DNA from: Falsiroseomonas frigidaquae
GTDB lineage: Bacteria > Pseudomonadota > Alphaproteobacteria > Acetobacterales > Acetobacteraceae
Direction: 5' to 3'
Assembly: GCF_012163145.1 (NCBI RefSeq)
Contig: NZ_JAAVTX010000002.1
Span: forward strand, 620,001-684,000
Length of the DNA stretch: 64,000 bases
Position numbers and translations under genes: made by a program. Under the pieces are notes generated by a model that was given only the letters and a program-made list of their open reading frames with translations, was not told the origin of the DNA and searched no databases. Positions 1 through 64,000 of the stretch are shown piece after piece (position 1 is the stretch's first letter; each line of letters starts with the position of its first letter).

Positions 1-146
1 CCTTCGGCTGCGGCGGGAGGTATCCCTGGGGCCGGCCCGAAGTCCCGAAGGCGGGCTGATTTAAGTCAGAAATTCTGCCAGGATGTTTTCGGGACTCGTT
101 CGGAATTCTTTCGTCCCGCGCGCCGGAGGAGGGCGCGAGATCGCCC

Positions 147-1634
147 ATGGAGACCGGCAGCTACCGCTTCGACCGCTTCTGCCTGGATCTGGGGCGCGGC
201 ACGCTCCGCCGCGAGGAAGGGCCGGAGCTGACGCTCCGCCCCAAGGCCTTCGCCCTGCTGCGGCACCTGCTGGACCATCCCGGCCTGCTGCAGGGGCGGC
301 CAGCGCTGCTGGAGGCGCTGTGGCCCGGCCTGGCGGTCACCGATGACAGCCTGACGCAATGCGTCAGCGATATCCGCCACGCGCTGGGTGACCGGGCCGC
401 CGCCGTGCTGCGCACCGTGCCGCGCCGCGGCTATGTGCTGACGGCGGAGGTGCGGCGGCAGCAGGTGGCACCGCCCCCCGCGCCGCAGGCGGCCGCATCC
501 CCGCCGCCGGCGGCGTCCGCCAGCCGGGTTACGCTGCTGGTGCCGCCCTTCCAGGCGGAGGAGGAGGCGGCGCCCCTCGCCCGCGCCCTGACAGCGGAGC
601 TGACCGCCGAGCTGATCCGCTTCGAGGATCTGCGGATCGTCAAGGAGCCGGCGCCACAGGGCTACCGCCTGCATGGCGAGGTCTTCGCCCTCGGCCAGGG
701 CCGCCGCCTGGCGATCCGGCTGGAGGATGCGGTGACCGGCGCCGGCCTCTGGGCGGACCGGCTCGACCTGCCGGAATCCGGCCTGCCGCCCGCCCTGTTG
801 CTGGTCCGGCTGGCCAGCCGGATCGACATGGAGATCGGGCGCGACAGCCTGCACCGCGCACGCCACCGCCCCGCGGCCGCGCGAACCGCCCGCGACCATG
901 AATTGCTCGGCCGCGACCTGCACCAGCGCGGCACGGAGGCCGAGACGCTCGCCGCCCGCGCCCATTTCATCGCCGCCATCGCCGCCGACCCCGAATACGC
1001 CGCGGCCCATGCCTGGCACGCCTTCACCGTAATGCGCTTCGTCACGCATGGCTGGGGCGCGGGCGACCATCAGGCGGAGCGGGCGGAGGCGCTGCTGCTG
1101 GCGCGGCAGGCGGTGGAGCTGGCGCCGGATTCGCCCCTCTGCATCTCGGCGCTCGCCTTCGCCCTGGCGCTGTGCAAGCGCTGGGACGAGGCGGCGGAGA
1201 TGGCGCGCCTGGCGCTGCGGGCCGGGCGGCCGGCCGATCTCGGCACCCGCACCTCCTGCGCCGAGGTGCTCTCCGCCTCCGGCTTTCCCGAGGAGGCGGC
1301 GGAGGCGGTGCGGGAGGCGCTGGCGCTGGACCAGCATGGCGCGCCACGCAGCCGTGCGGTGCTCGGCCGGGCGCTGCTGCTGGCCGGGCAGCCGGAGGCG
1401 GCGCTGGCGGAGTTGCGCTGGTGCGCCGCGCGGCTGCCGGACTACGCGCCCTGCTTCCGCACCCTGGTCGTCGCCGCGATCGAGTCGGGACGGCCGGAGG
1501 AAGCCCGCGCGGCCCTGCAGGAGGTGAAGCGGCTGCGGCCGGACTGGGTGCCGGGCCGCCGCCCGGTGCTGTGGTTCCTGCGCCGCCCGGCCGACATCGC
1601 CCGCTTCGCCAGCGCCTTCGCCGCCGCCGCCTGA
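147..1634 (+). CDS. Winged-helix (OmpR/CadC-type) transcriptional regulator with C-terminal TPR region
   Basis: A 495-residue protein. Residues about 5-100 match the OmpR/PhoB-type winged helix, including the typical stretch LRPKAFALLRHLLDHPG and the closing wing element RTVPRRGYVLTAEV. A Pro/Ala-rich linker follows (about 105-130). The C-terminal half is alpha-helical, with several TPR-like helix pairs such as AAHAWHAF and ALDQHGAPRSRAVLG. No receiver domain and no membrane helix is visible, so it resembles the cytoplasmic regulators that combine Trans_reg_C with a TPR or TolB-like part. The ATG follows a GGAGGAGGG stretch about 11 bases upstream. It converges on crtI with two bases between the stop codons. 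The regulated genes and the signal are unknown; a link to photosynthesis is only positional. Confidence 0.8.
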   Translation: METGSYRFDRFCLDLGRGTLRREEGPELTLRPKAFALLRHLLDHPGLLQGRPALLEALWPGLAVTDDSLTQCVSDIRHALGDRAAAVLRTVPRRGYVLTAEVRRQQVAPPPAPQAAASPPPAASASRVTLLVPPFQAEEEAAPLARALTAELTAELIRFEDLRIVKEPAPQGYRLHGEVFALGQGRRLAIRLEDAVTGAGLWADRLDLPESGLPPALLLVRLASRIDMEIGRDSLHRARHRPAAARTARDHELLGRDLHQRGTEAETLAARAHFIAAIAADPEYAAAHAWHAFTVMRFVTHGWGAGDHQAERAEALLLARQAVELAPDSPLCISALAFALALCKRWDEAAEMARLALRAGRPADLGTRTSCAEVLSASGFPEEAAEAVREALALDQHGAPRSRAVLGRALLLAGQPEAALAELRWCAARLPDYAPCFRTLVVAAIESGRPEEARAALQEVKRLRPDWVPGRRPVLWFLRRPADIARFASAFAAAA

Positions 1635-1636
1635 CC

Positions 1637-3160
1637 TTATCGCGCCCGCACCACCGTGCTGCCGTGTGGCACCACCTGGTCCAGGATGCGCGCGGAGGAG
1701 ACGACGCCCGGAACGCCCGCGCCGGGGTGGGTACCGGCGCCGACCAGGAACAGGCCGGGCAGATCCTCGCTGACATTATGCGGGCGGAACCAGGCCGACT
1801 GGAACAGCTGCGGCTCCAGCGAGAAGGCCGCGCCCTGCACCGAGAGCAGCCGGTCCCGGAAATCCTGCGGCGTCAGGATGCGGGAGGTGACGAGGCTGGC
1901 GCCGAGGCCGGGCAGCACCGTCTCTTCCAGCCGCTTCTCGATCGCGGCGCGGTAGGGTTCCGCATGCCGCGCCCAATCCGTGCCGCTGCCCAGATGCGGC
2001 ACCGGCGACAGCACGTAGAAGCTGTCGCAGCCCGGCGGCGCGAGGGATGGGTCCGTCGCCGTCGGACGGTGCAGGTACAGCGAGAAGTCTTCGGACAGCA
2101 CCTTCCGCTTGAAGATGTCGGTCAGCAATTCGCGGTAGCGCGGCCCGAGCACCATGGTGTGGTGGTACACGTCATCGAAGCGGCGGTTGGTGCCGAAATA
2201 CCAGACGAAGAGGCTCATCGAGTAATTGGCGCGCGCCACCTTCGCATCCGTCCAGCGGCGGCGCTTGTGCTCCGAAAGCAGTTTTGTGTAGGTCCAGCCG
2301 ACATCGGCGTTGGAGACGACGATATCGGCCGCGAGTGTCTCGCCCCCCGCCAGCCGCACGCCGCTGGCGCGGCCATCCTGCACGGTGATCTGCTCGACCT
2401 CCACGCCGGTGCGCAGCCGGCCGCCGAAGTGGTGGATGAGGTCCACAAGGCCATTCACGACGGCGCCCATGCCGCCCATGGCGTAGTGCACGCCATGCAG
2501 GCGTTCGAGATGCGCGATCAGGCAGTAATAGGCGGTGGTGTTCAACGGATTGCCGCCGATCAGCAGCGGATGGAAGCTGAAGGCGATCCGCAGCTTGTCG
2601 TTCGAGAAATAGTCGCTGACCTTGCTGTAGACGGTGCGGTAGCCCTGCAGGCGCAACATGTCCGGCACCGCGCGCAGTAGCGTGGACAGCTGGTGGAAGG
2701 GCTGGTCGGCGAGCCTGGCGAAGGCGACCTCGAAGATCTTCTCGCTGTCGGCAATGAAGCGGTCGAAGCCGGGCAGGTCCTCCGGCGCGATGCGCGCGAT
2801 TTCCGCGCGTGTCGCCACCAGGTCGGCGCTGCAATTCATCACCGTGCCGTCGTCGAAGCGGATCCGGTAGAAGGGGTTCATCGCGCGCAGGTCGAGGTCA
2901 TCCGCCATGCGGCGCCCCGCCAGGGTCCACAATTCTTCCAGCAGGTAGGGCGCGGTGATGATGGTGGGGCCGGCGTCGAAGGTGAAGCCATCCTGCCGGA
3001 AGACATAGGCGCGGCCGCCGGGCGCATCCAGCTTCTCCACCACCGTCACCCGCCAGCCGCGCGCACCGAGGCGGATGGCGGCGGCGAGGCCACCGAAGCC
3101 GGCGCCGATGACGATGGCATGCGGGCGCGTGTCGTGGTGCAGGTCGGTGCCGTCCATCAT
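1637..3160 (-). CDS. crtI: Phytoene desaturase CrtI
   Basis: A 507-residue FAD-dependent carotenoid desaturase that would convert phytoene to neurosporene or lycopene at the membrane. The dinucleotide-binding motif GAGFGG lies at about residues 19-24, followed by PGGRAY and FTFDAGPTIITAP. The family's C-terminal FAD motif FLVGAGTHPGAGVPGV is present. The internal blocks HLERLHGVHYAMGG and YVLSPVPHLGSG are typical of CrtI rather than CrtD. The start is one of two adjacent ATGs (3160 or 3157) behind AGGA, 13 bases after the stop of the upstream membrane-protein gene. It is the last gene of the crtE/bchC/puf block. crtC and crtD, which would act after it in the spirilloxanthin pathway, are not in the window. 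Confidence 0.95.
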   Translation of the reverse strand: MMDGTDLHHDTRPHAIVIGAGFGGLAAAIRLGARGWRVTVVEKLDAPGGRAYVFRQDGFTFDAGPTIITAPYLLEELWTLAGRRMADDLDLRAMNPFYRIRFDDGTVMNCSADLVATRAEIARIAPEDLPGFDRFIADSEKIFEVAFARLADQPFHQLSTLLRAVPDMLRLQGYRTVYSKVSDYFSNDKLRIAFSFHPLLIGGNPLNTTAYYCLIAHLERLHGVHYAMGGMGAVVNGLVDLIHHFGGRLRTGVEVEQITVQDGRASGVRLAGGETLAADIVVSNADVGWTYTKLLSEHKRRRWTDAKVARANYSMSLFVWYFGTNRRFDDVYHHTMVLGPRYRELLTDIFKRKVLSEDFSLYLHRPTATDPSLAPPGCDSFYVLSPVPHLGSGTDWARHAEPYRAAIEKRLEETVLPGLGASLVTSRILTPQDFRDRLLSVQGAAFSLEPQLFQSAWFRPHNVSEDLPGLFLVGAGTHPGAGVPGVVSSARILDQVVPHGSTVVRAR

Positions 3161-3173
3161 GCCGCCGTCCTGG

Positions 3174-3611
3174 TCAGGTGAGGCCGAGCGTCGCCAGCGC
3201 AAGCACCAGGTAGCGGCCGGTCTTGGCGATGGCGACCAGCAGCAGGAAGCGCCCGAAGGGCTCGCGCAGCACCCCCGCGGCCAGGGTCAGCGGATCGCCG
3301 ACAACCGGCGCCCAGCTCAGCAGCAGCGACCAGTGGCCCCAGCGTCGATACCAGCCGCTGGCACGGTCCAGCGCGGCGGGCTTCACCGGGAACCAGCGCC
3401 GGTCCTGCCAGCGCACCAATTGCCGCCCGAGCGCCCAGTTGATGACGGAGCCGAGCGTATTGCCCGCACTCGCCACCGCCACCAGAAGCCAGGCGGGCTG
3501 CTCGCCCAGCAGCAGCAGCCCGACCAGCAGCGGTTCCGATTGCAGCGGCAGCAGGCTGGCGGCGCCCAGCGCCACCACGAACAACCCGAGAAGTTCCAGC
3601 GCGCCCGACAC
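3174..3611 (-). CDS. YqaA-type VTT/SNARE-associated membrane protein
   Basis: A 145-residue integral membrane protein with about four hydrophobic segments. The pattern GNTLGSVINWALGR followed by WGHWSLLLSWAPVVGDP and LTLAAGVLREPFGRFL is that of the YqaA branch of the VTT (DedA-like) family. The biochemical function of YqaA proteins is not well defined; a transport or lipid-related role is possible. The start codon is GTG. The gene lies 75 bases after pufC and 13 bases before crtI on the same strand, so it is probably cotranscribed with puf and crtI. It is not a usual part of photosynthesis gene clusters as I know them, and a role in photosynthesis is unproven. Confidence 0.75.
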   Translation of the reverse strand: MSGALELLGLFVVALGAASLLPLQSEPLLVGLLLLGEQPAWLLVAVASAGNTLGSVINWALGRQLVRWQDRRWFPVKPAALDRASGWYRRWGHWSLLLSWAPVVGDPLTLAAGVLREPFGRFLLLVAIAKTGRYLVLALATLGLT

Positions 3612-3686
3612 GGGCGCTGCTATGCCCTATCGCGCCGCGAAAGCAAGCACGGCAGCCAGGCCCGGCAGACCTGGCGCCGTGGCAGG

Positions 3687-4760
3687 TCACTGCGGCGCCG
3701 CCGAGGCGGCCCGCAGCGGGCCCTGGGAGACCAGGCCGAGCTCCGGATAATCCTGCAGCATCGGCGCACCGTAGAAGGGCCGGTTGGCACCCTGGTGGCA
3801 GGTGGCGCAGTTCACCTTCAACGCATCGCCGGCCGGACCCACGCGCGCCATGTGCGGCCCTTCCGCCGGCCCGCGCGGATTGGCAGCCCAGAGCGGCGTC
3901 AGCGGCACGACATAGGCGTTGTTGATGTCCCGCACCATGCGGATGCCATGCCAGGCCGTCAGCCGCGCCGGCGGGCTGGTGGACCAGTTCGCGAAGGACC
4001 GGCTGTTGTGGCAGTAGGTGCAGTTCACGCCGAGGCCTTCGGACATGTGCATCATCAGCGCATAGGTCCACTCGGCCGACATGATATTGGCCGTGTTGCT
4101 CCGCGGGTGGGAGGTGGTGCTGATGACGCGGATCTCGTTGTCCTGCAGCAGGAAGGGCGTGAAGGGTTCGGCCGGCAGCGAGCTGTCATTGGCCACCGGC
4201 GCCGGGTGGTTCTGCCCGTTCGGCGCCTGCAGGCCGTTCAGCGGCTGGATCGTCGCGGCCCAGACCGCCGCCGGCACCGGCCGGCCACGGTGGCAGGTGT
4301 AGCAGGTGACGCCGGTGGTGCCGACATGCGGTGTCCAATCCGCATTGATGTGCCGCGTCATCTGCAGCATGCGGCGCGAGACCACCTTGGTGTAGACCTC
4401 GTCGGAGGCGAGGTTCTCGACATTGTGGCAATAGGCGCAGCCCTGCTCGGGGGCGATCCACTCCGTCATCGCCTGCATGATGCGACCGAACTGCGCCACG
4501 CTGAGCTCGCCCAGAACCTGGACGTTCTCGTAGATCTCGTTCGCCTTCTCGCCTTCCGTATCGGCGGCTTCCAGCGCCTCCGGAATGCGATTGGCGGCGA
4601 GGCGCACCGCCTGGGTGCGCGGGTTCACCACCTGCTCCATCGCGGTGCCGCGGAAACCCACCTGGGTCGCGTTGACCGGAGGCCGTTCGAAAGTCATCAG
4701 CACGATCACGACGCAAAGGGCTGCGGCGAAGACCAGGCCGACGCGTGCCGTGAGGCTCAT
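3687..4760 (-). CDS. pufC: Photosynthetic reaction centre tetrahaem cytochrome c subunit PufC
   Basis: A 357-residue periplasmic cytochrome that re-reduces the photo-oxidised special pair. Four CXXCH haem sites are at about residues 108-112 (CAYCH), 153-157 (CYTCH), 247-251 (CTYCH) and 318-322 (CATCH). Methionines precede the first three at the distance expected for axial ligands. The N-terminus has one hydrophobic segment (about 7-23) that ends in FERPP. Its only Cys (residue 16) is not in a good lipobox context, so the protein is probably held by an uncleaved helix rather than a lipid anchor as in Blastochloris; this is an inference. The ATG overlaps the pufM stop (ATGA). Its tetrahaem state separates it from the trihaem form of Rhodovulum. 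Confidence 0.97.
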
Positions 4761-5770
4761 CGCGGTGCTCCTTGCATCGGGGCGGGCGTGGCGGCGAGGG
4801 CCGGATCAATCACCGGTTCCCAGATCTGCGGATAGGCGGGGGCGAAGTGGCGATCGACCGCCCAGAGGTACCAATTGTCCACCACCGTGCCGGTCAGCAG
4901 GATGCCGATGCCACCCGTCAGCGGGCAGAGCACGGCGAACCACCAGGCCCAGCGATGGATGCTCTCGAAGCTGGCGTTGAAGCCCATGCACCAGCGCCAG
5001 AACAGCGCACCGCGTTCCGCCGCCGTGCCGCGGTCCAGCACCAGCTCGATCTCCCGCTCACCGCCATAGCGGCCGAGCGCCAGGATCGTCGCGCCATGCA
5101 TGGCGAAGAGCAGCGTCGAGCCATACAGGAACACGATCGAAAGCGCGTGGAACGGGTTGTAGAACAGGTTGCCGTAGCGGATGGAAAACGCTGCGGTCCA
5201 GTCGAGGTGCGGGAAGATGCCGAAGGGCACCGCCTCCGACCACGACCCCATCAGCACGGGGCGGATGAAGCCCAGCACCAGGTACAGCCAGATCGCCGCA
5301 GCGAAGGCCCAGGCCACATGCGTGCCCATGCCCAGCGCCCGTGCGCGGCGATAGGTGCGCGCCCACCACAGCAGGATGGACACCGTCAGGCAGAAGCCGG
5401 CGACGATCCACCAGCCACCTTCGCGCAGCGGCGGGATGCGGAGGCCGTATTCCGCCGAGGGCGGCTCCAGCGCCAGCCAGAAGAGCTGGCGGATGAACTG
5501 GACGACGTCCCAGTTCACCGAGGCGAGCATGTTCAGGCCGATGATCTCGAAGGCGATGAAGCCGAAGACGATCGACAGCACGCCGAGCGTGCCGAGATAG
5601 ACCGGCCCCACCTGCGCATCGCCGATCATGCCGAACAGCGTGACGAAGCGGGAGGTTCCCTCGCGCGGCGTATGGCCGGCGAGCATCGTTCCACCACCCA
5701 TCGGCGTGCCGGGATAGGGCACCGGACCCCGGACCTGCACGCGGGTGAAGAGGTTCTGATATTCAGGCAT
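4757..5770 (-). CDS. pufM: Reaction centre M subunit PufM
   Basis: A 337-residue five-helix reaction-centre subunit. It aligns along its length with Rhodobacter PufM: N-terminal EYQNLF and QVRGP, the special-pair region [12 protein letters not shown], the iron-ligand segments [10 protein letters not shown] and SIHRWAWW, and [12 protein letters not shown]. Where Rhodobacter sphaeroides has Asn M44 (GNAQLGP), this protein reads GDAQVGP, an Asp as in Blastochloris viridis (see findings). The C-terminus extends about 20 residues past the Rhodobacter end, as expected in species with a bound cytochrome subunit. It lies 22 bases after pufL and overlaps pufC by four bases. Confidence 0.98.
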
Positions 5771-5792
5771 CTGCGTTATCCCCCTTTCCCCG

Positions 5793-6620
5793 TCACTTGT
5801 TCCAGATCGGCAGGTTGAGCCACCAGCCCCACCATTCGGGCCAGCCGCGGGTCCAGAACGGCCCGCTGATGACGATGCACACCGCGCTCCAGAATCCCGC
5901 CGACAGCGCCAGGAACAGGCCGAGGCGGTGGATGCCCAGCGTGCCGATCGAGTAGCCGATCAGGTCGCGGAAATAGGTATTCTCATGCTCCGCGGTCTTC
6001 ACCACCTCGCCCTTGGCGGGGTTCAACGCGGACAGCACCAGGCCGCCATGCATCGACAGCGCGAGGGTGGTGGTGAAGAAGAACGTCACCGCCAGCATAT
6101 GCGCCGGGTTGTAGTGGAAATGTAGGTGCTGGTAGCCGACGTTGGACACCCAATCGAGATGGCTGAAGATGCCATAGGGGAAGCCGTGCCCCCAGGCGCC
6201 CATCAGCACCGGCCGGATCACCACCAGCGTGATATAGGCGAAGACCGCGACGCCGTAGGCGATGGGAATGTGATAGCCCATGCCAAGCTTGCGTGAGATC
6301 TCCGCCTGCCGCAGCGCCCAGGACACGAAGGCGCCGATGGCGCAGACCGTGATGGCCTGCCACAGCCCGCCCTGGGACATCGGCGCCAGGCGCAGGCCAT
6401 AGCTGAGGTCCGGCGGCGCGATGTTGATGAGCCAGGGGTTGAAGGTGCCGCCCATCGCCGCGCCCATCAGGATCAGGCCGACACCGATGAAGGTGAAGAA
6501 GGCCGTGGTGACCCCGAAGAACCCGATCCAGAACGGGCCTATCCAGAAATCAAACAGGTCGCCGCCCACCAGGGTGCCCCCGCGGACGCGATATTTCCGC
6601 TCGAAAGTCAGTATCGCCAT
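5793..6620 (-). CDS. pufL: Reaction centre L subunit PufL
   Basis: A 275-residue five-helix subunit that binds the special pair, the active-branch bacteriopheophytin and quinones. Counting without the initiator Met, the numbering matches Rhodobacter: His153, His168, His173 and the iron ligands His190 and His230 are all present, as are Glu212 and Ser223. Two positions differ from Rhodobacter: L104 is Gln instead of Glu ([11 protein letters not shown]) and L213 is Asn instead of Asp (HENTYF). L168 is His, so this is not the Glu168 type known from Acidiphilium. The gene follows pufA after a 175-base intercistronic region with hairpins. Confidence 0.98.
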
Positions 6621-6639
6621 CGCATGACGCTCCCAAATG

Positions 6640-6659
6640 GGCGGGGCCTAAAGCCCGCC
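6640..6659 (-). other. Hairpin just upstream of pufL
   Basis: GGCGGG (6640-6645) and CCCGCC (6654-6659) can form a six-base stem with an eight-base loop in the pufA-pufL intercistronic RNA. It ends 19 bases before the pufL start codon. It could shield the 5' end of a processed pufL transcript or modulate ribosome access. Function is inferred from position only. Confidence 0.45.
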
Positions 6660-6717
6660 TGCCTGTGTCGTCGTCCCGGGCAGCGGACGAGGGCCGCTGT
6701 ACTGGCCTCGCCCACTG

Positions 6718-6789
6718 TCGCGGAGCGACATCGCTTCACTCTCGCGGAGCGACCTCGCCCCGCTTTCGCGGAGCGACACCGGCGCCTTC
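6718..6789 (-). repeat. Three tandem 24-base units, each a small hairpin, between pufA and pufL
   Basis: The 12-base core TCGCGGAGCGAC begins at 6718, 6742 and 6766, an exact 24-base period. Each core is self-complementary (TCGC-GGA-GCGA); the first extends to a perfect six-base stem TGTCGC/GCGACA at 6716-6730. The first two spacers are alike (ATCGCTTCACTC and CTCGCCCCGCTT). In Rhodobacter, stem-loops between pufA and pufL protect the pufBA segment from 3' decay and so raise the LH1 to RC ratio; this array lies in the corresponding place. The role here is inferred by analogy. Confidence 0.75.
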
Positions 6790-6795
6790 GCCCTG

Positions 6796-6981
6796 CTAGC
6801 GCAGGAGCCCGACCGGTTGCCCCGGGGTGAAGGTCGCCGGCGTCGCGCACCAGCCCCAGTGATCGCAGTAACGGGGGGATGCGAGCACGACGACGTGCAG
6901 CAGCCCCGACACCGCGATCACGCCGACCATCGCCAGGAACAGCGATCGCCGCGGATCCACAACCATCCAGATCTTATGCAT
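6796..6981 (-). CDS. pufA: Light-harvesting complex 1 alpha polypeptide PufA
   Basis: A 61-residue single-helix antenna polypeptide. The N-terminal KIWMVVDPRRSLF and the helix ending GLLHVVVLAS are characteristic; His29 is the bacteriochlorophyll ligand. After the helix come two cysteines, Cys39 and Cys45 (RYCDHWGWC), on the side expected to be periplasmic, which I regard as unusual for LH1 alpha. It lies 36 bases after pufB in the usual pufB-pufA order. The tandem hairpin array begins just downstream of its stop codon. Confidence 0.96.
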   Translation of the reverse strand: MHKIWMVVDPRRSLFLAMVGVIAVSGLLHVVVLASPRYCDHWGWCATPATFTPGQPVGLLR

Positions 6982-7017
6982 AGCTTCTGTCTCCTCTCTC
7001 TCGTCGGGCCAGGCGCC

Positions 7018-7197
7018 TCAGAAGAAGCGCCAATCCGGCGGGACGATCTGGTTGCCGTAAACCAGCGGCCGCCACAGCCACACCAGGATATGCGCGCCCA
7101 TCGAGGCGAAGACGGAGAAGGCCCAACCCTGGATCAGCAGGGAATGGATCTCTCGCGCCTCGCCTTCGGTCAGGCCGGTCTTTGAACCTTCGGCCAT
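7018..7197 (-). CDS. pufB: Light-harvesting complex 1 beta polypeptide PufB
   Basis: A 59-residue antenna polypeptide with the beta signature: acidic N-terminal part TEGEAREIHSLL with His18, one membrane helix, and AHILVWLWRP with the bacteriochlorophyll ligand His36. The tail runs about 15 residues past WRP (LVYGNQIVPPDWRFF), longer than many LH1 beta chains. The ATG at 7197 is chosen because GGAGGT lies seven bases upstream; an in-frame TTG five codons earlier has no such site. bchZ ends 139 bases upstream with no pufQ between. Confidence 0.96.
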   Translation of the reverse strand: MAEGSKTGLTEGEAREIHSLLIQGWAFSVFASMGAHILVWLWRPLVYGNQIVPPDWRFF

Positions 7198-7204
7198 CAA
7201 TTCG

Positions 7205-7210
7205 ACCTCC
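7205..7210 (-). promoter_or_regulatory. Strong ribosome binding site deciding the pufB start
   Basis: The minus-strand sequence GGAGGT is separated by seven bases from the ATG at 7197. It fixes the pufB start and suits a polypeptide that must be made in large amounts. Confidence 0.8.
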
Positions 7211-7214
7211 AACT

Positions 7215-7276
7215 GGCCTTTCGGCCGCTACCGCGCTGATCCCGCGCGGCGGGGATGGAACCGGCGGGAAACCGCC
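7215..7276 (-). other. Small hairpins in the bchZ-pufB spacer
   Basis: The 139-base spacer has no gene. In the minus-strand RNA, GGCC-GAAA-GGCC (7215-7226) forms a four-base stem with a GAAA tetraloop five bases upstream of the pufB ribosome binding site. GGCGG and CCGCC (7263-7267 and 7272-7276) form a second short stem. These may mark the 5' end of a processed or separately started puf transcript. No PpsR site was found here. The hairpins are short and function is uncertain. Confidence 0.35.
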
Positions 7277-7336
7277 AGGGCCGGACCGCAAACCGCTTGT
7301 GGCGGCTCGCAGGAACGGAAGGATGCAGGGGTCGCG

Positions 7337-8797
7337 TCATGCGACGCCCTCCGCAACGGGTTGCGCGACGACCTCGCCCAGCGTGTGCCGGACGCGTTCG
7401 CGAAGGATGCGCGGCTCACCGGCTTCGCGCGCGGCGCGCTCCACCGCCTCGCGCAGCCGCTTGGCGGCGGAGATGCGCAGCAGGAAGGGCTCGGCCTCCA
7501 CATGCGCGTCGAGCAATGCGACGGCGTCATCGTCCCACGGTTCCGCGGCGCGGGCGGGCGTGGCTTCGACGCGGTCGAGGTCGGTGCCGAGCGGCAGGAT
7601 GTGGAACAGCGCGTCGAACAGCGCGTTGCAGTATTCCTGCACGATGTAGGTCGCGCCGGCGTAGCCCATGAAGGGCGTTCCGGTGGCGCGGCGGATGATG
7701 GCGCCCGGGAAGCTGGCGGGGATGTACATGGCGCGGGACTTCAGCTCCGCCGCATACATGCGTTCATTGTAGCTGCCGAACAGCACCAGCGGCGGGGTCT
7801 TCTTCATCGCCTCCCGCACCGCCGCATTGTCCGGCTTCTCACCGGCCTTGCGGCTGAAGGCGAAGGCGCAGGGCACGCCCATTTCCTCGCCCAGGAAGCG
7901 CTGCAGGCCGCGTGCATAGGTATCCGTCGCCACCACCGCGAAGCTGGCGGAGGCGAAGAAATCCTGCGTGACGCTGCGCCACAGATCCCAGATCGGCTTG
8001 ATGGTGGTGTGCTTCTCCCGCTCGATGAAAGGCTCGGGATCGAGGCCCGTCATCTCGCCCAGCTTGCGGAGGAAGTTGGTGGTGGCAAACAGGCCCATCG
8101 GCGCGCGCAGCCAGGGGCGTTCCAGCTCCTCGCAGAGCTTCTGGCCGAATTCGCGATACATGCAGATGTTCACATCCGCATCCGGCAGCTTGGCGATATC
8201 CTCGACATGGCTGCCGAGCGGGAACACCAAATTCACCTCGCAGCCGATGCCTTCGACCAGGCGGCGGATCTCCGCCAGGTCGGACGGCATGTTGAAGGTG
8301 CCGTAGATCGGGCCGATGATGTTGACGCGCGGCGTGGTGCCCAGCTTCGGATTGCGCGCGCGCATCTTGCGGCCGCGTGCGCCGAATTCGGTCCACAACC
8401 ACATGATGGCGCGGTCGGCCGCCTGCCACTGGTCCTCGTCGATCGTGCGGCAGATGAAGCGCTGCAGGTTGCTGCCCTGCGGGGTCACGCCGCCACCGAT
8501 CATCTCGGCGATGGAGCCGGTGACGACCACGGCGGGCAATTCGCGATCCTGCGTGCCGGCGGCGCGGCGCATGGAATCCTCGGTGCCGTTCTTGGACAGG
8601 CTGTCCTCGTCCAGGCCGGTGACGACCACCGGCAGCTCATGCGGTGGCAGCGCATCCGTGTAGTGCAGCACGGCCGTCACCGGCAGGTTCTCGCAGCCCA
8701 CCGGGCCATCAATCACCACGCGCAATCCGCGCACGGCGGAGAAGGCGTAGATCGCGCCCCAATAGCCACCAGCCCTGTCGTGATCGAGGACAAGCAT
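7337..8797 (-). CDS. bchZ: Chlorophyllide a reductase subunit BchZ
   Basis: A 486-residue nitrogenase-like subunit of the BchXYZ complex, which reduces ring B of chlorophyllide a. The start [14 protein letters not shown] and the following [10 protein letters not shown] and [13 protein letters not shown] are highly characteristic of BchZ. The longer reading frame upstream of this ATG is a shadow of bchY. The ATG lies one base after the bchY stop codon. The C-terminal part is of ordinary family length. Confidence 0.97.
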
Positions 8798-8798
8798 A

Positions 8799-10280
8799 CT
8801 ACGTACCCACCGATTCTTCGGCTTTCGCCTTGGCGGCCTGGATCTTGCGCTGACGCTCGCGGAAGCCCGGCGGGTCCACCGGCTTGTCGCGAAAACCGTA
8901 GCCCGCGCCATCCGGCGTGCCGACGCCTTCGAAGAAGCTGACCATGCGGCTGAAGCGTTCCCGCCCGCGCGTCTGCGCCGCGACGATGCCGGCCATGGAG
9001 CCCGCTCCGGCCGCACCGAACAGCGGCCGCGCCGAGACCATGTTGGTGAAATACAGCGCGGGGATGCCGAGCTCCTTGGCCTTCTGCACCAGCGGCGTCG
9101 TGCCGAGCGCCAGGTCCGGCTTCACCTCCCGCATCGCCGCCATGTCCTGCTCCAGGCTGGCGCGGTACTGCACGTGCGTGCCGCGCGCTTCCAGCCATTC
9201 GCGGTCGGCATCGGACCATTCGGTGCGCGGGCAGGCAGTGCCGACATAGGGCACCTCCGCCCCGGCTTCGGACAGCAGCCGCGCCACCAGCAATTCGGAG
9301 CCTTCGTAGCCGGAGACCGTGATGCGTGCGCTGATTGGCGCCGCCGCCAGCGCCGCCTTGATGGCCGGCAGCGCCCGCGCCTTCGCCGCGTCCAGCTGCA
9401 CGGCCGTTGTGCCGGTGGCACGCGCGATGGCATCCAGCCAGGCCGCCGTGCCGTCATGCCCCACGGGGCCGGAACCCACCACAGGCCGCCCGGCTGCGCG
9501 GAATTCGCGGATGCTGGCGGTGTAGAAGGGGTGCACCGCGGCGGCCACTTCGCAATCCAGTGCGGCATAGAGGTCGCGCCATTCGCGCGCCGGCGTCTGC
9601 GGCGCGACGGTCAGGCCCATCGGCTGCAACATGGCGCCGACGCCCATCGGGTCCGCCGGGAACAGCTCGCCGATCAGCGCGACGCTGCGCTCGCCATCGA
9701 TCATCTGCCGCGGCCGTGCCACCGGGCCGGCCTCGGCCTCGCCGCGGGCATAGCGCAGCATGGCGCCGGCCAGCACATCCTTGGCCTCCGCATGCGTCGG
9801 CACGCCGAAGCCCGGCACGTCGATGCCGATGATGCGCACGCCGTTGATCTGCTTCGGCAGCAGATCCAGCGGCACGCCGGATGCGGTGGGTACGCAGAGA
9901 TTGATGATGACGACGGCGTCGTAGTCTTCCGGCCTGGCCGTCTCGGTCACCGCGTCGCGGATGTCCTCGAACAGTTTTCCCGTAACCAGCGTCTCGCTGT
10001 TGAAGGGCACGTAGCCCACCGTGCGCCGGGCTCCATAGAAGTGACTCGTGAAAGTCAGGCCATAGACGCAGCAGGCGCTGCCCGACAAAATGGTCGCCGT
10101 GCGCCGCATTCGCAGCCCGACGCGCAAGGACCCGAAGGCCGGGCACATGCTCTGCGGCTGGTCATGCGGGCCGCGCGGGTAGTTCTTCGTCAGCTCGTCC
10201 ATCACCAGGGACTTGCCCGCGGCACGCGCGGCAGCCTCCAGTGTCTCGCGGCCTCCGTGGCAGCCTGCGGCTTCGCTCAT
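8799..10280 (-). CDS. bchY: Chlorophyllide a reductase subunit BchY
   Basis: A 493-residue nitrogenase-like subunit that pairs with BchZ. Recognisable stretches include [29 protein letters not shown] with cysteines expected near the [4Fe-4S] cluster, and [17 protein letters not shown]. It starts three bases after the bchX stop and ends one base before bchZ, so bchX-bchY-bchZ are certainly one transcription unit. Confidence 0.97.
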
Positions 10281-10283
10281 CGC

Positions 10284-11303
10284 TCAGGCGCCCTCATAGA
10301 CCACTTCGAGGGACGGCTTGTTCAGCACCTCGGCGCCGCACATGTCCTCCATCGTCGCCGGGTCCAGCACCACGCCACGGCCAACCGCATCGCCCTTGAA
10401 CAGGTTCAGCAGGTTTTCGTGCGTCAGCGGATAGGGGCGGACGGGCGGCGCGCCGGCCACCTGCAAAGCGAGCTCCTCGAACACGCTGGCCCATTGGCCG
10501 CCGGGCACGCCGACGATCTCGTAGTTCGCGGACTTGCGGCGGATGTCGTCATCGGCCGGGATCGCGGCCAGCACCGGGATGCCGACTTCCTTGGCGAAGG
10601 CAGCCGCCTCGCCCGTGCCGTCATCCTTGTTGATGACCATGCCGGCCACGCCGACATTGCCGCCGAGCTTCTTGAAGTACTCGACCGCGGAACAGACGTT
10701 GTTCGCCACATACAGCGATTGCAGGTCGTTGGAGCCAACGACGATCACCTTCTGGCACATGTCCCGCGCAATCGGCAGGCCGAAGCCGCCGCAGACCACG
10801 TCGCCAAGGAAATCCAGCAGAACGTAGTCAAAGTCCCACTGATGAAAGCCGAGCTTCTCCAGCAATTCGAAACCATGGATGATGCCGCGCCCGCCGCAGC
10901 CGCGGCCGACCTCCGGCCCGCCCAGCTCCATGGCGAAGACGCCGTCGCGCTTGAAGCAGACATCGCCGATCTTCACCGCCTCGCCGGCCGCCTTCTTCTT
11001 CGAGGACGTCTCGATGATGGTCGGCACGGACCGGCCGCCGAAAAGCAGGCTTGTGGTATCCGACTTCGGATCGCAGCCGATCAGCAGCACGCGCTTGCCC
11101 TGCTGCGCCATCATGTAGCTGAGGTTGGCCAGCGTGAAGGATTTGCCGATGCCGCCCTTGCCGTAGATGGCGATGATCTGCGTTTCCTTCTTCACCGGAC
11201 CCGTCGCCACCGCATCGGGCTCCTGCGCCGCCTCGTCGCGCAGCGCATCCGCCATGCTCTGCTGCGCGGTGTTCGCGGCGGGCGAAGCGGTGTGTGCGTT
11301 CAT
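10284..11303 (-). CDS. bchX: Chlorophyllide a reductase iron protein BchX
   Basis: A 339-residue NifH-like ATPase that donates electrons to BchYZ. The P-loop [18 protein letters not shown] is followed by LLIGCDPKSDTTSLLFGG, GRGCGGRGI and [13 protein letters not shown], which carry the cysteines for the shared [4Fe-4S] cluster. The start at 11303 is preferred over upstream ATGs because it overlaps the bchC stop (ATGA) and has GGAGAG seven bases upstream. An N-terminal extension of about 40 residues before the P-loop is normal for BchX and absent from BchL. Confidence 0.97.
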   Translation of the reverse strand: MNAHTASPAANTAQQSMADALRDEAAQEPDAVATGPVKKETQIIAIYGKGGIGKSFTLANLSYMMAQQGKRVLLIGCDPKSDTTSLLFGGRSVPTIIETSSKKKAAGEAVKIGDVCFKRDGVFAMELGGPEVGRGCGGRGIIHGFELLEKLGFHQWDFDYVLLDFLGDVVCGGFGLPIARDMCQKVIVVGSNDLQSLYVANNVCSAVEYFKKLGGNVGVAGMVINKDDGTGEAAAFAKEVGIPVLAAIPADDDIRRKSANYEIVGVPGGQWASVFEELALQVAGAPPVRPYPLTHENLLNLFKGDAVGRGVVLDPATMEDMCGAEVLNKPSLEVVYEGA

Positions 11304-12229
11304 GAGCATGCTCTCCAATCGAGGATCATCTTGAGGCACGCGGGATCGTTGAAGGCGGTGCGGTAGGCATCCGGCGCGGCGCTGGCGTCCCGCCGATGCG
11401 TGATCAGCCCTTCGAAGGACAACCGCCCGGCATCGAGCAGGCCGCGCACCGCGACCAGATCAGGCTCCCGCCATTCCGCGGCGACGCGGAACCGCGCCTC
11501 CCGCATGAAGGCGGGCGGGAAGGCGAAGCTGAGTGGCGCGCTGTAGAAGCCGGCGAGCACGATCTCCCCGCCCGGCGCCAGGCGCTGCACCAGGCTGTCC
11601 AGCAGCCCGCTGTCGCCGCTGACATCGCAGATGCTGCGGTAGTCGCGCCGCGCATCGTCATCCGGCGTCACCACCTGGTAACCGCTGGCGCCATCGGCCC
11701 GTGCGGGATTGGTCTCCCACACCGTGGGCGCGCCGCCGGCCGCCACCACAAGCCGCGCCAGCAGCCGGCCGAGCACGCCATGGCCGATGATCAGCTCCGG
11801 CAGTTCGGCGCCTATGGCATGTTGCGCCGTGGCGGCCAGCGCCATCAGCACGCCATCCTCGCCCAGCGCCTCGTCGATCGGCACCGCGCGCGCGCCCGGC
11901 ACCACCAGGCGGGAGGCAGCGCCGCCGAACAGGCCGCGCACGGTGCCGAAGCACTTCGCACCGGGCACGAACACCCGTTCACCGACGCGACGCATCGAGG
12001 ATGGGCCGGCGGCAGCCACGCGACCTACGGATTCGTAGCCAGGCACCAGCGGGTAGCCCATGCCCGGGAAGGGCGGCATGCGGCCGGACCAGAGCAGGCG
12101 CTCCGTCCCCGTGCTGATCCCGCTCCATTCCACGTCCACCACGATATCCTCCTCGCCCGGGGGCGAGAGTTCGAGGCGGCTCAGAACGAGGCGTTCCGGC
12201 GCTTCCAGCAAGACTGCCACGGTGTCCAC
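11300..12229 (-). CDS. bchC: 3-hydroxyethyl bacteriochlorophyllide a dehydrogenase BchC
   Basis: A 309-residue zinc-less medium-chain dehydrogenase that oxidises the C3 hydroxyethyl side chain to acetyl, the last tetrapyrrole-ring step before phytylation. Family blocks are visible: WSGISTGTERLLWSG, FPGMGYPLVPGYESVG, FGTVRGLFGGAAS and LIIGHGVLGRLLARL. The start codon is GTG, with GGGAG upstream. It is the first gene after the paired PpsR operators and begins the bchCXYZ-puf superoperon; its stop overlaps bchX. Confidence 0.96.
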   Translation of the reverse strand: MDTVAVLLEAPERLVLSRLELSPPGEEDIVVDVEWSGISTGTERLLWSGRMPPFPGMGYPLVPGYESVGRVAAAGPSSMRRVGERVFVPGAKCFGTVRGLFGGAASRLVVPGARAVPIDEALGEDGVLMALAATAQHAIGAELPELIIGHGVLGRLLARLVVAAGGAPTVWETNPARADGASGYQVVTPDDDARRDYRSICDVSGDSGLLDSLVQRLAPGGEIVLAGFYSAPLSFAFPPAFMREARFRVAAEWREPDLVAVRGLLDAGRLSFEGLITHRRDASAAPDAYRTAFNDPACLKMILDWRACS

Positions 12230-12255
12230 CTGGACGGCCGCTCCCTTTGATTATG

Positions 12256-12273
12256 TGTCAGCCTATCCTGACA
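12256..12273. promoter_or_regulatory. PpsR/CrtJ operator, bchC-proximal
   Basis: TGTCAGCCTATCCTGACA is an exact TGT-N12-ACA palindrome. It covers the likely bchC -10 element and lies 26 bases upstream of the GTG. PpsR is encoded in this cluster. Repression under oxygen is the known role of such sites in Rhodobacter. Confidence 0.88.
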
Positions 12274-12287
12274 GTGATGCATGTCAA
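12260..12287 (-). promoter_or_regulatory. Predicted bchC promoter
   Basis: On the minus strand TTGACA (12287-12282) and TAGGCT (12265-12260) are separated by 16 bases. Each element lies inside one of the two PpsR palindromes, so bound repressor would occlude both. The -10 match is only moderate. Confidence 0.5.
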
Positions 12288-12299
12288 GACAAACTGACA
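12282..12299. promoter_or_regulatory. PpsR/CrtJ operator, bchC-distal
   Basis: TGTCAAGACAAACTGACA is a second exact TGT-N12-ACA palindrome, eight bases from the first. An eight-base gap is the arrangement described for cooperative CrtJ binding at the Rhodobacter capsulatus bchC promoter. Confidence 0.88.
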
Positions 12300-12307
12300 T
12301 GCGAGCG

Positions 12308-13453
12308 TCAGGTCGCGCTGACATCGGCAACCAGCACGCGTGTCAGCAGCGGCGTCGGCGTTGGCAGGGCCCGGCTGCGGCCGAAGCCGGCGGCGGCGAG
12401 CATCGCCTGCAGTTCCTCCGGGCGGCGCGGGCGGCCGCGTCCCATGGCCAGCAGGTAGAAGCCGAAATACGCCTCCCCCATCGGCTCCGCGCCGCTGGTG
12501 CCGGCCATCGGCTCGGCGATCAGCAGGCGGCCGCCGGCGGGCAGCGCGGCACGGGCGGCGCGCAGCAGGCCCATCACCACGGCGTCATCGTGGTCGTGCA
12601 ACACGCGGACGAAGCTGATCAGGTCGGCGCCCTGCGGCAGCGGATCCGTGGTGAAGTCGCCGCCAAAGGCTTCCGCACGCCCGGACAAGCCGCGTGAAGC
12701 GAAGCGCGCCGTGGCGCGGGAGGCCACCTGGGGCAGGTCGAACAGCATCAGCCGCAGATCCGGCGCGGCCGGGGCGACCTCCGCCAGGAAGGCGCCCTCC
12801 CCGCCGCCGACATCGAGCAGCGCGCGGTGGCGGCGGAAATCGTAGCTGGCCAGCACCTCCGCCGCGACCATCGGCTGGGACGCCGCCATCAGCGCGGAGT
12901 AGTCGGCCACGCGCTCCGCCCCCAGCGCCTGCGGCGCCACGGCGCCGGCATAGGCCCAGTAGGCGGACAGCGCATTGCCACCGCGGTCCCGCCGCAGCAG
13001 CGCGACGGGGTCCGCCAGATCCGCGTAGAGCAGCGCGTGGTGCTCCACCATGGCGGCGATGCCCGGGTTGCCAATCATGGCCGCCCCCAGCGGGCCCAGC
13101 ACCCACAGCCCGTCCTGGCGCCGGCGGGTCAGGTCCAGCGCGGCGGCGGCGGCCAGCAGGCGGCCCATCGCCTCCGGCGGCACCGCAAGGCGCAGCGCCA
13201 GCGCGGCCTCGCTGGCCGGCGCCTCGTGCAGGATCTCGAACAGCCGCAGCCGCACGCAGGCGGCCAGCACCTGGGAATAGACGAAGCCGGCGCAGAGATC
13301 GAACAACTGCCGCGCACGCCGCCGCGCCATCGGCCGGGTCAGCGGGAAGCGCGCGGCCCAGGCGCGGAAGCGCGGATTGGCCGTCACCCCCTCCCGCCAC
13401 GCGCGGAAGCGGTCCATCCATCCGGGCGCGGCCAGGGTGGCGGGCGCCCTCAC
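12308..13453 (-). CDS. crtF: Carotenoid O-methyltransferase CrtF
   Basis: A 382-residue protein that would methylate 1-hydroxy carotenoids with S-adenosylmethionine to give methoxy carotenoids. The N-terminal half holds the helical dimerisation domain (LFDLCAGFVYSQVLAACV). The SAM-binding motif LLDVGGGEGAFLAEV follows, then VRVLHDHDD and LLIAEPMAG, as in family-2 O-methyltransferases. A GTG overlapping the crtE stop (GTGA) is taken as the start; an ATG at 13417 is an alternative. Its expected partners CrtC and CrtD are not in the window, so its substrate must be made by genes elsewhere. Confidence 0.9.
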   Translation of the reverse strand: MRAPATLAAPGWMDRFRAWREGVTANPRFRAWAARFPLTRPMARRRARQLFDLCAGFVYSQVLAACVRLRLFEILHEAPASEAALALRLAVPPEAMGRLLAAAAALDLTRRRQDGLWVLGPLGAAMIGNPGIAAMVEHHALLYADLADPVALLRRDRGGNALSAYWAYAGAVAPQALGAERVADYSALMAASQPMVAAEVLASYDFRRHRALLDVGGGEGAFLAEVAPAAPDLRLMLFDLPQVASRATARFASRGLSGRAEAFGGDFTTDPLPQGADLISFVRVLHDHDDAVVMGLLRAARAALPAGGRLLIAEPMAGTSGAEPMGEAYFGFYLLAMGRGRPRRPEELQAMLAAAGFGRSRALPTPTPLLTRVLVADVSAT

Positions 13454-14322
13454 GCCGCCTGGGCGGCCAGCTTGGCCGGCACCAGTCGCTTCGCCTCGGC
13501 CAGGATCAGGCCGCGCAGCAGGGCCTGGCCGCGGCATTCGGGTATCGCCGCCACAGCTTGCTCGGACAGCGCCCGCAACCGCGCCACGGCGCCGTCCAGG
13601 CCGAATTCCGCAACCGCGCTCGGCCGGCCAAGCGCCTTGTCCACGCCCACCGGCTTGCCGAGTGTCGCCTCATCCTCCACCGCATCTCGTAAATCGTCCG
13701 CCACCTGGTAGGCCTCGCCCAGCCGGTCGCCGAGCAGGCGCCAGGCTTCCGGCTCCACATGGCCGGCGGCGGTGGCGCCGGCGACGGTCGCGGCAGCGAA
13801 CAGGCTGCCGGTCTTCTGCCGCTGGTATTCCGACAGGTCGGCGCGCGGCTCGCATTCCCAGGCCTGGCCGGCGACGATGCCGAAGGGCACGCCGACGCCA
13901 TCGCCAACCACCAGCAACAGCGGGCCCAGCCGTTCCGGCGCCGAAGGGGCGGCCCGCGCCAGGGTCTGGAAGGCCAGCACGATCAGCGCGTCGCCTGCCA
14001 GCACCGCCAGCGGCTCGCCATAGGCGCGGTGCACGCTGGGCTTGCCGCGGCGGGTCGCCGCGTCGTCGAAACAGGGCAGGTCGTCATGCACCAGGCTGGC
14101 GCAATGCAGTAGTTCGATCGCGGCCGCGGCGGCGGAGGACAGCGCCGGCCGGTCATCGCCGCAGGCCGCCGCCACCGCCAGCGTCAGGCGCGGCCGGATG
14201 CGCCCGCCCTTGGGGAAGACCGCATGCCGCATGGCGGCCGCGAGGCGCGGCGGCGCGCCCGCCGCCTCGGCGCAGAGCACGGCATCGGCCAGGCTGGATT
14301 CGATCCGCGAGACGGCATCCAT
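13450..14322 (-). CDS. crtE: Geranylgeranyl diphosphate synthase CrtE
   Basis: A 290-residue trans-prenyltransferase that makes the C20 precursor for carotenoids and the bacteriochlorophyll tail. The first Asp-rich motif is HDDLPCFDDA, the second QVADDLRDAVEDE, and FPKGGRIRPRL is the family N-terminal block. The ATG at 14322 has GGGAGG six bases upstream; an in-frame TTG two codons earlier is less likely. The promoter region carries one exact and one near PpsR palindrome. Confidence 0.95.
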   Translation of the reverse strand: MDAVSRIESSLADAVLCAEAAGAPPRLAAAMRHAVFPKGGRIRPRLTLAVAAACGDDRPALSSAAAAAIELLHCASLVHDDLPCFDDAATRRGKPSVHRAYGEPLAVLAGDALIVLAFQTLARAAPSAPERLGPLLLVVGDGVGVPFGIVAGQAWECEPRADLSEYQRQKTGSLFAAATVAGATAAGHVEPEAWRLLGDRLGEAYQVADDLRDAVEDEATLGKPVGVDKALGRPSAVAEFGLDGAVARLRALSEQAVAAIPECRGQALLRGLILAEAKRLVPAKLAAQAA

Positions 14323-14350
14323 CGGCAACCTCCCAACCGCGCCGGCCTGA

Positions 14351-14368
14351 TGTAAGCCTGGCTTGTCA
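14351..14368. promoter_or_regulatory. Degenerate PpsR operator, crtE-proximal
   Basis: TGTAAGCCTGGCTTGTCA matches TGT-N12-ACA except for the third-last base. It is 28 bases from the crtE ATG and eight bases from the exact site, so it is judged real by its phasing and by its likeness to the corresponding bchC site. Confidence 0.6.
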
Positions 14369-14376
14369 GTGCCGAG

Positions 14377-14394
14377 TGTCAGTCTTTCTTGACA
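14377..14394. promoter_or_regulatory. PpsR/CrtJ operator between crtE and the DUF2189 gene
   Basis: TGTCAGTCTTTCTTGACA is an exact TGT-N12-ACA palindrome. On the minus strand CTGACA within it, with CAGGCT 16 bases on, mirrors the bchC promoter layout. Because the neighbouring gene is divergent, the site could also affect the DUF2189 gene. Confidence 0.85.
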
Positions 14395-14530
14395 GTTAAG
14401 TCAACCGCCAATCGGTCACGCGGGCTTGAGACGCAGCCGGGCGCGGACGTCCCAATTGACAGATGCGGGGTCCTTGCCGGGCATCGCCGGCACCGGGCCG
14501 TCCGCGGAACCCAGCAGGGGGAAGCGAACG

Positions 14531-15340
14531 ATGGCTGAGGCTATGACCACCACGCGCAACTTCGAAAGCGCGCCGCCGGAACTGCGGCGCATCGGGCTGG
14601 AGGACCTCGGCACGGCGCTGCGCCGCGGCTGGGCCGATTTCCTGGCGACGCCGACACAGCTGATGTTCCTCTGCATCCTCTATCCCGTCATCGGGCTGGT
14701 CGCCGCGACGCTGGCGGCAGGCGGGGAGGTGATGCACCTGTTCTACCCGATGGCCGCCGGCTTCGCGCTGGTCGGCCCGCTTGCCGCGCTTGGCCTCTAT
14801 GAGATCAGCCGGCGGCGCGAGGCCGGGCTGCCGACAAGCTGGACCGACGTGTTCCAGGTGCTGCGCTCGCCCGCCTTGCCCGCCATCTCCGGGCTGGCCG
14901 TGCTGCTGCTGGTGCTGTTCACAGCCTGGTTGTGGACGGCGGATGCGATCCACGCCGCCACGCTCGGCACGCTGCCGACCGATCCGCGCTACAATGGTGG
15001 CGCGCTGGCGCTGCTGGAGCAGGTCTTCGGCACGGCGGAAGGGCAGCGGATGCTGCTGATCGGCCATCTGGTCGGCTTCGGCTTCGCCGCCCTGGTGCTG
15101 GCGCTGACGGTGGTGTCCTTCCCCCTGCTGCTGGACCGGCCGCAGGCGGGGCTGGGCCAGGCGATCGGCACCTCGCTGCGCGCGGTGGCCGCCAATCCGC
15201 TGCCGATGGCGGCCTGGGGCTTGATCGTCGCGGCGCTGCTGCTGCTGGGATCGCTGCCGCTGTTCATCGGCCTGGCGGTGGTGCTGCCGGTGCTCGGACA
15301 TGCAACCTGGCACCTGTACCGACTGGTGGTGGCGCGCTGA
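14531..15340 (+). CDS. DUF2189-type integral membrane protein
   Basis: A 269-residue protein with about six predicted membrane helices, starting after a charged N-terminal segment (RRIGLEDLGTALRRGWADF). The block ATPTQLMFLCILYPVIG and the later FPLLLDRP with ATSLRAV-like spacing resemble the DUF2189 family, whose function is unknown. The ATG at 14531 follows AGGGGGAA. It is the only plus-strand gene between 1.6 and 35.8 kb, is divergent from crtE across a 208-base region containing PpsR operators, and ends three bases before the crtB stop. Its place in the middle of the cluster suggests, but does not prove, a function in pigment or membrane biogenesis. Confidence 0.8.
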   Translation: MAEAMTTTRNFESAPPELRRIGLEDLGTALRRGWADFLATPTQLMFLCILYPVIGLVAATLAAGGEVMHLFYPMAAGFALVGPLAALGLYEISRRREAGLPTSWTDVFQVLRSPALPAISGLAVLLLVLFTAWLWTADAIHAATLGTLPTDPRYNGGALALLEQVFGTAEGQRMLLIGHLVGFGFAALVLALTVVSFPLLLDRPQAGLGQAIGTSLRAVAANPLPMAAWGLIVAALLLLGSLPLFIGLAVVLPVLGHATWHLYRLVVAR

Positions 15341-15343
15341 GCC

Positions 15344-16363
15344 TTAGCGCGCCATCGGTCCCAGCGCCGCATCCTGCGCCAGCCTGTCGAACAGCGCGAC
15401 GGCGCGGGCGATACGGTCCGCAAGACTGGCAGCGGGCTGCGGCTGCTGCGCGGCCACCGCTTCCACCAGGAAGCGCGTGGCGGGCAGTGGCGGCGCGGGG
15501 TTGGCGGCGCGACGGGCGGCCAGCGCCGCGACACCGCGCGCCATCAGCAGTGCCTTGCGGCGGTTCGGCACCGTGGCGCGCCGGCTGACCGAATCATGCC
15601 CCTGGCGTTCCACCGCGCGGCCGATGCCGGCATAGACATGCCGCGCCGCGCCGATGCCCGCACGGCAATCCCAGGGCAGCCGCGCGAAACCATCCTCCGC
15701 CCGCGCATACAGAAGATCCGCCGCATCCAGCAGCCGCTGCACCACGCGGCCGAGCGCCGGGGTGAAGGCCGGTCGGGCGAGAAACGCCTGCGCCGAAACG
15801 CCTTCCTGCGCCATCCAGTCCAGCGGCAGGTAAAGCCGGCCGTTGCGCGCATCCTCCCCCACATCGCGGGCGATATTGGTCAGCTGCATCGCCACGCCGA
15901 GGTCGCAGGCCCGCGCCAGCGCCGCCGGGCAGCGCACGCCCATCAGCAGCGTCATCATCGCGCCGACCGTCGCGGCAACGCGCGCGGCATAGGCTTCCAG
16001 CGCCGCGAGGTCGGCATAGCGGCGGCCCTCGGCGTCCCAGGCGAAGCCCTCCAGCAGCGCGGCGGGCAGCACCTGCGGAATCGCGAAATCCCTGGCCACC
16101 ACGGCGAAGGCGCGATCCGCCGGATGCGGCTGCGGCCGGCCGGCATAGATCGCATCCAGCCGGCGCTGCAGCGGCGGCAGCGCAGCGGCGGCATCGGGCG
16201 CCTCGTCGATCGCGTCATCGGCAACGCGGCAGAAGGCATAGAGCGCCGCCGCCGGCTCCGCGATGCGCGACGGCAGCAGCAGCGCCGCGGCGCGAAAGGA
16301 TTTCGACCCGCCCGCCAGCATGGCGCGGCAGGCGGCGCGATCCTCGGCGGAAAGATCCTTCAT
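15344..16363 (-). CDS. crtB: Phytoene synthase CrtB
   Basis: A 339-residue squalene/phytoene synthase that condenses two geranylgeranyl diphosphates. The Asp-rich motifs are CRVADDAIDE and NIARDVGEDARNGRLYLP; SKSFRAAALLLP is the usual N-terminal block. The ATG overlaps the bchO stop (ATGA). It is the last gene of the 18-gene bchF-to-crtB run, so the first committed carotenoid step is tied to the bch/puh operon rather than to crtE or crtI. Confidence 0.95.
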   Translation of the reverse strand: MKDLSAEDRAACRAMLAGGSKSFRAAALLLPSRIAEPAAALYAFCRVADDAIDEAPDAAAALPPLQRRLDAIYAGRPQPHPADRAFAVVARDFAIPQVLPAALLEGFAWDAEGRRYADLAALEAYAARVAATVGAMMTLLMGVRCPAALARACDLGVAMQLTNIARDVGEDARNGRLYLPLDWMAQEGVSAQAFLARPAFTPALGRVVQRLLDAADLLYARAEDGFARLPWDCRAGIGAARHVYAGIGRAVERQGHDSVSRRATVPNRRKALLMARGVAALAARRAANPAPPLPATRFLVEAVAAQQPQPAASLADRIARAVALFDRLAQDAALGPMAR

Positions 16364-17241
16364 GCCGCCAGCGCCCCCGCGCATTCCTGCTGGATCAGCG
16401 CCACGACCCGCGCCGGCTGTTCCTCATGCGCCAGATGGCCGAGGCCGGGCAAGGTGATGATGCGCGCCGCGGGCAGCCGCCGGCGCACCGCCTCCGCCTG
16501 CGCCGGCGGCACGGCGCGGTCATTGGCGCCCACCACCAGAACCAGCCGCGGCGCCAGCCTCGGCAGGTCGCGCAGCAGCGGCACCAGGTCCCAATGCGCC
16601 ATCATGCCGAGCGCCGCCGCCAGATGGCCGGAATGGCGGAACAGCCGCGCGTAGAAATCGACGCCGCGGCTATCAATCTTGCTGCCGGTGTCGCGCAGCA
16701 GGCGTTCCGCCACGGCGCGGTCCGCGGCGCGCCAGGCAAACAGGCTCGGCACGAAGGGCAGGCCCACCAGCATGCGCGCGGTGCGCGTGAAGAAGGCGGC
16801 GTGGCGGTCGCCCAGCGGCTGCAGCGCGCCGTTCAGGCTGAGGATGCAATCCGGCGCGATGCGCCCATCCAGCGCCATGCGCAGCAGGATGGCAGCGCCC
16901 GCGGAGTGCCCCGCCGCCAGCACCGGCCGCAGCCCGAGCACGCCGAGCAGCGCGGCGACGGAAGCCGCCATGCCGGGCAGCGAAAGCCGCGCCGCCGGCA
17001 CGCCATCCGAGAATCCATGGCCAGGCAGATCCGGCGCCACCACGGTGAAGTCGCTCGCCAGCAGCGGCAGCATGTCGCGCCAGGAATGGGTGGCCGCGGC
17101 GGTGCCGTGCAGCAGCAGCAGGACTGGTCCCTGGCCCATCACCTGCACATGCCAGCGCAGGCCGGCGGCGGTGACGAAGCGGCTGGCTTCCCGGTTCGGC
17201 CAGTCGCGGCCCTCGATGGCCCAGTTCGGGCGTTCGGCCAT
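16360..17241 (-). CDS. bchO: BchO, alpha/beta hydrolase of the photosynthesis cluster
   Basis: A 293-residue alpha/beta hydrolase. LLLLHGTAAATHSWRDMLP is the oxyanion-hole region, AAGHSAGAAILLRM the nucleophile elbow (Ser), and GLGHLAHEEQP carries the catalytic His near the C-terminus. BchO is usually encoded beside bchD and bchI, as here, and is thought to assist Mg-chelatase or early Mg-porphyrin steps; its reaction is not firmly established. The ATG overlaps the bchD stop by one base (TGATG). A longer reading frame upstream is a shadow of bchD. Confidence 0.9.
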   Translation of the reverse strand: MAERPNWAIEGRDWPNREASRFVTAAGLRWHVQVMGQGPVLLLLHGTAAATHSWRDMLPLLASDFTVVAPDLPGHGFSDGVPAARLSLPGMAASVAALLGVLGLRPVLAAGHSAGAAILLRMALDGRIAPDCILSLNGALQPLGDRHAAFFTRTARMLVGLPFVPSLFAWRAADRAVAERLLRDTGSKIDSRGVDFYARLFRHSGHLAAALGMMAHWDLVPLLRDLPRLAPRLVLVVGANDRAVPPAQAEAVRRRLPAARIITLPGLGHLAHEEQPARVVALIQQECAGALAA

Positions 17242-18959
17242 CACGCCACCTCCCGCGTCGTGGCCACCGCGGCGGAGAGCTTCTGCGAATCCACGCTGGG
17301 CAGCGCGAGGTAGCGGGCGCCCATCGCCTCCGCGAGCTGCTTCGCGAAGGGCTGCGGGCGCGGCGCGGTATCGACCAGCAGCGTGGCGATCCCGGCGGCG
17401 CGGCAGGGCGCGGCGGCGGCCAGCGCATCGGCCTCCGCCCGGGGCCGGCCGGCCGTGCCATCGCGGGCGATATTGGCGCGGCCATCGGTCAGCAGCACCA
17501 GCAGCGGCGTGCGGCCGCGGCGGCGGGCTTCCTCGGCCAGCGCCATCGCCGCATCGATACCGGCGGCCAGCGGCGTGGCGCCACCACCAGGCAGGCCGGC
17601 GAGGCTGCGCTTGGCGCGCAGTAGCGAATTGGTCGGCGGCAGCAGCAGCTCCGCCGCGCGGCCGCGAAAGGCGACCACGGCGACGCGATCGCGCCGCACA
17701 TAGCAATCGGCCAGCAGCAGTTCCACCGCGCCCTTGGCCTCCGCCAGCCGCGCCAGGGCGGCGGAGCCGGAGGCATCGACGGCGAAGATGGCGGTGGTCT
17801 CGGTGTGCTGCTGGAAGCGCAGCAGGCGGATGTCGTCGCGCTTCACCAGCACCAGCGGGCCGGGCCGGCCGGCCCGTTCCCGCCGGCGGATGCCCTGCCA
17901 GGGCGCCGCGGCGCGCAGCGTCTCCACCAGGGAAAGCCGGGCGCCGGCCCGCAGCGCGCCCGCGCGGGTGCCGATCGGCCGGCCGCGCAGCGCGGATTGC
18001 CGGCGCTGGCCCTCGCGCCCTTGTGCGCCGGCGCGGCGCGCCGCATCCCGCGCGCCAGCGCCCAGCGCGGCCAGCAGCCCGGCGGGCAGCGAGGCGCGCG
18101 TCGCCTCCAGCAACATCTCCTGCAATTCCTGGGGCCCTGGCTGCGGCTCCGGCTGGGCGCTGTCCTGCGGCTGATCCTCGGGCGCGGCGGGCGGCTCCGC
18201 TTCGGGCAGGCAGGTGGCGCGCGGGCCGAAAACCAGCCGCACGGCCAGTGCCGCATCCGCCTCCTCCACCGCCGCATGCCCGGCCAGCGCCGCCGCCGCA
18301 CGCGCCGCGCGCAGGGCGAAAAGCGGGGCGCGCAGGCTGGCGATGCCGAACTGCATGGCAGCGCCGCACAGCGCCGGCAGCAGCGCATCCGGCACCGCTA
18401 CCTGCCCCAGCCGTGCGCGTGCGGCGGCGACCTGCGAGGCAGCGTCCAGCGGCACCGCCTCCGGCTCCAGCCGGAAGGCCAGGCGTTCGGCCAAGGCGGG
18501 CGGCAGCGTCTCCTCCGCCGCCAGCCCCTCATCCAGCGCAACCAGGGCGAGGCGCGCGGGCAGGATCAGGTCCAGCCCGTCCCGCTGCAGCGCCACCTGC
18601 CCGGCATCCAGCACAGCCGCCAGCTTCGCCGCGGTATTCGCCTCCAGCCGTTCCGCCATGCTGGCGACCACGATGCCGCCATCGGCCTCCGCCAGCACGC
18701 CGCGTTCCAGCACCGGCCGTCCGGCCGCCAGCGTGCCGGCGAGATCCAGCCCCCCGAGCAGCCGCGAATCCGGAATGCCGAGCGGCAGGCGCCGCCAGGG
18801 CGTGCCGGCGGGCAGCGCCGCGCGCAGCCCGGCCAGCCACCCCTCCCGCTCCGGCCCCGGGGCGGCGCGCAGTACGGCGCCACCGAGACCCACGGGATCG
18901 ACCGCCAGCAGCAGCGCGGCCTGCACGGCATCCGAAGCGGGTGCCGCGAGGTTGGTCAC
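17241..18959 (-). CDS. bchD: Magnesium chelatase subunit BchD
   Basis: A 572-residue protein. The N-terminal AAA-like part lacks the Walker A sequence, as usual for BchD. A Pro/Gln/Glu-rich linker follows (about 270-305, PEPQPGPQELQ). The C-terminal von Willebrand A domain has the MIDAS motif AIFAVDASGSAALARL and the later LLVLLTDGRANI. With BchI it forms the ATP-driven assembly that acts with BchH to insert magnesium into protoporphyrin IX. It starts with GTG overlapping the bchI stop (GTGA). Confidence 0.95.
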   Translation of the reverse strand: MTNLAAPASDAVQAALLLAVDPVGLGGAVLRAAPGPEREGWLAGLRAALPAGTPWRRLPLGIPDSRLLGGLDLAGTLAAGRPVLERGVLAEADGGIVVASMAERLEANTAAKLAAVLDAGQVALQRDGLDLILPARLALVALDEGLAAEETLPPALAERLAFRLEPEAVPLDAASQVAAARARLGQVAVPDALLPALCGAAMQFGIASLRAPLFALRAARAAAALAGHAAVEEADAALAVRLVFGPRATCLPEAEPPAAPEDQPQDSAQPEPQPGPQELQEMLLEATRASLPAGLLAALGAGARDAARRAGAQGREGQRRQSALRGRPIGTRAGALRAGARLSLVETLRAAAPWQGIRRRERAGRPGPLVLVKRDDIRLLRFQQHTETTAIFAVDASGSAALARLAEAKGAVELLLADCYVRRDRVAVVAFRGRAAELLLPPTNSLLRAKRSLAGLPGGGATPLAAGIDAAMALAEEARRRGRTPLLVLLTDGRANIARDGTAGRPRAEADALAAAAPCRAAGIATLLVDTAPRPQPFAKQLAEAMGARYLALPSVDSQKLSAAVATTREVA

Positions 18960-20017
18960 GCGCCGAACAGCTCGGTCACGGCGCGATCGACGCGCGTGGT
19001 GGCCACCGCCTCATCCAGCGGGTTGCGGCGCAGGCGGTGGCGCAGGGCGGGTGCGGCGATGCGGCGCAGATGCGGCACGCCCACAACCTCGTCACCCTCC
19101 AGCGCCGCCAGGGCGCGCGCCGTGCGGATCAGCGTGAGTTCGCCGCGCAGCCCATCCGTGCCGAGAGCCATGCAGAGCCGCGCCGCATTTTCCAGCGTCA
19201 CATCCGGCACGGTGATGGCCGGTAGCAGGGCGCGCGCCGCCAGGATGCGATCCCGCGTCGCCGCCGCCGCCTCCGCCCATTTCGCCAGGAAGCCGGCGCC
19301 ATCGCGCTCGAAGGCATCGCGCCGCTTGATCACCTCGACGCGCGTCGCAAGGTCCGTCGGCGTGCGGACATCGACGGACAGGCCGAAGCGGTCCAGCAAT
19401 TGCGGTCGCAGCTCACCTTCCTCGGGATTGCCGCTGCCGACCAGCACGAAGCGCGCCGGGTGGCGGATGCTGATGCCCTCCCGCTCCACCACATTCTCGC
19501 CGGAGGCGGCCACATCCAGCAGCAGGTCGACCAGATGGTCCTCGAGGAGATTCACCTCATCGATGTAGAGGAAGCCGCGATGCGCGCGGGCCAGCAGCCC
19601 GGGCTCGAAGGCCTTCTCGCCCTGCGCCAGGGCGCGTTCGATATCCAGCGCGCCGGCCACGCGGTCCTCCGTGGCGCCAAGCGGCAGGTCCACGACCGGC
19701 ACCGGCACCGTCGCAACGACGAGATCGGTGGCGTCGCGGCAGACATCGCACAGCGCCTCCGGCCGCGCCGGATCGCAGGAAAACCGGCAGCCGGCGACCG
19801 CCTGCATCGGCGGCAGCAGCGCCGCCAGGGCGCGCACCGCGGTGGATTTGCCGGTGCCGCGATCGCCGAATACCAGCACGCCGCCGATGGAGGCATCGAC
19901 CGCCGCGATCAGCAAGGCGAGCTTCATCTCATCCTGGCCGACGATGGCGTCGAACGGGAAGACCGGCCGTGCCGCGACGGTCTTCCGGCTGGCCAAGGCG
20001 CTCGCCCCGATATCCAT
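18956..20017 (-). CDS. bchI: Magnesium chelatase ATPase subunit BchI
   Basis: A 353-residue AAA+ ATPase. FPFDAIVGQDEMKLALL opens the domain, GDRGTGKSTAVRAL is Walker A, and GFLYIDEVNLLEDHLVDLLL is Walker B. SGNPEEGELRPQLLDRFGL is the sensor/arginine-finger region. The ATG overlaps the hemA stop (TGATG); an upstream ATG in frame is inside hemA and is not used. The order bchI-bchD-bchO is the usual one. Confidence 0.97.
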   Translation of the reverse strand: MDIGASALASRKTVAARPVFPFDAIVGQDEMKLALLIAAVDASIGGVLVFGDRGTGKSTAVRALAALLPPMQAVAGCRFSCDPARPEALCDVCRDATDLVVATVPVPVVDLPLGATEDRVAGALDIERALAQGEKAFEPGLLARAHRGFLYIDEVNLLEDHLVDLLLDVAASGENVVEREGISIRHPARFVLVGSGNPEEGELRPQLLDRFGLSVDVRTPTDLATRVEVIKRRDAFERDGAGFLAKWAEAAAATRDRILAARALLPAITVPDVTLENAARLCMALGTDGLRGELTLIRTARALAALEGDEVVGVPHLRRIAAPALRHRLRRNPLDEAVATTRVDRAVTELFGA

Positions 20018-21228
20018 CAGGCGGCCCGCTGCAGGCTGAACTGCGACCACACGGCGGATAGCGCCTGCACCAGATGGTCCATATCCGCGTCGCTATGCAC
20101 CGGGCTCGGCGTGATCCGCAGCCGCTCCGTGCCGCGCGGCACGGTGGGGTAGTTGATCGGCTGCACATAGACGCCGTGATCATCCAGCAGGATGTCGCTG
20201 ATCGCCTTGCAGACCACCGGGTCGCCCACCATCACCGGCACGATGTGGCTGGGATTGTCCAGATGCGGCACGCCGATCGCATCCAGCCGCTTGCGCAGCG
20301 TCGCCGCACGCTCATGCAGCCGGTCGCGCTCCACGTCGCTCGCCATCAGATGTTCGATGGAAGCCCGCGCGCCGGCGGCGATGGCCGGCGGCAGGGCCGT
20401 GGAGAAGATGAAGCCGCTGGCATAGCTGCGGACGAAATCGCACATGGCGGCGGAGCCGGCGATGTAGCCACCGATCACGCCAAAGGCTTTTGCCAGCGTC
20501 CCCTCGATGACGGTCAGCCGGTGGGAGACGCCATCACGGTCCGTGATGCCGCCGCCGTTCGGACCATACAGGCCGACGCCATGCACCTCGTCGCAATAGG
20601 TCATCGCGCCGTATTTGTCGGCCAGGTCACAGATGGCGGCGATGGGGGCGATGTCGCCATCCATCGAATACACGCTTTCGAAGGCCACCAGCTTTGGTGC
20701 GGAGGGATCGATCTCGGACAGCACGCGCTCCAGATCCACCAGGTCGTTGTGGCGGAACATGCGGCGCTGGGCGCGGGAATGGCGCATGCCCTCGATCATC
20801 GAGGCGTGGTTCATCTCATCCGAGACGATGACGCAGCCCGGCATCCGCGCCGCCAGTGTGGACAGCGACGCCCAGTTGGACATGTAGCCCGAATTGAACA
20901 GCAGCGCGTCTTCCGTGCCATGCAGCCGCGCCAGGGCACGTTCCAGCAGCACATGCTCGTGGTTCGTCCCCGAAATATTGCGCGTGCCGCCCGCCCCCGC
21001 ACCATGCTGGTCCAGCGCCTTGTGCATCGCCGCCAGCACCTTCGGGTGCTGCCCCATGCCGAGGTAGTCGTTGGAGCACCAGACGGTGACCTCCGAGGTC
21101 TTGCCGTTGCGATGCCGTGTCGCCTTCGGAAATTGCCCGGCATGACGCTCGATATCGGCGAAGACGCGATAGCGGCCCTCGCGCCGGAGGCCGTCGAGCT
21201 GGGCACGGAAGAAGGATTCGTAGTTCAT
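20017..21228 (-). CDS. hemA: 5-aminolevulinate synthase HemA
   Basis: A 403-residue PLP enzyme that condenses glycine with succinyl-CoA (the C4 or Shemin route). The start [23 protein letters not shown] is typical of alphaproteobacterial ALA synthase; [14 protein letters not shown] and the lysine motif [12 protein letters not shown] are present. GGGGG precedes the ATG by about seven bases. It lies 64 bases after puhE, the largest gap of the operon, and is fused to bchI by a stop-start overlap, which couples precursor supply to Mg-chelatase. Confidence 0.97.
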
Positions 21229-21292
21229 CGCGGACCCCCAGTGGCCGTGAGCATGGCCGGACGTGTTGCATGGTGCGTTGGCTCGCACCCTA

Positions 21293-22087
21293 TCATGTCA
21301 CCGAGGCCGGCGCAGGCACCGGCCTTTCCTTGCGCGAGGCGAGGCCCCAGCGCCAGAGCGCATCGGCCGGCACCGGCATCACCATGAAGATATGCTCGAC
21401 CAGGCCGAGTGCGACCAGCGTGGCGAGCAGGGAGAACCCCGCCACCTGATGCGGCGTTGCATCCACCGCGATCGCCTGCTGCACCAGCAGGACGCAGGCC
21501 AGAATCCCGGCGGCAACGGAAGCCGGGAACAGCGCATTCATCCGGCGGCGCCGGAAGAAGCTCTCCAGGTAGCGCAGATGCTCCGGCAGGAAGGCCTCCG
21601 CCAGGTTCCGCACGCCGAGATACACGTTCAGCTTGGCGGATTGCCGCATGATCCAGAAGGCGAGGAAGGTCCACAGCCCGATGCGGTTCGGTGCGCCCCA
21701 GGTCGCCAGCGCGATGCAGGCGGCGCCTCCGATGATCGCCAGTTCATGCCACAGCACCGTCGCCAGCGCCGCCCGCAGGCGCACCCAGCCGGTGGCGCCC
21801 GGAGGACAGGCGGTGCGCCGGGGTCCGGTGACCAGGCCGGTGAGGAAGGCGGTCTCGATCCAGGCCCAGACCAGCAGGCCGCAGAAGAAGCCGAGATAGG
21901 CGCCGCCGGTCGTCGTGTCCCAGGCCGTCGCATGCAGCCCTGCGAGAGCGGCCAGCAGCAGGGTGGTGGCGCCGAGCATAGTCCACCGGAACGTCTCCCG
22001 CCGCAGCCCGTCCAGGTACAGGATGACGCCCGTGCTGAACCACCAGATGAACAGGGTGAACAGCGCGGGCAGCCCATGCTCGGCCAT
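21293..22087 (-). CDS. puhE: PuhE (DUF3623), photosynthetic complex assembly membrane protein
   Basis: A 264-residue protein with about six to seven membrane helices. [17 protein letters not shown] and [21 protein letters not shown] are the conserved PuhE blocks. In Rhodobacter its loss disturbs the amount and assembly of RC-LH1; the mechanism is unknown. The ATG at 22087 is four bases after the acsF stop. Upstream in-frame codons are inside acsF. Confidence 0.92.
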
Positions 22088-22091
22088 GATG

Positions 22092-23213
22092 CTACCAGGC
22101 CGGCGAGAGGCGCGGATCGGCCGGCAATGCCTGGCGCCGCGGCGGCAGGAAGTACAGCCGCGCGAAATTGGCCGCCGCGGCAATGGACAGTCCGGCGCGC
22201 TTCACCCCGCCGACCACGCCGCCCTGCGCCTTGGCCGCCGCGATGCCATCGCCGATCTTCCGCAGCCGCTCCAGCCCACGCAGGAAGCTCGGATTGTCCA
22301 CATCCAGCGTCGCCGGGAAGACCTGGCGGCAGATCTCCTCCGTGATGCGGAAGACCTTCATGTCGTAATCCGTCGGCGTCATGCCGAGCGCCTTGTGGAA
22401 TTCCGGCCGCGCATGGTCGCGCACATACATGGTGGCGAAGACCGCGAGCTGGAAGAACCGCACCCAGTAGACATTGGCGCCCGACAGAAGATGCGGATTG
22501 GCGCGCATCAGCAGGGCGAAGGCCTCGCCATGCCGGAACTCGTCATTGCACCAGTTCTCGAACCACTTGAAGATCGGGTGGAAGCGCAACTCCGGATGCC
22601 GCTCGAATTGCCGGAAGATGGTGATGTAGCGGGCGTAGCCGATCTTCTCGCTCAGATAGGTGGCGTAGAAGATGAACTTCGGCTGGAAGTAGTGGTACTT
22701 CTTTGCCTTGGTCAGGAAGCCGAGGTCGACGCCGACGCCGACATCCTTCAGCGCATCGTTGATGAATCCCGCATGCCGGCTTTCATCGCGCGCCATCACA
22801 CCGAAGATGTCCTTCATGTCCGGGTTGGTCACGCGCTTGCGGATTTCCGCATACAGCACGCAGCCGGAGAATTCGGCGGTGACGGAGCTCACCAGGAATT
22901 CCAGCAATTCCTTCTGCAGCGGCTCCGGCAACGCCTTGATGTCGAAGGCGTCGAATTCGGCGGTTCGCGTGAAATGCCCCTTGTTCGGGTCGGCGTGGAA
23001 TTCCGCCATCATCGCATCCCACTGCGCTCGCACGGGCTCGATGCTGATGCGGTCCATCGCATCGAAGTCCGTGGTGTAGAAGCGCGGTGAGAGCACCGTT
23101 TCCGTCAATGCCATCTTGGTGGCGATGCCATCGGCATCCGGGCGCCCACCCGGCGTCAATCCAGGCGCCGCGGCTTCGCCCACGGCCGGCCCATCGAGAA
23201 TCAGGCGTTCCAT
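22092..23213 (-). CDS. acsF: Mg-protoporphyrin IX monomethyl ester oxidative cyclase AcsF
   Basis: A 373-residue di-iron enzyme that forms ring E using oxygen. The paired iron-ligand motifs MARDESRH and CNDEFRH are visible, with [13 protein letters not shown] before the first. [27 protein letters not shown]-type sequence is diagnostic of AcsF. No bchE (anaerobic cyclase) is in the window, so bacteriochlorophyll synthesis here needs oxygen unless bchE lies elsewhere. The ATG overlaps the end of the upstream small gene by 13 bases. Confidence 0.96.
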
Positions 23214-23530
23214 GCGACGGCCTCCTTCGGCTCGAAACCGCAGTGGTACAATTCGGTCAGTTCGAAGATCGCGACCCATTGGGTCCAGAAGCGCGTCAGC
23301 GGCCCGGCGCGCAGCACCGTTGCCCGCGTCTCGAAGGTCATCCGCTCGCCGAACGCCACATGGTCCGGCGTGCCATGCACGATGACCTGGTCGCCGGGGC
23401 GCAGGAACACGCCTTCCGGCACGGCGTAGGCATGGAAGCTATCCGCCGTTCGCTCGATATCCACCATGCAGGGCACTTCGAGGGTTTCACCACCGAAGAT
23501 CGCCCGGCCCACTCCCCAGCGGCCGTTCAT
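23201..23530 (-). CDS. Small protein of unknown function between puhC and acsF
   Basis: A 109-residue soluble protein with no signal peptide or membrane helix. I do not recognise a named domain. Visible features are the start [21 protein letters not shown], a beta-rich middle part ([14 protein letters not shown] and [13 protein letters not shown]), and a Trp/Tyr-rich end ([13 protein letters not shown]). Two cysteines are present. The ATG has GGAG eight bases upstream, and its gene starts five bases after puhC and overlaps acsF by 13 bases, so it is surely translated with them. Small genes occupy this place in other purple bacteria. An auxiliary role for AcsF or LH1/RC assembly is possible but unproven. 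Confidence 0.8.
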
Positions 23531-23535
23531 CCTGG

Positions 23536-23982
23536 TTACTCCTTGGTTGACAGCAAACGCACGAACGCCCCTGCATTGGTCTGGCCGAACCCGGTCAGAT
23601 CCAGTCTTCGCCCGGTGGCCTGGTCTTCCAGCGTGATCTGGCCAGTCTGCCATGCCGTAAGGCGAAACGGTATCGCGGAACCGATGTCCTCGCGCCGCCT
23701 TTCGCGCACCAGGCCACGCACCGTGCCGCGGACGAAACCGCCCTCGCCCGGCTGCAGCACGGCCACCTGCCGGCCGTCACGGGAATCGGTGATGACCACG
23801 CCGCCGTCGGCGCGATCGGCGAAGAACAGATCCCGCTGCGCGAGCGCCACCGGCACCACGCCGTCCCGCGCGCTCGGCAGGAAGGGCGAGGCCAGTACCA
23901 GCGCCAGCGTGCCCGCGATCATCGTGCCGCAGATCAGCGCCGGGCGCCGCAGGATCGGGTTGGTCTCGATGGTCTGCGACAT
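23536..23982 (-). CDS. puhC: Photosynthetic complex assembly protein PuhC
   Basis: A 148-residue protein with one N-terminal membrane helix (about 17-37) and a periplasmic domain. The block RDLFFADRADGGVVITDSRDG and the C-terminal LDLTGFGQTNAGAFV fit PuhC, which assists formation of the RC-LH1 complex. ATG 23982 is chosen because GGGGAGG lies seven bases before it, while the ATG two codons earlier is directly adjacent to that site. A long reading frame extending upstream is a shadow of puhB. Confidence 0.9.
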   Translation of the reverse strand: MSQTIETNPILRRPALICGTMIAGTLALVLASPFLPSARDGVVPVALAQRDLFFADRADGGVVITDSRDGRQVAVLQPGEGGFVRGTVRGLVRERRREDIGSAIPFRLTAWQTGQITLEDQATGRRLDLTGFGQTNAGAFVRLLSTKE

Positions 23983-23999
23983 CGCCATTCCTCCCCTGT

Positions 24000-24665
24000 T
24001 CAGGCCATCGCTTCGGCGTGACCCGGCTTGCGTGCCTCGCTGGCGGAAGCCATCGCCGGCACGGGCACCGAGGCCGCGGCTGCCAGGGCGCGGGCCAGCA
24101 CCTGCGCCGCCACATCCGCATCCTTCAGCGCCCGCAACATGGGTTCGGGTTGGGAAATGCGGAAGGGCCGGATATGCGGCCAAAGCGCCAGCCAGGAGAC
24201 ACGGTGCGGCTTCGCCAGGCTCACCACCAGGTCGCCGGTGCCATCCGCATGCTTCGCCACGCCGGCCCGATCGATCAGCACGAAGGGGATGTTGATGGTC
24301 ATCGGCAGCGCCACGCCGACGCGCATGACGATGCGTCGCGTGGTGATGGTGTACAGGCTGGTGCGCGCCGACAACCCGGCGAACAGCAGCAGCAGCGAAA
24401 CAGGAACGGCGCCGATCACCACCAGCAGCAGCGACTCCGCCAGTGCCTCCATCGCGCCCGCGCCATTCGCGGTCAGGTCGGCGCCACGCAGCACGGCGAG
24501 CAGGACGAAGTAGATGGCGATGCCGCGCACGAACAGCGCCCGCCGCGCAATGCCGCGCCATTCGGGCGCCCCCTGCCACAGGATGCTCTCGCCCTGCGGC
24601 AGCGGGCCGGGCAGGCCGGGGATCGGTTCCCCGTCATGCTCCGCGATGTCGGGGTGCCGGCTCAT
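24000..24665 (-). CDS. puhB: Photosynthetic complex assembly protein PuhB
   Basis: A 221-residue membrane protein. LPQGESILWQGAPEWRGIARRALFVR and TSLYTITTRRIVMRVGVALPM mark the PH-like domain typical of PuhB, with two to three membrane helices between (about 42-105). In Rhodobacter it is a dimeric assembly factor for the reaction centre. The ATG overlaps the puhA stop (ATGA); the last 25 residues are Ala/Pro-rich and probably disordered. Confidence 0.92.
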   Translation of the reverse strand: MSRHPDIAEHDGEPIPGLPGPLPQGESILWQGAPEWRGIARRALFVRGIAIYFVLLAVLRGADLTANGAGAMEALAESLLLVVIGAVPVSLLLLFAGLSARTSLYTITTRRIVMRVGVALPMTINIPFVLIDRAGVAKHADGTGDLVVSLAKPHRVSWLALWPHIRPFRISQPEPMLRALKDADVAAQVLARALAAAASVPVPAMASASEARKPGHAEAMA

Positions 24666-25438
24666 ACCAGCGCCTCGCTGCGTTCGGGCGTCGCGTAGAA
24701 GTGCCCGCCGCCGAAATACGCCGCGACCTTGTCCTCCTCCAGCAGCGTGACCTGCTCCGGCTGCGCGATTCCCGGCGCCATGGCGAGCTGCGCGGCGGTG
24801 ACCGAGATAACGCGCACGGTGCCGGCGGAATTGATGGTGGCGAGGAACATCGGCACCAGCACGCGCCGCGCGGCGCCGGCGGCCTCCACTTCCAGGTAGC
24901 GCAGGATCATCTCGGACCGGTCGACCCAGAGATCCACCACCACGCCGGCGATCCTGCCGTCCAGCGTCACCACCGGCTTGCCGCGCGGGTCCGGGTCCGT
25001 CTCGCCGATGGTGAAGCCGGGCGCGGCGCGCAGCGGCACGATCTTCGGCAGTTCGTCGTCGAAGGTAAGGTCGGGCACATCGGCGCGTTCCGCATAGGCG
25101 GCCGGACCGATGCCGTCCTGCATCGCGTCGCCCGTCGGAATCAGCGGCGCGCCGGGATAGCCATCGGCCGGCACCACCAGGCCCGTGAGGTCCCGTTCAC
25201 GCCGGTTCAGCAGATGCGGATCGACATGCTTCAGCTTGAACACCTTCGGCCGCGGCACGCCGGGAAAGCCTTCGATCGGCACGCGCAGCGGATGGCTCGG
25301 CCGGTCCGAGATCAGCGGATAGCCCTCCCGCTTGCCCTCGCGATGCAGCCACAGGCACAGCACGAAGAAGAAGGCGAAGAAGGCATAGAGCAGCCCCGCC
25401 GCCAGATCCATCTGAACGAATTGGTGTGCGCCGGGCAT
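24662..25438 (-). CDS. puhA: Reaction centre H subunit PuhA
   Basis: A 258-residue protein with one N-terminal helix (about 12-32, LAAGLLYAFFAFFFVLCLWL) and a large cytoplasmic PRC-barrel domain. REGYPLISDRP, PFxIGETDPDPRG-type sequence and GGxFYATPERSE at the end are typical. It caps the cytoplasmic face of L and M and carries proton-path residues to the secondary quinone. It lies 24 bases after lhaA. Confidence 0.96.
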   Translation of the reverse strand: MPGAHQFVQMDLAAGLLYAFFAFFFVLCLWLHREGKREGYPLISDRPSHPLRVPIEGFPGVPRPKVFKLKHVDPHLLNRRERDLTGLVVPADGYPGAPLIPTGDAMQDGIGPAAYAERADVPDLTFDDELPKIVPLRAAPGFTIGETDPDPRGKPVVTLDGRIAGVVVDLWVDRSEMILRYLEVEAAGAARRVLVPMFLATINSAGTVRVISVTAAQLAMAPGIAQPEQVTLLEEDKVAAYFGGGHFYATPERSEALV

Positions 25439-25462
25439 TGTTGGCCTCCGCTTTCCTGGTGG

Positions 25463-26889
25463 TCAGATCTGCGCCGCGCCGGCCAGGCTGGCCGCGGGGC
25501 GTGTTTGAGGAACGCCGCCCTTGCGGACCAGCGGCCCGACAACGGCGAGGGTGATGAACAGCAGCGCGATCTCGATCAGGTAGATGCTGACATAGCCGGT
25601 GGCCGCCTGCGCCAGGCCCTCGCCCAGCGCACCGGCCTGCGCCATGGCGGAGACCACATCCCGCAGCACGCCGCCCAGTGCGATCGCGCTGCCCGCCGCC
25701 GTGGCCTGCACCGCGCCCCAGACGCCGAGCGCCAGCCCCGCCTGTTCCGGCGGCGCCGCGCGCATGCAGGCGGTCAGCGTTGCGTGCCCGAACAGCCCCG
25801 CGCCGAAGCCGATCAGCGCCACGCCGCCGGCGAACAGGGCCCCACTGCCGACGGCGCCGGAGAAGATGATCAGCGTGAAGCCGCCGATGCCGAACAACCC
25901 ACCCAGCGCCGCCACCTGGTGCGGGTCCGCTCCCTGCCCCAGCCGCCGCGCGGCCCGCAGGAAGCCAAGCACCGACCCGCCGGCGAGCAGCGCCGACAGC
26001 GCCGTGGTCGCGCCCACCGGCAGGCCGAGGATCTGCCCGCCATAGGGCTCCAGCAGCACGTCCTGCATGGCGAAGCCCGCCGTGCCCAGCCCCGCGCCCA
26101 GCAGGCGCCGGTTCCACGGGCCGGAGCGGCGCAGCGCGCGAAAGGCCTCGAAGAAGGTCGGCTCACGTTCGCCGGTCCGTGCGGTGCGGGTCGGGTCGCG
26201 CGCTTCCTGCTGCCAGGCGGCCACCAGGTTCAGCACCAGCGTCAACGCCGCCGCGCCCTGCACCACCTGGATCAGCCGCAACTGCGAGAAATCCGCCAGC
26301 AGCGCGCCGAAGACCAGGGCCGAGAGCACCATGCCCACCAGCTGCATCGCGGACAGCATCGCCACCACATTCGGCTGCTGGTCGCGCGGCGTCAGGTCCG
26401 TGGCCAAGGCGAGGCCCACCGTCTGCACCATGTGCATGCCGAACCCGGTCATCAGGAAGGCGATGGCCGCGGCCAGCTGCCCGGCCCAGGGCTCCGCCCA
26501 GGTGTCGCCGGACAGCACCAGCAGTGCGAAGGGCATCATCGCCAGGCCGCCGAACTGGATGATGGTGCCGAGCCACAGATAGGGCACGCGGCGCCAGCCG
26601 AGCACCGATTTGTAGGTGTCCGATTTGAAGCCGATCAGCGCGCGCAGCGGCGCGAAGACCAGCGGCAGCGCCACCATGGTGGCGACCAGCCAGGCCGGCA
26701 CGTGCAACTCCACGATCATCACGCGGTTCAGCGTGCCGACCAGCAGCACCGCCGCCATCCCGCAGGAGATCTGGAACAATGACAGCCGCAGCAGCCGCGC
26801 CATCGGCAGGCGTTCCGACGTGGCGCTGGCGAAGGGCAGCAGATGCGGCCCCACGCCCTGCCACATCCGGATGATCCTGCCGGGGCGCT

Positions 26890-26893
<4 letters not shown>
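25463..26893 (-). CDS. lhaA: LhaA, PucC-family LH1 assembly protein
   Basis: A 476-residue 12-helix member of the BCD/PucC branch of the major facilitator superfamily. LRLSLFQISCGMAAVLLVGTLNRVMIVEL, FAPLRALIGFKSDT and QDVLLEPYGGQILGL are family signatures; I give them as landmarks only. LhaA promotes LH1 assembly, probably by handling bacteriochlorophyll. The ATG overlaps the bchM stop (ATGA), and sequence upstream of it in frame is a shadow of bchM. Confidence 0.93.
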
Positions 26894-32103
<5,210 letters not shown>

Positions 32104-32136
32104 CCGGCCCTCCGGTGCGGCGGCGAGAGAGATATC

Positions 32137-33723
32137 TCACCGCGAAAAATGCGCCTTCGCGTCGTAGAGCGTCTCGATGGTGATGGTCCCGATGCCACGC
32201 TCCTGCGCGAATCGCTCGGTGTTGCGCCGGGCCTTGCCGCGGACGAAGAAGGGGATCTTCTTCAGCTCCTTCTCCGCATCGGAACCCCAGGCGAGCAAAG
32301 GGGCGCCCGCGGCGGAGTGGGGAGTCTCCGCCGCGGGCACGGGCATGGGCTGCGCGGCGGGCGCTGCCTCTCTGCCCGACTGTGACGGCGTGCCGTGGCC
32401 AAGGTGGCTGGGCTGCACGCCGTCGTTGAACTCGAAATCCTCGCGGAACATGCCGAGCAGATGTTCCTCCAGCCCCATCATCAGGGGGTGAACCCAGGTA
32501 TCGAACAGCACATTCGCGCCTTCGAGACCCATCTGCGGCGAATGCCGCGCCGGGAAGTCCTGAACATGCACCGGTGCCGAGATTACCGCACAGGGCACGC
32601 CGAGGCGCTTGGCCACGTGGCGTTCCATCTGCGTGCCCAGCACCAGTTCCGGCTGCAGCGCCGCGATCTGCGCCTCGACCTCCAGGTAGTCGTCGGTGAT
32701 CAGCGCTTCCACGCCATGCAGCGCGGCGGCGGCGCGCACCTCGCGGCCGAATTCGCGCGAATAGCTGCCGAGGCCCACCACGGTGAAGCCCAGCTCCTTC
32801 TCCGCCACCCGCGCCGCGGCGATGGCATGCGTCGCATCACCGAAGATGAAGACGCGCTTGCCGGTCAGGTAGGTGCTGTCGACGGAGCGCGAATACCACG
32901 GCAGGCGCAGCGTGCCCTCCGCCGTCGTCGCCGGCACGCCGGCCAGCTTCGCGACTTCCTGCACGAAGTCCCGCGTCGCGCCGACACCGATCGGCACCAC
33001 CGTGGTGCAGGGCTGGCCGAAGCTGCGGCGCAGCCAGGCCGCGGCCTGGCCGGCGACTTCCGGGTAGAGCACCACGTTGAAGTCGGCCTCGCCCAGCGTG
33101 GCGAGATCGGCCGGCGTCGCGCCCATCGGTGCGATCACATGCGTCTCGATACCGAGCGCCGCCAGCAGCCGCTCCACCTCCGGCACGTCATCGCGATGCC
33201 GGAAGCCGAGCGCAGTAGGACCGAGGATGTTGCAGCGGGGAACGGCGTTCTTCGTGCGCAGCGTGCCGGGCTTCGGCACATGCGGCCCGGCGCAGGCGCG
33301 GACCAGTTGATAAAAAGTCTCGGACGCGCCCCAGTTCTCCTTGCGCTGATAGGCGGGCAGTTCCAGCGGCACCACCGGGATCGGCAGGCCCAGCGTCTTC
33401 GCCAACCCGCCCGGATCGTCCTGGATCAGTTCCGCCGTGCAGCTCGCACCCACCAGCATCGCCTGCGGCCTGAAGCGCTCATAGACATCCAGCACCGCCT
33501 CGCGAAACAGGTTCGCCGTGTCACCGCCCAGGTCGCGCGCCTGGAAGGTGGTGTAGGTGACGGGCGGGCGCTTGGCGCGGCGCTCGATCATGGTGAACAG
33601 CAGATCGGCGTAGGTATCGCCCTGCGGCGCGTGCAGCACGTAGTGCACGCCTTCCATCGCGGTGGCGACGCGCATCGCGCCGATATGGGGTGGGCCTTCA
33701 TAGGTCCAGAGTGCGAGCTGCAT
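32137..33723 (-). CDS. bchB: Dark-operative protochlorophyllide reductase subunit BchB
   Basis: A 528-residue nitrogenase-like subunit. The start [20 protein letters not shown] is diagnostic. Asp36 (APQGDTYAD) is at the position known as the unusual aspartate ligand of the [4Fe-4S] cluster shared with BchN. A Pro/Ala-rich insert (about 430-465) separates the core from the C-terminal domain that begins [25 protein letters not shown]. It starts four bases after bchN. Confidence 0.97.
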
Positions 33724-33727
33724 CGTG

Positions 33728-35586
<1,859 letters not shown>

Positions 35587-35777
35587 GGCTTGACAACCCT
35601 CCGTCAAAGGCGGTCCGCTGTCCGCAGACGGCTGCCGTGGCCCCTGGCCGGCAGCCCGCGATGGGGGGAAAAGGCGAGAAAACCGCGTATGTTGGCCAGT
35701 TGGGCCGCCTTCCCGCGCATCGTTTTCTCTCCCCGCACCGTGCTTGTTCAGGGAGGCTAGAGGCCCCGCCTTCGCAG

Positions 35778-35811
35778 TGTCAAGGACGATTGACGTAAAT
35801 CGCGGTTGACA
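35778..35811. promoter_or_regulatory. Degenerate PpsR-like operator region between bchF and ppaA
   Basis: TGTCAAGGACGATTGACG (35778-35795) misses the TGT-N12-ACA consensus by its last base and has perfect GTCAA/TTGAC arms. CGTAAATCGCGGTTGACA (35794-35811) misses by its first base. The two overlap by two bases rather than being spaced by eight. TTGACA at 35806-35811 could be a -35 element for ppaA. The rest of the 267-base spacer shows nothing I can assign. Confidence 0.45.
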
Positions 35812-35853
35812 TGACGGAGCGGCGGCATTCAAGTAGAACAACCGGAGGGGGCG

Positions 35854-36828
35854 ATGTCCGCGAAGCCAATGATGGCAGCACAGCACAGGGCGGAAACCGC
35901 CGGCCAATCGCAGGAAGCAGGGTCCGCCCCGCATTCCGGCCCGAGCCGGGACGCCGCCGGCCGTGAACTGATCGGCAGCGACAGGTGGGCGCCCCCGGCC
36001 AGCCCCCGCGCGCCCCCAGCCCGGATCAGGCCCGCGAACGCCGAGCGCCGGCGCGTCGCCCTTCTGGCCCGCACGCTGGAGACGGAGGTGATCCCCCGTC
36101 TCGTGCTGTCCCGGCGCGAAGCCAATACGCCCGCCTATATCGACAGCCCCGGCGCCAGCATGCCGCAGCCGGAGGATGTCTCCGTCGTCGCCGGCCTCGC
36201 CCTGCAGGGCGATCTCGGCGGGGCGCTTGCCTATGTCGGCGGCCTCACAGCGCGCGGCATGCCGCTGGAACGGATCTACCTGTACCTGCTGGCCCCGGTG
36301 GCCCGACGTCTCGGCGAGATGTGGGAACAGGACCGCTGCGACTTCACCGCAGTGACCATCGGCCTGTGCTGCCTGCAGCAGGTGGTGCTGGAGAACAGCC
36401 CGGCCTTCCAGCCGCGCCTCGGCCGCGGCGATGTCGAACGCCGGGTGCTGCTGGCGCCGGTGCCGGGGGAACAGCACAGCTTCGGCCTTCTCATGGTCGG
36501 CGAGTTCTTCCGCCGCCAGGGGTGGGAAGTGTCCTCCGGCACCGGCACCACGTCGAAGGAACTGGCTGCGGTGGTGCGGCGGCAATGGTTCGCCGCCATC
36601 GGCTTCTCACTGGCCTGCGAGGATCGCCTGGAGATCCTGGCCACCACCATCCGGGCGGTGCGACGCGCCTCCCGCAACCCGCAGATCGGGGTGCTCGTCG
36701 GCGGACGGGTGTTCAACGATCGGCCGGAACTGGCCGCCCTGGTGGGCGCGGATGCGACGGCGGCGGATGGACAACAGGCGGCGCTGAAGGCGGAGACCCT
36801 TCTGGCGCTGCTGATGCGGGAGGCTTAA
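35854..36828 (+). CDS. ppaA: PpaA/AerR-type cobalamin-binding regulator
   Basis: A 324-residue protein. A Pro/Ala-rich N-terminus (about 1-60) precedes a helical domain (GLALQGDLGGALAYVGGLTARG and MWEQDRCDFTAVTIGLCCLQQ) and a Rossmann-like B12-binding domain with PGEQHSFGLLMVGEFF, whose His is at the position of the cobalamin ligand in AerR. VGGRVFNDRPEL lies near the end. AerR/PpaA antagonises or modifies PpsR in a light- and cobalamin-dependent way. It has GGAGGGGG before the ATG and lies 98 bases upstream of ppsR, the usual arrangement. The N-terminus may start later, at one of the Met codons near 35869. Confidence 0.9.
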   Translation: MSAKPMMAAQHRAETAGQSQEAGSAPHSGPSRDAAGRELIGSDRWAPPASPRAPPARIRPANAERRRVALLARTLETEVIPRLVLSRREANTPAYIDSPGASMPQPEDVSVVAGLALQGDLGGALAYVGGLTARGMPLERIYLYLLAPVARRLGEMWEQDRCDFTAVTIGLCCLQQVVLENSPAFQPRLGRGDVERRVLLAPVPGEQHSFGLLMVGEFFRRQGWEVSSGTGTTSKELAAVVRRQWFAAIGFSLACEDRLEILATTIRAVRRASRNPQIGVLVGGRVFNDRPELAALVGADATAADGQQAALKAETLLALLMREA

Positions 36829-36848
36829 GCCGGGGCACCCCCCCGGCT
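36828..36848 (+). terminator. Hairpin after ppaA
   Basis: AGCCGGGG (36828-36835) and CCCCGGCT (36841-36848) form a perfect eight-base stem with a five-base loop, beginning at the last base of the ppaA stop codon. No T-run follows, so it may be an attenuating or RNA-stabilising element rather than a full terminator. Confidence 0.45.
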
Positions 36849-36926
36849 GCATACGAATGACGAAGTGTGAACGCTCAGGAGGCTCGGCTGGGGAGGGGAC
36901 CCTCGGGATGAAGGACGCAGTGGTTC

Positions 36927-38354
36927 GTGAAATCGTTCGCTACCCCCAGGATCTCGCTCGGCCCACTCGATGCGGATGCAGCCGCCGGGCTGATCGCCGC
37001 TGCCGCGGATGTCTCGCTCGTGCTTGACCAGGCCGGCATCATCCGTGACCTCGCCTTCAGCCATGAGGATCTGGCCCGGGAATTCGACGGTCCGGACAGC
37101 TGGCTCGGCCGCGCCTGGAGCGAGACCGTGGCGAAGGACAGCCGCGCCAAGGTGGAGGCTATGCTGGCCCGGGACCCGCTGAAGGACCCCGCGAGGGACA
37201 CGGCGCGCTGGCGCCATATCAATCAGTTGACCACGCGCGGCGCCTCGATCCCGCTGCTGTGTTCCGTGGCGCCGCTCGGCCAGGCCGGGCGGCATGTGGT
37301 GTTCGGCCGGGATCTGCGGCCGCTGTCGCAATTGCAACAGCGCATGGTCGAGGTGCAGCAATCCATGGAGCGGGACTATTCCCGCCTGCGCCAGGCGGAA
37401 ACCCGCTACCGCCTGCTGTTCCAGATGGCGATGGACCCGGTGCTGATCCTGGACGCCGACCAGCAGCGCATCATGGAGGCCAATCCGGCGGCGCAGCGCC
37501 TGTTCGGCCGCAACGCAAGGCGCACCCCGAGCCGCACATTGGCCGAGGTGTTCGAGCCGGGCGACCGCCTCGCGGTGCAGACCCTGCTCGCCAACGTCCG
37601 CAGCGCCGGCCGGGCGGATGACGTGACCGCGCATCTGGCCGAAAGCGGCGAGGCGGTGGTGGTCTCCGCCTCCACCTTCCGGCAGGAGGCGGGGCTGCTG
37701 TTCCTGGTCCGGCTTTCCGCGCCGGCCCAGGGCGGCGCGGCGCTGCCCGACTCCCAGGCCAAGATGCTGAAGGTGGTGCAGGTGGCGCCCGATGGCTTCG
37801 TGGTGACCGATGCCAGCGCCCAGGTGCTGACCGCCAACGCCGCCTTCCTCGACATGGCGCAGCTGACGCAGGAGGACCAGGCGCGCGGCGAGCCGCTGGA
37901 CCGCTGGATCGGCCGCCAGGGCGTGGAGCTGGAGGTGCTGCTGACCAACCTCCGCAACCGCGGCGCCGTGCGGCTTTATGCCACCACGCTGCATGGCGCG
38001 CTGGGCGGGCAGGTGGAGGTGGAGATCTCCGCCGTCTCCGTCATGAATGGCGGGCAGGCCTGCTTCGGCTTCCAGATCCGTGACATCGGCGCGCGGTCCC
38101 GCCCCGCCGCGCGGGCGGCGGATGGCGCGACACGGTCGGTGGAACAGCTGACGGAGCTGATCGGCCGCGTGCCGCTGAAGGATCTGGTGCGGGAGGCGAC
38201 GGACGCGATCGAGCGGCTGTGCATCGAGGCGGCGCTGGAGCTGACCGGCGACAACCGCGCCTCGGCGGCGGAGATGCTGGGGCTGTCGCGGCAGAGCCTC
38301 TACGTGAAGCTGCGGCGCTACGGCCTCGGCGATCTCGATGAGCAGCAGGGGTAG
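36927..38354 (+). CDS. ppsR: PpsR/CrtJ transcriptional repressor of photosynthesis genes
   Basis: A 475-residue regulator with the PpsR layout: an N-terminal PAS-like part, a Gln-rich linker (SQLQQRMVEVQQSMERDY), two PAS domains (about 155-265 and 280-390) and a Fis-type helix-turn-helix (about 430-470, LGLSRQSLYVKLRRYGL). Cysteines are at about 112, 379 and 432; Cys432 corresponds to the redox cysteine next to the helix-turn-helix, while the position of the other Rhodobacter switch cysteine near the end of the first PAS lacks Cys. The start is a GTG with a weak ribosome site, so it is uncertain. Exact target palindromes occur at bchC and crtE. Confidence 0.93.
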   Translation: MKSFATPRISLGPLDADAAAGLIAAAADVSLVLDQAGIIRDLAFSHEDLAREFDGPDSWLGRAWSETVAKDSRAKVEAMLARDPLKDPARDTARWRHINQLTTRGASIPLLCSVAPLGQAGRHVVFGRDLRPLSQLQQRMVEVQQSMERDYSRLRQAETRYRLLFQMAMDPVLILDADQQRIMEANPAAQRLFGRNARRTPSRTLAEVFEPGDRLAVQTLLANVRSAGRADDVTAHLAESGEAVVVSASTFRQEAGLLFLVRLSAPAQGGAALPDSQAKMLKVVQVAPDGFVVTDASAQVLTANAAFLDMAQLTQEDQARGEPLDRWIGRQGVELEVLLTNLRNRGAVRLYATTLHGALGGQVEVEISAVSVMNGGQACFGFQIRDIGARSRPAARAADGATRSVEQLTELIGRVPLKDLVREATDAIERLCIEAALELTGDNRASAAEMLGLSRQSLYVKLRRYGLGDLDEQQG

Positions 38355-38358
38355 CGGC

Positions 38359-39258
38359 ATGGCGAACCCGGCGACCAGCATCGGCCTTCCCACCCCTCGG
38401 CTGCAGCCGGCGGCGGTGCTGGAGCTGTTGAAGCCGGTCACTTGGTTCCCGCCGATGTGGGCCTTCGGCTGCGGCGTCGCCGCCTCCGGCGCCGATCTGC
38501 TGGACAACGCACCGCGGATCGCGCTCGGCGTGCTGCTCACGGGCCCCATGGTCTGCGGCATGAGCCAGGCGGTGAATGACTGGTTCGACCGCCATGTGGA
38601 TGCGATCAACGAGCCGGGGCGGCCGATCCCCTCGGGCCGCATTCCGGGGATGTGGGGGCTTTACGTCGCCATCCTCTGGACCCTGGCCTCGCTGGCCATC
38701 GGCGCGGCGCTCGGGCCCTGGGGGTTCGCCGCCACGGTGCTGGCGGTGGTCATGGCCTGGATCTATTCGGCCCCGCCGCTGCGGCTGAAGCAGAATGGCT
38801 GGTGGGGGAATCTCGCCTGCGGCCTGTCCTATGAGACGCTGCCCTGGGTCACCGCGGTCGCCGTGCTGTCCGCCGGCGCGCCGGATGCGCGGGTGGTGGC
38901 CGTCGCCCTGCTCTATGGCCTCGGCGCGCATGGCATCATGACGCTGAACGACTTCAAGTCGATCGAGGGCGATACGCGCTTCGGCCTGCGGTCCCTGCCC
39001 GTCATCCTCGGCGCGCCGCGCGCCGCGCGCGTGGCCTGCCTGTTCATGGCGGCGCCGCAGGCGGTGGTGGTGGGGCTGCTGGCGCTGTGGGGGCTGCCGG
39101 TGGCGGCCCTGCTGGTTGCCGCGTCGCTGCTGGCGCAGATCGGGCTGATGCGGAAACTGCTGCGCGACCCGCGCGGGCTGGCGCCCTGGTACAATGGCAC
39201 CGGCATCACCCTGTATGTCGCGGGCATGATGGCCGCGGCGGTGGCGCTCGCCCCATGA
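38359..39258 (+). CDS. bchG: Bacteriochlorophyll synthase BchG
   Basis: A 299-residue UbiA-type prenyltransferase that attaches the geranylgeranyl or phytyl tail to bacteriochlorophyllide a. The catalytic Asp motif is NDWFDRHVDAINEPGRPIPSG; a second block is LNDFKSIEGDTRFGLRSLPV. About nine membrane helices are expected. ATG 38359 has AGGGG seven bases upstream and begins four bases after ppsR; an ATG 21 bases earlier lacks a ribosome site. Confidence 0.95.
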   Translation: MANPATSIGLPTPRLQPAAVLELLKPVTWFPPMWAFGCGVAASGADLLDNAPRIALGVLLTGPMVCGMSQAVNDWFDRHVDAINEPGRPIPSGRIPGMWGLYVAILWTLASLAIGAALGPWGFAATVLAVVMAWIYSAPPLRLKQNGWWGNLACGLSYETLPWVTAVAVLSAGAPDARVVAVALLYGLGAHGIMTLNDFKSIEGDTRFGLRSLPVILGAPRAARVACLFMAAPQAVVVGLLALWGLPVAALLVAASLLAQIGLMRKLLRDPRGLAPWYNGTGITLYVAGMMAAAVALAP

Positions 39259-40586
39259 ACGCAACCCTGCCCCCCCTCGGCTGGCTTGGCATCGTGCGGC
39301 TCGGCCTGGTGCAGACGGCCCTCGGCGCGGTGGTGGTGCTGACGACGGCGGCGCTGAACCGGGTGATGGTGGTGGAACACGCGCTGCCCGCCACCCTGCC
39401 CGGCCTGCTGGTGGCGCTGCATTACGCGGTGCAGATGCTGCGGCCGCGCCTCGGCCATGGCTCGGACCAGGGTGGGCGGCGCACGCCCTGGATCATCGGC
39501 GGCATGGCGGTGCTCGGCCTGGGCGGCGTGCTGGGGGCGGTGGCCGTGGCCTGGATGGGCACGGCGCTGGTGCCCGGCATCGCGCTGGCGGTGCTGGCCT
39601 TCCTGCTGGTCGGCATCGGCGTCGGCGCGGCCGGCACCTCGCTTCTCGTGCTGCTGGCGGCGCGGGTCGCGCCGGCGCGGCGGCCGGCGGCGGCCTCCCT
39701 CGTCTGGATCATGATGATCGCGGGCTTCGTGCTGACCACGGCCATCTCCGGCCGGCTGCTGGACCCCTATTCGGCGCCGCGGCTGGTGGCGGTCTCGGCC
39801 GGCGTCTCCCTCCTCGCCTTCCTGCTGGCGCTGGTCGCGGTGGCGGGGATCGAGGGGCCGTCCCGCGCCGCGCCGCCCGCCGCCGCCCGCACCGCCTTCG
39901 GCCCCGCGCTGCGCGAAGTCTGGGCGGAGCCGGTGGCGCGGCATTTCAGCATCTTCGTCTTCGTCTCCATGCTGGCCTACAGCGCCCAGGACCTGATCCT
40001 GGAGCCCTTCGCCGGCACCGTCTTCGGCATGTCGCTCGGCGAGACCACGCAGCTCTCCTCCGTCCAGCATGGCGGGGTGCTGGCGGGGATGATCCTGATC
40101 GCCATCGTCGGCAGCCTCTCGGGCGGGCGGGTCGCGGTGCTGCGGGGCTGGATCCTGGGCGGCTGCCTTGCGGCCTGCGCGCTGCTGGTGGCGCTGGCCG
40201 GGGCCGGCATGGCGGGGGCGACCTTCCCGCTGCGCGAAAGCTTCTTCGTCCTCGGCCTGGCCAATGGCGCCTTCGCCGCCGCCGCCATCGCCGCGATGAT
40301 GCAACTCGTCTCCCAGGGGGCGGAGGGGCGGCAGGGCGTGCGGATGGGGATGTTCGGCGCGGCCCAGGCCATCGCCTTCGGCGCCGGCGGGCTGGCCGGC
40401 ACGGTGGTGCTGGATCTCGGCCGGCTGCTGACCGGCAGCGCGGAGGGTGGCTACGTCACGGTATTCCTGGCCGATGCGGGGCTGTTCCTCGCCGCGGCGA
40501 TGCTGGCGCTGCGCATCGGGCGCGCGCCAGGGCAACGGGCCGGCGCGGGCAACGTCCCGCCGCTGATGGGGAGGCAACAGGCATGA
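39255..40586 (+). CDS. PucC-family transporter between bchG and bchP (ORF428/Bch2 type)
   Basis: A 443-residue 12-helix protein of the BCD branch of the major facilitator superfamily, paralogous to LhaA in this window. WLGIVRLGLVQTALGAVVV, VALHYAVQMLRPRLGHGSD and QDLILEPFAGTVFGMSLGET are family landmarks. A gene of this family between bchG and bchP is standard in purple bacteria; a role in bacteriochlorophyll delivery or flux is assumed. It overlaps bchG and bchP by four bases each. Confidence 0.9.
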   Translation: MNATLPPLGWLGIVRLGLVQTALGAVVVLTTAALNRVMVVEHALPATLPGLLVALHYAVQMLRPRLGHGSDQGGRRTPWIIGGMAVLGLGGVLGAVAVAWMGTALVPGIALAVLAFLLVGIGVGAAGTSLLVLLAARVAPARRPAAASLVWIMMIAGFVLTTAISGRLLDPYSAPRLVAVSAGVSLLAFLLALVAVAGIEGPSRAAPPAAARTAFGPALREVWAEPVARHFSIFVFVSMLAYSAQDLILEPFAGTVFGMSLGETTQLSSVQHGGVLAGMILIAIVGSLSGGRVAVLRGWILGGCLAACALLVALAGAGMAGATFPLRESFFVLGLANGAFAAAAIAAMMQLVSQGAEGRQGVRMGMFGAAQAIAFGAGGLAGTVVLDLGRLLTGSAEGGYVTVFLADAGLFLAAAMLALRIGRAPGQRAGAGNVPPLMGRQQA

Positions 40587-41815
40587 GCCAGGGGATGGAG
40601 GAATTCGACGTCGTCGTGGTCGGCGGCGGTCCCGCCGGCGCCACCGCGGCGCATGACCTGGCCCGCCTGGGCCGCAGCGTGGCGCTGCTGGACAAGGCCG
40701 GGCGCATCAAGCCCTGCGGCGGCGCCATCCCGCCCCGGCTGATCCGAGATTTCGAGATTCCGGACCACATGCTGGTCGCCAAGGTCAATGCCGCGCGGAT
40801 GATCTCGCCCTCGGACCGGGAGGTCGATATGCCGATCGATGGCGGCTATGTCGGCATGGTCGAACGCGAATCCTTCGACGAATTCCTGCGGGTTCGCGCG
40901 GCCGAATCCGGCGCCCTGCGACTGACCGGCAGCTTCGAGCGGATCGAGCATGACACGGATGGCGTCGCCATCGTCGCCTACACGCCGAAGGGTGCCGCGG
41001 AGGAGTCCCGCATCCGCGCCCGCTGCATCATCGGCGCCGATGGCGCGCGCAGCGCCGTCGCGAAGCAGTCGGTGAAGGGCGCGGAGAAGATTCCCTGCGT
41101 CTTCGCCTACCACGAGATCGTGGAGGCGCCGACGACAGAGGCCCCGAAATACGACGCCAAGCGCTGCGACGTGTTCTACCAGGGCAAGCTCTCGCCGGAT
41201 TTCTACGCCTGGATCTTCCCGCATGGCGACAAGGTCTCCATCGGCACCGGCTCCGCCCATAAGGGCTTCTCGCTGCGCGGCTCGGTCGGCGAGCTGCGCG
41301 CGGCGACCGGGCTGGACAAGGTGGCGACCATCCGCCGCGAAGGCGCGCCGATTCCGCTGAAGCCGCTGAAGCGCTGGGACAATGGCCGTGACGTGGTGCT
41401 GGCCGGCGATGCCGCCGGCGTGGTTGCACCTTCCTCCGGCGAGGGCATCTACTACGCCATGCTGTGCGGCCGGCTCGCCGCCGATGCCGCCGCGGAGTTC
41501 TGCGCCACCGGCCGCGCAACTGCGCTGGCGACGGCAAGAAAGCGCTTCATGAAGGCGCATGGCCGCGTCTTCCTGATCCTCGGGATCATGCAGTATTTCT
41601 GGTACTCGTCGGACAAGCGCCGCGAGAAGTTCGTTGCGATCTGCCAGGACAAGGACGTGCAGCGCCTGACCTGGGAGGCCTACATGAACAAGGAACTCGT
41701 GCGGCAGGACCCTTTGACGCACATCAAGATATTCTTGAAGGACATGGCGCATCTTCTGGGCCTCGCGGGGCCACGCCTGGACCGGACTGCCTCGATCTCG
41801 CGTGGAGACGCCTGA
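40583..41815 (+). CDS. bchP: Geranylgeranyl reductase BchP
   Basis: A 410-residue flavoprotein that reduces the geranylgeranyl tail to phytyl. The FAD site is VVVVGGGPAGATAAHDLARLG, followed by PCGGAIPPRLIRDF, IGADGARSAVAKQ and AGDAAGVVAPSSGEGIYYAM. Family length is normal. The ATG overlaps the preceding transporter (ATGA), and hemC begins three bases after its stop in place of the idi gene often found there. Confidence 0.96.
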   Translation: MSQGMEEFDVVVVGGGPAGATAAHDLARLGRSVALLDKAGRIKPCGGAIPPRLIRDFEIPDHMLVAKVNAARMISPSDREVDMPIDGGYVGMVERESFDEFLRVRAAESGALRLTGSFERIEHDTDGVAIVAYTPKGAAEESRIRARCIIGADGARSAVAKQSVKGAEKIPCVFAYHEIVEAPTTEAPKYDAKRCDVFYQGKLSPDFYAWIFPHGDKVSIGTGSAHKGFSLRGSVGELRAATGLDKVATIRREGAPIPLKPLKRWDNGRDVVLAGDAAGVVAPSSGEGIYYAMLCGRLAADAAAEFCATGRATALATARKRFMKAHGRVFLILGIMQYFWYSSDKRREKFVAICQDKDVQRLTWEAYMNKELVRQDPLTHIKIFLKDMAHLLGLAGPRLDRTASISRGDA

Positions 41816-41818
41816 ACC

Positions 41819-42862
41819 ATGCTGCTTTCCTCCCTCGACTCCACCGGCCCCGAGGGTCTGCGCCAGCGTGGCGCCATCCATGGCCATTCGCCGCAGCACC
41901 GGCAATCCACGCGCACCCTGCCGCTGAAGGTGGGCACCCGCGGGTCGCCGCTTGCACTGTGGCAGACGCGGCATTTCCTCGGCCTGATCACCAAGGTCTG
42001 CCCCCTGCTGCGGGAGGTGAAGGCCTTCGAGGAATGCATCATCGCCACATCCGGCGACAAGGTGCAGGACCGGCGGCTGGCCGATATCGGCGGCAAGGGC
42101 CTGTTCGCCAAGGAAATCCATGAGGCGCTGCTGGACGGGCGGATCGACTTCGCCGTTCACAGCATGAAGGACCTGGAGACCGAGCTGCCGCCCGGCATCG
42201 TGCTGGCCTGCGCCCTGAAGCGGGAGGATAGCCGGGACGCCATCGTGCTCGGCCCGACCTGCCCCGGCGCCGCCTCCGACGACCCCTATGGCTGCCTGCC
42301 GCAGGGCGCGCTGATCGGCACCGCCTCGATCCGCCGGCAGAGCCAGCTGCTGCATGCCCGGCCCGACCTCCAGGTGGAGATCATCCGCGGCAATGTGCAG
42401 ATGCGCCTGGCCAAGGTGCGGGCGGAAGGCGGGCCGCAGGCCTCGCTGCTCGCCATCGCCGGCCTGAAGCGCATGGAGATGGAGCACGAGGCCGCGGTGG
42501 TGCTGGATGCGGAAACCATGGTGCCCGCCGCCTGCCAGGGCATCGTCGGCGTCACCGTCCGCGCCGATGACGCGGAGCTGCGGGAACTGCTTTCCGCCAT
42601 CGAGGACCGCGACGCCGCCTGCGTCAGCGCCGCCGAACGCGCGCTGCTCGGCTCGCTGGACGGGTCCTGCCGCACGCCGATCGGCGGCCACGGCCAGCTG
42701 CGCCCGGACGGGTCGCTGCACCTGACCGGCCTGGTGGCCCGCGCCGACGGGTCCTTCCTGCTGAAGCGCAAGCTGTGGGGCGCGCCGGCCGATGCGGCGG
42801 CGATGGGCCGGGAACTGGGCGAGAGCCTGCGGAAGGACAGCCCGGCCGACATCTTCGGCTGA
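41819..42862 (+). CDS. hemC: Porphobilinogen deaminase HemC
   Basis: A 347-residue enzyme that polymerises four porphobilinogens to hydroxymethylbilane. LKVGTRGSPLALWQT is the family N-terminus and is preceded by about 35 extra residues. SGDKVQDRRLADIGGKGLF, FAVHSMKDLET and GTASIRRQSQLL follow. Cys of LDGSCRTPIGG binds the dipyrromethane cofactor. GGAGA lies upstream of the chosen ATG. Its inclusion at the end of the ppaA-ppsR-bchG-bchP operon is uncommon. Whether the genome has a second hemC cannot be told from this window. Confidence 0.95.
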   Translation: MLLSSLDSTGPEGLRQRGAIHGHSPQHRQSTRTLPLKVGTRGSPLALWQTRHFLGLITKVCPLLREVKAFEECIIATSGDKVQDRRLADIGGKGLFAKEIHEALLDGRIDFAVHSMKDLETELPPGIVLACALKREDSRDAIVLGPTCPGAASDDPYGCLPQGALIGTASIRRQSQLLHARPDLQVEIIRGNVQMRLAKVRAEGGPQASLLAIAGLKRMEMEHEAAVVLDAETMVPAACQGIVGVTVRADDAELRELLSAIEDRDAACVSAAERALLGSLDGSCRTPIGGHGQLRPDGSLHLTGLVARADGSFLLKRKLWGAPADAAAMGRELGESLRKDSPADIFG

Positions 42863-42869
42863 CCGGCCA

Positions 42870-42897
42870 GCCAAGGGGAGCATCGCTCCCCCTTGGC
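42870..42897 (+). terminator. Strong hairpin terminator after hemC
   Basis: GCCAAGGGGAGC (42870-42881) pairs with GCTCCCCCTTGGC (42885-42897), a twelve-base stem with one bulged C and the loop ATC, starting seven bases after the stop codon. No clear T-run follows. It probably ends the ppaA-hemC operon and marks the right edge of the photosynthesis cluster. Confidence 0.75.
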
Positions 42898-42922
42898 GGC
42901 GTCACATTCCAAAGCTTGTAAT

Positions 42923-42937
42923 TGCGAACGATTCGCA
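42923..42937. promoter_or_regulatory. Fur-like palindrome before the nitroreductase gene
   Basis: TGCGAA-CGA-TTCGCA is a perfect six-base inverted repeat with a three-base spacer, and the flanks (AT before, TC after) resemble iron-regulator boxes of the GCGAATNATTCGC kind. It lies 32 bases upstream of the 42970 ATG. Assignment to Fur or a relative is tentative. Confidence 0.4.
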
Positions 42938-42969
42938 TCATCTAGGTCGTACCCTGTCGCAGGACGACC

Positions 42970-43578
42970 ATGCCCGAAGCCCCCTTCCCGCTCGCCGAGG
43001 CCCCCGTGAACGAGGCCGTGCGTGCCCTGCTGGCCCGCGCCTCCGTCCCGCCCCGCCAGTTGCACGACCCGGCGCCGGATGCGGCGGCGCTGTCGCTGGC
43101 GGTTGCCGCGGCCGCCCGCGCACCGGACCATGGCTGGCTCCGCCCCTGGCGCTTCGTCGGCATCCAGGGCGAGGACCGCGCGAAGTTCGGCGATCTGCTG
43201 GCCCAGGCCATGCAGGCCCGCGCGCCGGATACGCCGGAGGCGCGGCTGGAGCTGGAGCGGCTGAAGCCGTTGCGGTCCCCGCTGCTGGTCGCCGCCGGCG
43301 CCGCCATCCGCGCCCATCCGAAGATCCCGGCCTGGGAGCAGGAAGCCACCGCCGCCGCCGGCATCATGAACTTCATCAATGCGCTGGATGCGATGGGCTT
43401 CGGCTGCTGCTGGCTGTCCTCCCCGGCCCTGCAGGACTTGTCGATCAAGGCGGCGCTGGGCTTCGCCGAGACGGACCGGCTGCTCGGCTGGATCTATGTC
43501 GGCACGCCGGAGGCCGAGCGCCCGCGCCCGGAACGCCCGGCGCCGCAGGGCTTCTGGCGCGACTGGCAGCCGGCGTGA
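42970..43578 (+). CDS. Nitroreductase family protein (YdjA-like)
   Basis: A 202-residue FMN-dependent oxidoreductase. The block AAARAPDHGWLRPWRFVGIQG is the nitroreductase FMN-binding N-terminus in its YdjA-like form; AAAGIMNFINALDAMGFGCCWLSSPAL and the closing GWIYVGTPEAE are further family marks. The substrate is unknown. It overlaps the following glyoxalase-like gene (GTGA). A possible iron-regulator palindrome lies just upstream. Confidence 0.85.
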   Translation: MPEAPFPLAEAPVNEAVRALLARASVPPRQLHDPAPDAAALSLAVAAAARAPDHGWLRPWRFVGIQGEDRAKFGDLLAQAMQARAPDTPEARLELERLKPLRSPLLVAAGAAIRAHPKIPAWEQEATAAAGIMNFINALDAMGFGCCWLSSPALQDLSIKAALGFAETDRLLGWIYVGTPEAERPRPERPAPQGFWRDWQPA

Positions 43579-43923
43579 CGCCCGACCCGGCCCGCTGCAT
43601 CCCCATCCTCGCCTCGCTGGACCTGGCGGAGACGCTGGAATTCTACCGCGACCAGCTCGGCTTCAAAGGGGAAAGCCATGGCGACTATGCCATCGTGAAG
43701 CGGCAGGCGATGGAGCTGCATTTCTGGCTCACGACGCGCCGCGTCGATGCCGAGCATACCGCCTGCACCATCCGCGGCGGCCAGGTGCCGGCGCTGCATG
43801 CGGAATTCGCGGCGCGCGGCGTGCCCGCCTGTCACCCTTCGCGCTGCGCCCCTGGGGCATGCACGAATTCCACCTGATCGACCCGCACGGCACCTGCTGC
43901 GCTTCGGCTGCGCCGAAACCTGA
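43575..43923 (+). pseudogene. Glyoxalase/bleomycin-resistance family gene with two frameshifts
   Basis: From a GTG overlapping the nitroreductase stop, CIPILASLDLAETLEFYRDQLGF and later MELHFWLTTRR match the glyoxalase/dioxygenase superfamily. The match leaves the first frame near 43830 and goes on in the second as SPFALRPWGMHEFHLIDPHG. Near 43894 it moves to the third, giving LLRFGCAET and a TGA at 43921-43923. Each shift equals loss of one C from a CCCTG-like run. Read through, it would be about 116 residues, normal for the family. It is either a pseudogene or two homopolymer errors in the assembly. Confidence 0.8.
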
Positions 43924-43925
43924 CC

Positions 43926-44027
43926 ATGCCAAATCCCCTCGACGGGAACCTGCGCACGCCAAGGGCGGGTGAGCGGCCGCTCGCCCGCCTTCGGCGGGCG
44001 CAGGTTTCCATCAGTGGGATTTGGTAT
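43926..44027. repeat. Nested 100-base inverted repeat between convergent genes
   Basis: Outer arms CCAAATCCC (43929-43937) and GGGATTTGG (44016-44024) enclose GGGAACCTGCGC (43944-43955) and GCGCAGGTTTCC (43998-44009, one G-T pair). Inside is a 26-base near-palindrome centred on GCGGCCGC, and GCCCGCC-TTC-GGCGGGC forms an alternative hairpin. It fills the space between the frameshifted gene and the SGNH gene and overlaps the latter's stop codon. It could be a two-way terminator or a REP-like mobile palindrome. Confidence 0.75.
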
Positions 44028-44863
44028 CAGGCCTCGGTCAGCCGGCCCAGCCCCGGGGCGAGGTCCGGGAAATGCTCCGCCGCCGCGTCGAACAGCAGGG
44101 CGCCGATCCGCAGGTAGCCCCAGCCGGTGAAATGCACGCCGTCCTCGGCACGGAACACCCGCGTCGTCGCCGGCATTGGCACGGCGGGCAGGAAGCGGCC
44201 CTCGGCATCGCTGGTCGCCTCCCAGGTATCCACCCAGATGGCGCCCGCCGCCTCCGCCGCCGCCTGCTGGATGGTGTTGAGCTGCCGCGCCGCGCCGGCG
44301 AACTGCGCCTCCCGCATGTTTGGCAGGCCGAGCCAGACGGCGCGGGCGCCGGATTGGGTGGCGTGGTGCACCATCTCCGTCACCCGGCGGGTGTAGTGTT
44401 CGGCGTAGCCGGCGGTGCCGAAGCGGTATCGGGCCCGCTCCTCCCGCACCACCAGCGGGCGGAAATCATTGGCGCCGACCCAGAACACCGCGAGCTGCGG
44501 CTGGTGCAGCGCCACCAGGTCCCGGGTCACCGCGGTCCAGTCATGTTCATCGGTACGGGTCACGCCGGTGGCGTGCAGCGTGCCGTTGATGACGCGCGGC
44601 GTCGGCCGGCGGCGCAGCACGGGGTTGAGCGACAGGAACAGGCCCTGCGCCAGCGAATCGCCCAGGAACAGCAGGTTCAGCCGCTCGGGCAGCGGCGCCG
44701 GCTCGGCCGGCCCGGCCTCCGGCGCTTCGCCCTGCGGCGCGGCGTGGGTCGCGGCCGGCCAGCCCAGCGCACCAGCCAGACCGGCCAGCACCATGCGGCG
44801 CGAAGGCCCGTCGCGGAACCCAGTGGAAGGCCCGGTGGAAATAAGGCTGCGACGCGACCGCAT
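44027..44863 (-). CDS. Exported SGNH/GDSL hydrolase (DUF459-like)
   Basis: A 278-residue protein. The N-terminus has a twin-arginine motif (SRRMVLAGLAGALG) before a hydrophobic stretch ending ATHA, so Tat export is likely. SGNH blocks are LFLGDSLAQGL (catalytic Ser), VFWVGANDF (Asn) and DGVHFTGWGY (catalytic Asp-His). The layout resembles DUF459 periplasmic proteins. GGAG precedes the ATG by six bases. With the MBOAT gene nearby a role in removing or transferring acyl groups on envelope polysaccharide is likely. Confidence 0.85.
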   Translation of the reverse strand: MRSRRSLISTGPSTGFRDGPSRRMVLAGLAGALGWPAATHAAPQGEAPEAGPAEPAPLPERLNLLFLGDSLAQGLFLSLNPVLRRRPTPRVINGTLHATGVTRTDEHDWTAVTRDLVALHQPQLAVFWVGANDFRPLVVREERARYRFGTAGYAEHYTRRVTEMVHHATQSGARAVWLGLPNMREAQFAGAARQLNTIQQAAAEAAGAIWVDTWEATSDAEGRFLPAVPMPATTRVFRAEDGVHFTGWGYLRIGALLFDAAAEHFPDLAPGLGRLTEA

Positions 44864-44939
44864 CCGAGGCTCCGCATGCACGAGGATTTGCGGCACACTA
44901 GCAGTCGTCGATGAACAGGATAAGGACGGTGGCCGCAGC

Positions 44940-46232
44940 ATGTTGAAACGACGCGGCCTCATTTCCACCCTGGCATTCTCCGGCCTGCTGGCCGGCTGCC
45001 GCAGCGAGCCTGCCACCACCACCACCCCGGCCGCCGAGGCGGCGCTGCGGGCCGAAGGGCTGCTGCCCGCCCCCGATGCGGAATTCGAGGCATTGCTGCC
45101 CGCCACCCCCGGCGACGATCCGCTGGCGCCGCTGGGCAGCGCGCTGCGCGCCTTGCAGGGCGGTGCCCAGGGCCGCGCGCTGGTGCTGCTGATGGGCGAC
45201 AGCCACATCGCCTTCCCGCGCCTGGCGGAGCGGCTGCGGGACCATCTGCAGGGCCGCTTCGGCGCCATCGGCCCGGGCCGCATGCCGCCCGGCCGGGCGC
45301 AGCGCGGCTTCCTGCCCGCCGGCATCACGCTGGAGCAGGAGGGCGAATGGTCCGTCGCCCATGCGCTGCGCGCCGCCACGCCCGGCCCCTTCGGCCTGTC
45401 CGGCTACCGCCTGTCCGGCTACCGCGCCGGCGACCGGATCAACCTTCGCGCGAGCGATCCGCGCGGCTTCGACAGGCTGCACCTGGTGCTGCATTGCGGT
45501 CCGGACAGCGGCAGCTTCCGCGTGCTCGCACCCGGCATCGCCGGCCTGCCGCGCGCCACCCGCACCGCCAGCCCGACCACGCGGCTGATCCGCCTGGACC
45601 TCGCCCCCGGCAGCCGGGAGGTGGCGGTGGAGCTGGTCGGCGATGGCCAGGTGGATCTGCTGGGCTGGGGCATCGACCGGCGCGGCAATGGCGTGCTGGT
45701 GGAGGCCTTCGGCATCAACGGCGCCACCCTTGCCACGCTGGACAACCGCAGCCCCGCGATCCTGGCGCGGGAGCTGGCGGTGGCGCCGCCGGCGCTGATC
45801 ATCCTGGAATACGGCACCAATGAATCCACGGACCGGGATTTCGACGCCGCCGCCTACGGCCTGGCCCTGTCGCGCCGGATCGCCACGCTGCGCGCCGCCA
45901 GCCCGCGCAGCGGCATTATGCTGATGGGCGTGCCGGATGCGGGCCGCCCGATCCGGCGTGGCCGTGGCGCCTGCCCGGTGACGCCGCTGCCGGCCCTGCA
46001 GGCGGTGCGCGCCGCGCAGCGCCGGGTCGCGGCCAGTGAGAGGGTGGGCTTCTTCGACTGGTCGGCGGAGGTCACCCAGGACCCCTGCCGCCTGCCGCGC
46101 CTGCTCCACGCCAACCCGCCGCTGATGCGGCCGGACCTGGTGCATTTCACCGTGGATGGCTATCGCCTGACGGCGGATCGGCTGCACGCGCATCTGCTGC
46201 GCGGCGCAGGCCTCGGCCCTGCCGGCGCCTGA
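44940..46232 (+). CDS. SGNH-hydrolase lipoprotein
   Basis: A 430-residue protein with a lipoprotein signal (MLKRRGLISTLAFSGLLAGC, Cys20 as lipid-attachment site). VLLMGDSHIAF holds the block-I Ser, LIILEYGTNES the Asn block, and DLVHFTVDGY the catalytic Asp-His. A beta-rich insert of about 130 residues sits between blocks I and III. It stands nine bases before the MBOAT gene and is divergent from the first SGNH gene across 76 bases. Probably an acetyl-transfer partner of the MBOAT protein. Confidence 0.85.
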   Translation: MLKRRGLISTLAFSGLLAGCRSEPATTTTPAAEAALRAEGLLPAPDAEFEALLPATPGDDPLAPLGSALRALQGGAQGRALVLLMGDSHIAFPRLAERLRDHLQGRFGAIGPGRMPPGRAQRGFLPAGITLEQEGEWSVAHALRAATPGPFGLSGYRLSGYRAGDRINLRASDPRGFDRLHLVLHCGPDSGSFRVLAPGIAGLPRATRTASPTTRLIRLDLAPGSREVAVELVGDGQVDLLGWGIDRRGNGVLVEAFGINGATLATLDNRSPAILARELAVAPPALIILEYGTNESTDRDFDAAAYGLALSRRIATLRAASPRSGIMLMGVPDAGRPIRRGRGACPVTPLPALQAVRAAQRRVAASERVGFFDWSAEVTQDPCRLPRLLHANPPLMRPDLVHFTVDGYRLTADRLHAHLLRGAGLGPAGA

Positions 46233-46241
46233 AGCCGGGCG

Positions 46242-47645
46242 ATGCTGTTTCCGACTGGCCTGTTCGCGATCTTCTTCGCCATGGTCTTCGCCGGCCATTG
46301 GCTGCTGGTGCGGCACCTGCCGGCCCTGGTGCTGCCCTTCCTGCTGGCCGCCAATCTGGTGTTCTACGCCGCCTTCAGCCTGCCCTTCTGCGCCGCCCTG
46401 CTGGGGGTCGGGCTATGGACCTGGGCGATCGGGCGCGGCGTCGGCCAAGGACGCGGGCGCGGCCTGCTGTGGCTGGGCGTGGCCGTGGTGCTGCTGTGGC
46501 TCGGCTGGTTCAAATACACCGGCTTCCTGCTGCGGGAGGCTTCGCCCATCGCCGTCGCGCTCGGCCTGCCGCCGCTGCCGGTGCCGGAGATCCTGCTGCC
46601 GGTCGGCATCTCCTTCTACGTGTTCCAGGCCATCTCCTACATGGTGGATGTGCATCGCGGCGATGCGCGGGCCGAAGGCTCGCCGCTGAAGGTGCTGGTG
46701 TACCTGACCTTCTTCCCGCATCTGGCGGCCGGCCCCATCGTCCGCGCCGGGCGCTTCCTGCCGCAGCTCCAGGCCGCGCCGGATCGCATGCGGGTGCCGG
46801 TGGTGATGGGCGGGCTGCTGATCCTGGGCGGGCTGGCCAAGAAGATGCTGCTGGCGAATGAGCTGGCGACCGGGTTGGTGGACCCGGTGTTCCGCGACCC
46901 CGGCGCCTGGGGCGCGGCCGACATCCTGCTGGCCTGTTATGGCTATACCATCCAGATCTGGCTGGATTTCTCCGGCTATTCGGACATGGCGATCGGGCTG
47001 GCGGCGCTGCTCGGCTATCATTTCACCAAGAATTTCGACCAGCCCTTCCGCGCCCTGACGCTGTCGGAGTTCTGGCGGCGCTGGCACATCTCGCTCTCCA
47101 CCTGGCTGCGGGACTATCTGTTCAAGCCGCTCGGCGGCAGCCGGGGCAGCGAAGGCCGCACCCGGCGCAACCTGCTGCTGACCATGCTGCTGGGCGGCAT
47201 CTGGCACGGCGCCGCCTGGACCTTCGTGCTGTGGGGGCTGCTGCACGGGCTGGCGCTGGTGGTGGAACGCGCACTCGGCGGGCGCGCGGTGCCGGCCTCG
47301 CCGGCCGGGCGGGTGCTGCGCTGGGCCATCACCTTCCACATCGTGGTCGCCGCCTTCGTGCTGTTCCGCGCGCCGGACCTGGCGACGGTCGCGGCGCTGG
47401 CGCAGGGGGTCTGGGGCGGGGCGCCCGAGCTGGTGCAGGATACCGCCTGGACGCCTCGGCTACTGGCGATCATCGCGCTCGGCCTCGGCCTGCATTTCGC
47501 CCCGCCGGACCTGCGCCAGCGGCTGGAGGATGCTCTGCGACCGTTGCCGGCGCCGCTGCTTGGCCTGGTCTTCGGCCTGGCGATGCTCGCCATCATCCTG
47601 GCGGCGCCGGAGGGCGTGGCGCCCTTCATCTACTTCCAGTTCTGA
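46242..47645 (+). CDS. MBOAT family O-acyltransferase (AlgI-like)
   Basis: A 467-residue membrane protein with about eleven helices. LPVGISFYVFQAISYMVDVHRGD, FFPHLAAGPIVRAGRFLPQ, FDQPFRALTLSEFWRRWHISLSTWLRDY-type sequence and GGIWHGAAWTFVLWG with the catalytic His are AlgI/DltB signatures. It would move acetyl or acyl groups across the inner membrane for modification of an exported polysaccharide. It is cotranscribed with the SGNH lipoprotein gene. Confidence 0.92.
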   Translation: MLFPTGLFAIFFAMVFAGHWLLVRHLPALVLPFLLAANLVFYAAFSLPFCAALLGVGLWTWAIGRGVGQGRGRGLLWLGVAVVLLWLGWFKYTGFLLREASPIAVALGLPPLPVPEILLPVGISFYVFQAISYMVDVHRGDARAEGSPLKVLVYLTFFPHLAAGPIVRAGRFLPQLQAAPDRMRVPVVMGGLLILGGLAKKMLLANELATGLVDPVFRDPGAWGAADILLACYGYTIQIWLDFSGYSDMAIGLAALLGYHFTKNFDQPFRALTLSEFWRRWHISLSTWLRDYLFKPLGGSRGSEGRTRRNLLLTMLLGGIWHGAAWTFVLWGLLHGLALVVERALGGRAVPASPAGRVLRWAITFHIVVAAFVLFRAPDLATVAALAQGVWGGAPELVQDTAWTPRLLAIIALGLGLHFAPPDLRQRLEDALRPLPAPLLGLVFGLAMLAIILAAPEGVAPFIYFQF

Positions 47646-47657
47646 GGCGGATTCGCG

Positions 47658-47945
47658 ATGCGCCAACCCTGGCTCGAAGCCCAGCCCGACGCCGCAGCGG
47701 ATGATTTCTCCCCGCGCAGCGCCACGCGCACGGCCGGCGCCACGGCCTGGGTGGTGGGCCTCGCTTTGCTGGTCCTTGCCGCCGGGCGATCCGGCGCCAT
47801 CGTCGATGCGGCCTATGGGCTGCCGCTGGCGCCGGGGACCGAGACCCTGATCGCGGTGGCGGAATCCTGGGACAGCGCCATGGCCGCGCTCGGCATCCCG
47901 GACTGGGTGGAGACGGTCACCGCCGCGCTCGGCACCGGGCGCTGA
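47658..47945 (+). CDS. Small single-helix protein downstream of the MBOAT gene
   Basis: A 95-residue protein with one predicted helix (about 28-48, TAWVVGLALLVLAAG) and a short periplasmic tail (ESWDSAMAALGIPDWVETV). It starts 12 bases after the MBOAT stop, so it is likely cotranscribed. The tail resembles what often precedes the SGNH domain in DUF459-type partners of MBOAT proteins, so it may be an anchor that has lost or never had that domain; this is my inference. Its 3' third overlaps the convergent SGNH gene by 133 bases. Confidence 0.5.
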   Translation: MRQPWLEAQPDAAADDFSPRSATRTAGATAWVVGLALLVLAAGRSGAIVDAAYGLPLAPGTETLIAVAESWDSAMAALGIPDWVETVTAALGTGR

Positions 47946-48481
47946 GCCATCACGCCCTGCAGCCCCTGCCACCAGGCGCGATAGCCCGCCGCGGTGGGGT
48001 GGACGCCATCCGCCGTCGGGTAGTCGCAGCGGGAGACGCGGCCGCGATGCAGCGCCGGCAGATGCGCCAGCGCCGCATCGGCGCGATCCTGGCTGTTCAG
48101 CAGCGCCCGGTCCAGCAGCCGGCTGGCGGCCTCCAGCGCCTGGTCGCGGGCGAAGCAGCCGGGGGTGGCCCAGATGATGCGCTCGGCCGGCCAGCGTTCC
48201 ATGATCGCGGCGATCTGGCGCGGATAATCCTCCGCCGCTTCGGGGGCGAGGCCGCGCAGGTCATTGGTGCCGAAGACCAGCACCAGGCGGCTGGCGCAGC
48301 GTGGCGCCTGCTGGCGCAGCCAGGGCAGGCCGGCACCATTCTGCGCGATCACCTGGAAGCCGGCGGCGCGGGCATGCGGGGCCATGCCGAGCGCCAGGCT
48401 GTCGCCCAGCAGCAGGTCCGGGCAGGCCCAGGCCCGACCGGCCATCAGCATTCCGAACACCAGGCAGGCCAGCCACCGCAT
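47813..48481 (-). CDS. Third exported SGNH hydrolase
   Basis: A 222-residue protein. A signal peptide (MRWLACLVFGMLMAGRAWAC) leads to CPDLLLGDSLALGM with the catalytic Ser, LVLVFGTNDLRGL and DYPTADGVHPTAAGY with the Asp-His pair. The start is uncertain; GTG 48493 and ATG 48511 are alternatives, since the ribosome site AGGAG lies 13 bases before the chosen ATG. The last 45 residues overlap the opposite gene and are low in complexity. Three SGNH genes around one MBOAT gene suggest several acceptors or acylation states. Confidence 0.75.
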   Translation of the reverse strand: MRWLACLVFGMLMAGRAWACPDLLLGDSLALGMAPHARAAGFQVIAQNGAGLPWLRQQAPRCASRLVLVFGTNDLRGLAPEAAEDYPRQIAAIMERWPAERIIWATPGCFARDQALEAASRLLDRALLNSQDRADAALAHLPALHRGRVSRCDYPTADGVHPTAAGYRAWWQGLQGVMAQRPVPSAAVTVSTQSGMPSAAMALSQDSATAIRVSVPGASGSP

Positions 48482-48615
48482 CAGACGCTTCACGCTCCTG
48501 CACACTCCCATCCCGGCTGCCCTGGGCCGCATGCCACCACAGGCATGAACCCGCAGTGAACCAGGGTGCCGGGCGCGCCTTGCATCACGATGCGCGGCAC
48601 GCCCATATCCGGCGG

Positions 48616-49452
48616 ATGGACCCTGAAATGGACCTCGATTTTTCCGAGGCGGAAATCCGCCGCTACTCGCGCCACATCCTGCTGGAGGAGGTGGGCGCGA
48701 TCGGCCAGGCGAAGCTGCGCGCGGCGCGGGTTTTGCTGGTCGGCGCCGGCGGCCTTGGCTCGCCGCTGGCGCTGTACCTTGCCGCCGCCGGCGTGGGAAC
48801 CCTCGGGCTGATCGACGACGACCGGCTGGAATTGTCCAACCTGCAGCGCCAGGTGGCGCATGACACCGCCCGCATCGGTCGCAACAAAGCCGAGAGCGCC
48901 GCCGAGACCATCGCGGCGCTCAACCCGGAAACCCGGGTGGAGGTGCATGCCCGGCGGCTCGATGCCGGCTGGGCCTGGGCGAATATCGGCAATTACGACC
49001 TGGTCTGCGACGGCACGGATAACTTCGCCACGCGCTTCCTGCTCGGCGATGCCTGCCACCTGCTCGGCCGCCCGCTGGTCTCCGCCGCCGTGCTGCGCTT
49101 CGAGGGCCAGCTTTCGGTCTTCCGCGGGCATGAGGGCGCGCCGCACCCCTGCCATCGCTGCCTGCACCCGGAACCGCCGCCCGAGGGGCTGGTGCCGACC
49201 TGTTCCGAGGCCGGGGTGCTGGGCGCCGTGACCGGCGTGATGGGCACGCTGCAGGCGACGGAGGTGCTGAAACACATCCTCGGCATCGGCGAGAGCCTGT
49301 CCGGCCGCCTGTTGCTGTGGGATGCGCTGGATATGCGGTTCCGGACCGTGAAGCTGCGGCGGGACCCCGGCTGCCCGCTCTGCGGCGACCATCCCAGCAT
49401 CCACGACCTGTCCGCGCACGCCGCCCCCGCCGCGCCGGCCTGCGCGGTGTGA
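48616..49452 (+). CDS. moeB: Molybdopterin-synthase adenylyltransferase MoeB / ThiF family
   Basis: A 278-residue E1-like enzyme that adenylates the C-terminal glycine of a sulfur-carrier protein. RYSRHILLEEVGAIGQAKLRAARVLLVGAGGLGSP is the N-terminal region; IDDDRLELSNLQRQ is the ATP site. Zinc cysteines are CHRC and CPLC, and PTCSEAGVLG carries the conserved Cys. The ATG at 48616 is taken, with 48628 possible. No rhodanese domain is present, so it is of the short MoeB type. ThiF cannot be excluded from sequence alone. Confidence 0.9.
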   Translation: MDPEMDLDFSEAEIRRYSRHILLEEVGAIGQAKLRAARVLLVGAGGLGSPLALYLAAAGVGTLGLIDDDRLELSNLQRQVAHDTARIGRNKAESAAETIAALNPETRVEVHARRLDAGWAWANIGNYDLVCDGTDNFATRFLLGDACHLLGRPLVSAAVLRFEGQLSVFRGHEGAPHPCHRCLHPEPPPEGLVPTCSEAGVLGAVTGVMGTLQATEVLKHILGIGESLSGRLLLWDALDMRFRTVKLRRDPGCPLCGDHPSIHDLSAHAAPAAPACAV

Positions 49453-49823
49453 GCCAGCCGCTCGGCATCCTGCTGCTGTCCGGTGCGCATGACCGCGCGC
49501 ACTACGCCCTGGTGCTGGCCACCGGCGCCGCGGCGGTGGGGCGGGATGTGGTGGTCTTCGCCAGCAATGCCGGCTGCCGCCTGTTCCTCGACCCCTGCCC
49601 CCTGCTGGCGGATGCGCGGGAGGCGCTGCTGGCCGAACGCGGCGTCGCCACCCTGGCCGAGCTGCTGGAGGCCGCCGCCGAACTGGGCATCCGCCGCATC
49701 GCCTGCGAGGCCGGGCTGAAGGCTGAAGGGCTGCACGCCGCGGCGCTGGCGCCAGGGGTGGAGGTGGCGGGGGTGGTGACCTTCCTTGGCGCCGTTGGCA
49801 GCGGGCAGATCGCTACCTTGTAG
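49449..49823 (+). CDS. DsrE family protein
   Basis: A 124-residue protein starting with GTG that overlaps the moeB stop (GTGA). ILLLSGAHDRAHYALVLATGAAAVGRDVVVFAS is the DsrE/DsrF fold start. It has two cysteines, in SNAGCRLFLDPCPLL and RRIACEAGL. DsrE-like proteins carry or transfer sulfur, or act in unknown redox tasks. Translational coupling to moeB suggests a link to sulfur transfer; this is an inference. Confidence 0.75.
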   Translation: MSQPLGILLLSGAHDRAHYALVLATGAAAVGRDVVVFASNAGCRLFLDPCPLLADAREALLAERGVATLAELLEAAAELGIRRIACEAGLKAEGLHAAALAPGVEVAGVVTFLGAVGSGQIATL

Positions 49824-49863
49824 GCGCTTGACCCGACACGGCGGAATGGGGGAGGGATCGGGC

Positions 49864-50802
49864 ATGGTTCCTTTCCGCCTCGCTCTTTTCGGTCCCGCTC
49901 TGCTTGCGCTGTTGGCCCTCGGCCAGGGCGCGGCGGCGCAGTCCAGCCTGGCGCCCACCCAGGGCAGCCTGCCGCCGCCACGGCCCGCCAACCAGGCGGC
50001 GCCCCGGCTGGTGCCGTCGGAGCAACCCCGTTCGCTGACCCTGCCGCCCAGCCGCCCGGCCACGCCGGCGCAGCGGCAGGCGGCGCCGCGCCCGACCCCG
50101 TCGCGGACACAGGCGCCGGCACGCGCCCAGGCGCCGGCGCAACCTTCCCGCGCCGCGCCACCTCGGGCTGCTTCGCCCTCCCCCAGCCGCGCCACGGCCG
50201 CGCCGCCGACGGTCGGCCGGCCGACACCACCGCCCAGCCGCCGCCCCGCCGCGGCAGCCGCCGGGGCCGGAGCCGGAGCTGGGGCCGCTGCCGTCGCGGC
50301 CGCCGCCGCCAGCCGCGCGGCGGAACCGGGCCGTCCGACGCCACCACCTTCGGTTCCCAGCACCGGCTCCGTCACCGGCCTCGCCTTGCCGCGCTACGCC
50401 GCGCTGCGCTCGGATGAGGTCAACATGCGGGTCGGTCCCTCCACCAGCTACCCGATCGAATGGACCTTCCAGCGCCGCGACCTGCCGGTGCAGATCATCG
50501 GCGAGTTCCAGCTCTGGCGCCGCATCCGCGATGCGGATGGGGCGGAAGGCTGGGTGCATTCCTCCACCCTCGCCGGCCGCCGCACCGTGCTGGTGCGCCC
50601 TGCCACCGCGCAGGAGGCGACGCTGCGCCGCCGGCCGGAGGATGCCGCGACGGCCGTTGCCCGCATCCGCCCCGGCGTCATCGCCCGCATCCGCGAATGC
50701 GAGACCGGCGCGCCCTGGTGCGAGCTGCAGGTCGCCGGCCATCGCGGATTCCTGCGCAGGACGGAGCTTTGGGGAGTGGGACTCGAGGAGGAGATCAAAT
50801 AG
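49864..50802 (+). CDS. Exported protein with C-terminal bacterial SH3 domains
   Basis: A 312-residue protein with a signal peptide (about 1-25, ending GAAAQ), a long Pro/Ala/Arg-rich low-complexity linker (about 30-165) and a C-terminal part with two SH3-like units: SDEVNMRVGPSTSYPIEW to WVHSSTLAG, and then ATLRRRPEDAATAVARI to FLRRTELWG. The first has the classic NMRVGP SH3_3 signature. Such proteins bind peptidoglycan or modulate envelope enzymes. GGAGG lies eight bases before the ATG. The next gene, for the nitrile hydratase-like unit, begins nine bases downstream. Confidence 0.85.
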   Translation: MVPFRLALFGPALLALLALGQGAAAQSSLAPTQGSLPPPRPANQAAPRLVPSEQPRSLTLPPSRPATPAQRQAAPRPTPSRTQAPARAQAPAQPSRAAPPRAASPSPSRATAAPPTVGRPTPPPSRRPAAAAAGAGAGAGAAAVAAAAASRAAEPGRPTPPPSVPSTGSVTGLALPRYAALRSDEVNMRVGPSTSYPIEWTFQRRDLPVQIIGEFQLWRRIRDADGAEGWVHSSTLAGRRTVLVRPATAQEATLRRRPEDAATAVARIRPGVIARIRECETGAPWCELQVAGHRGFLRRTELWGVGLEEEIK

Positions 50803-50811
50803 GCTTCCCCG

Positions 50812-51132
50812 ATGCCCGAAGACGCCCCTTCCCCTGATCCCGCCACGCACGATATCGGCGGCGCGCCCCGCTTCCGCTGCACCCCGGTGGAGCCGGATGA
50901 CGAGGCGCCGCCGGACGCCTTCGGCAAGCGCGTCGATGCGCTGCGCCAGCTGCTCGCCCAGCGCGGGCTGATGAGCGTGGATGAGCTGCGCCGCGGGGTG
51001 GAGGCCATCCCGGAGGCCGAATACCATTCGCTCGGCTACTACGAACGCTGGCTGCGCTCGATCTCCGGCCTGATGGTCGAGAAGGGCGTGGTGCAGCGGG
51101 ACGATCTTCTGGGCAAGGATTTGCAGCCATGA
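50812..51132 (+). CDS. Nitrile hydratase beta subunit, N-terminal part, as a separate protein
   Basis: A 106-residue protein matching the N-terminal helical half of nitrile hydratase beta: THDIGGAPRF near the start and SLGYYERWLRSISGLMVEKG, with the conserved Tyr-Tyr-Glu-x-Trp and an Arg expected near the active site. In thiocyanate hydrolase (ScnB) and in toyocamycin nitrile hydratase this half is likewise a separate subunit. It overlaps the next gene by four bases (ATGA). Confidence 0.85.
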   Translation: MPEDAPSPDPATHDIGGAPRFRCTPVEPDDEAPPDAFGKRVDALRQLLAQRGLMSVDELRRGVEAIPEAEYHSLGYYERWLRSISGLMVEKGVVQRDDLLGKDLQP

Positions 51133-51428
51133 CCAGCTTCGCCCCCCAATTCCCCTCGGGCACCCGCATCCGCGTGAAGGCGGACTACCCGGAAACCCGC
51201 GGCCCCTGCCACATCCGCACGCCGCATTACCTGCGCGGCCAGGAAGGCGTGGTGGAACGGCCGCTCGGCGCCTTCCGCAATCCGGAGGACCTGGCCTTCG
51301 CCCGCCCGGCCGCCACCATCCCGCTGTATCATGTGCGCTTCGACCAGCAGGGATTGTGGAACGAGGGCCAGCCCGGCGACACGGTGCTGGTCGAGCTGTA
51401 CGAGCACTGGCTGGAGCCCGCCGCCTGA
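51129..51428 (+). CDS. Nitrile hydratase beta subunit, C-terminal part, as a separate protein
   Basis: A 99-residue protein with the SH3-like fold of the C-terminal half of nitrile hydratase beta: GTRIRVKADYPETRGPCHIRTPHYLRGQEGVVE, where the RGxxG arginine approaches the active site, then LYHVRFDQQGLW and VLVELYEHWLEP. It corresponds to ScnA of thiocyanate hydrolase. It is joined by stop-start overlaps to the genes on both sides. Confidence 0.88.
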   Translation: MTSFAPQFPSGTRIRVKADYPETRGPCHIRTPHYLRGQEGVVERPLGAFRNPEDLAFARPAATIPLYHVRFDQQGLWNEGQPGDTVLVELYEHWLEPAA

Positions 51429-52009
51429 TGGCACACGCCCCGAGCCCCGAAAGCGTCGCGCTGCTGGAACGCTTCACGGCCGCGCTCGCCGCGTCAGGCC
51501 TGGTCACCGAAGACCAGATCGCGGAGCAGATCGCCCGCACCGACCGCGCCGACCCGCGCATCGGCGCCGCCATGGTGGCCCGCGCCTGGACCGACGCCGA
51601 CTACCACGCGCTGATGCTGCGGGATGGCAGCCAGGCGGCGGAGGAGATGGGCGTGTCCATGGCCGGCGCACCGCCGCTCGGCGTGCTGGCCGATGCGCCG
51701 GGGCTGCACCACCTGGTGGTCTGCACCCTGTGCTCCTGCTACCCGCGCGCCGTGCTCGGCTACCCGCCGCACTGGTACAAATCCGCCGCCTACCGGGCGC
51801 GGGCGGTGCGGGACCCGCGCGGCGTGCTGGCCGAATGGGGCACCACCCTGCCGGAGGGGACGCAGATCCGCGTGGTCGACAGCACGGCCGACTACCGCTG
51901 GATGGTGCTGCCCACCCGCCCCGCCGGCACCGAGGGCTGGGACGCCGCGCGGCTTGCCGGCCTGGTGACGCGGGACGTGCTGGTCGGAACCCGCCTGCCC
52001 ACCGCCTGA
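51428..52009 (+). CDS. Nitrile hydratase alpha subunit (Co-type) or thiocyanate hydrolase gamma subunit
   Basis: A 193-residue metal-binding subunit. VVCTLCSCYPR at about residues 98-107 is the claw-setting motif; Thr in CTLCSC is the cobalt type, where the iron type has Ser. PPHWYKSAAYRARAVRDPR, VVDSTADYRWMVLP and RPAGTEGW are family blocks. Length fits nitrile hydratase alpha (about 200) better than the longer thiocyanate hydrolase gamma. The ATG overlaps the previous stop (TGATG). No metallochaperone of the P14K/NhlE type, amidase or aldoxime dehydratase gene lies alongside. Confidence 0.92.
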   Translation: MAHAPSPESVALLERFTAALAASGLVTEDQIAEQIARTDRADPRIGAAMVARAWTDADYHALMLRDGSQAAEEMGVSMAGAPPLGVLADAPGLHHLVVCTLCSCYPRAVLGYPPHWYKSAAYRARAVRDPRGVLAEWGTTLPEGTQIRVVDSTADYRWMVLPTRPAGTEGWDAARLAGLVTRDVLVGTRLPTA

Positions 52010-52039
52010 ATTCCCACATCACGGCTGCGTGTGCGCGCG

Positions 52040-52054
52040 CCACCGTTCCGGTGG
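52040..52054. terminator. Possible terminator hairpin after the nitrile hydratase-like operon
   Basis: CCACCG-TTC-CGGTGG is a perfect six-base stem with a three-base loop, 31 bases after the stop codon. There is no T-run, so termination is uncertain. The direct repeat GTGTGCG flanks it on both sides. Confidence 0.4.
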
Positions 52055-52095
52055 GGTGTGCGTTGCAGCACGAACTCACACCGGGATCGTAAACA

Positions 52096-52485
52096 ATGCC
52101 GACGACGCGCTTTGCTCCCTACGCGCCGCAACTGCTCTCCGTCCTGCGGATCATGGCCGGGCTGCTGTTCCTCGCCCATGGCACGCAGAAGCTGCTGGGC
52201 TTCCCGATGGGAGGCGGCGCACCGGCCGCGATGTCGCTCGGCTGGTTCGCCGGCGTGATCGAGCTGATCACCGGCACGCTGATCGCCCTCGGCCTGTTCA
52301 CCCGCCCGGCCGCCTTCCTCGCCTCCGGCACCATGGCCTTCGCCTATTTCATCGGCCATGCGCCGCGCGACACCTACCCGGTGAACAATGGCGGCGACGC
52401 GGCCATCCTGTTCTGCTTCGTCTTCCTCTACCTCGCCGCGGCCGGCGCGGGACCGTGGAGCGTGGATGCGGCGCGGCGCAGGTAG
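52096..52485 (+). CDS. DoxX family membrane protein
   Basis: A 129-residue protein with four membrane helices. LRIMAGLLFLAHGTQKLLGFP and GWFAGVIELITGTLIALGLFTRPAAFLASG are typical of the DoxX family, whose members are linked to oxidoreductase complexes but are mostly uncharacterised. It starts 86 bases after the nitrile hydratase-like operon. Its last 58 bases overlap the convergent MFS gene. Confidence 0.9.
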   Translation: MPTTRFAPYAPQLLSVLRIMAGLLFLAHGTQKLLGFPMGGGAPAAMSLGWFAGVIELITGTLIALGLFTRPAAFLASGTMAFAYFIGHAPRDTYPVNNGGDAAILFCFVFLYLAAAGAGPWSVDAARRR

Positions 52486-53696
52486 CGCGACCGCCACAGC
52501 AGCCAGGCGACGATCGCCACGTTCATCGCGTTCCAGGCCATGCCGTTCAGGAAGGCCATGGCGTAGGTGCCGGTCCAGTCGAACACCACGCCGGACAGCC
52601 AGCCACCGAGCGCCATGCCGAGCAGGGTCGCCATCAGCACGATGCCGACCCGCGTGCCGGCCTGCCGCGCCGGGAAATACTCCCGCACGATCACCGCGTA
52701 GCTCGGCACGATGCCGCCCTGGAACAGGCCGAACAGGGCGGAGATCAGGTACAGCGACACCAGGCTGTCGAAGAACAGGTAGAAGGCCAGGGCCACCGCC
52801 TGCAGCACGGAGCCCAGCAGCAGCGTCGCCAGCCCGCCGATCCGGTCCGCGATGAGGCCCGACACGATGCGGGAGACGATGCCGCAGGCCAGCATCAGGG
52901 ACAGCATCTCCGTCCCCCGCGCCACGCCGTAGCCGAGGTCGCCGCAATAGGCGACGATATGCACCTGCGGCATCGCCATGGCGACGCAGCAGCCCACGCC
53001 CGCGATGCAGAGCAGCGCCGTCAGGCTGTTGGGGCTCATCCCCAGCGGCCGTGCCGTCGCCGGCGGCGGCGCGCCCGCAACCACCGGCGCGACACGCAGG
53101 ACCGGAGCCCGCGCGCGCAAAAGCAGGGCCAGCGGCAGCATGGTGGCCAGCAGGCCGATTCCCACCAGCAGATGCGCCGTGCGCCAGCCCTGCGCCACGA
53201 TCAGCCCCTGCAGGATCGGCGGCCAGACGGTGCCGGCCAGATAGTTGCCCGACGCCGCCAGCGCCACCGCGATGCCGCGTCGCCTGCGGAACCACAGCGA
53301 CGCATCCGCCATCAGCGGCCCGAAGGCAGCCGATGACCCCAGCGCCCCGATCAACACGCCCTGGGCCAGCGCGAAGGCCAGCAGCGTGGGCGCCATGGCG
53401 GCCAGCACATAGCCGGCGGCCAGCATCACCGTGCCGAACAGCACCGGCACCATGATGCCGAAGCGATCCGCCAGCCTGCCCATCAGGATGCCGCCGGTGG
53501 CGAAGCCGATCATGGTCAGCGTGTAGGGCAGCGACGCCTCGGCCCGGGTCGCGCCGAATTCCGCCTGCACATAGGGCAGCACCACCACCACGGACCACAT
53601 GCCGGCGCCGCCGAGCGTCGCCAGGCCGACGATCGCCGCCAGCCGGATCCAGCTCTGCCGGCTGTCGAGTACCGCCTCCGCCGGATCGGGTGTCAC
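52428..53696 (-). CDS. Major facilitator superfamily transporter
   Basis: A 422-residue 12-helix transporter. GRLADRFGIMVPVLFGTVML is the loop 2-3 signature, and SRIVSGLIADRIGGLATLLLGSVL is its second-half counterpart. The overall pattern (SLPYTLTMIGFATGGILMG) resembles MFS_1 or oxalate/formate-antiporter-like carriers; the substrate is unknown. It starts with GTG overlapping the stop of the nitroreductase gene (GTGA), so the two probably work together on a small aromatic or acidic compound; that is inference. Confidence 0.88.
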   Translation of the reverse strand: MTPDPAEAVLDSRQSWIRLAAIVGLATLGGAGMWSVVVVLPYVQAEFGATRAEASLPYTLTMIGFATGGILMGRLADRFGIMVPVLFGTVMLAAGYVLAAMAPTLLAFALAQGVLIGALGSSAAFGPLMADASLWFRRRRGIAVALAASGNYLAGTVWPPILQGLIVAQGWRTAHLLVGIGLLATMLPLALLLRARAPVLRVAPVVAGAPPPATARPLGMSPNSLTALLCIAGVGCCVAMAMPQVHIVAYCGDLGYGVARGTEMLSLMLACGIVSRIVSGLIADRIGGLATLLLGSVLQAVALAFYLFFDSLVSLYLISALFGLFQGGIVPSYAVIVREYFPARQAGTRVGIVLMATLLGMALGGWLSGVVFDWTGTYAMAFLNGMAWNAMNVAIVAWLLWRSRYLRRAASTLHGPAPAAAR

Positions 53697-54364
53697 GCCT
53701 CGGGCCCGAAGGTGACGAAATCGGCAAGCGGCGCACGTTCGGTCACCAGCCGGTTGGCGGGTTCGCCCGGGTCCTCGAAGCCGAGCGACATGCCGCAGAC
53801 CAGCACCTGGTCATCCGGCAGCCCCAGCACCCGGCGCACCACGTCATGCCGGTCGCACCAGGCGGCCTGGGGGCAGGTATCCAGGCCCAGGCCGCGCGCG
53901 GCGAGCATGATGGATTGCAGGAACATGCCGAAATCCAGCCAGGACCCCTGCTCCAGGTCGCGGTCGATGGTGAAGAACAGGCCGACCGGGGCGCCGAAGA
54001 AATCGAAGTTGCGGGCGCGCTGCGCCTCGGCCGCCGCCGCATCGCCGCGCGCCACCCCGGCCATCTCATAAAGGCCGAAGCCCACCTTGCGGCGCCGCGC
54101 CAGGTAGGGCTCGCGCCAGCTGCGGGGATAGTAGTGATACTCCCGCGCCACCTGGATGCCGGCGGCATTGGCGGCATGCACCTCCGCCGTCAGGCGCGCC
54201 TTCTCCGCGCCCTGCGTCACCCGCACCCGCCAGGGCTGGATGTTGGAGCCGGAGGGGGCGCGGGCGGCGGCGGCCAGGATATGCTCCAGGGTCTCGCGCG
54301 GAACCGGGTCCGGCCGGAAGCCGCGCAGGCTGCGGCGCGTGGCCAGGGCCTCGAACACATCCAT
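53693..54364 (-). CDS. Nitroreductase family protein
   Basis: A 223-residue FMN oxidoreductase. MDVFEALATRRSLRGFRPDPVP with AARAPSGSNIQPWRV is the typical FMN-binding N-terminus; MFLQSIMLAARGLGLDTCPQAAW and GMSLGFEDP are later family blocks. It belongs to a different branch from the YdjA-like protein at 43 kb. The ATG at 54364 is behind GGAGG at a long spacing of about 16 bases. It is the first gene of a two-gene operon with the MFS transporter. Confidence 0.88.
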   Translation of the reverse strand: MDVFEALATRRSLRGFRPDPVPRETLEHILAAAARAPSGSNIQPWRVRVTQGAEKARLTAEVHAANAAGIQVAREYHYYPRSWREPYLARRRKVGFGLYEMAGVARGDAAAAEAQRARNFDFFGAPVGLFFTIDRDLEQGSWLDFGMFLQSIMLAARGLGLDTCPQAAWCDRHDVVRRVLGLPDDQVLVCGMSLGFEDPGEPANRLVTERAPLADFVTFGPEA

Positions 54365-54506
54365 GGTCTGTGGGCTTCCTCCGTTGCGCCGCATCCTGTC
54401 CCGCGCAGGCGTCGCAGGCAATTCGCCGGCGGTGGGCAGGCCGCGTGTATCGTGGGCGAAATATTCGCTTTCCGATTGCATGAGCCGGACGCAGGATGCG
54501 GCCGCC

Positions 54507-57500
54507 ATGCGCCGCCCCACCCTCCTTCTCGCCGCCCTGGCCGCGCCGACGCTGGCCGCAGCGCAGGATGCGCGCCCTATCGGCGGCGCGGTGGTCGCCG
54601 GCCAGGCCAGCATCAGCCAGACCGCGAGCCGCACCCAGGTGCAGCAGGGCAGCGACCGCTCGGTGATCGAATGGCAGCGCTTCGATGTCGGCGCGAACCA
54701 TCAGGTCGATATCCGCCAGCCAGCCGCGACCTCCTGGTCCTTGAACCGCGTGGTGGGCGGCGACCCCTCCGCCATTGCCGGGCGCGTCACCTCCAATGGC
54801 GGGGTGGCGCTGGTCAATCCGGCCGGCGTGCTGTTCCACCAGGGCGCGCAGGTCGATGTGGCGGCGCTGATCGCCACCACCTCCGACATCACCAACCAGA
54901 ATTTCCAGCAGGGGCGGATGCTGTTCGACGGCGCCCCCCGCCCCGGCGCCCGTGTCGAGAATCGCGGCAGCATCACGGTGGCGCAGCAGGGCCTGGCCGC
55001 GCTGGTCGGGCCGCAGGTGGCGAATTCCGGCAGCATCCGCGCGCGCCTCGGCCGCGTCGCCCTGGCGGGCGGGGAGGCCTTCACGCTGGACCTGGCCGGC
55101 GATGGCCTGCTGGCGCTGGATGTGACGCGCCAGGTCGTAACGTCCCCCTCCGGCGCCCCCTCCGGTGCGCCCTCCGGCGCCCCCTCCGGCGCGATCGCGC
55201 TGGTGACGCAGGCCGGCACGATCGAGGCCGAGGGCGGCAGCGTGCTGCTGACCGCCCGCGCCGCCTCCGGCGTGCTGGAGACCCTGGTGCGCGCCGGCGG
55301 CAGCACCCGCGCGGCCCAGGTGGCGCTGCGGGCCGAGGGAGGCGGCCTGCGGATCGACGGCGCGCTGGCCGGCCATTTGATCGAGGCCACCGCCAGCGGC
55401 ACGGTCCACGCCACCGCCACCTCGCGCATCACCGCGCCCGGCGGGCGGGTCACGCTCGGCGCCGGGGCGGAAAGCCGCATCGGTGCGCCCGCCCGCCTCG
55501 CCGCCCGCACCGTGATGGACCCCGGCGCCCGCATCGACGCGCCCGGCGGCACTGTGATCGTCCATGCGGCGGAGCGCACCGAGATGCGCGGCGCGATCCG
55601 GGCGGAAGGCGGCGCCATCGAGGTTTCCTCCCGCAACGCATTGGCCCTGGATGGGCTGCTGGAGGCCGGCGCCACCGGCCGGGTGCTGGTGGACCCGCTG
55701 ACGCTCCGCGTGGTGGAGGCGCTGTCGGGCGCCACCGAACCCGCCGAGATCACCGCCGCCACCATCGCCGCCGTCACCGGTGCGCTGACGCTTCAGGCAG
55801 AGCAGAGCATTCGGGTCGAGGCCGCGGTCTTCAAGGATATCGGGCCGCTGACGCTGGAGACGACCAATCCCACCGCCAGCCCCGGCCAGGGCATCCAGAT
55901 CCTGCGCCCCGTCACCGTGACCGGGGATCTGATCCTGCTTTCGGCCGGCGACATCACCCAGGCGGCAACCGGCGCGGCGCTGGATGTCGGCACGCTGGAA
56001 GCCCGCAGCAGCGGCGGCGCGGTGCAGATGCTGGCCGCGGCCAACAAGATCCGCGCCATTGCCGGCGGCAGCGCGGCCACGCGGTTCGACCTGCATAGCC
56101 TGCTGGACATGTCGATCGACGGTCCCTTGGCCGCGGCCGACATCGCCCTGTCCACGCCGCAGAGCCTCGGCCTGTTCGCGCCGGTCTCGGCCCGTGGCGG
56201 GCTGGACCTGTTCGCCCTGCGCGGCACCACCCAGCAGCCCGCTGGCGCCGCCGTCACCGCCGGGCTGCTGCGGCTCGATTCGGCGCTTGGCGAGGTGCGA
56301 CTGCAGGGCGAGGGCAACCGCATCGCGCGGCTCGGCGACGCCTTCACCCCGCGCGGCCTGTCCCTGGTGAACGACATGGCGCTGGAAGTGGTGGGCAATG
56401 CCAGCGCCGGGCTGCTGTCGCTGACCCTGGAACAGGGCGGGCTGGTCCAGTCCGGCACCTCCCGCATCGTCGCGGATACCCTGCATCTGCTGGTGCCGGA
56501 CGGCGCCGTGCGGCTGGACGGGACGCAGAACCAGATCGCCGAGATCTATGGCGAGGCCGGGGGCGAGGCCGGTGGCGGGCTGCGCCTTGCCACCACCGGC
56601 GCCCTGCTGCTGGCCGCGCCGCTGAGCGCGCCCGATGTGGAACTGCGCCTCGGCGGCGGGCTGGCGCAGGACCAGGGCGGCAGGCTGACCACGCTGCGCC
56701 TGGCGCTGGATGCGGCCGGGGCGGTCACGCTGGACGATCCAGCGAATGCCGTCGCCACGCTCGGCCCGGTCCGCAGCGACGGCGCCTTCCGCCTGACCAC
56801 CTCCGGCGCGCTCACGGTGCAAAGCAGCGTGGTGGCGCCGGAGGTGACGCTGGCGGCGGGCGGCGCGCTGTTGGCCGGGGCGGGGTCGGCGCTGATCACG
56901 GACCGGCTGTCGGTGCAGGGCGCCAGCGTGGTGGTGGAAGGCGGCGGGCATCGCTTCGGCGTGCTCGGCGCCGGCGGCGCCACCGGGGATTTCCGACTGG
57001 CCGTGACGGATGCGCTGGCGCTGCGGGGGGCGCTGGCCGTGGGGGGTGCGCTGGCGCTGCAGGCGGCCGGCCTGTCGCTGGAGGCGCCGGTCTCCGCCGG
57101 CAGCGCCACGCTGCGGGCACTGTCCGGCGACATCGGCCAGATCGCCGCAGCCCGCCTCACCGCGACCAGGCTGCTGGCGGAGGCGCCGGCCGGGCAGGTG
57201 CGGCTGGCCGATGCCGAGAACACCACGACGCTGCTTGGCGGCGCCGCGCTCGGGGACTTCACCTTCCGCGGCACTGGCGATGCGGCGGCGGACCCGGCGG
57301 CGGGCCTTCGAGCCGGACGGGTCATGCTGCAATTCGGCGGCAGCTTCGGGCAGGATGCGGCGGCAGCCAGCGGGGTGGTCGCGCCGCGGCTGGAGATCAC
57401 CGCGGGTGGCAGCGTCGCGCTGGCCGCCGCGACCAACCGCATCGAGGAGCTCGGCGCCATCACCGCCCCGGGCGGCTTCGCGCTGCGGACCACGGGCGAC

Positions 57501-59690
57501 CTGCTGCTGGCGGAGTCGCTGGCGACCGGCGGGGTGCTCGACCTCACCGCTGGCGGCCGCGTGACACAGACCCTCGGCGCCCGGCTTTCCGCCGCGCAAC
57601 TGCGCGCCAGCGCCGGCACGGTGGCGCTGACGGAGCCGGGCAATGCCTTCGCCGCCCTCGGCACCAGCCGCGCCTCGGGCGATTTCTCACTGGCGACCAG
57701 TGGGGTTCTGTCGCTGGAGGGGCAGGTCTCGGCCGGGGGCACGCTGTCGCTGCTCGCCTTCGACAATATCGGGCAGGCCGCCACGGGTGCGGGGCTGGCG
57801 GCGCCCGTGCTGCTGGTGCGGTCCCTCTTCGGCAGCGTTGCCCTGCAGGGCGCCGGCAACAGCTTCGCAGCCCTCGGCGCCAGCGGCGCTGCGGGGGATT
57901 TCGCCGTGGCGCAGGAAGGCACGCTGGCGCTGCGCCTGGCCGGCCCGGTCGCCGCGCCGAACCTGTCCTTCCGCACCGAAAGCGGGCTGACGGACGTGGC
58001 CGGCGGCACGCTGCGCGGCGCGGCGCTGCGGCTGGAGACGAATGGCCCGGTGCGGCTGGATGGCCCCGGCCATGCGGTGCAGGCGGTGGGCGGCCGTGCC
58101 GGCAGCCTGGCCCTGGCGGTGGACGGCGCCTTGCAGGTGACGGATGCGCTGGAGGCGCCGGGCGCGCTGAGCCTGTCCGCCGCCTCGCTCGGCATCCTGG
58201 CCCCGGTCGCCGCCGACACCGCGCAGCTGGAGGCGACGGCGGGCGACATCACCCAGACGCTGCGCGGCGCCGGGGTTTCCGCCACCATCCTGTCCGCCCG
58301 CGCGATGGCCGGGCAGGTACTGCTTGATGGGCAGGGCAACCGCGTGGCGGCACTCGGCGCCGGGGGCGCGGCGGGTGGCTTTGCCCTGGCGCAGGAAGGC
58401 GCCGCGCCGCTGCGGCTGACCGCGCCGATTGCCGCCGGCACCATCTACCTGCGGGCCGAGACCGGCATCCAGGACAGCCCCGGCGCGCTGCTGTCGGCAG
58501 GCCTGCTGCGGCTGGACACGCCGGGCGCCGCGCAGTTCGGCCAGATTCATGCCATCAGCCGCATCGGCGGCCAGCTCGGCGCGCTGACGCTGGCCAGCAG
58601 CACCGCCCTGGCGGCGGAGGAGGCGCTGGACGTGACCGGCGTCCTGTCGCTGTCCGCCGCCGCGCTGCATTTCGCCGCCCCCGTCCAGGCGGGCGGGGCC
58701 AGGCTGGCGGCGCTGGCCGGGGATATCACCCAGGCGGCGAATGGCGCCGGGCTTGGCATCGGCAGCCTAGGCCTGAGCCTCTCGGCCAGCGGGACCATCG
58801 CGCTGGAGGGTGCGGGCAATGCGGTGCCGCTGCTGCTGGGCGCCCGCGCCCAAGGCACGCTCGGCCTGCTGGCCGGGGGCGGCCTGGCGCTCGCCGGCAC
58901 CGCGAGCGGCGCCGACGTGGTGCTGCGCGCCGCCGGGCCGATCCGGCTGGATGGCGCGGTGCTGGAGGCGGATCGCGGCGTCCTGCTGGCCAGCCCGCAG
59001 GGTTTCGCCGCCGGCGCCGGCAGCCGCCTGCTGGCCCGTGACGCCGCGCTGCGGCCGGTGCTGATCCTGGACAGCCGCGCCGCCGGGCTGGCCGCGCTGC
59101 CGGCGGGGCTGGTGGCGGACCGGCCCGGGCTGGCGCCGGTGCAGCAGGCGACGCAGCTCGCCAGCTTCGGCCCGGTGCAGGCGGCGCCGGCCGGGGCCGC
59201 GGTGTTCGACCTGGCGGCAGGGGATGCGCCGGTCTTCCTGCTGCTGGACGGTGCCGCGGTGCTCGGCGTGCTGGATGCCGGACGGCTCGGCGTGCTGGGC
59301 CAGGGCGGATCGGCCTTCATCCTCGGCACGCTGGGCGGCGTGGGCGGCGAAGCGGCGGCGCAATTCGTCGCCCTGCCGGCCGCCGGGTCCGGCTACCTGT
59401 TCAACAATTGCGTCATGGCTGCCAGCACCTGCAGTGGCGCGCCGCCCATCGTGGATCCGCCGGTGGTGGTGCCGCCGGTGGTGGTTCCGCCGGTCGTGGT
59501 GCCGCCGGTGGTGATCCAGCCGCCGGTTGTGGAGCCACCCGTGGTGGTGCTGCCGCCCGTCGCCGCGCCGCCGCTGACCGCGCTGCCGGCGAATGATGCC
59601 GCGCCGCGCCTTGCCGAATGGGATCTGCGGTACGGCGCGCCGACCGTGCTCGTCATCACGCGCCGGGAGGAGAAGGAGGAGGCCGAGTAG
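54507..59690 (+). CDS. Two-partner-secretion type exoprotein with filamentous haemagglutinin N-terminal domain
   Basis: A 1727-residue surface protein. A signal peptide (about 1-20, LLLAALAAPTLAAAQ) leads to the TPS domain: QRFDVGANHQVDIRQPAATSWSLNRVVGGDPSAI-type sequence, then VALVNPAGVLFHQGAQV, which is the NPNG motif in the form NPAG. A short PSGA repeat lies near 55147-55194. The body contains about twelve beta-helix repeats with the core GNxxxxLG followed by GxFxLxxxGxLxLxG. The tail (about 59450-59570) is a PPVVV-type repeat, then a charged end EEKEEAE. An ATG at 54480 is an alternative start. The TpsB-type outer membrane pore it would need is not in the window. Confidence 0.88.
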   Translation: MRRPTLLLAALAAPTLAAAQDARPIGGAVVAGQASISQTASRTQVQQGSDRSVIEWQRFDVGANHQVDIRQPAATSWSLNRVVGGDPSAIAGRVTSNGGVALVNPAGVLFHQGAQVDVAALIATTSDITNQNFQQGRMLFDGAPRPGARVENRGSITVAQQGLAALVGPQVANSGSIRARLGRVALAGGEAFTLDLAGDGLLALDVTRQVVTSPSGAPSGAPSGAPSGAIALVTQAGTIEAEGGSVLLTARAASGVLETLVRAGGSTRAAQVALRAEGGGLRIDGALAGHLIEATASGTVHATATSRITAPGGRVTLGAGAESRIGAPARLAARTVMDPGARIDAPGGTVIVHAAERTEMRGAIRAEGGAIEVSSRNALALDGLLEAGATGRVLVDPLTLRVVEALSGATEPAEITAATIAAVTGALTLQAEQSIRVEAAVFKDIGPLTLETTNPTASPGQGIQILRPVTVTGDLILLSAGDITQAATGAALDVGTLEARSSGGAVQMLAAANKIRAIAGGSAATRFDLHSLLDMSIDGPLAAADIALSTPQSLGLFAPVSARGGLDLFALRGTTQQPAGAAVTAGLLRLDSALGEVRLQGEGNRIARLGDAFTPRGLSLVNDMALEVVGNASAGLLSLTLEQGGLVQSGTSRIVADTLHLLVPDGAVRLDGTQNQIAEIYGEAGGEAGGGLRLATTGALLLAAPLSAPDVELRLGGGLAQDQGGRLTTLRLALDAAGAVTLDDPANAVATLGPVRSDGAFRLTTSGALTVQSSVVAPEVTLAAGGALLAGAGSALITDRLSVQGASVVVEGGGHRFGVLGAGGATGDFRLAVTDALALRGALAVGGALALQAAGLSLEAPVSAGSATLRALSGDIGQIAAARLTATRLLAEAPAGQVRLADAENTTTLLGGAALGDFTFRGTGDAAADPAAGLRAGRVMLQFGGSFGQDAAAASGVVAPRLEITAGGSVALAAATNRIEELGAITAPGGFALRTTGDLLLAESLATGGVLDLTAGGRVTQTLGARLSAAQLRASAGTVALTEPGNAFAALGTSRASGDFSLATSGVLSLEGQVSAGGTLSLLAFDNIGQAATGAGLAAPVLLVRSLFGSVALQGAGNSFAALGASGAAGDFAVAQEGTLALRLAGPVAAPNLSFRTESGLTDVAGGTLRGAALRLETNGPVRLDGPGHAVQAVGGRAGSLALAVDGALQVTDALEAPGALSLSAASLGILAPVAADTAQLEATAGDITQTLRGAGVSATILSARAMAGQVLLDGQGNRVAALGAGGAAGGFALAQEGAAPLRLTAPIAAGTIYLRAETGIQDSPGALLSAGLLRLDTPGAAQFGQIHAISRIGGQLGALTLASSTALAAEEALDVTGVLSLSAAALHFAAPVQAGGARLAALAGDITQAANGAGLGIGSLGLSLSASGTIALEGAGNAVPLLLGARAQGTLGLLAGGGLALAGTASGADVVLRAAGPIRLDGAVLEADRGVLLASPQGFAAGAGSRLLARDAALRPVLILDSRAAGLAALPAGLVADRPGLAPVQQATQLASFGPVQAAPAGAAVFDLAAGDAPVFLLLDGAAVLGVLDAGRLGVLGQGGSAFILGTLGGVGGEAAAQFVALPAAGSGYLFNNCVMAASTCSGAPPIVDPPVVVPPVVVPPVVVPPVVIQPPVVEPPVVVLPPVAAPPLTALPANDAAPRLAEWDLRYGAPTVLVITRREEKEEAE

Positions 59691-59699
59691 CCGGCCGCC

Positions 59700-60659
59700 T
59701 CAGCGCCAGTTGGCCAGCCCCTCCATCAGGCCGCGCAGCATGCCCGCGCCCTCCGCCACGCCATCCATCCGCAGCGGCCTTCCCGCCGCCGTGCCACGGG
59801 CGGTGGCGAAGGCAGCACGGTCCTGCGCCAGTTCCGCCGCCGCGATCCGGCCATCGCCATCATAGTCCAGGCTTTCCATCAGCAGCCGGGCGGAGAGGAT
59901 GCCGGCCAGCCCGCCTGCCCCCACCGCCGCCGCGATCATGTCCTGCGTCGCACCTTCCTGCACCGCGGCGACCCAGGCGGCGCCGCGCAGCAGCCGGGCG
60001 AGTTCGGCCACCGACAGCAGCCGGTCGCCACTGACATCGGCCTGCGCCACGATGGCCGCGGCGCAGGCGCCGGGCGTGCCGCTGCCGCAGCCCTCCTCCA
60101 GATGCTCCAGCGCCGCCAGGAAGGCGGCACCCTCGCCATGCAGGGCGGCCAGGGCCACCGGCGGCGCGGGGCAGCGCTGCCAGCTGGTCAGCGGGCTGTC
60201 GCCAGGCAGCCGGTCCTCCCGCAGCTTGGCCTCCGGCTCCACGCTCTCCAGCCCAGGCGTCTCCGGCCCCGGCGCCTGAAGTCCCGGCGCCACCGGTCCC
60301 GGCGGCAGCGGTCCCGACGCCACGGGGCGCAGCATCAGGCGCGGCGCCTCGGGGCCGCCGGCGGTGCCGATCACCCAGCCATCCTGGTCGCGCATCCGGC
60401 GGAAGCGGAACAGCCGGGCCGGGGCCTCCGCCTCCAGCCGCGCGGCGGCACGGGCGGTCAGCAGCAGCATCGCCTCGGGGTCGGCGCAGGTGCCGGCGAA
60501 CCAGGCGCCGCGCAGCGCCTCGGGCACGCTCGTGCCGCCGGACCCGGCTGCCGCGGGTTGCATCGGTGCAGGTTGCGTAGGGGCAGGTTGCGAATGGGCG
60601 GCCGAGGCCAGCAGCAGGCAGGCGGCCAGGGGCCGCAGCCAGGCGCGGAATCGGCTCAT
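59700..60659 (-). CDS. Exported EF-hand protein of unknown function
   Basis: A 319-residue protein with a signal peptide (about 1-23, ending AAHSQ) and a Pro-rich stretch (about 110-140, PGPVAPGLQAPGPETPG). Two EF-hand loops are visible near the C-terminus: DVSGDRLLSVAE (about 215) and DYDGDGRIAAAE (about 270), both with acceptable calcium ligands at positions 1, 3, 5, 9 and 12. The N-terminal part (LRGAWFAGTCADPEAMLLLT) is not a domain I can name. It overlaps the upstream gene (ATGA) and is therefore made together with the four-repeat protein. Confidence 0.75.
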   Translation of the reverse strand: MSRFRAWLRPLAACLLLASAAHSQPAPTQPAPMQPAAAGSGGTSVPEALRGAWFAGTCADPEAMLLLTARAAARLEAEAPARLFRFRRMRDQDGWVIGTAGGPEAPRLMLRPVASGPLPPGPVAPGLQAPGPETPGLESVEPEAKLREDRLPGDSPLTSWQRCPAPPVALAALHGEGAAFLAALEHLEEGCGSGTPGACAAAIVAQADVSGDRLLSVAELARLLRGAAWVAAVQEGATQDMIAAAVGAGGLAGILSARLLMESLDYDGDGRIAAAELAQDRAAFATARGTAAGRPLRMDGVAEGAGMLRGLMEGLANWR

Positions 60660-61939
60660 CGGATCTCGATCTCCTCGCCCTGGCAGAGATCCACCCCGGC
60701 GCGGGTCACCTCCCGCCCATCACGGAACAGCGCCACCAGGTCGGCGATGCAGGCATCGCCATCGGGCGCTTCCAGCTCCAGCGCCTCTCCCACCCCGAGC
60801 ACATCGGCGCCGAGCCGGTCCTCGCCACGCGGCTCCCCGGGCGGGGCGACATGGATCTCGATGATCGGCACCTCACCGCCATTGCGGAGCTTCACGGCGA
60901 CAGGGTCCGTCGCCTGCGGTTCGTCGCCCGGCCGTTCCGGATCGGCTGGCACGGCGGGTGTCGCCTGCGGTACGGCCGGTGTCGCCTCCTGCTCCGCCCC
61001 CAGCACCCAGCCCGGCGCCAGCAGGATACGCTGCGTGGCGCAGAGATCGACCTCCCGCCGCTCCTCCGCGCCGCCATTCGGGAAGACGATGCGGATATCG
61101 GCCTGGCAGGTCCCTTCCAGCGTCACCGTCGCCTCCTCCCCCACCGGCAGCAGGGTGGTGGTGCCCAGGCGCTCCGGCCCCCAATCGGCATCCGTGCTGG
61201 AGGAGACATAAACCTCCTGCACCGTCGCCAGGTGGCGGTTGACCAGCACCAGGCTGCGCGGGACCGGCTGCGGGATGGCGCTGCGGTCGAAGGCGACGCC
61301 GCGCTCGGCGCAGAGGTCGAGCCGGCTCCGCACCTCCTCCCGCTCATCGGCGAAGATGGCGCGCAGGTCGAAGACGCAGTCGCGCGTGCGGATGCGCAGG
61401 CGGAAGCCGCCGCCCGGCTCAATCACCTCGGGGCCGAGCCGGTCCGGCCCCCAGCCCTCCGCGCCATTGGTGCTGGCATAGAGTTCGCGCAGCAGCACCG
61501 GGCTGCGATTGGCGATGGCGGCTTCCAGCGTCGGCATGGTGGGATCGCCGAAGACCAGGCGCGGGCTGCGGCAGATGTTGACGGCGCTGCGGGCTTCCTC
61601 CCGCCCATCCTGCCAGATCGCCACCACATCGAAGGTGCAGCGCGCCTGCCGGCCGAGCCGGGCGCGGAAGCTGCTGCCGGGCGCCACCACCGCATCCCCC
61701 AGCCGGTCCGGGCCGCGATCCGTGGCGCCGGGCGGAAACAGGTACAGGAAGTTCAGGGCCAGGTCGGTTTCATTCTGCACCGTCACCTGCCGGTTGGGTG
61801 CCTGGTTGCCCTGAGCCGGGTTGCCCTGAGCCGGGTTGGCGGGCGACTCGGATGGCTGCGCGAGGGCCGGCCGCACCAGGCCGAGCGCGAGAAGCAAGAT
61901 CCCGGCCAGCAGCGGCCGGCAGGCCCGAACACCGCGCAT
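60656..61939 (-). CDS. Exported protein of four cysteine-paired repeats, unknown function
   Basis: A 427-residue protein with a signal peptide (about 1-27, ending PALAQ). Four repeats of about 70 residues span 51-123, 140-210, 230-300 and 348-419. Each has a GPDRLG-type motif (GPDRLG, GPDRLG, GPERLG, GEDRLG), then a Cys, a DGREE-like turn, and a final Cys. The cysteines are 101/123, 188/210, 278/300 and 397/419, always 22 residues apart. A Pro/Ala linker precedes the fourth repeat. I do not know this domain. The ATG at 61939 is preferred because the signal peptide starts there. Confidence 0.8.
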   Translation of the reverse strand: MRGVRACRPLLAGILLLALGLVRPALAQPSESPANPAQGNPAQGNQAPNRQVTVQNETDLALNFLYLFPPGATDRGPDRLGDAVVAPGSSFRARLGRQARCTFDVVAIWQDGREEARSAVNICRSPRLVFGDPTMPTLEAAIANRSPVLLRELYASTNGAEGWGPDRLGPEVIEPGGGFRLRIRTRDCVFDLRAIFADEREEVRSRLDLCAERGVAFDRSAIPQPVPRSLVLVNRHLATVQEVYVSSSTDADWGPERLGTTTLLPVGEEATVTLEGTCQADIRIVFPNGGAEERREVDLCATQRILLAPGWVLGAEQEATPAVPQATPAVPADPERPGDEPQATDPVAVKLRNGGEVPIIEIHVAPPGEPRGEDRLGADVLGVGEALELEAPDGDACIADLVALFRDGREVTRAGVDLCQGEEIEIR

Positions 61940-62008
61940 GAAGATCCGACCCCTGAGTGAGACGCAAAGAATGCGGAGCCGCGCGGCGCCACGCAAGGGA
62001 CGCCCGCT

Positions 62009-63361
62009 TCAGCCTGTTTCGATCCGCGTCGCTTCCTCCGTCACCCGTGGCCGCAATAGCGCATAGCCGAGCAGGATCAGCACGATCAGCCCGGCGGCCA
62101 GGGCCGGCGCCCGCCAATCCGTGCTGACCAGCCGGTTCACCAGCAGCACGGCGCAGACCAGGGCGCCGGCGGCCGGCACCGGCCAGGGCACCTCGAAGCC
62201 GCCCTTCGCCTCCCCCTTCCGGCGCTGCAGCACCAGCAGCGCCACATTCACCACGGTGAACACCGCCAGCAGCAGCAGCACGGTCGCGGAGGCCAGCTCG
62301 CCGATATTGCCGGCCAGCACCAGCGCCACCAGCACCGGCAGCAGCGCCAGGATCGCCATATGCGGCGTGCGCCGCTTGGCATGCACGCGGGCCAGCGTCT
62401 TCGGCAGCAGCCCCTGCCGCGCCATGCCGTACAACAGGCGGGAGGCGGTGACGTAGTTCAGCAGCGCGGTGTTCGCGACCGCGAAGATGGTGATGGCGAC
62501 ATAGCCCCAGCCTGGCACCCAGGGCGCGGCGCGGGCCATCACCTCCGCCAGCGGGCCGGGCGCCTCGGCCAGTTCCCGCCACGGCACCACGGACACCGCG
62601 GTGATGGCGACCGCGATGTACAGCACCGTCGCCGCCAGCATGGCGGTGACGATGCCGATCGGCAGGGTCCGGCGCGGGTCGCGCGCCTCCTCCGCCACGT
62701 TGATCGTGTCCTCGAAGCCGATGAAGGCGAAGAAGGTCAGGATGGCGCCGGTCATCAGGAAGGAGATGCCGATGCCATCCGGGCTCGGCGTCTCCCACAG
62801 GTCGACGCCGCCCCAGTAGGGAATGCCCACCGCGATCACCAGCAGCAGCCCCGCCGCCTCCACCGCCGTGCACAGGATGTTGACCCACATGCTTTCGCGG
62901 ATGCCGCGCAGCACGATGCCGCAGACCAGCAGCAGGAAGCCGAGCGACAGCGCGATCGCCGGCACCCCCTCCAGCCCCGCCAGCCGCAGCAGGTTTTCCG
63001 CCACCACGCGGGATTGCGTGGCGACGGAGGTGAGGCCGGAGGCCATCACCGCCAGCCCCACCACCCAGGTCAGCAGCGGCCGGGCGAAGGCGCGCTGGGT
63101 GATATTGGCCGCCCCGCCCGCCTGCGGGTAGCGGCTGCCGAGTGAGGCATAGGACAGGCCGGTCAGCAGGGCGGCGACCATCGCCACCAGGAAGCCGAGC
63201 CAGACGGCATTGCCCAGATTGCCCGCCGCCCGCCCCACCAGGCCATAGATCCCGGCCCCCAGCATGCCGCCCAGCGTATAGGCGAAAAGCTGGAACGGCC
63301 CGATCGCCCGCGCCAGCGTCGGCTGGTCCTGCGTGGATGGGGCGGTGTTCGGTTCGGGCAT
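62009..63361 (-). CDS. APC superfamily amino acid permease
   Basis: A 450-residue protein with twelve predicted helices. FQLFAYTLGGMLGAGIYGLVGRAAG is the helix-1 signature of APC permeases, and FFAFIGFEDTINVAEEARDPRRTLPIGI is the conserved helix 6 to loop region. The substrate (amino acid or polyamine) cannot be told. It is followed by the four-repeat gene after 69 bases without visible coupling, and is divergent from the binding-protein gene across 141 bases. Confidence 0.9.
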   Translation of the reverse strand: MPEPNTAPSTQDQPTLARAIGPFQLFAYTLGGMLGAGIYGLVGRAAGNLGNAVWLGFLVAMVAALLTGLSYASLGSRYPQAGGAANITQRAFARPLLTWVVGLAVMASGLTSVATQSRVVAENLLRLAGLEGVPAIALSLGFLLLVCGIVLRGIRESMWVNILCTAVEAAGLLLVIAVGIPYWGGVDLWETPSPDGIGISFLMTGAILTFFAFIGFEDTINVAEEARDPRRTLPIGIVTAMLAATVLYIAVAITAVSVVPWRELAEAPGPLAEVMARAAPWVPGWGYVAITIFAVANTALLNYVTASRLLYGMARQGLLPKTLARVHAKRRTPHMAILALLPVLVALVLAGNIGELASATVLLLLAVFTVVNVALLVLQRRKGEAKGGFEVPWPVPAAGALVCAVLLVNRLVSTDWRAPALAAGLIVLILLGYALLRPRVTEEATRIETG

Positions 63362-63502
63362 CTGGCGGGCCTCCCTGCTCAGGCAGGACGCGTGACGAAT
63401 GGGAAAGGTTTCATGACCTCCGGCCCCGGCCGGCCACGCCGCCCTTCCGGAGCCGTCAACGGCTGATTAAGGTATGCGGGAACCGTGTCCACCGGAGGAA
63501 AC

Positions 63503-64000
63503 ATGACAAGCCGCCGCACCCTGATCGCCGCGACCGCCGGCCTTGCCGCGGCCGGGCTCTCCAGCCGCTCCGCCGTGGCGCAGCAGCGCTTCGACAGCAT
63601 GTTCGTCTTCGTCCCCGCCGGCCCTGGTGGCGGCTGGGATGGGCTGGGCCGGGCGCTGGAGCAGGCCTCCCGCGCCGCCGGCCTGGTCGGCAGCTTCCAG
63701 TTCGAGAATGTCGGCGGTGCCGGCGGCATGGTCGGCCTGCCGCGCTTCATCAGCCAGCGCCGCGGCCGCCCCAATGCCCTGATGGTGGGCGGCGCCGTCA
63801 TGGTCGGCGCCGGCATCACCAACCGCACCCCGGTCAGCATCCGCGACGTGGTGCCGATCGCGCGCATGACCTCGGAGCCCGGCATCATCGTGGTGCCGGC
63901 CAGCAGCGAGTTCCAGAAGCTGTCGGACCTGACGGATGCGCTGAAGGCCAATCCGGGCGGCGTCGCGGTGGCGGGCGGCAGCGCCGGCGGCATCGACCAC
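63503..64000 (+). CDS. Tripartite tricarboxylate transporter-type substrate-binding protein, 5' part
   Basis: The reading frame is open to the right edge (166 codons seen), so the gene is incomplete. The start MTSRRTLIAATAGLAAAG is a Tat-like signal peptide ending AVAQ. FVFVPAGPGGGWDGLGRALEQA and FQFENVGGAGGMVGLPRF are the N-terminal blocks of TctC/Bug-type periplasmic binding proteins, which bind carboxylates. GGAGG lies five bases before the ATG. TctA and TctB membrane genes may follow beyond the window. Confidence 0.88.
   Translation, partial: MTSRRTLIAATAGLAAAGLSSRSAVAQQRFDSMFVFVPAGPGGGWDGLGRALEQASRAAGLVGSFQFENVGGAGGMVGLPRFISQRRGRPNALMVGGAVMVGAGITNRTPVSIRDVVPIARMTSEPGIIVVPASSEFQKLSDLTDALKANPGGVAVAGGSAGGIDH

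Follow-up and report, generated by a model that had tools for sequence, protein, structure and literature searches.

The genes bchC and crtE of Falsiroseomonas frigidaquae are each preceded by a pair of closely spaced palindromes, and the question raised by this locus is whether the two promoters are copies of one another or two instances of an operator that is already known from phototrophic bacteria. We examined a stretch of 64,000 nucleotides (contig NZ_JAAVTX010000002.1, positions 620,001 to 684,000), called the window here and numbered from its first letter. The following genes bear on the question:

11300 to 12229, minus strand: bchC (TIGR01202, 445.8 bits against a cut-off of 291.25)
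12308 to 13450, minus strand: crtF-type O-methyltransferase gene (PF00891 and PF08100), its start within the frame not fixed
13450 to 14322, minus strand: crtE-type polyprenyl synthase gene (PF00348), named from its position before crtF-bchC
35854 to 36828, plus strand: gene of a B12-binding-domain protein (PF02310) directly upstream of ppsR, likely ppaA/aerR by that position
36927 to 38354, plus strand: ppsR (TIGR02040 PpsR-CrtJ, 466.6 bits against a cut-off of 275.4), encoding the likely ligand of the operator sites

The crtE product matched two NCBIfam models below their cut-offs (farnesyl model, 174.1 bits; CrtE model, 129.3 bits), and the gene divergent from crtE encodes a DUF2189 membrane protein. 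It was noted that the name crtF rests on the place of that gene between crtE and bchC, its TIGR02716 (BchU) match being below cut-off. The nearest record found was a Falsiroseomonas (L106), whose BchC is 94% identical and which is also nearest on the tree.

The two modules consist of the following parts:

12256 to 12273, minus strand: predicted proximal PpsR site of bchC, TGTCAGGATAGGCTGACA, with TAGGCT at 12260-12265 as predicted -10
12274 to 12281, minus strand: 8-base gap of the bchC module, TGCATCAC
12282 to 12299, minus strand: predicted distal PpsR site of bchC, TGTCAGTTTGTCTTGACA, with its last six bases (12282-12287, TTGACA) as predicted -35
14351 to 14368, minus strand: predicted proximal PpsR site of crtE, TGACAAGCCAGGCTTACA, with left half TGA, not TGT
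14369 to 14376, minus strand: 8-base gap of the crtE module, CTCGGCAC
14377 to 14394, minus strand: predicted distal PpsR site of crtE, TGTCAAGAAAGACTGACA

These are coding-strand letters. The plus strand reads TGTCAGCCTATCCTGACA, GTGATGCA and TGTCAAGACAAACTGACA for the bchC module and TGTAAGCCTGGCTTGTCA, GTGCCGAG and TGTCAGTCTTTCTTGACA for the crtE module, each in order of rising position. With the start codons taken as GTG at 12229 and ATG at 14322, the modules end 26 bases before bchC and 28 bases before crtE. Both bchC sites and the distal crtE site fit TGTN12ACA perfectly, and the proximal crtE site has one mismatch (TGA for TGT, with ACA kept). Both gaps are eight bases, a separation described as typical of PpsR/CrtJ tandem palindromes in passages of PMC9144470. 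The first-pass annotation had pointed to the tandem 18-mers, the 8-base gaps, the letters common to the first sites (TGT-AGCCT) and to the gap starts (GTG), and the 26- and 28-base distances; all were exact on re-reading, and its proposal of tandem PpsR-type operators at the two promoters is supported by the palindromes, their spacing and the ppsR gene in the window. Judged by sequence, both modules are ordinary predicted PpsR (CrtJ) tandem operators of the already known, closely spaced kind.

We assessed how readily such modules arise by chance. The window holds 8 instances of the single palindrome TGTN12ACA (2.8 expected), 3 of them inside the bchC and crtE modules, and the frequency of a gap-8 tandem scoring at least 25 of 28 was 0.01 per 64 kb (100 simulated sequences). 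The 6.08-Mb genome was scanned with the pattern TGTnA-N8-TnACA, 8 bases, TGWnA-N8-TnACA. The bchC and crtE places were the only ones with zero or one mismatch, and allowing up to three mismatches added one further place with three.

For comparison with relatives, upstream stretches were taken from the bchC-bearing genomes of the window's family and class and from the best 80 named records of a longer list. The gene bchC was present in 51 of the 150 family genomes searched (window's own included) and in 27 of 385 class genomes, two of which (window's own and G056) belong to the family. Loci with a missing 5' end were dropped (L079 for bchC, L062 and L137 for crtE), and in 16 loci crtE was not matched within the stretch examined. 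Of the 153 distinct upstream regions of bchC, 144 held a tandem module scoring at least 24, and for crtE the figure was 124 of 136; no shuffled control held one (0/153 and 0/136). The gap was 8 bases in 140 and 7 in 4 of these bchC modules, and 8 in 100 and 7 in 24 of the crtE modules. Family and class promoter counts omit modules scoring below 25 (1/50 bchC and 5/47 crtE in the window's family), and group-wise counts omit those below 24 (9 bchC, 12 crtE). Identical crtE modules (L109/L032 and L159/L058) were merged in distinct-module counts and left unmerged in group-wise counts. The groups (family, Beta, Gamma, others) were assigned from record titles and family codes, of which some titles may be wrong (L182). 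Family counts are not independent because the members share ancestry.

Among described systems, the bchC operator of Rhodobacter capsulatus is one of the closest. Passages of PMC5362033 give -47 to -30 and -21 to -4 as the positions of its palindromes, over the -35 and -10, which leaves them 8 bases apart. The bchC module of the window shares the two TGTN12ACA palindromes, the 8-base gap and the -35/-10 placement; it differs, in this comparison by layout and not by letters, in a further site upstream:

12306 to 12323, minus strand: palindrome-like third site, TGTCAGCGCGACCTGACG, separated by 6 bases from the upstream end of the bchC distal site

This third site overlaps the crtF stop codon (12308-12310) and may be incidental because part of it is coding. 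It was encountered in 11 of 146 modules examined, including the four rows nearest the window on the tree (L106, L107, L108 and L031), and was absent from L126. Neither this site nor the TTGACT at 14399-14404, close above the crtE distal site, figured in the first-pass annotation.

On the carotenoid side, PpsR/CrtJ binding before crtE is described from ChIP-seq for R. capsulatus crtED and R. sphaeroides crtEF/crtCD (passages of PMC5362033 and PMC4344238). One motif is given for R. sphaeroides crtEF in the passages of PMC4344238, whereas crtE in the window has a tandem pair and the DUF2189 gene as its divergent neighbour. The crtI operator of Rubrivivax gelatinosus, as described in passages of PMC4452267, resembles that of crtE in its 8-base gap and TGA-N12-ACA site, the native form binding less than a TGT version; it differs in belonging to another gene, in a betaproteobacterium, with CGT-N12-ACA as its second site. 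In the gammaproteobacterium Congregibacter litoralis KT71, which we liken to the window by layout and not by letters, 12 of 15 putative PpsR sites are in tandem, seven or eight nucleotides apart (passages of PMC2654016).

A second question is where the promoters lie relative to the operators. At bchC, the placement is of the R. capsulatus type, the distal site carrying TTGACA at its right half and the proximal site carrying TAnnnT; in the family, 49/49 bchC modules have a T before that right half, and 46/49 have the bchC-type -10 (TA plus T in the proximal site). The first-pass annotation had drawn the -35 and -10 at equal places within both pairs of palindromes. The hexamer strings that it quoted are present (TTGACA-N16-TAGGCT at bchC, CTGACA-N16-CAGGCT at crtE), but the bchC-type -10 is found in only 1 of 42 family crtE modules, and the window itself has CTGACA and CAGGCT there, so that the crtE assignment is probably wrong. 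Instead, 39/42 family crtE modules (0/49 for bchC) have an exact TTGAC whose first base lies 9-11 positions before the distal site, and T stands at the second gap base (offset 19) in 40/42, as compared with 16/49 bchC modules. These family features suggest other elements at crtE:

14399 to 14404, minus strand: predicted crtE -35, TTGACT, just upstream of the distal site, after the family conservation of TTGAC
14375 to 14380, minus strand: predicted crtE -10, GACACT, overlapping the distal right half and two gap bases, after the conservation of T19

The spacer between them is 18 bases and transcription would start near 14368, so that the operators would cover the -10 and +1 to +18. It is therefore likely that the operators lie over -35 and -10 at bchC but over -10 and +1 at crtE. 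Among 19 class members outside the window's family, exact TTGAC was found at -8 to -10 in 4 crtE modules and at -19/-20 in 5.

There is a competing explanation, which we regard as unlikely, in which the operators are real and TTGAC at crtE is another regulator's element or a further PpsR half-site, the promoter being either as first drawn or elsewhere. The half-sites of PpsR end in TGACA and resemble TTGAC, and GACACT matches a -10 only in part. A consensus scan of 12200-14600 returned no sigma-70-type promoter, so neither reading of crtE is backed by that scan. The A15 of the proposed -10 also belongs to a PpsR half-site, which leaves T19 and TTGAC as the only independent marks. Against this explanation, a TTGAC start 9-11 bases upstream of the distal site is off the 13-base half-site step and leaves a spacer of 17-19 bases before the proposed -10. 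The family logo (34 modules) has an A/T-rich tract directly upstream of the crtE -35; the window's own tract is GATTG and not A/T-rich. In addition, T9 occurs in 38/41 distinct crtE modules with TTGA at -18 to -21 and in 20/59 with TTGA at -8 to -11, although a tree test by independent pairs, which lacked power, gave no support for this T9 link.

Further counts concern the promoter offset at crtE in other bacteria. We defined register I by a -35 near position -10 with A15 and T19, and register II by a -35 near position -20 with A5 and T9. Among crtE modules, register I was found in 49/53 grouped with the window's family, 0/17 Beta-labelled, 0/9 Gamma-labelled and 12/47 other records, and register II in 0/53, 13/17, 7/9 and 18/47, respectively, a pattern by group that is confounded by ancestry. 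The bchC register holds in 58/62 family, 16/18 Beta, 7/7 Gamma and 50/59 other modules. T19 was present in 25/41 distinct crtE modules with the far -35 and 58/59 with the near one. Over the 124 distinct crtE modules, the -35 was at neither place in 24, and neither register fitted 27. On the tree, the register label changed 10 times, compared to a shuffled mean of 29.7 and a lowest value of 24 (200 shuffles, 95 rows). There were few phylogenetic independent pairs, 4 when only supported branches were used and 11 with all branches. The pairs for and against a link with the far -35 numbered 0.9 and 1.1 for T9, 1.8 and 0 for absence of T19, and 0.5 and 0.1 for TA at 4-5. Because no independent-pair result can reach significance, the following stays a proposal, which we put forward tentatively and at somewhat less than even confidence. 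The PpsR operator pair at crtE would stay in place and the promoter would shift relative to it by roughly one turn of the helix. For the window's family, this means a -35 starting some 10 bases before the distal site and a -10 at 14-19 from the site start; for most records labelled Beta- or Gammaproteobacteria and many others, it means a -35 starting about 19-20 bases before that site and a -10 at 4-9. The TGA half-site, common in both forms and not universal, could weaken crtE repression relative to bchC, so that protective carotenoids would be shut off less tightly than bacteriochlorophyll. No crtE promoter register is given in the passages of the open-licence papers PMC5362033, PMC4452267, PMC10890935, PMC2654016, PMC10949492, PMC11406998, PMC4344238 and PMC9144470.

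The proximal crtE site had been predicted to be the weaker one, and this was borne out by the consensus. In the second left half, the third base is T in 49/49 family bchC modules and A in 38/42 family crtE modules. In crtE of the 19 class members outside the family, this base was A in 8, T in 9 and another in 2. By group, A was recorded in 49/53 family, 12/17 Beta, 4/9 Gamma and 32/47 other crtE modules, and the 124 distinct modules comprised A in 95, T in 25, G in 3 and C in 1. A reading of the crtE TGACAA as a reversed half-site was dropped; TGTCA and TGACA differ by one base, and a T-to-A change is simpler. According to passages of PMC4344238, ChIP enrichment in R. sphaeroides is 24.3 at bchC and 3.3 at crtEF, and in a ppsR mutant the expression of the two changes by -36.6 and -9.0; this difference was recorded in another species than the window's. 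The crtI operator of Rubrivivax has one TGA and one CGT half, and changing both to TGT raises its affinity (passages of PMC4452267). Together with the TGA half kept in the family, these data make weaker repression of crtE than of bchC a reasonable prediction by analogy.

It had also been proposed that the likeness of the two modules goes beyond the consensus and marks duplicated or co-evolving promoters. Among 33 family genomes, module identity was 0.616 between bchC modules and 0.615 between crtE modules, as against 0.553 between the bchC and crtE modules of one genome, and the nearest neighbors in other genomes were same-gene in 64/66 cases. The modules are thus nearer to their orthologs than to each other, evidence against a recent duplication. 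At 0.614, the pair of the window itself was on the high side, a value reached by 4/33 own pairs. Its shared letters are particular to the window: AGGCT occurs in 12/87 bchC and 1/87 crtE modules, with only the window having it in both, and a gap starting with GTG (coding-strand end CAC) in both modules was likewise found in 1/87 genomes, the window's. Start-codon distances agreed within 2 bases in 10/87 genomes and were uncorrelated across the 87. The flanks of the two modules in the window are not alike (13/40 and 6/26 identical). The comparison across related genomes, proposed beforehand as a check, found the likeness of the two modules in near relatives to be no greater than the consensus gives. 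A duplicated promoter pair was rejected on these grounds, and the extra likeness in the window looks coincidental.

A weak trace was nonetheless found in favor of co-evolution. Identity between bchC and crtE modules within one genome exceeded that across genomes in the 33 family genomes (0.536 across; p 0.021) and in 48 genomes (0.557 vs 0.540; p 0.005), and own pairs exceeded pairings with the nearest relative's partner in 87 genomes (0.550 vs 0.533; p 0.026). This excess is only about 1.7 points and may reflect an A+T content common to both modules or what PpsR prefers; over the 87 genomes, the A+T content of the bchC module correlates with that of the crtE module (rho 0.65). Upstream flanks had no own-genome excess (0.285 vs 0.285) and downstream flanks had little (0.290 vs 0.280, p 0.15). 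As to base composition being the whole cause, the upstream flanks speak against it and the correlation for it. Duplication or concerted evolution of the promoters, with -35 and -10 equally placed in the palindromes and both pathways set together, has the equal layout and gap, the CTGACA-N16-CAGGCT string at crtE and the slight own-genome excess beyond the flanks in its favor, and is very improbable given the closer orthologs, the letters shared in the window only, the uncorrelated distances and the unconserved crtE -10 that it supposes.

The reading that we favor, and consider probable, is that tandem PpsR operators precede bchC and crtE-crtF, lying over -35 and -10 at bchC and shifted downstream on the crtE promoter, with a weak TGA half that lessens crtE repression and an extra likeness that is coincidental; the sequences show the letters, their conservation and the ppsR gene, and from these we infer binding, start sites and repression. 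By analogy with Rhodobacter, PpsR would sit side by side on both palindromes and block RNA polymerase under oxygen, and low oxygen, with the B12 protein PpaA/AerR, would lift the block. The bchC operators would cover both promoter elements, -35 and -10, like those of R. capsulatus. At crtE, the same pair would lie further downstream, with TTGACT above the distal site, GACACT overlapping its right half and the proximal site covering about +1 to +18. The TGA left half kept in the family should lower PpsR affinity and leave crtE less tightly repressed than bchC.

As operators, these modules add one more example to a well-studied kind, and the value added lies in the comparison. The parts worth testing are the offset crtE register and the family-kept weak half-site. 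These results may be relevant to motif scans in which the bchC pair is the only one reported for the photosynthesis cluster, such as that for Sediminicoccus KRV36 in passages of PMC10949492. One repressor with one operator geometry apparently serves two promoter registers within the same gene cluster, and the weak half-site before crtE provides an explanation, open to testing, for a possibly looser shut-off of carotenoid than of bacteriochlorophyll synthesis.

Upstream of bchC, a third palindrome-like site was noted at 12306-12323, where it overlaps the stop codon of crtF, and it was also present in four close relatives. Relatives of bchC and crtE are also carried by a metagenome record, L182, whose title names Bordetella parapertussis, a label that is probably wrong. 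The gene divergent from crtE is the following:

14531-15340, DUF2189 membrane protein gene

Four additional PpsR-like sites were predicted from the sequence near the start of bchF and ahead of the B12-protein gene that precedes ppsR:

35550-35567, bchF start / B12-protein gene upstream region
35578-35595, at bchF, TGTAAGCATGGCTTGACA
35778-35795, bchF start / B12-protein gene upstream region
35794-35811, bchF start / B12-protein gene upstream region, overlapping the preceding site by 2 bases

Counted by eye, the bchF site at 35578-35595 shares 16 of its 18 bases with TGTAAGCCTGGCTTGTCA, the crtE-proximal site, whose identity to the bchC-proximal site is lower, at 13 of 18. For Dinoroseobacter shibae, PMC10890935 describes a bchF-ppaA interval with four predicted sites.
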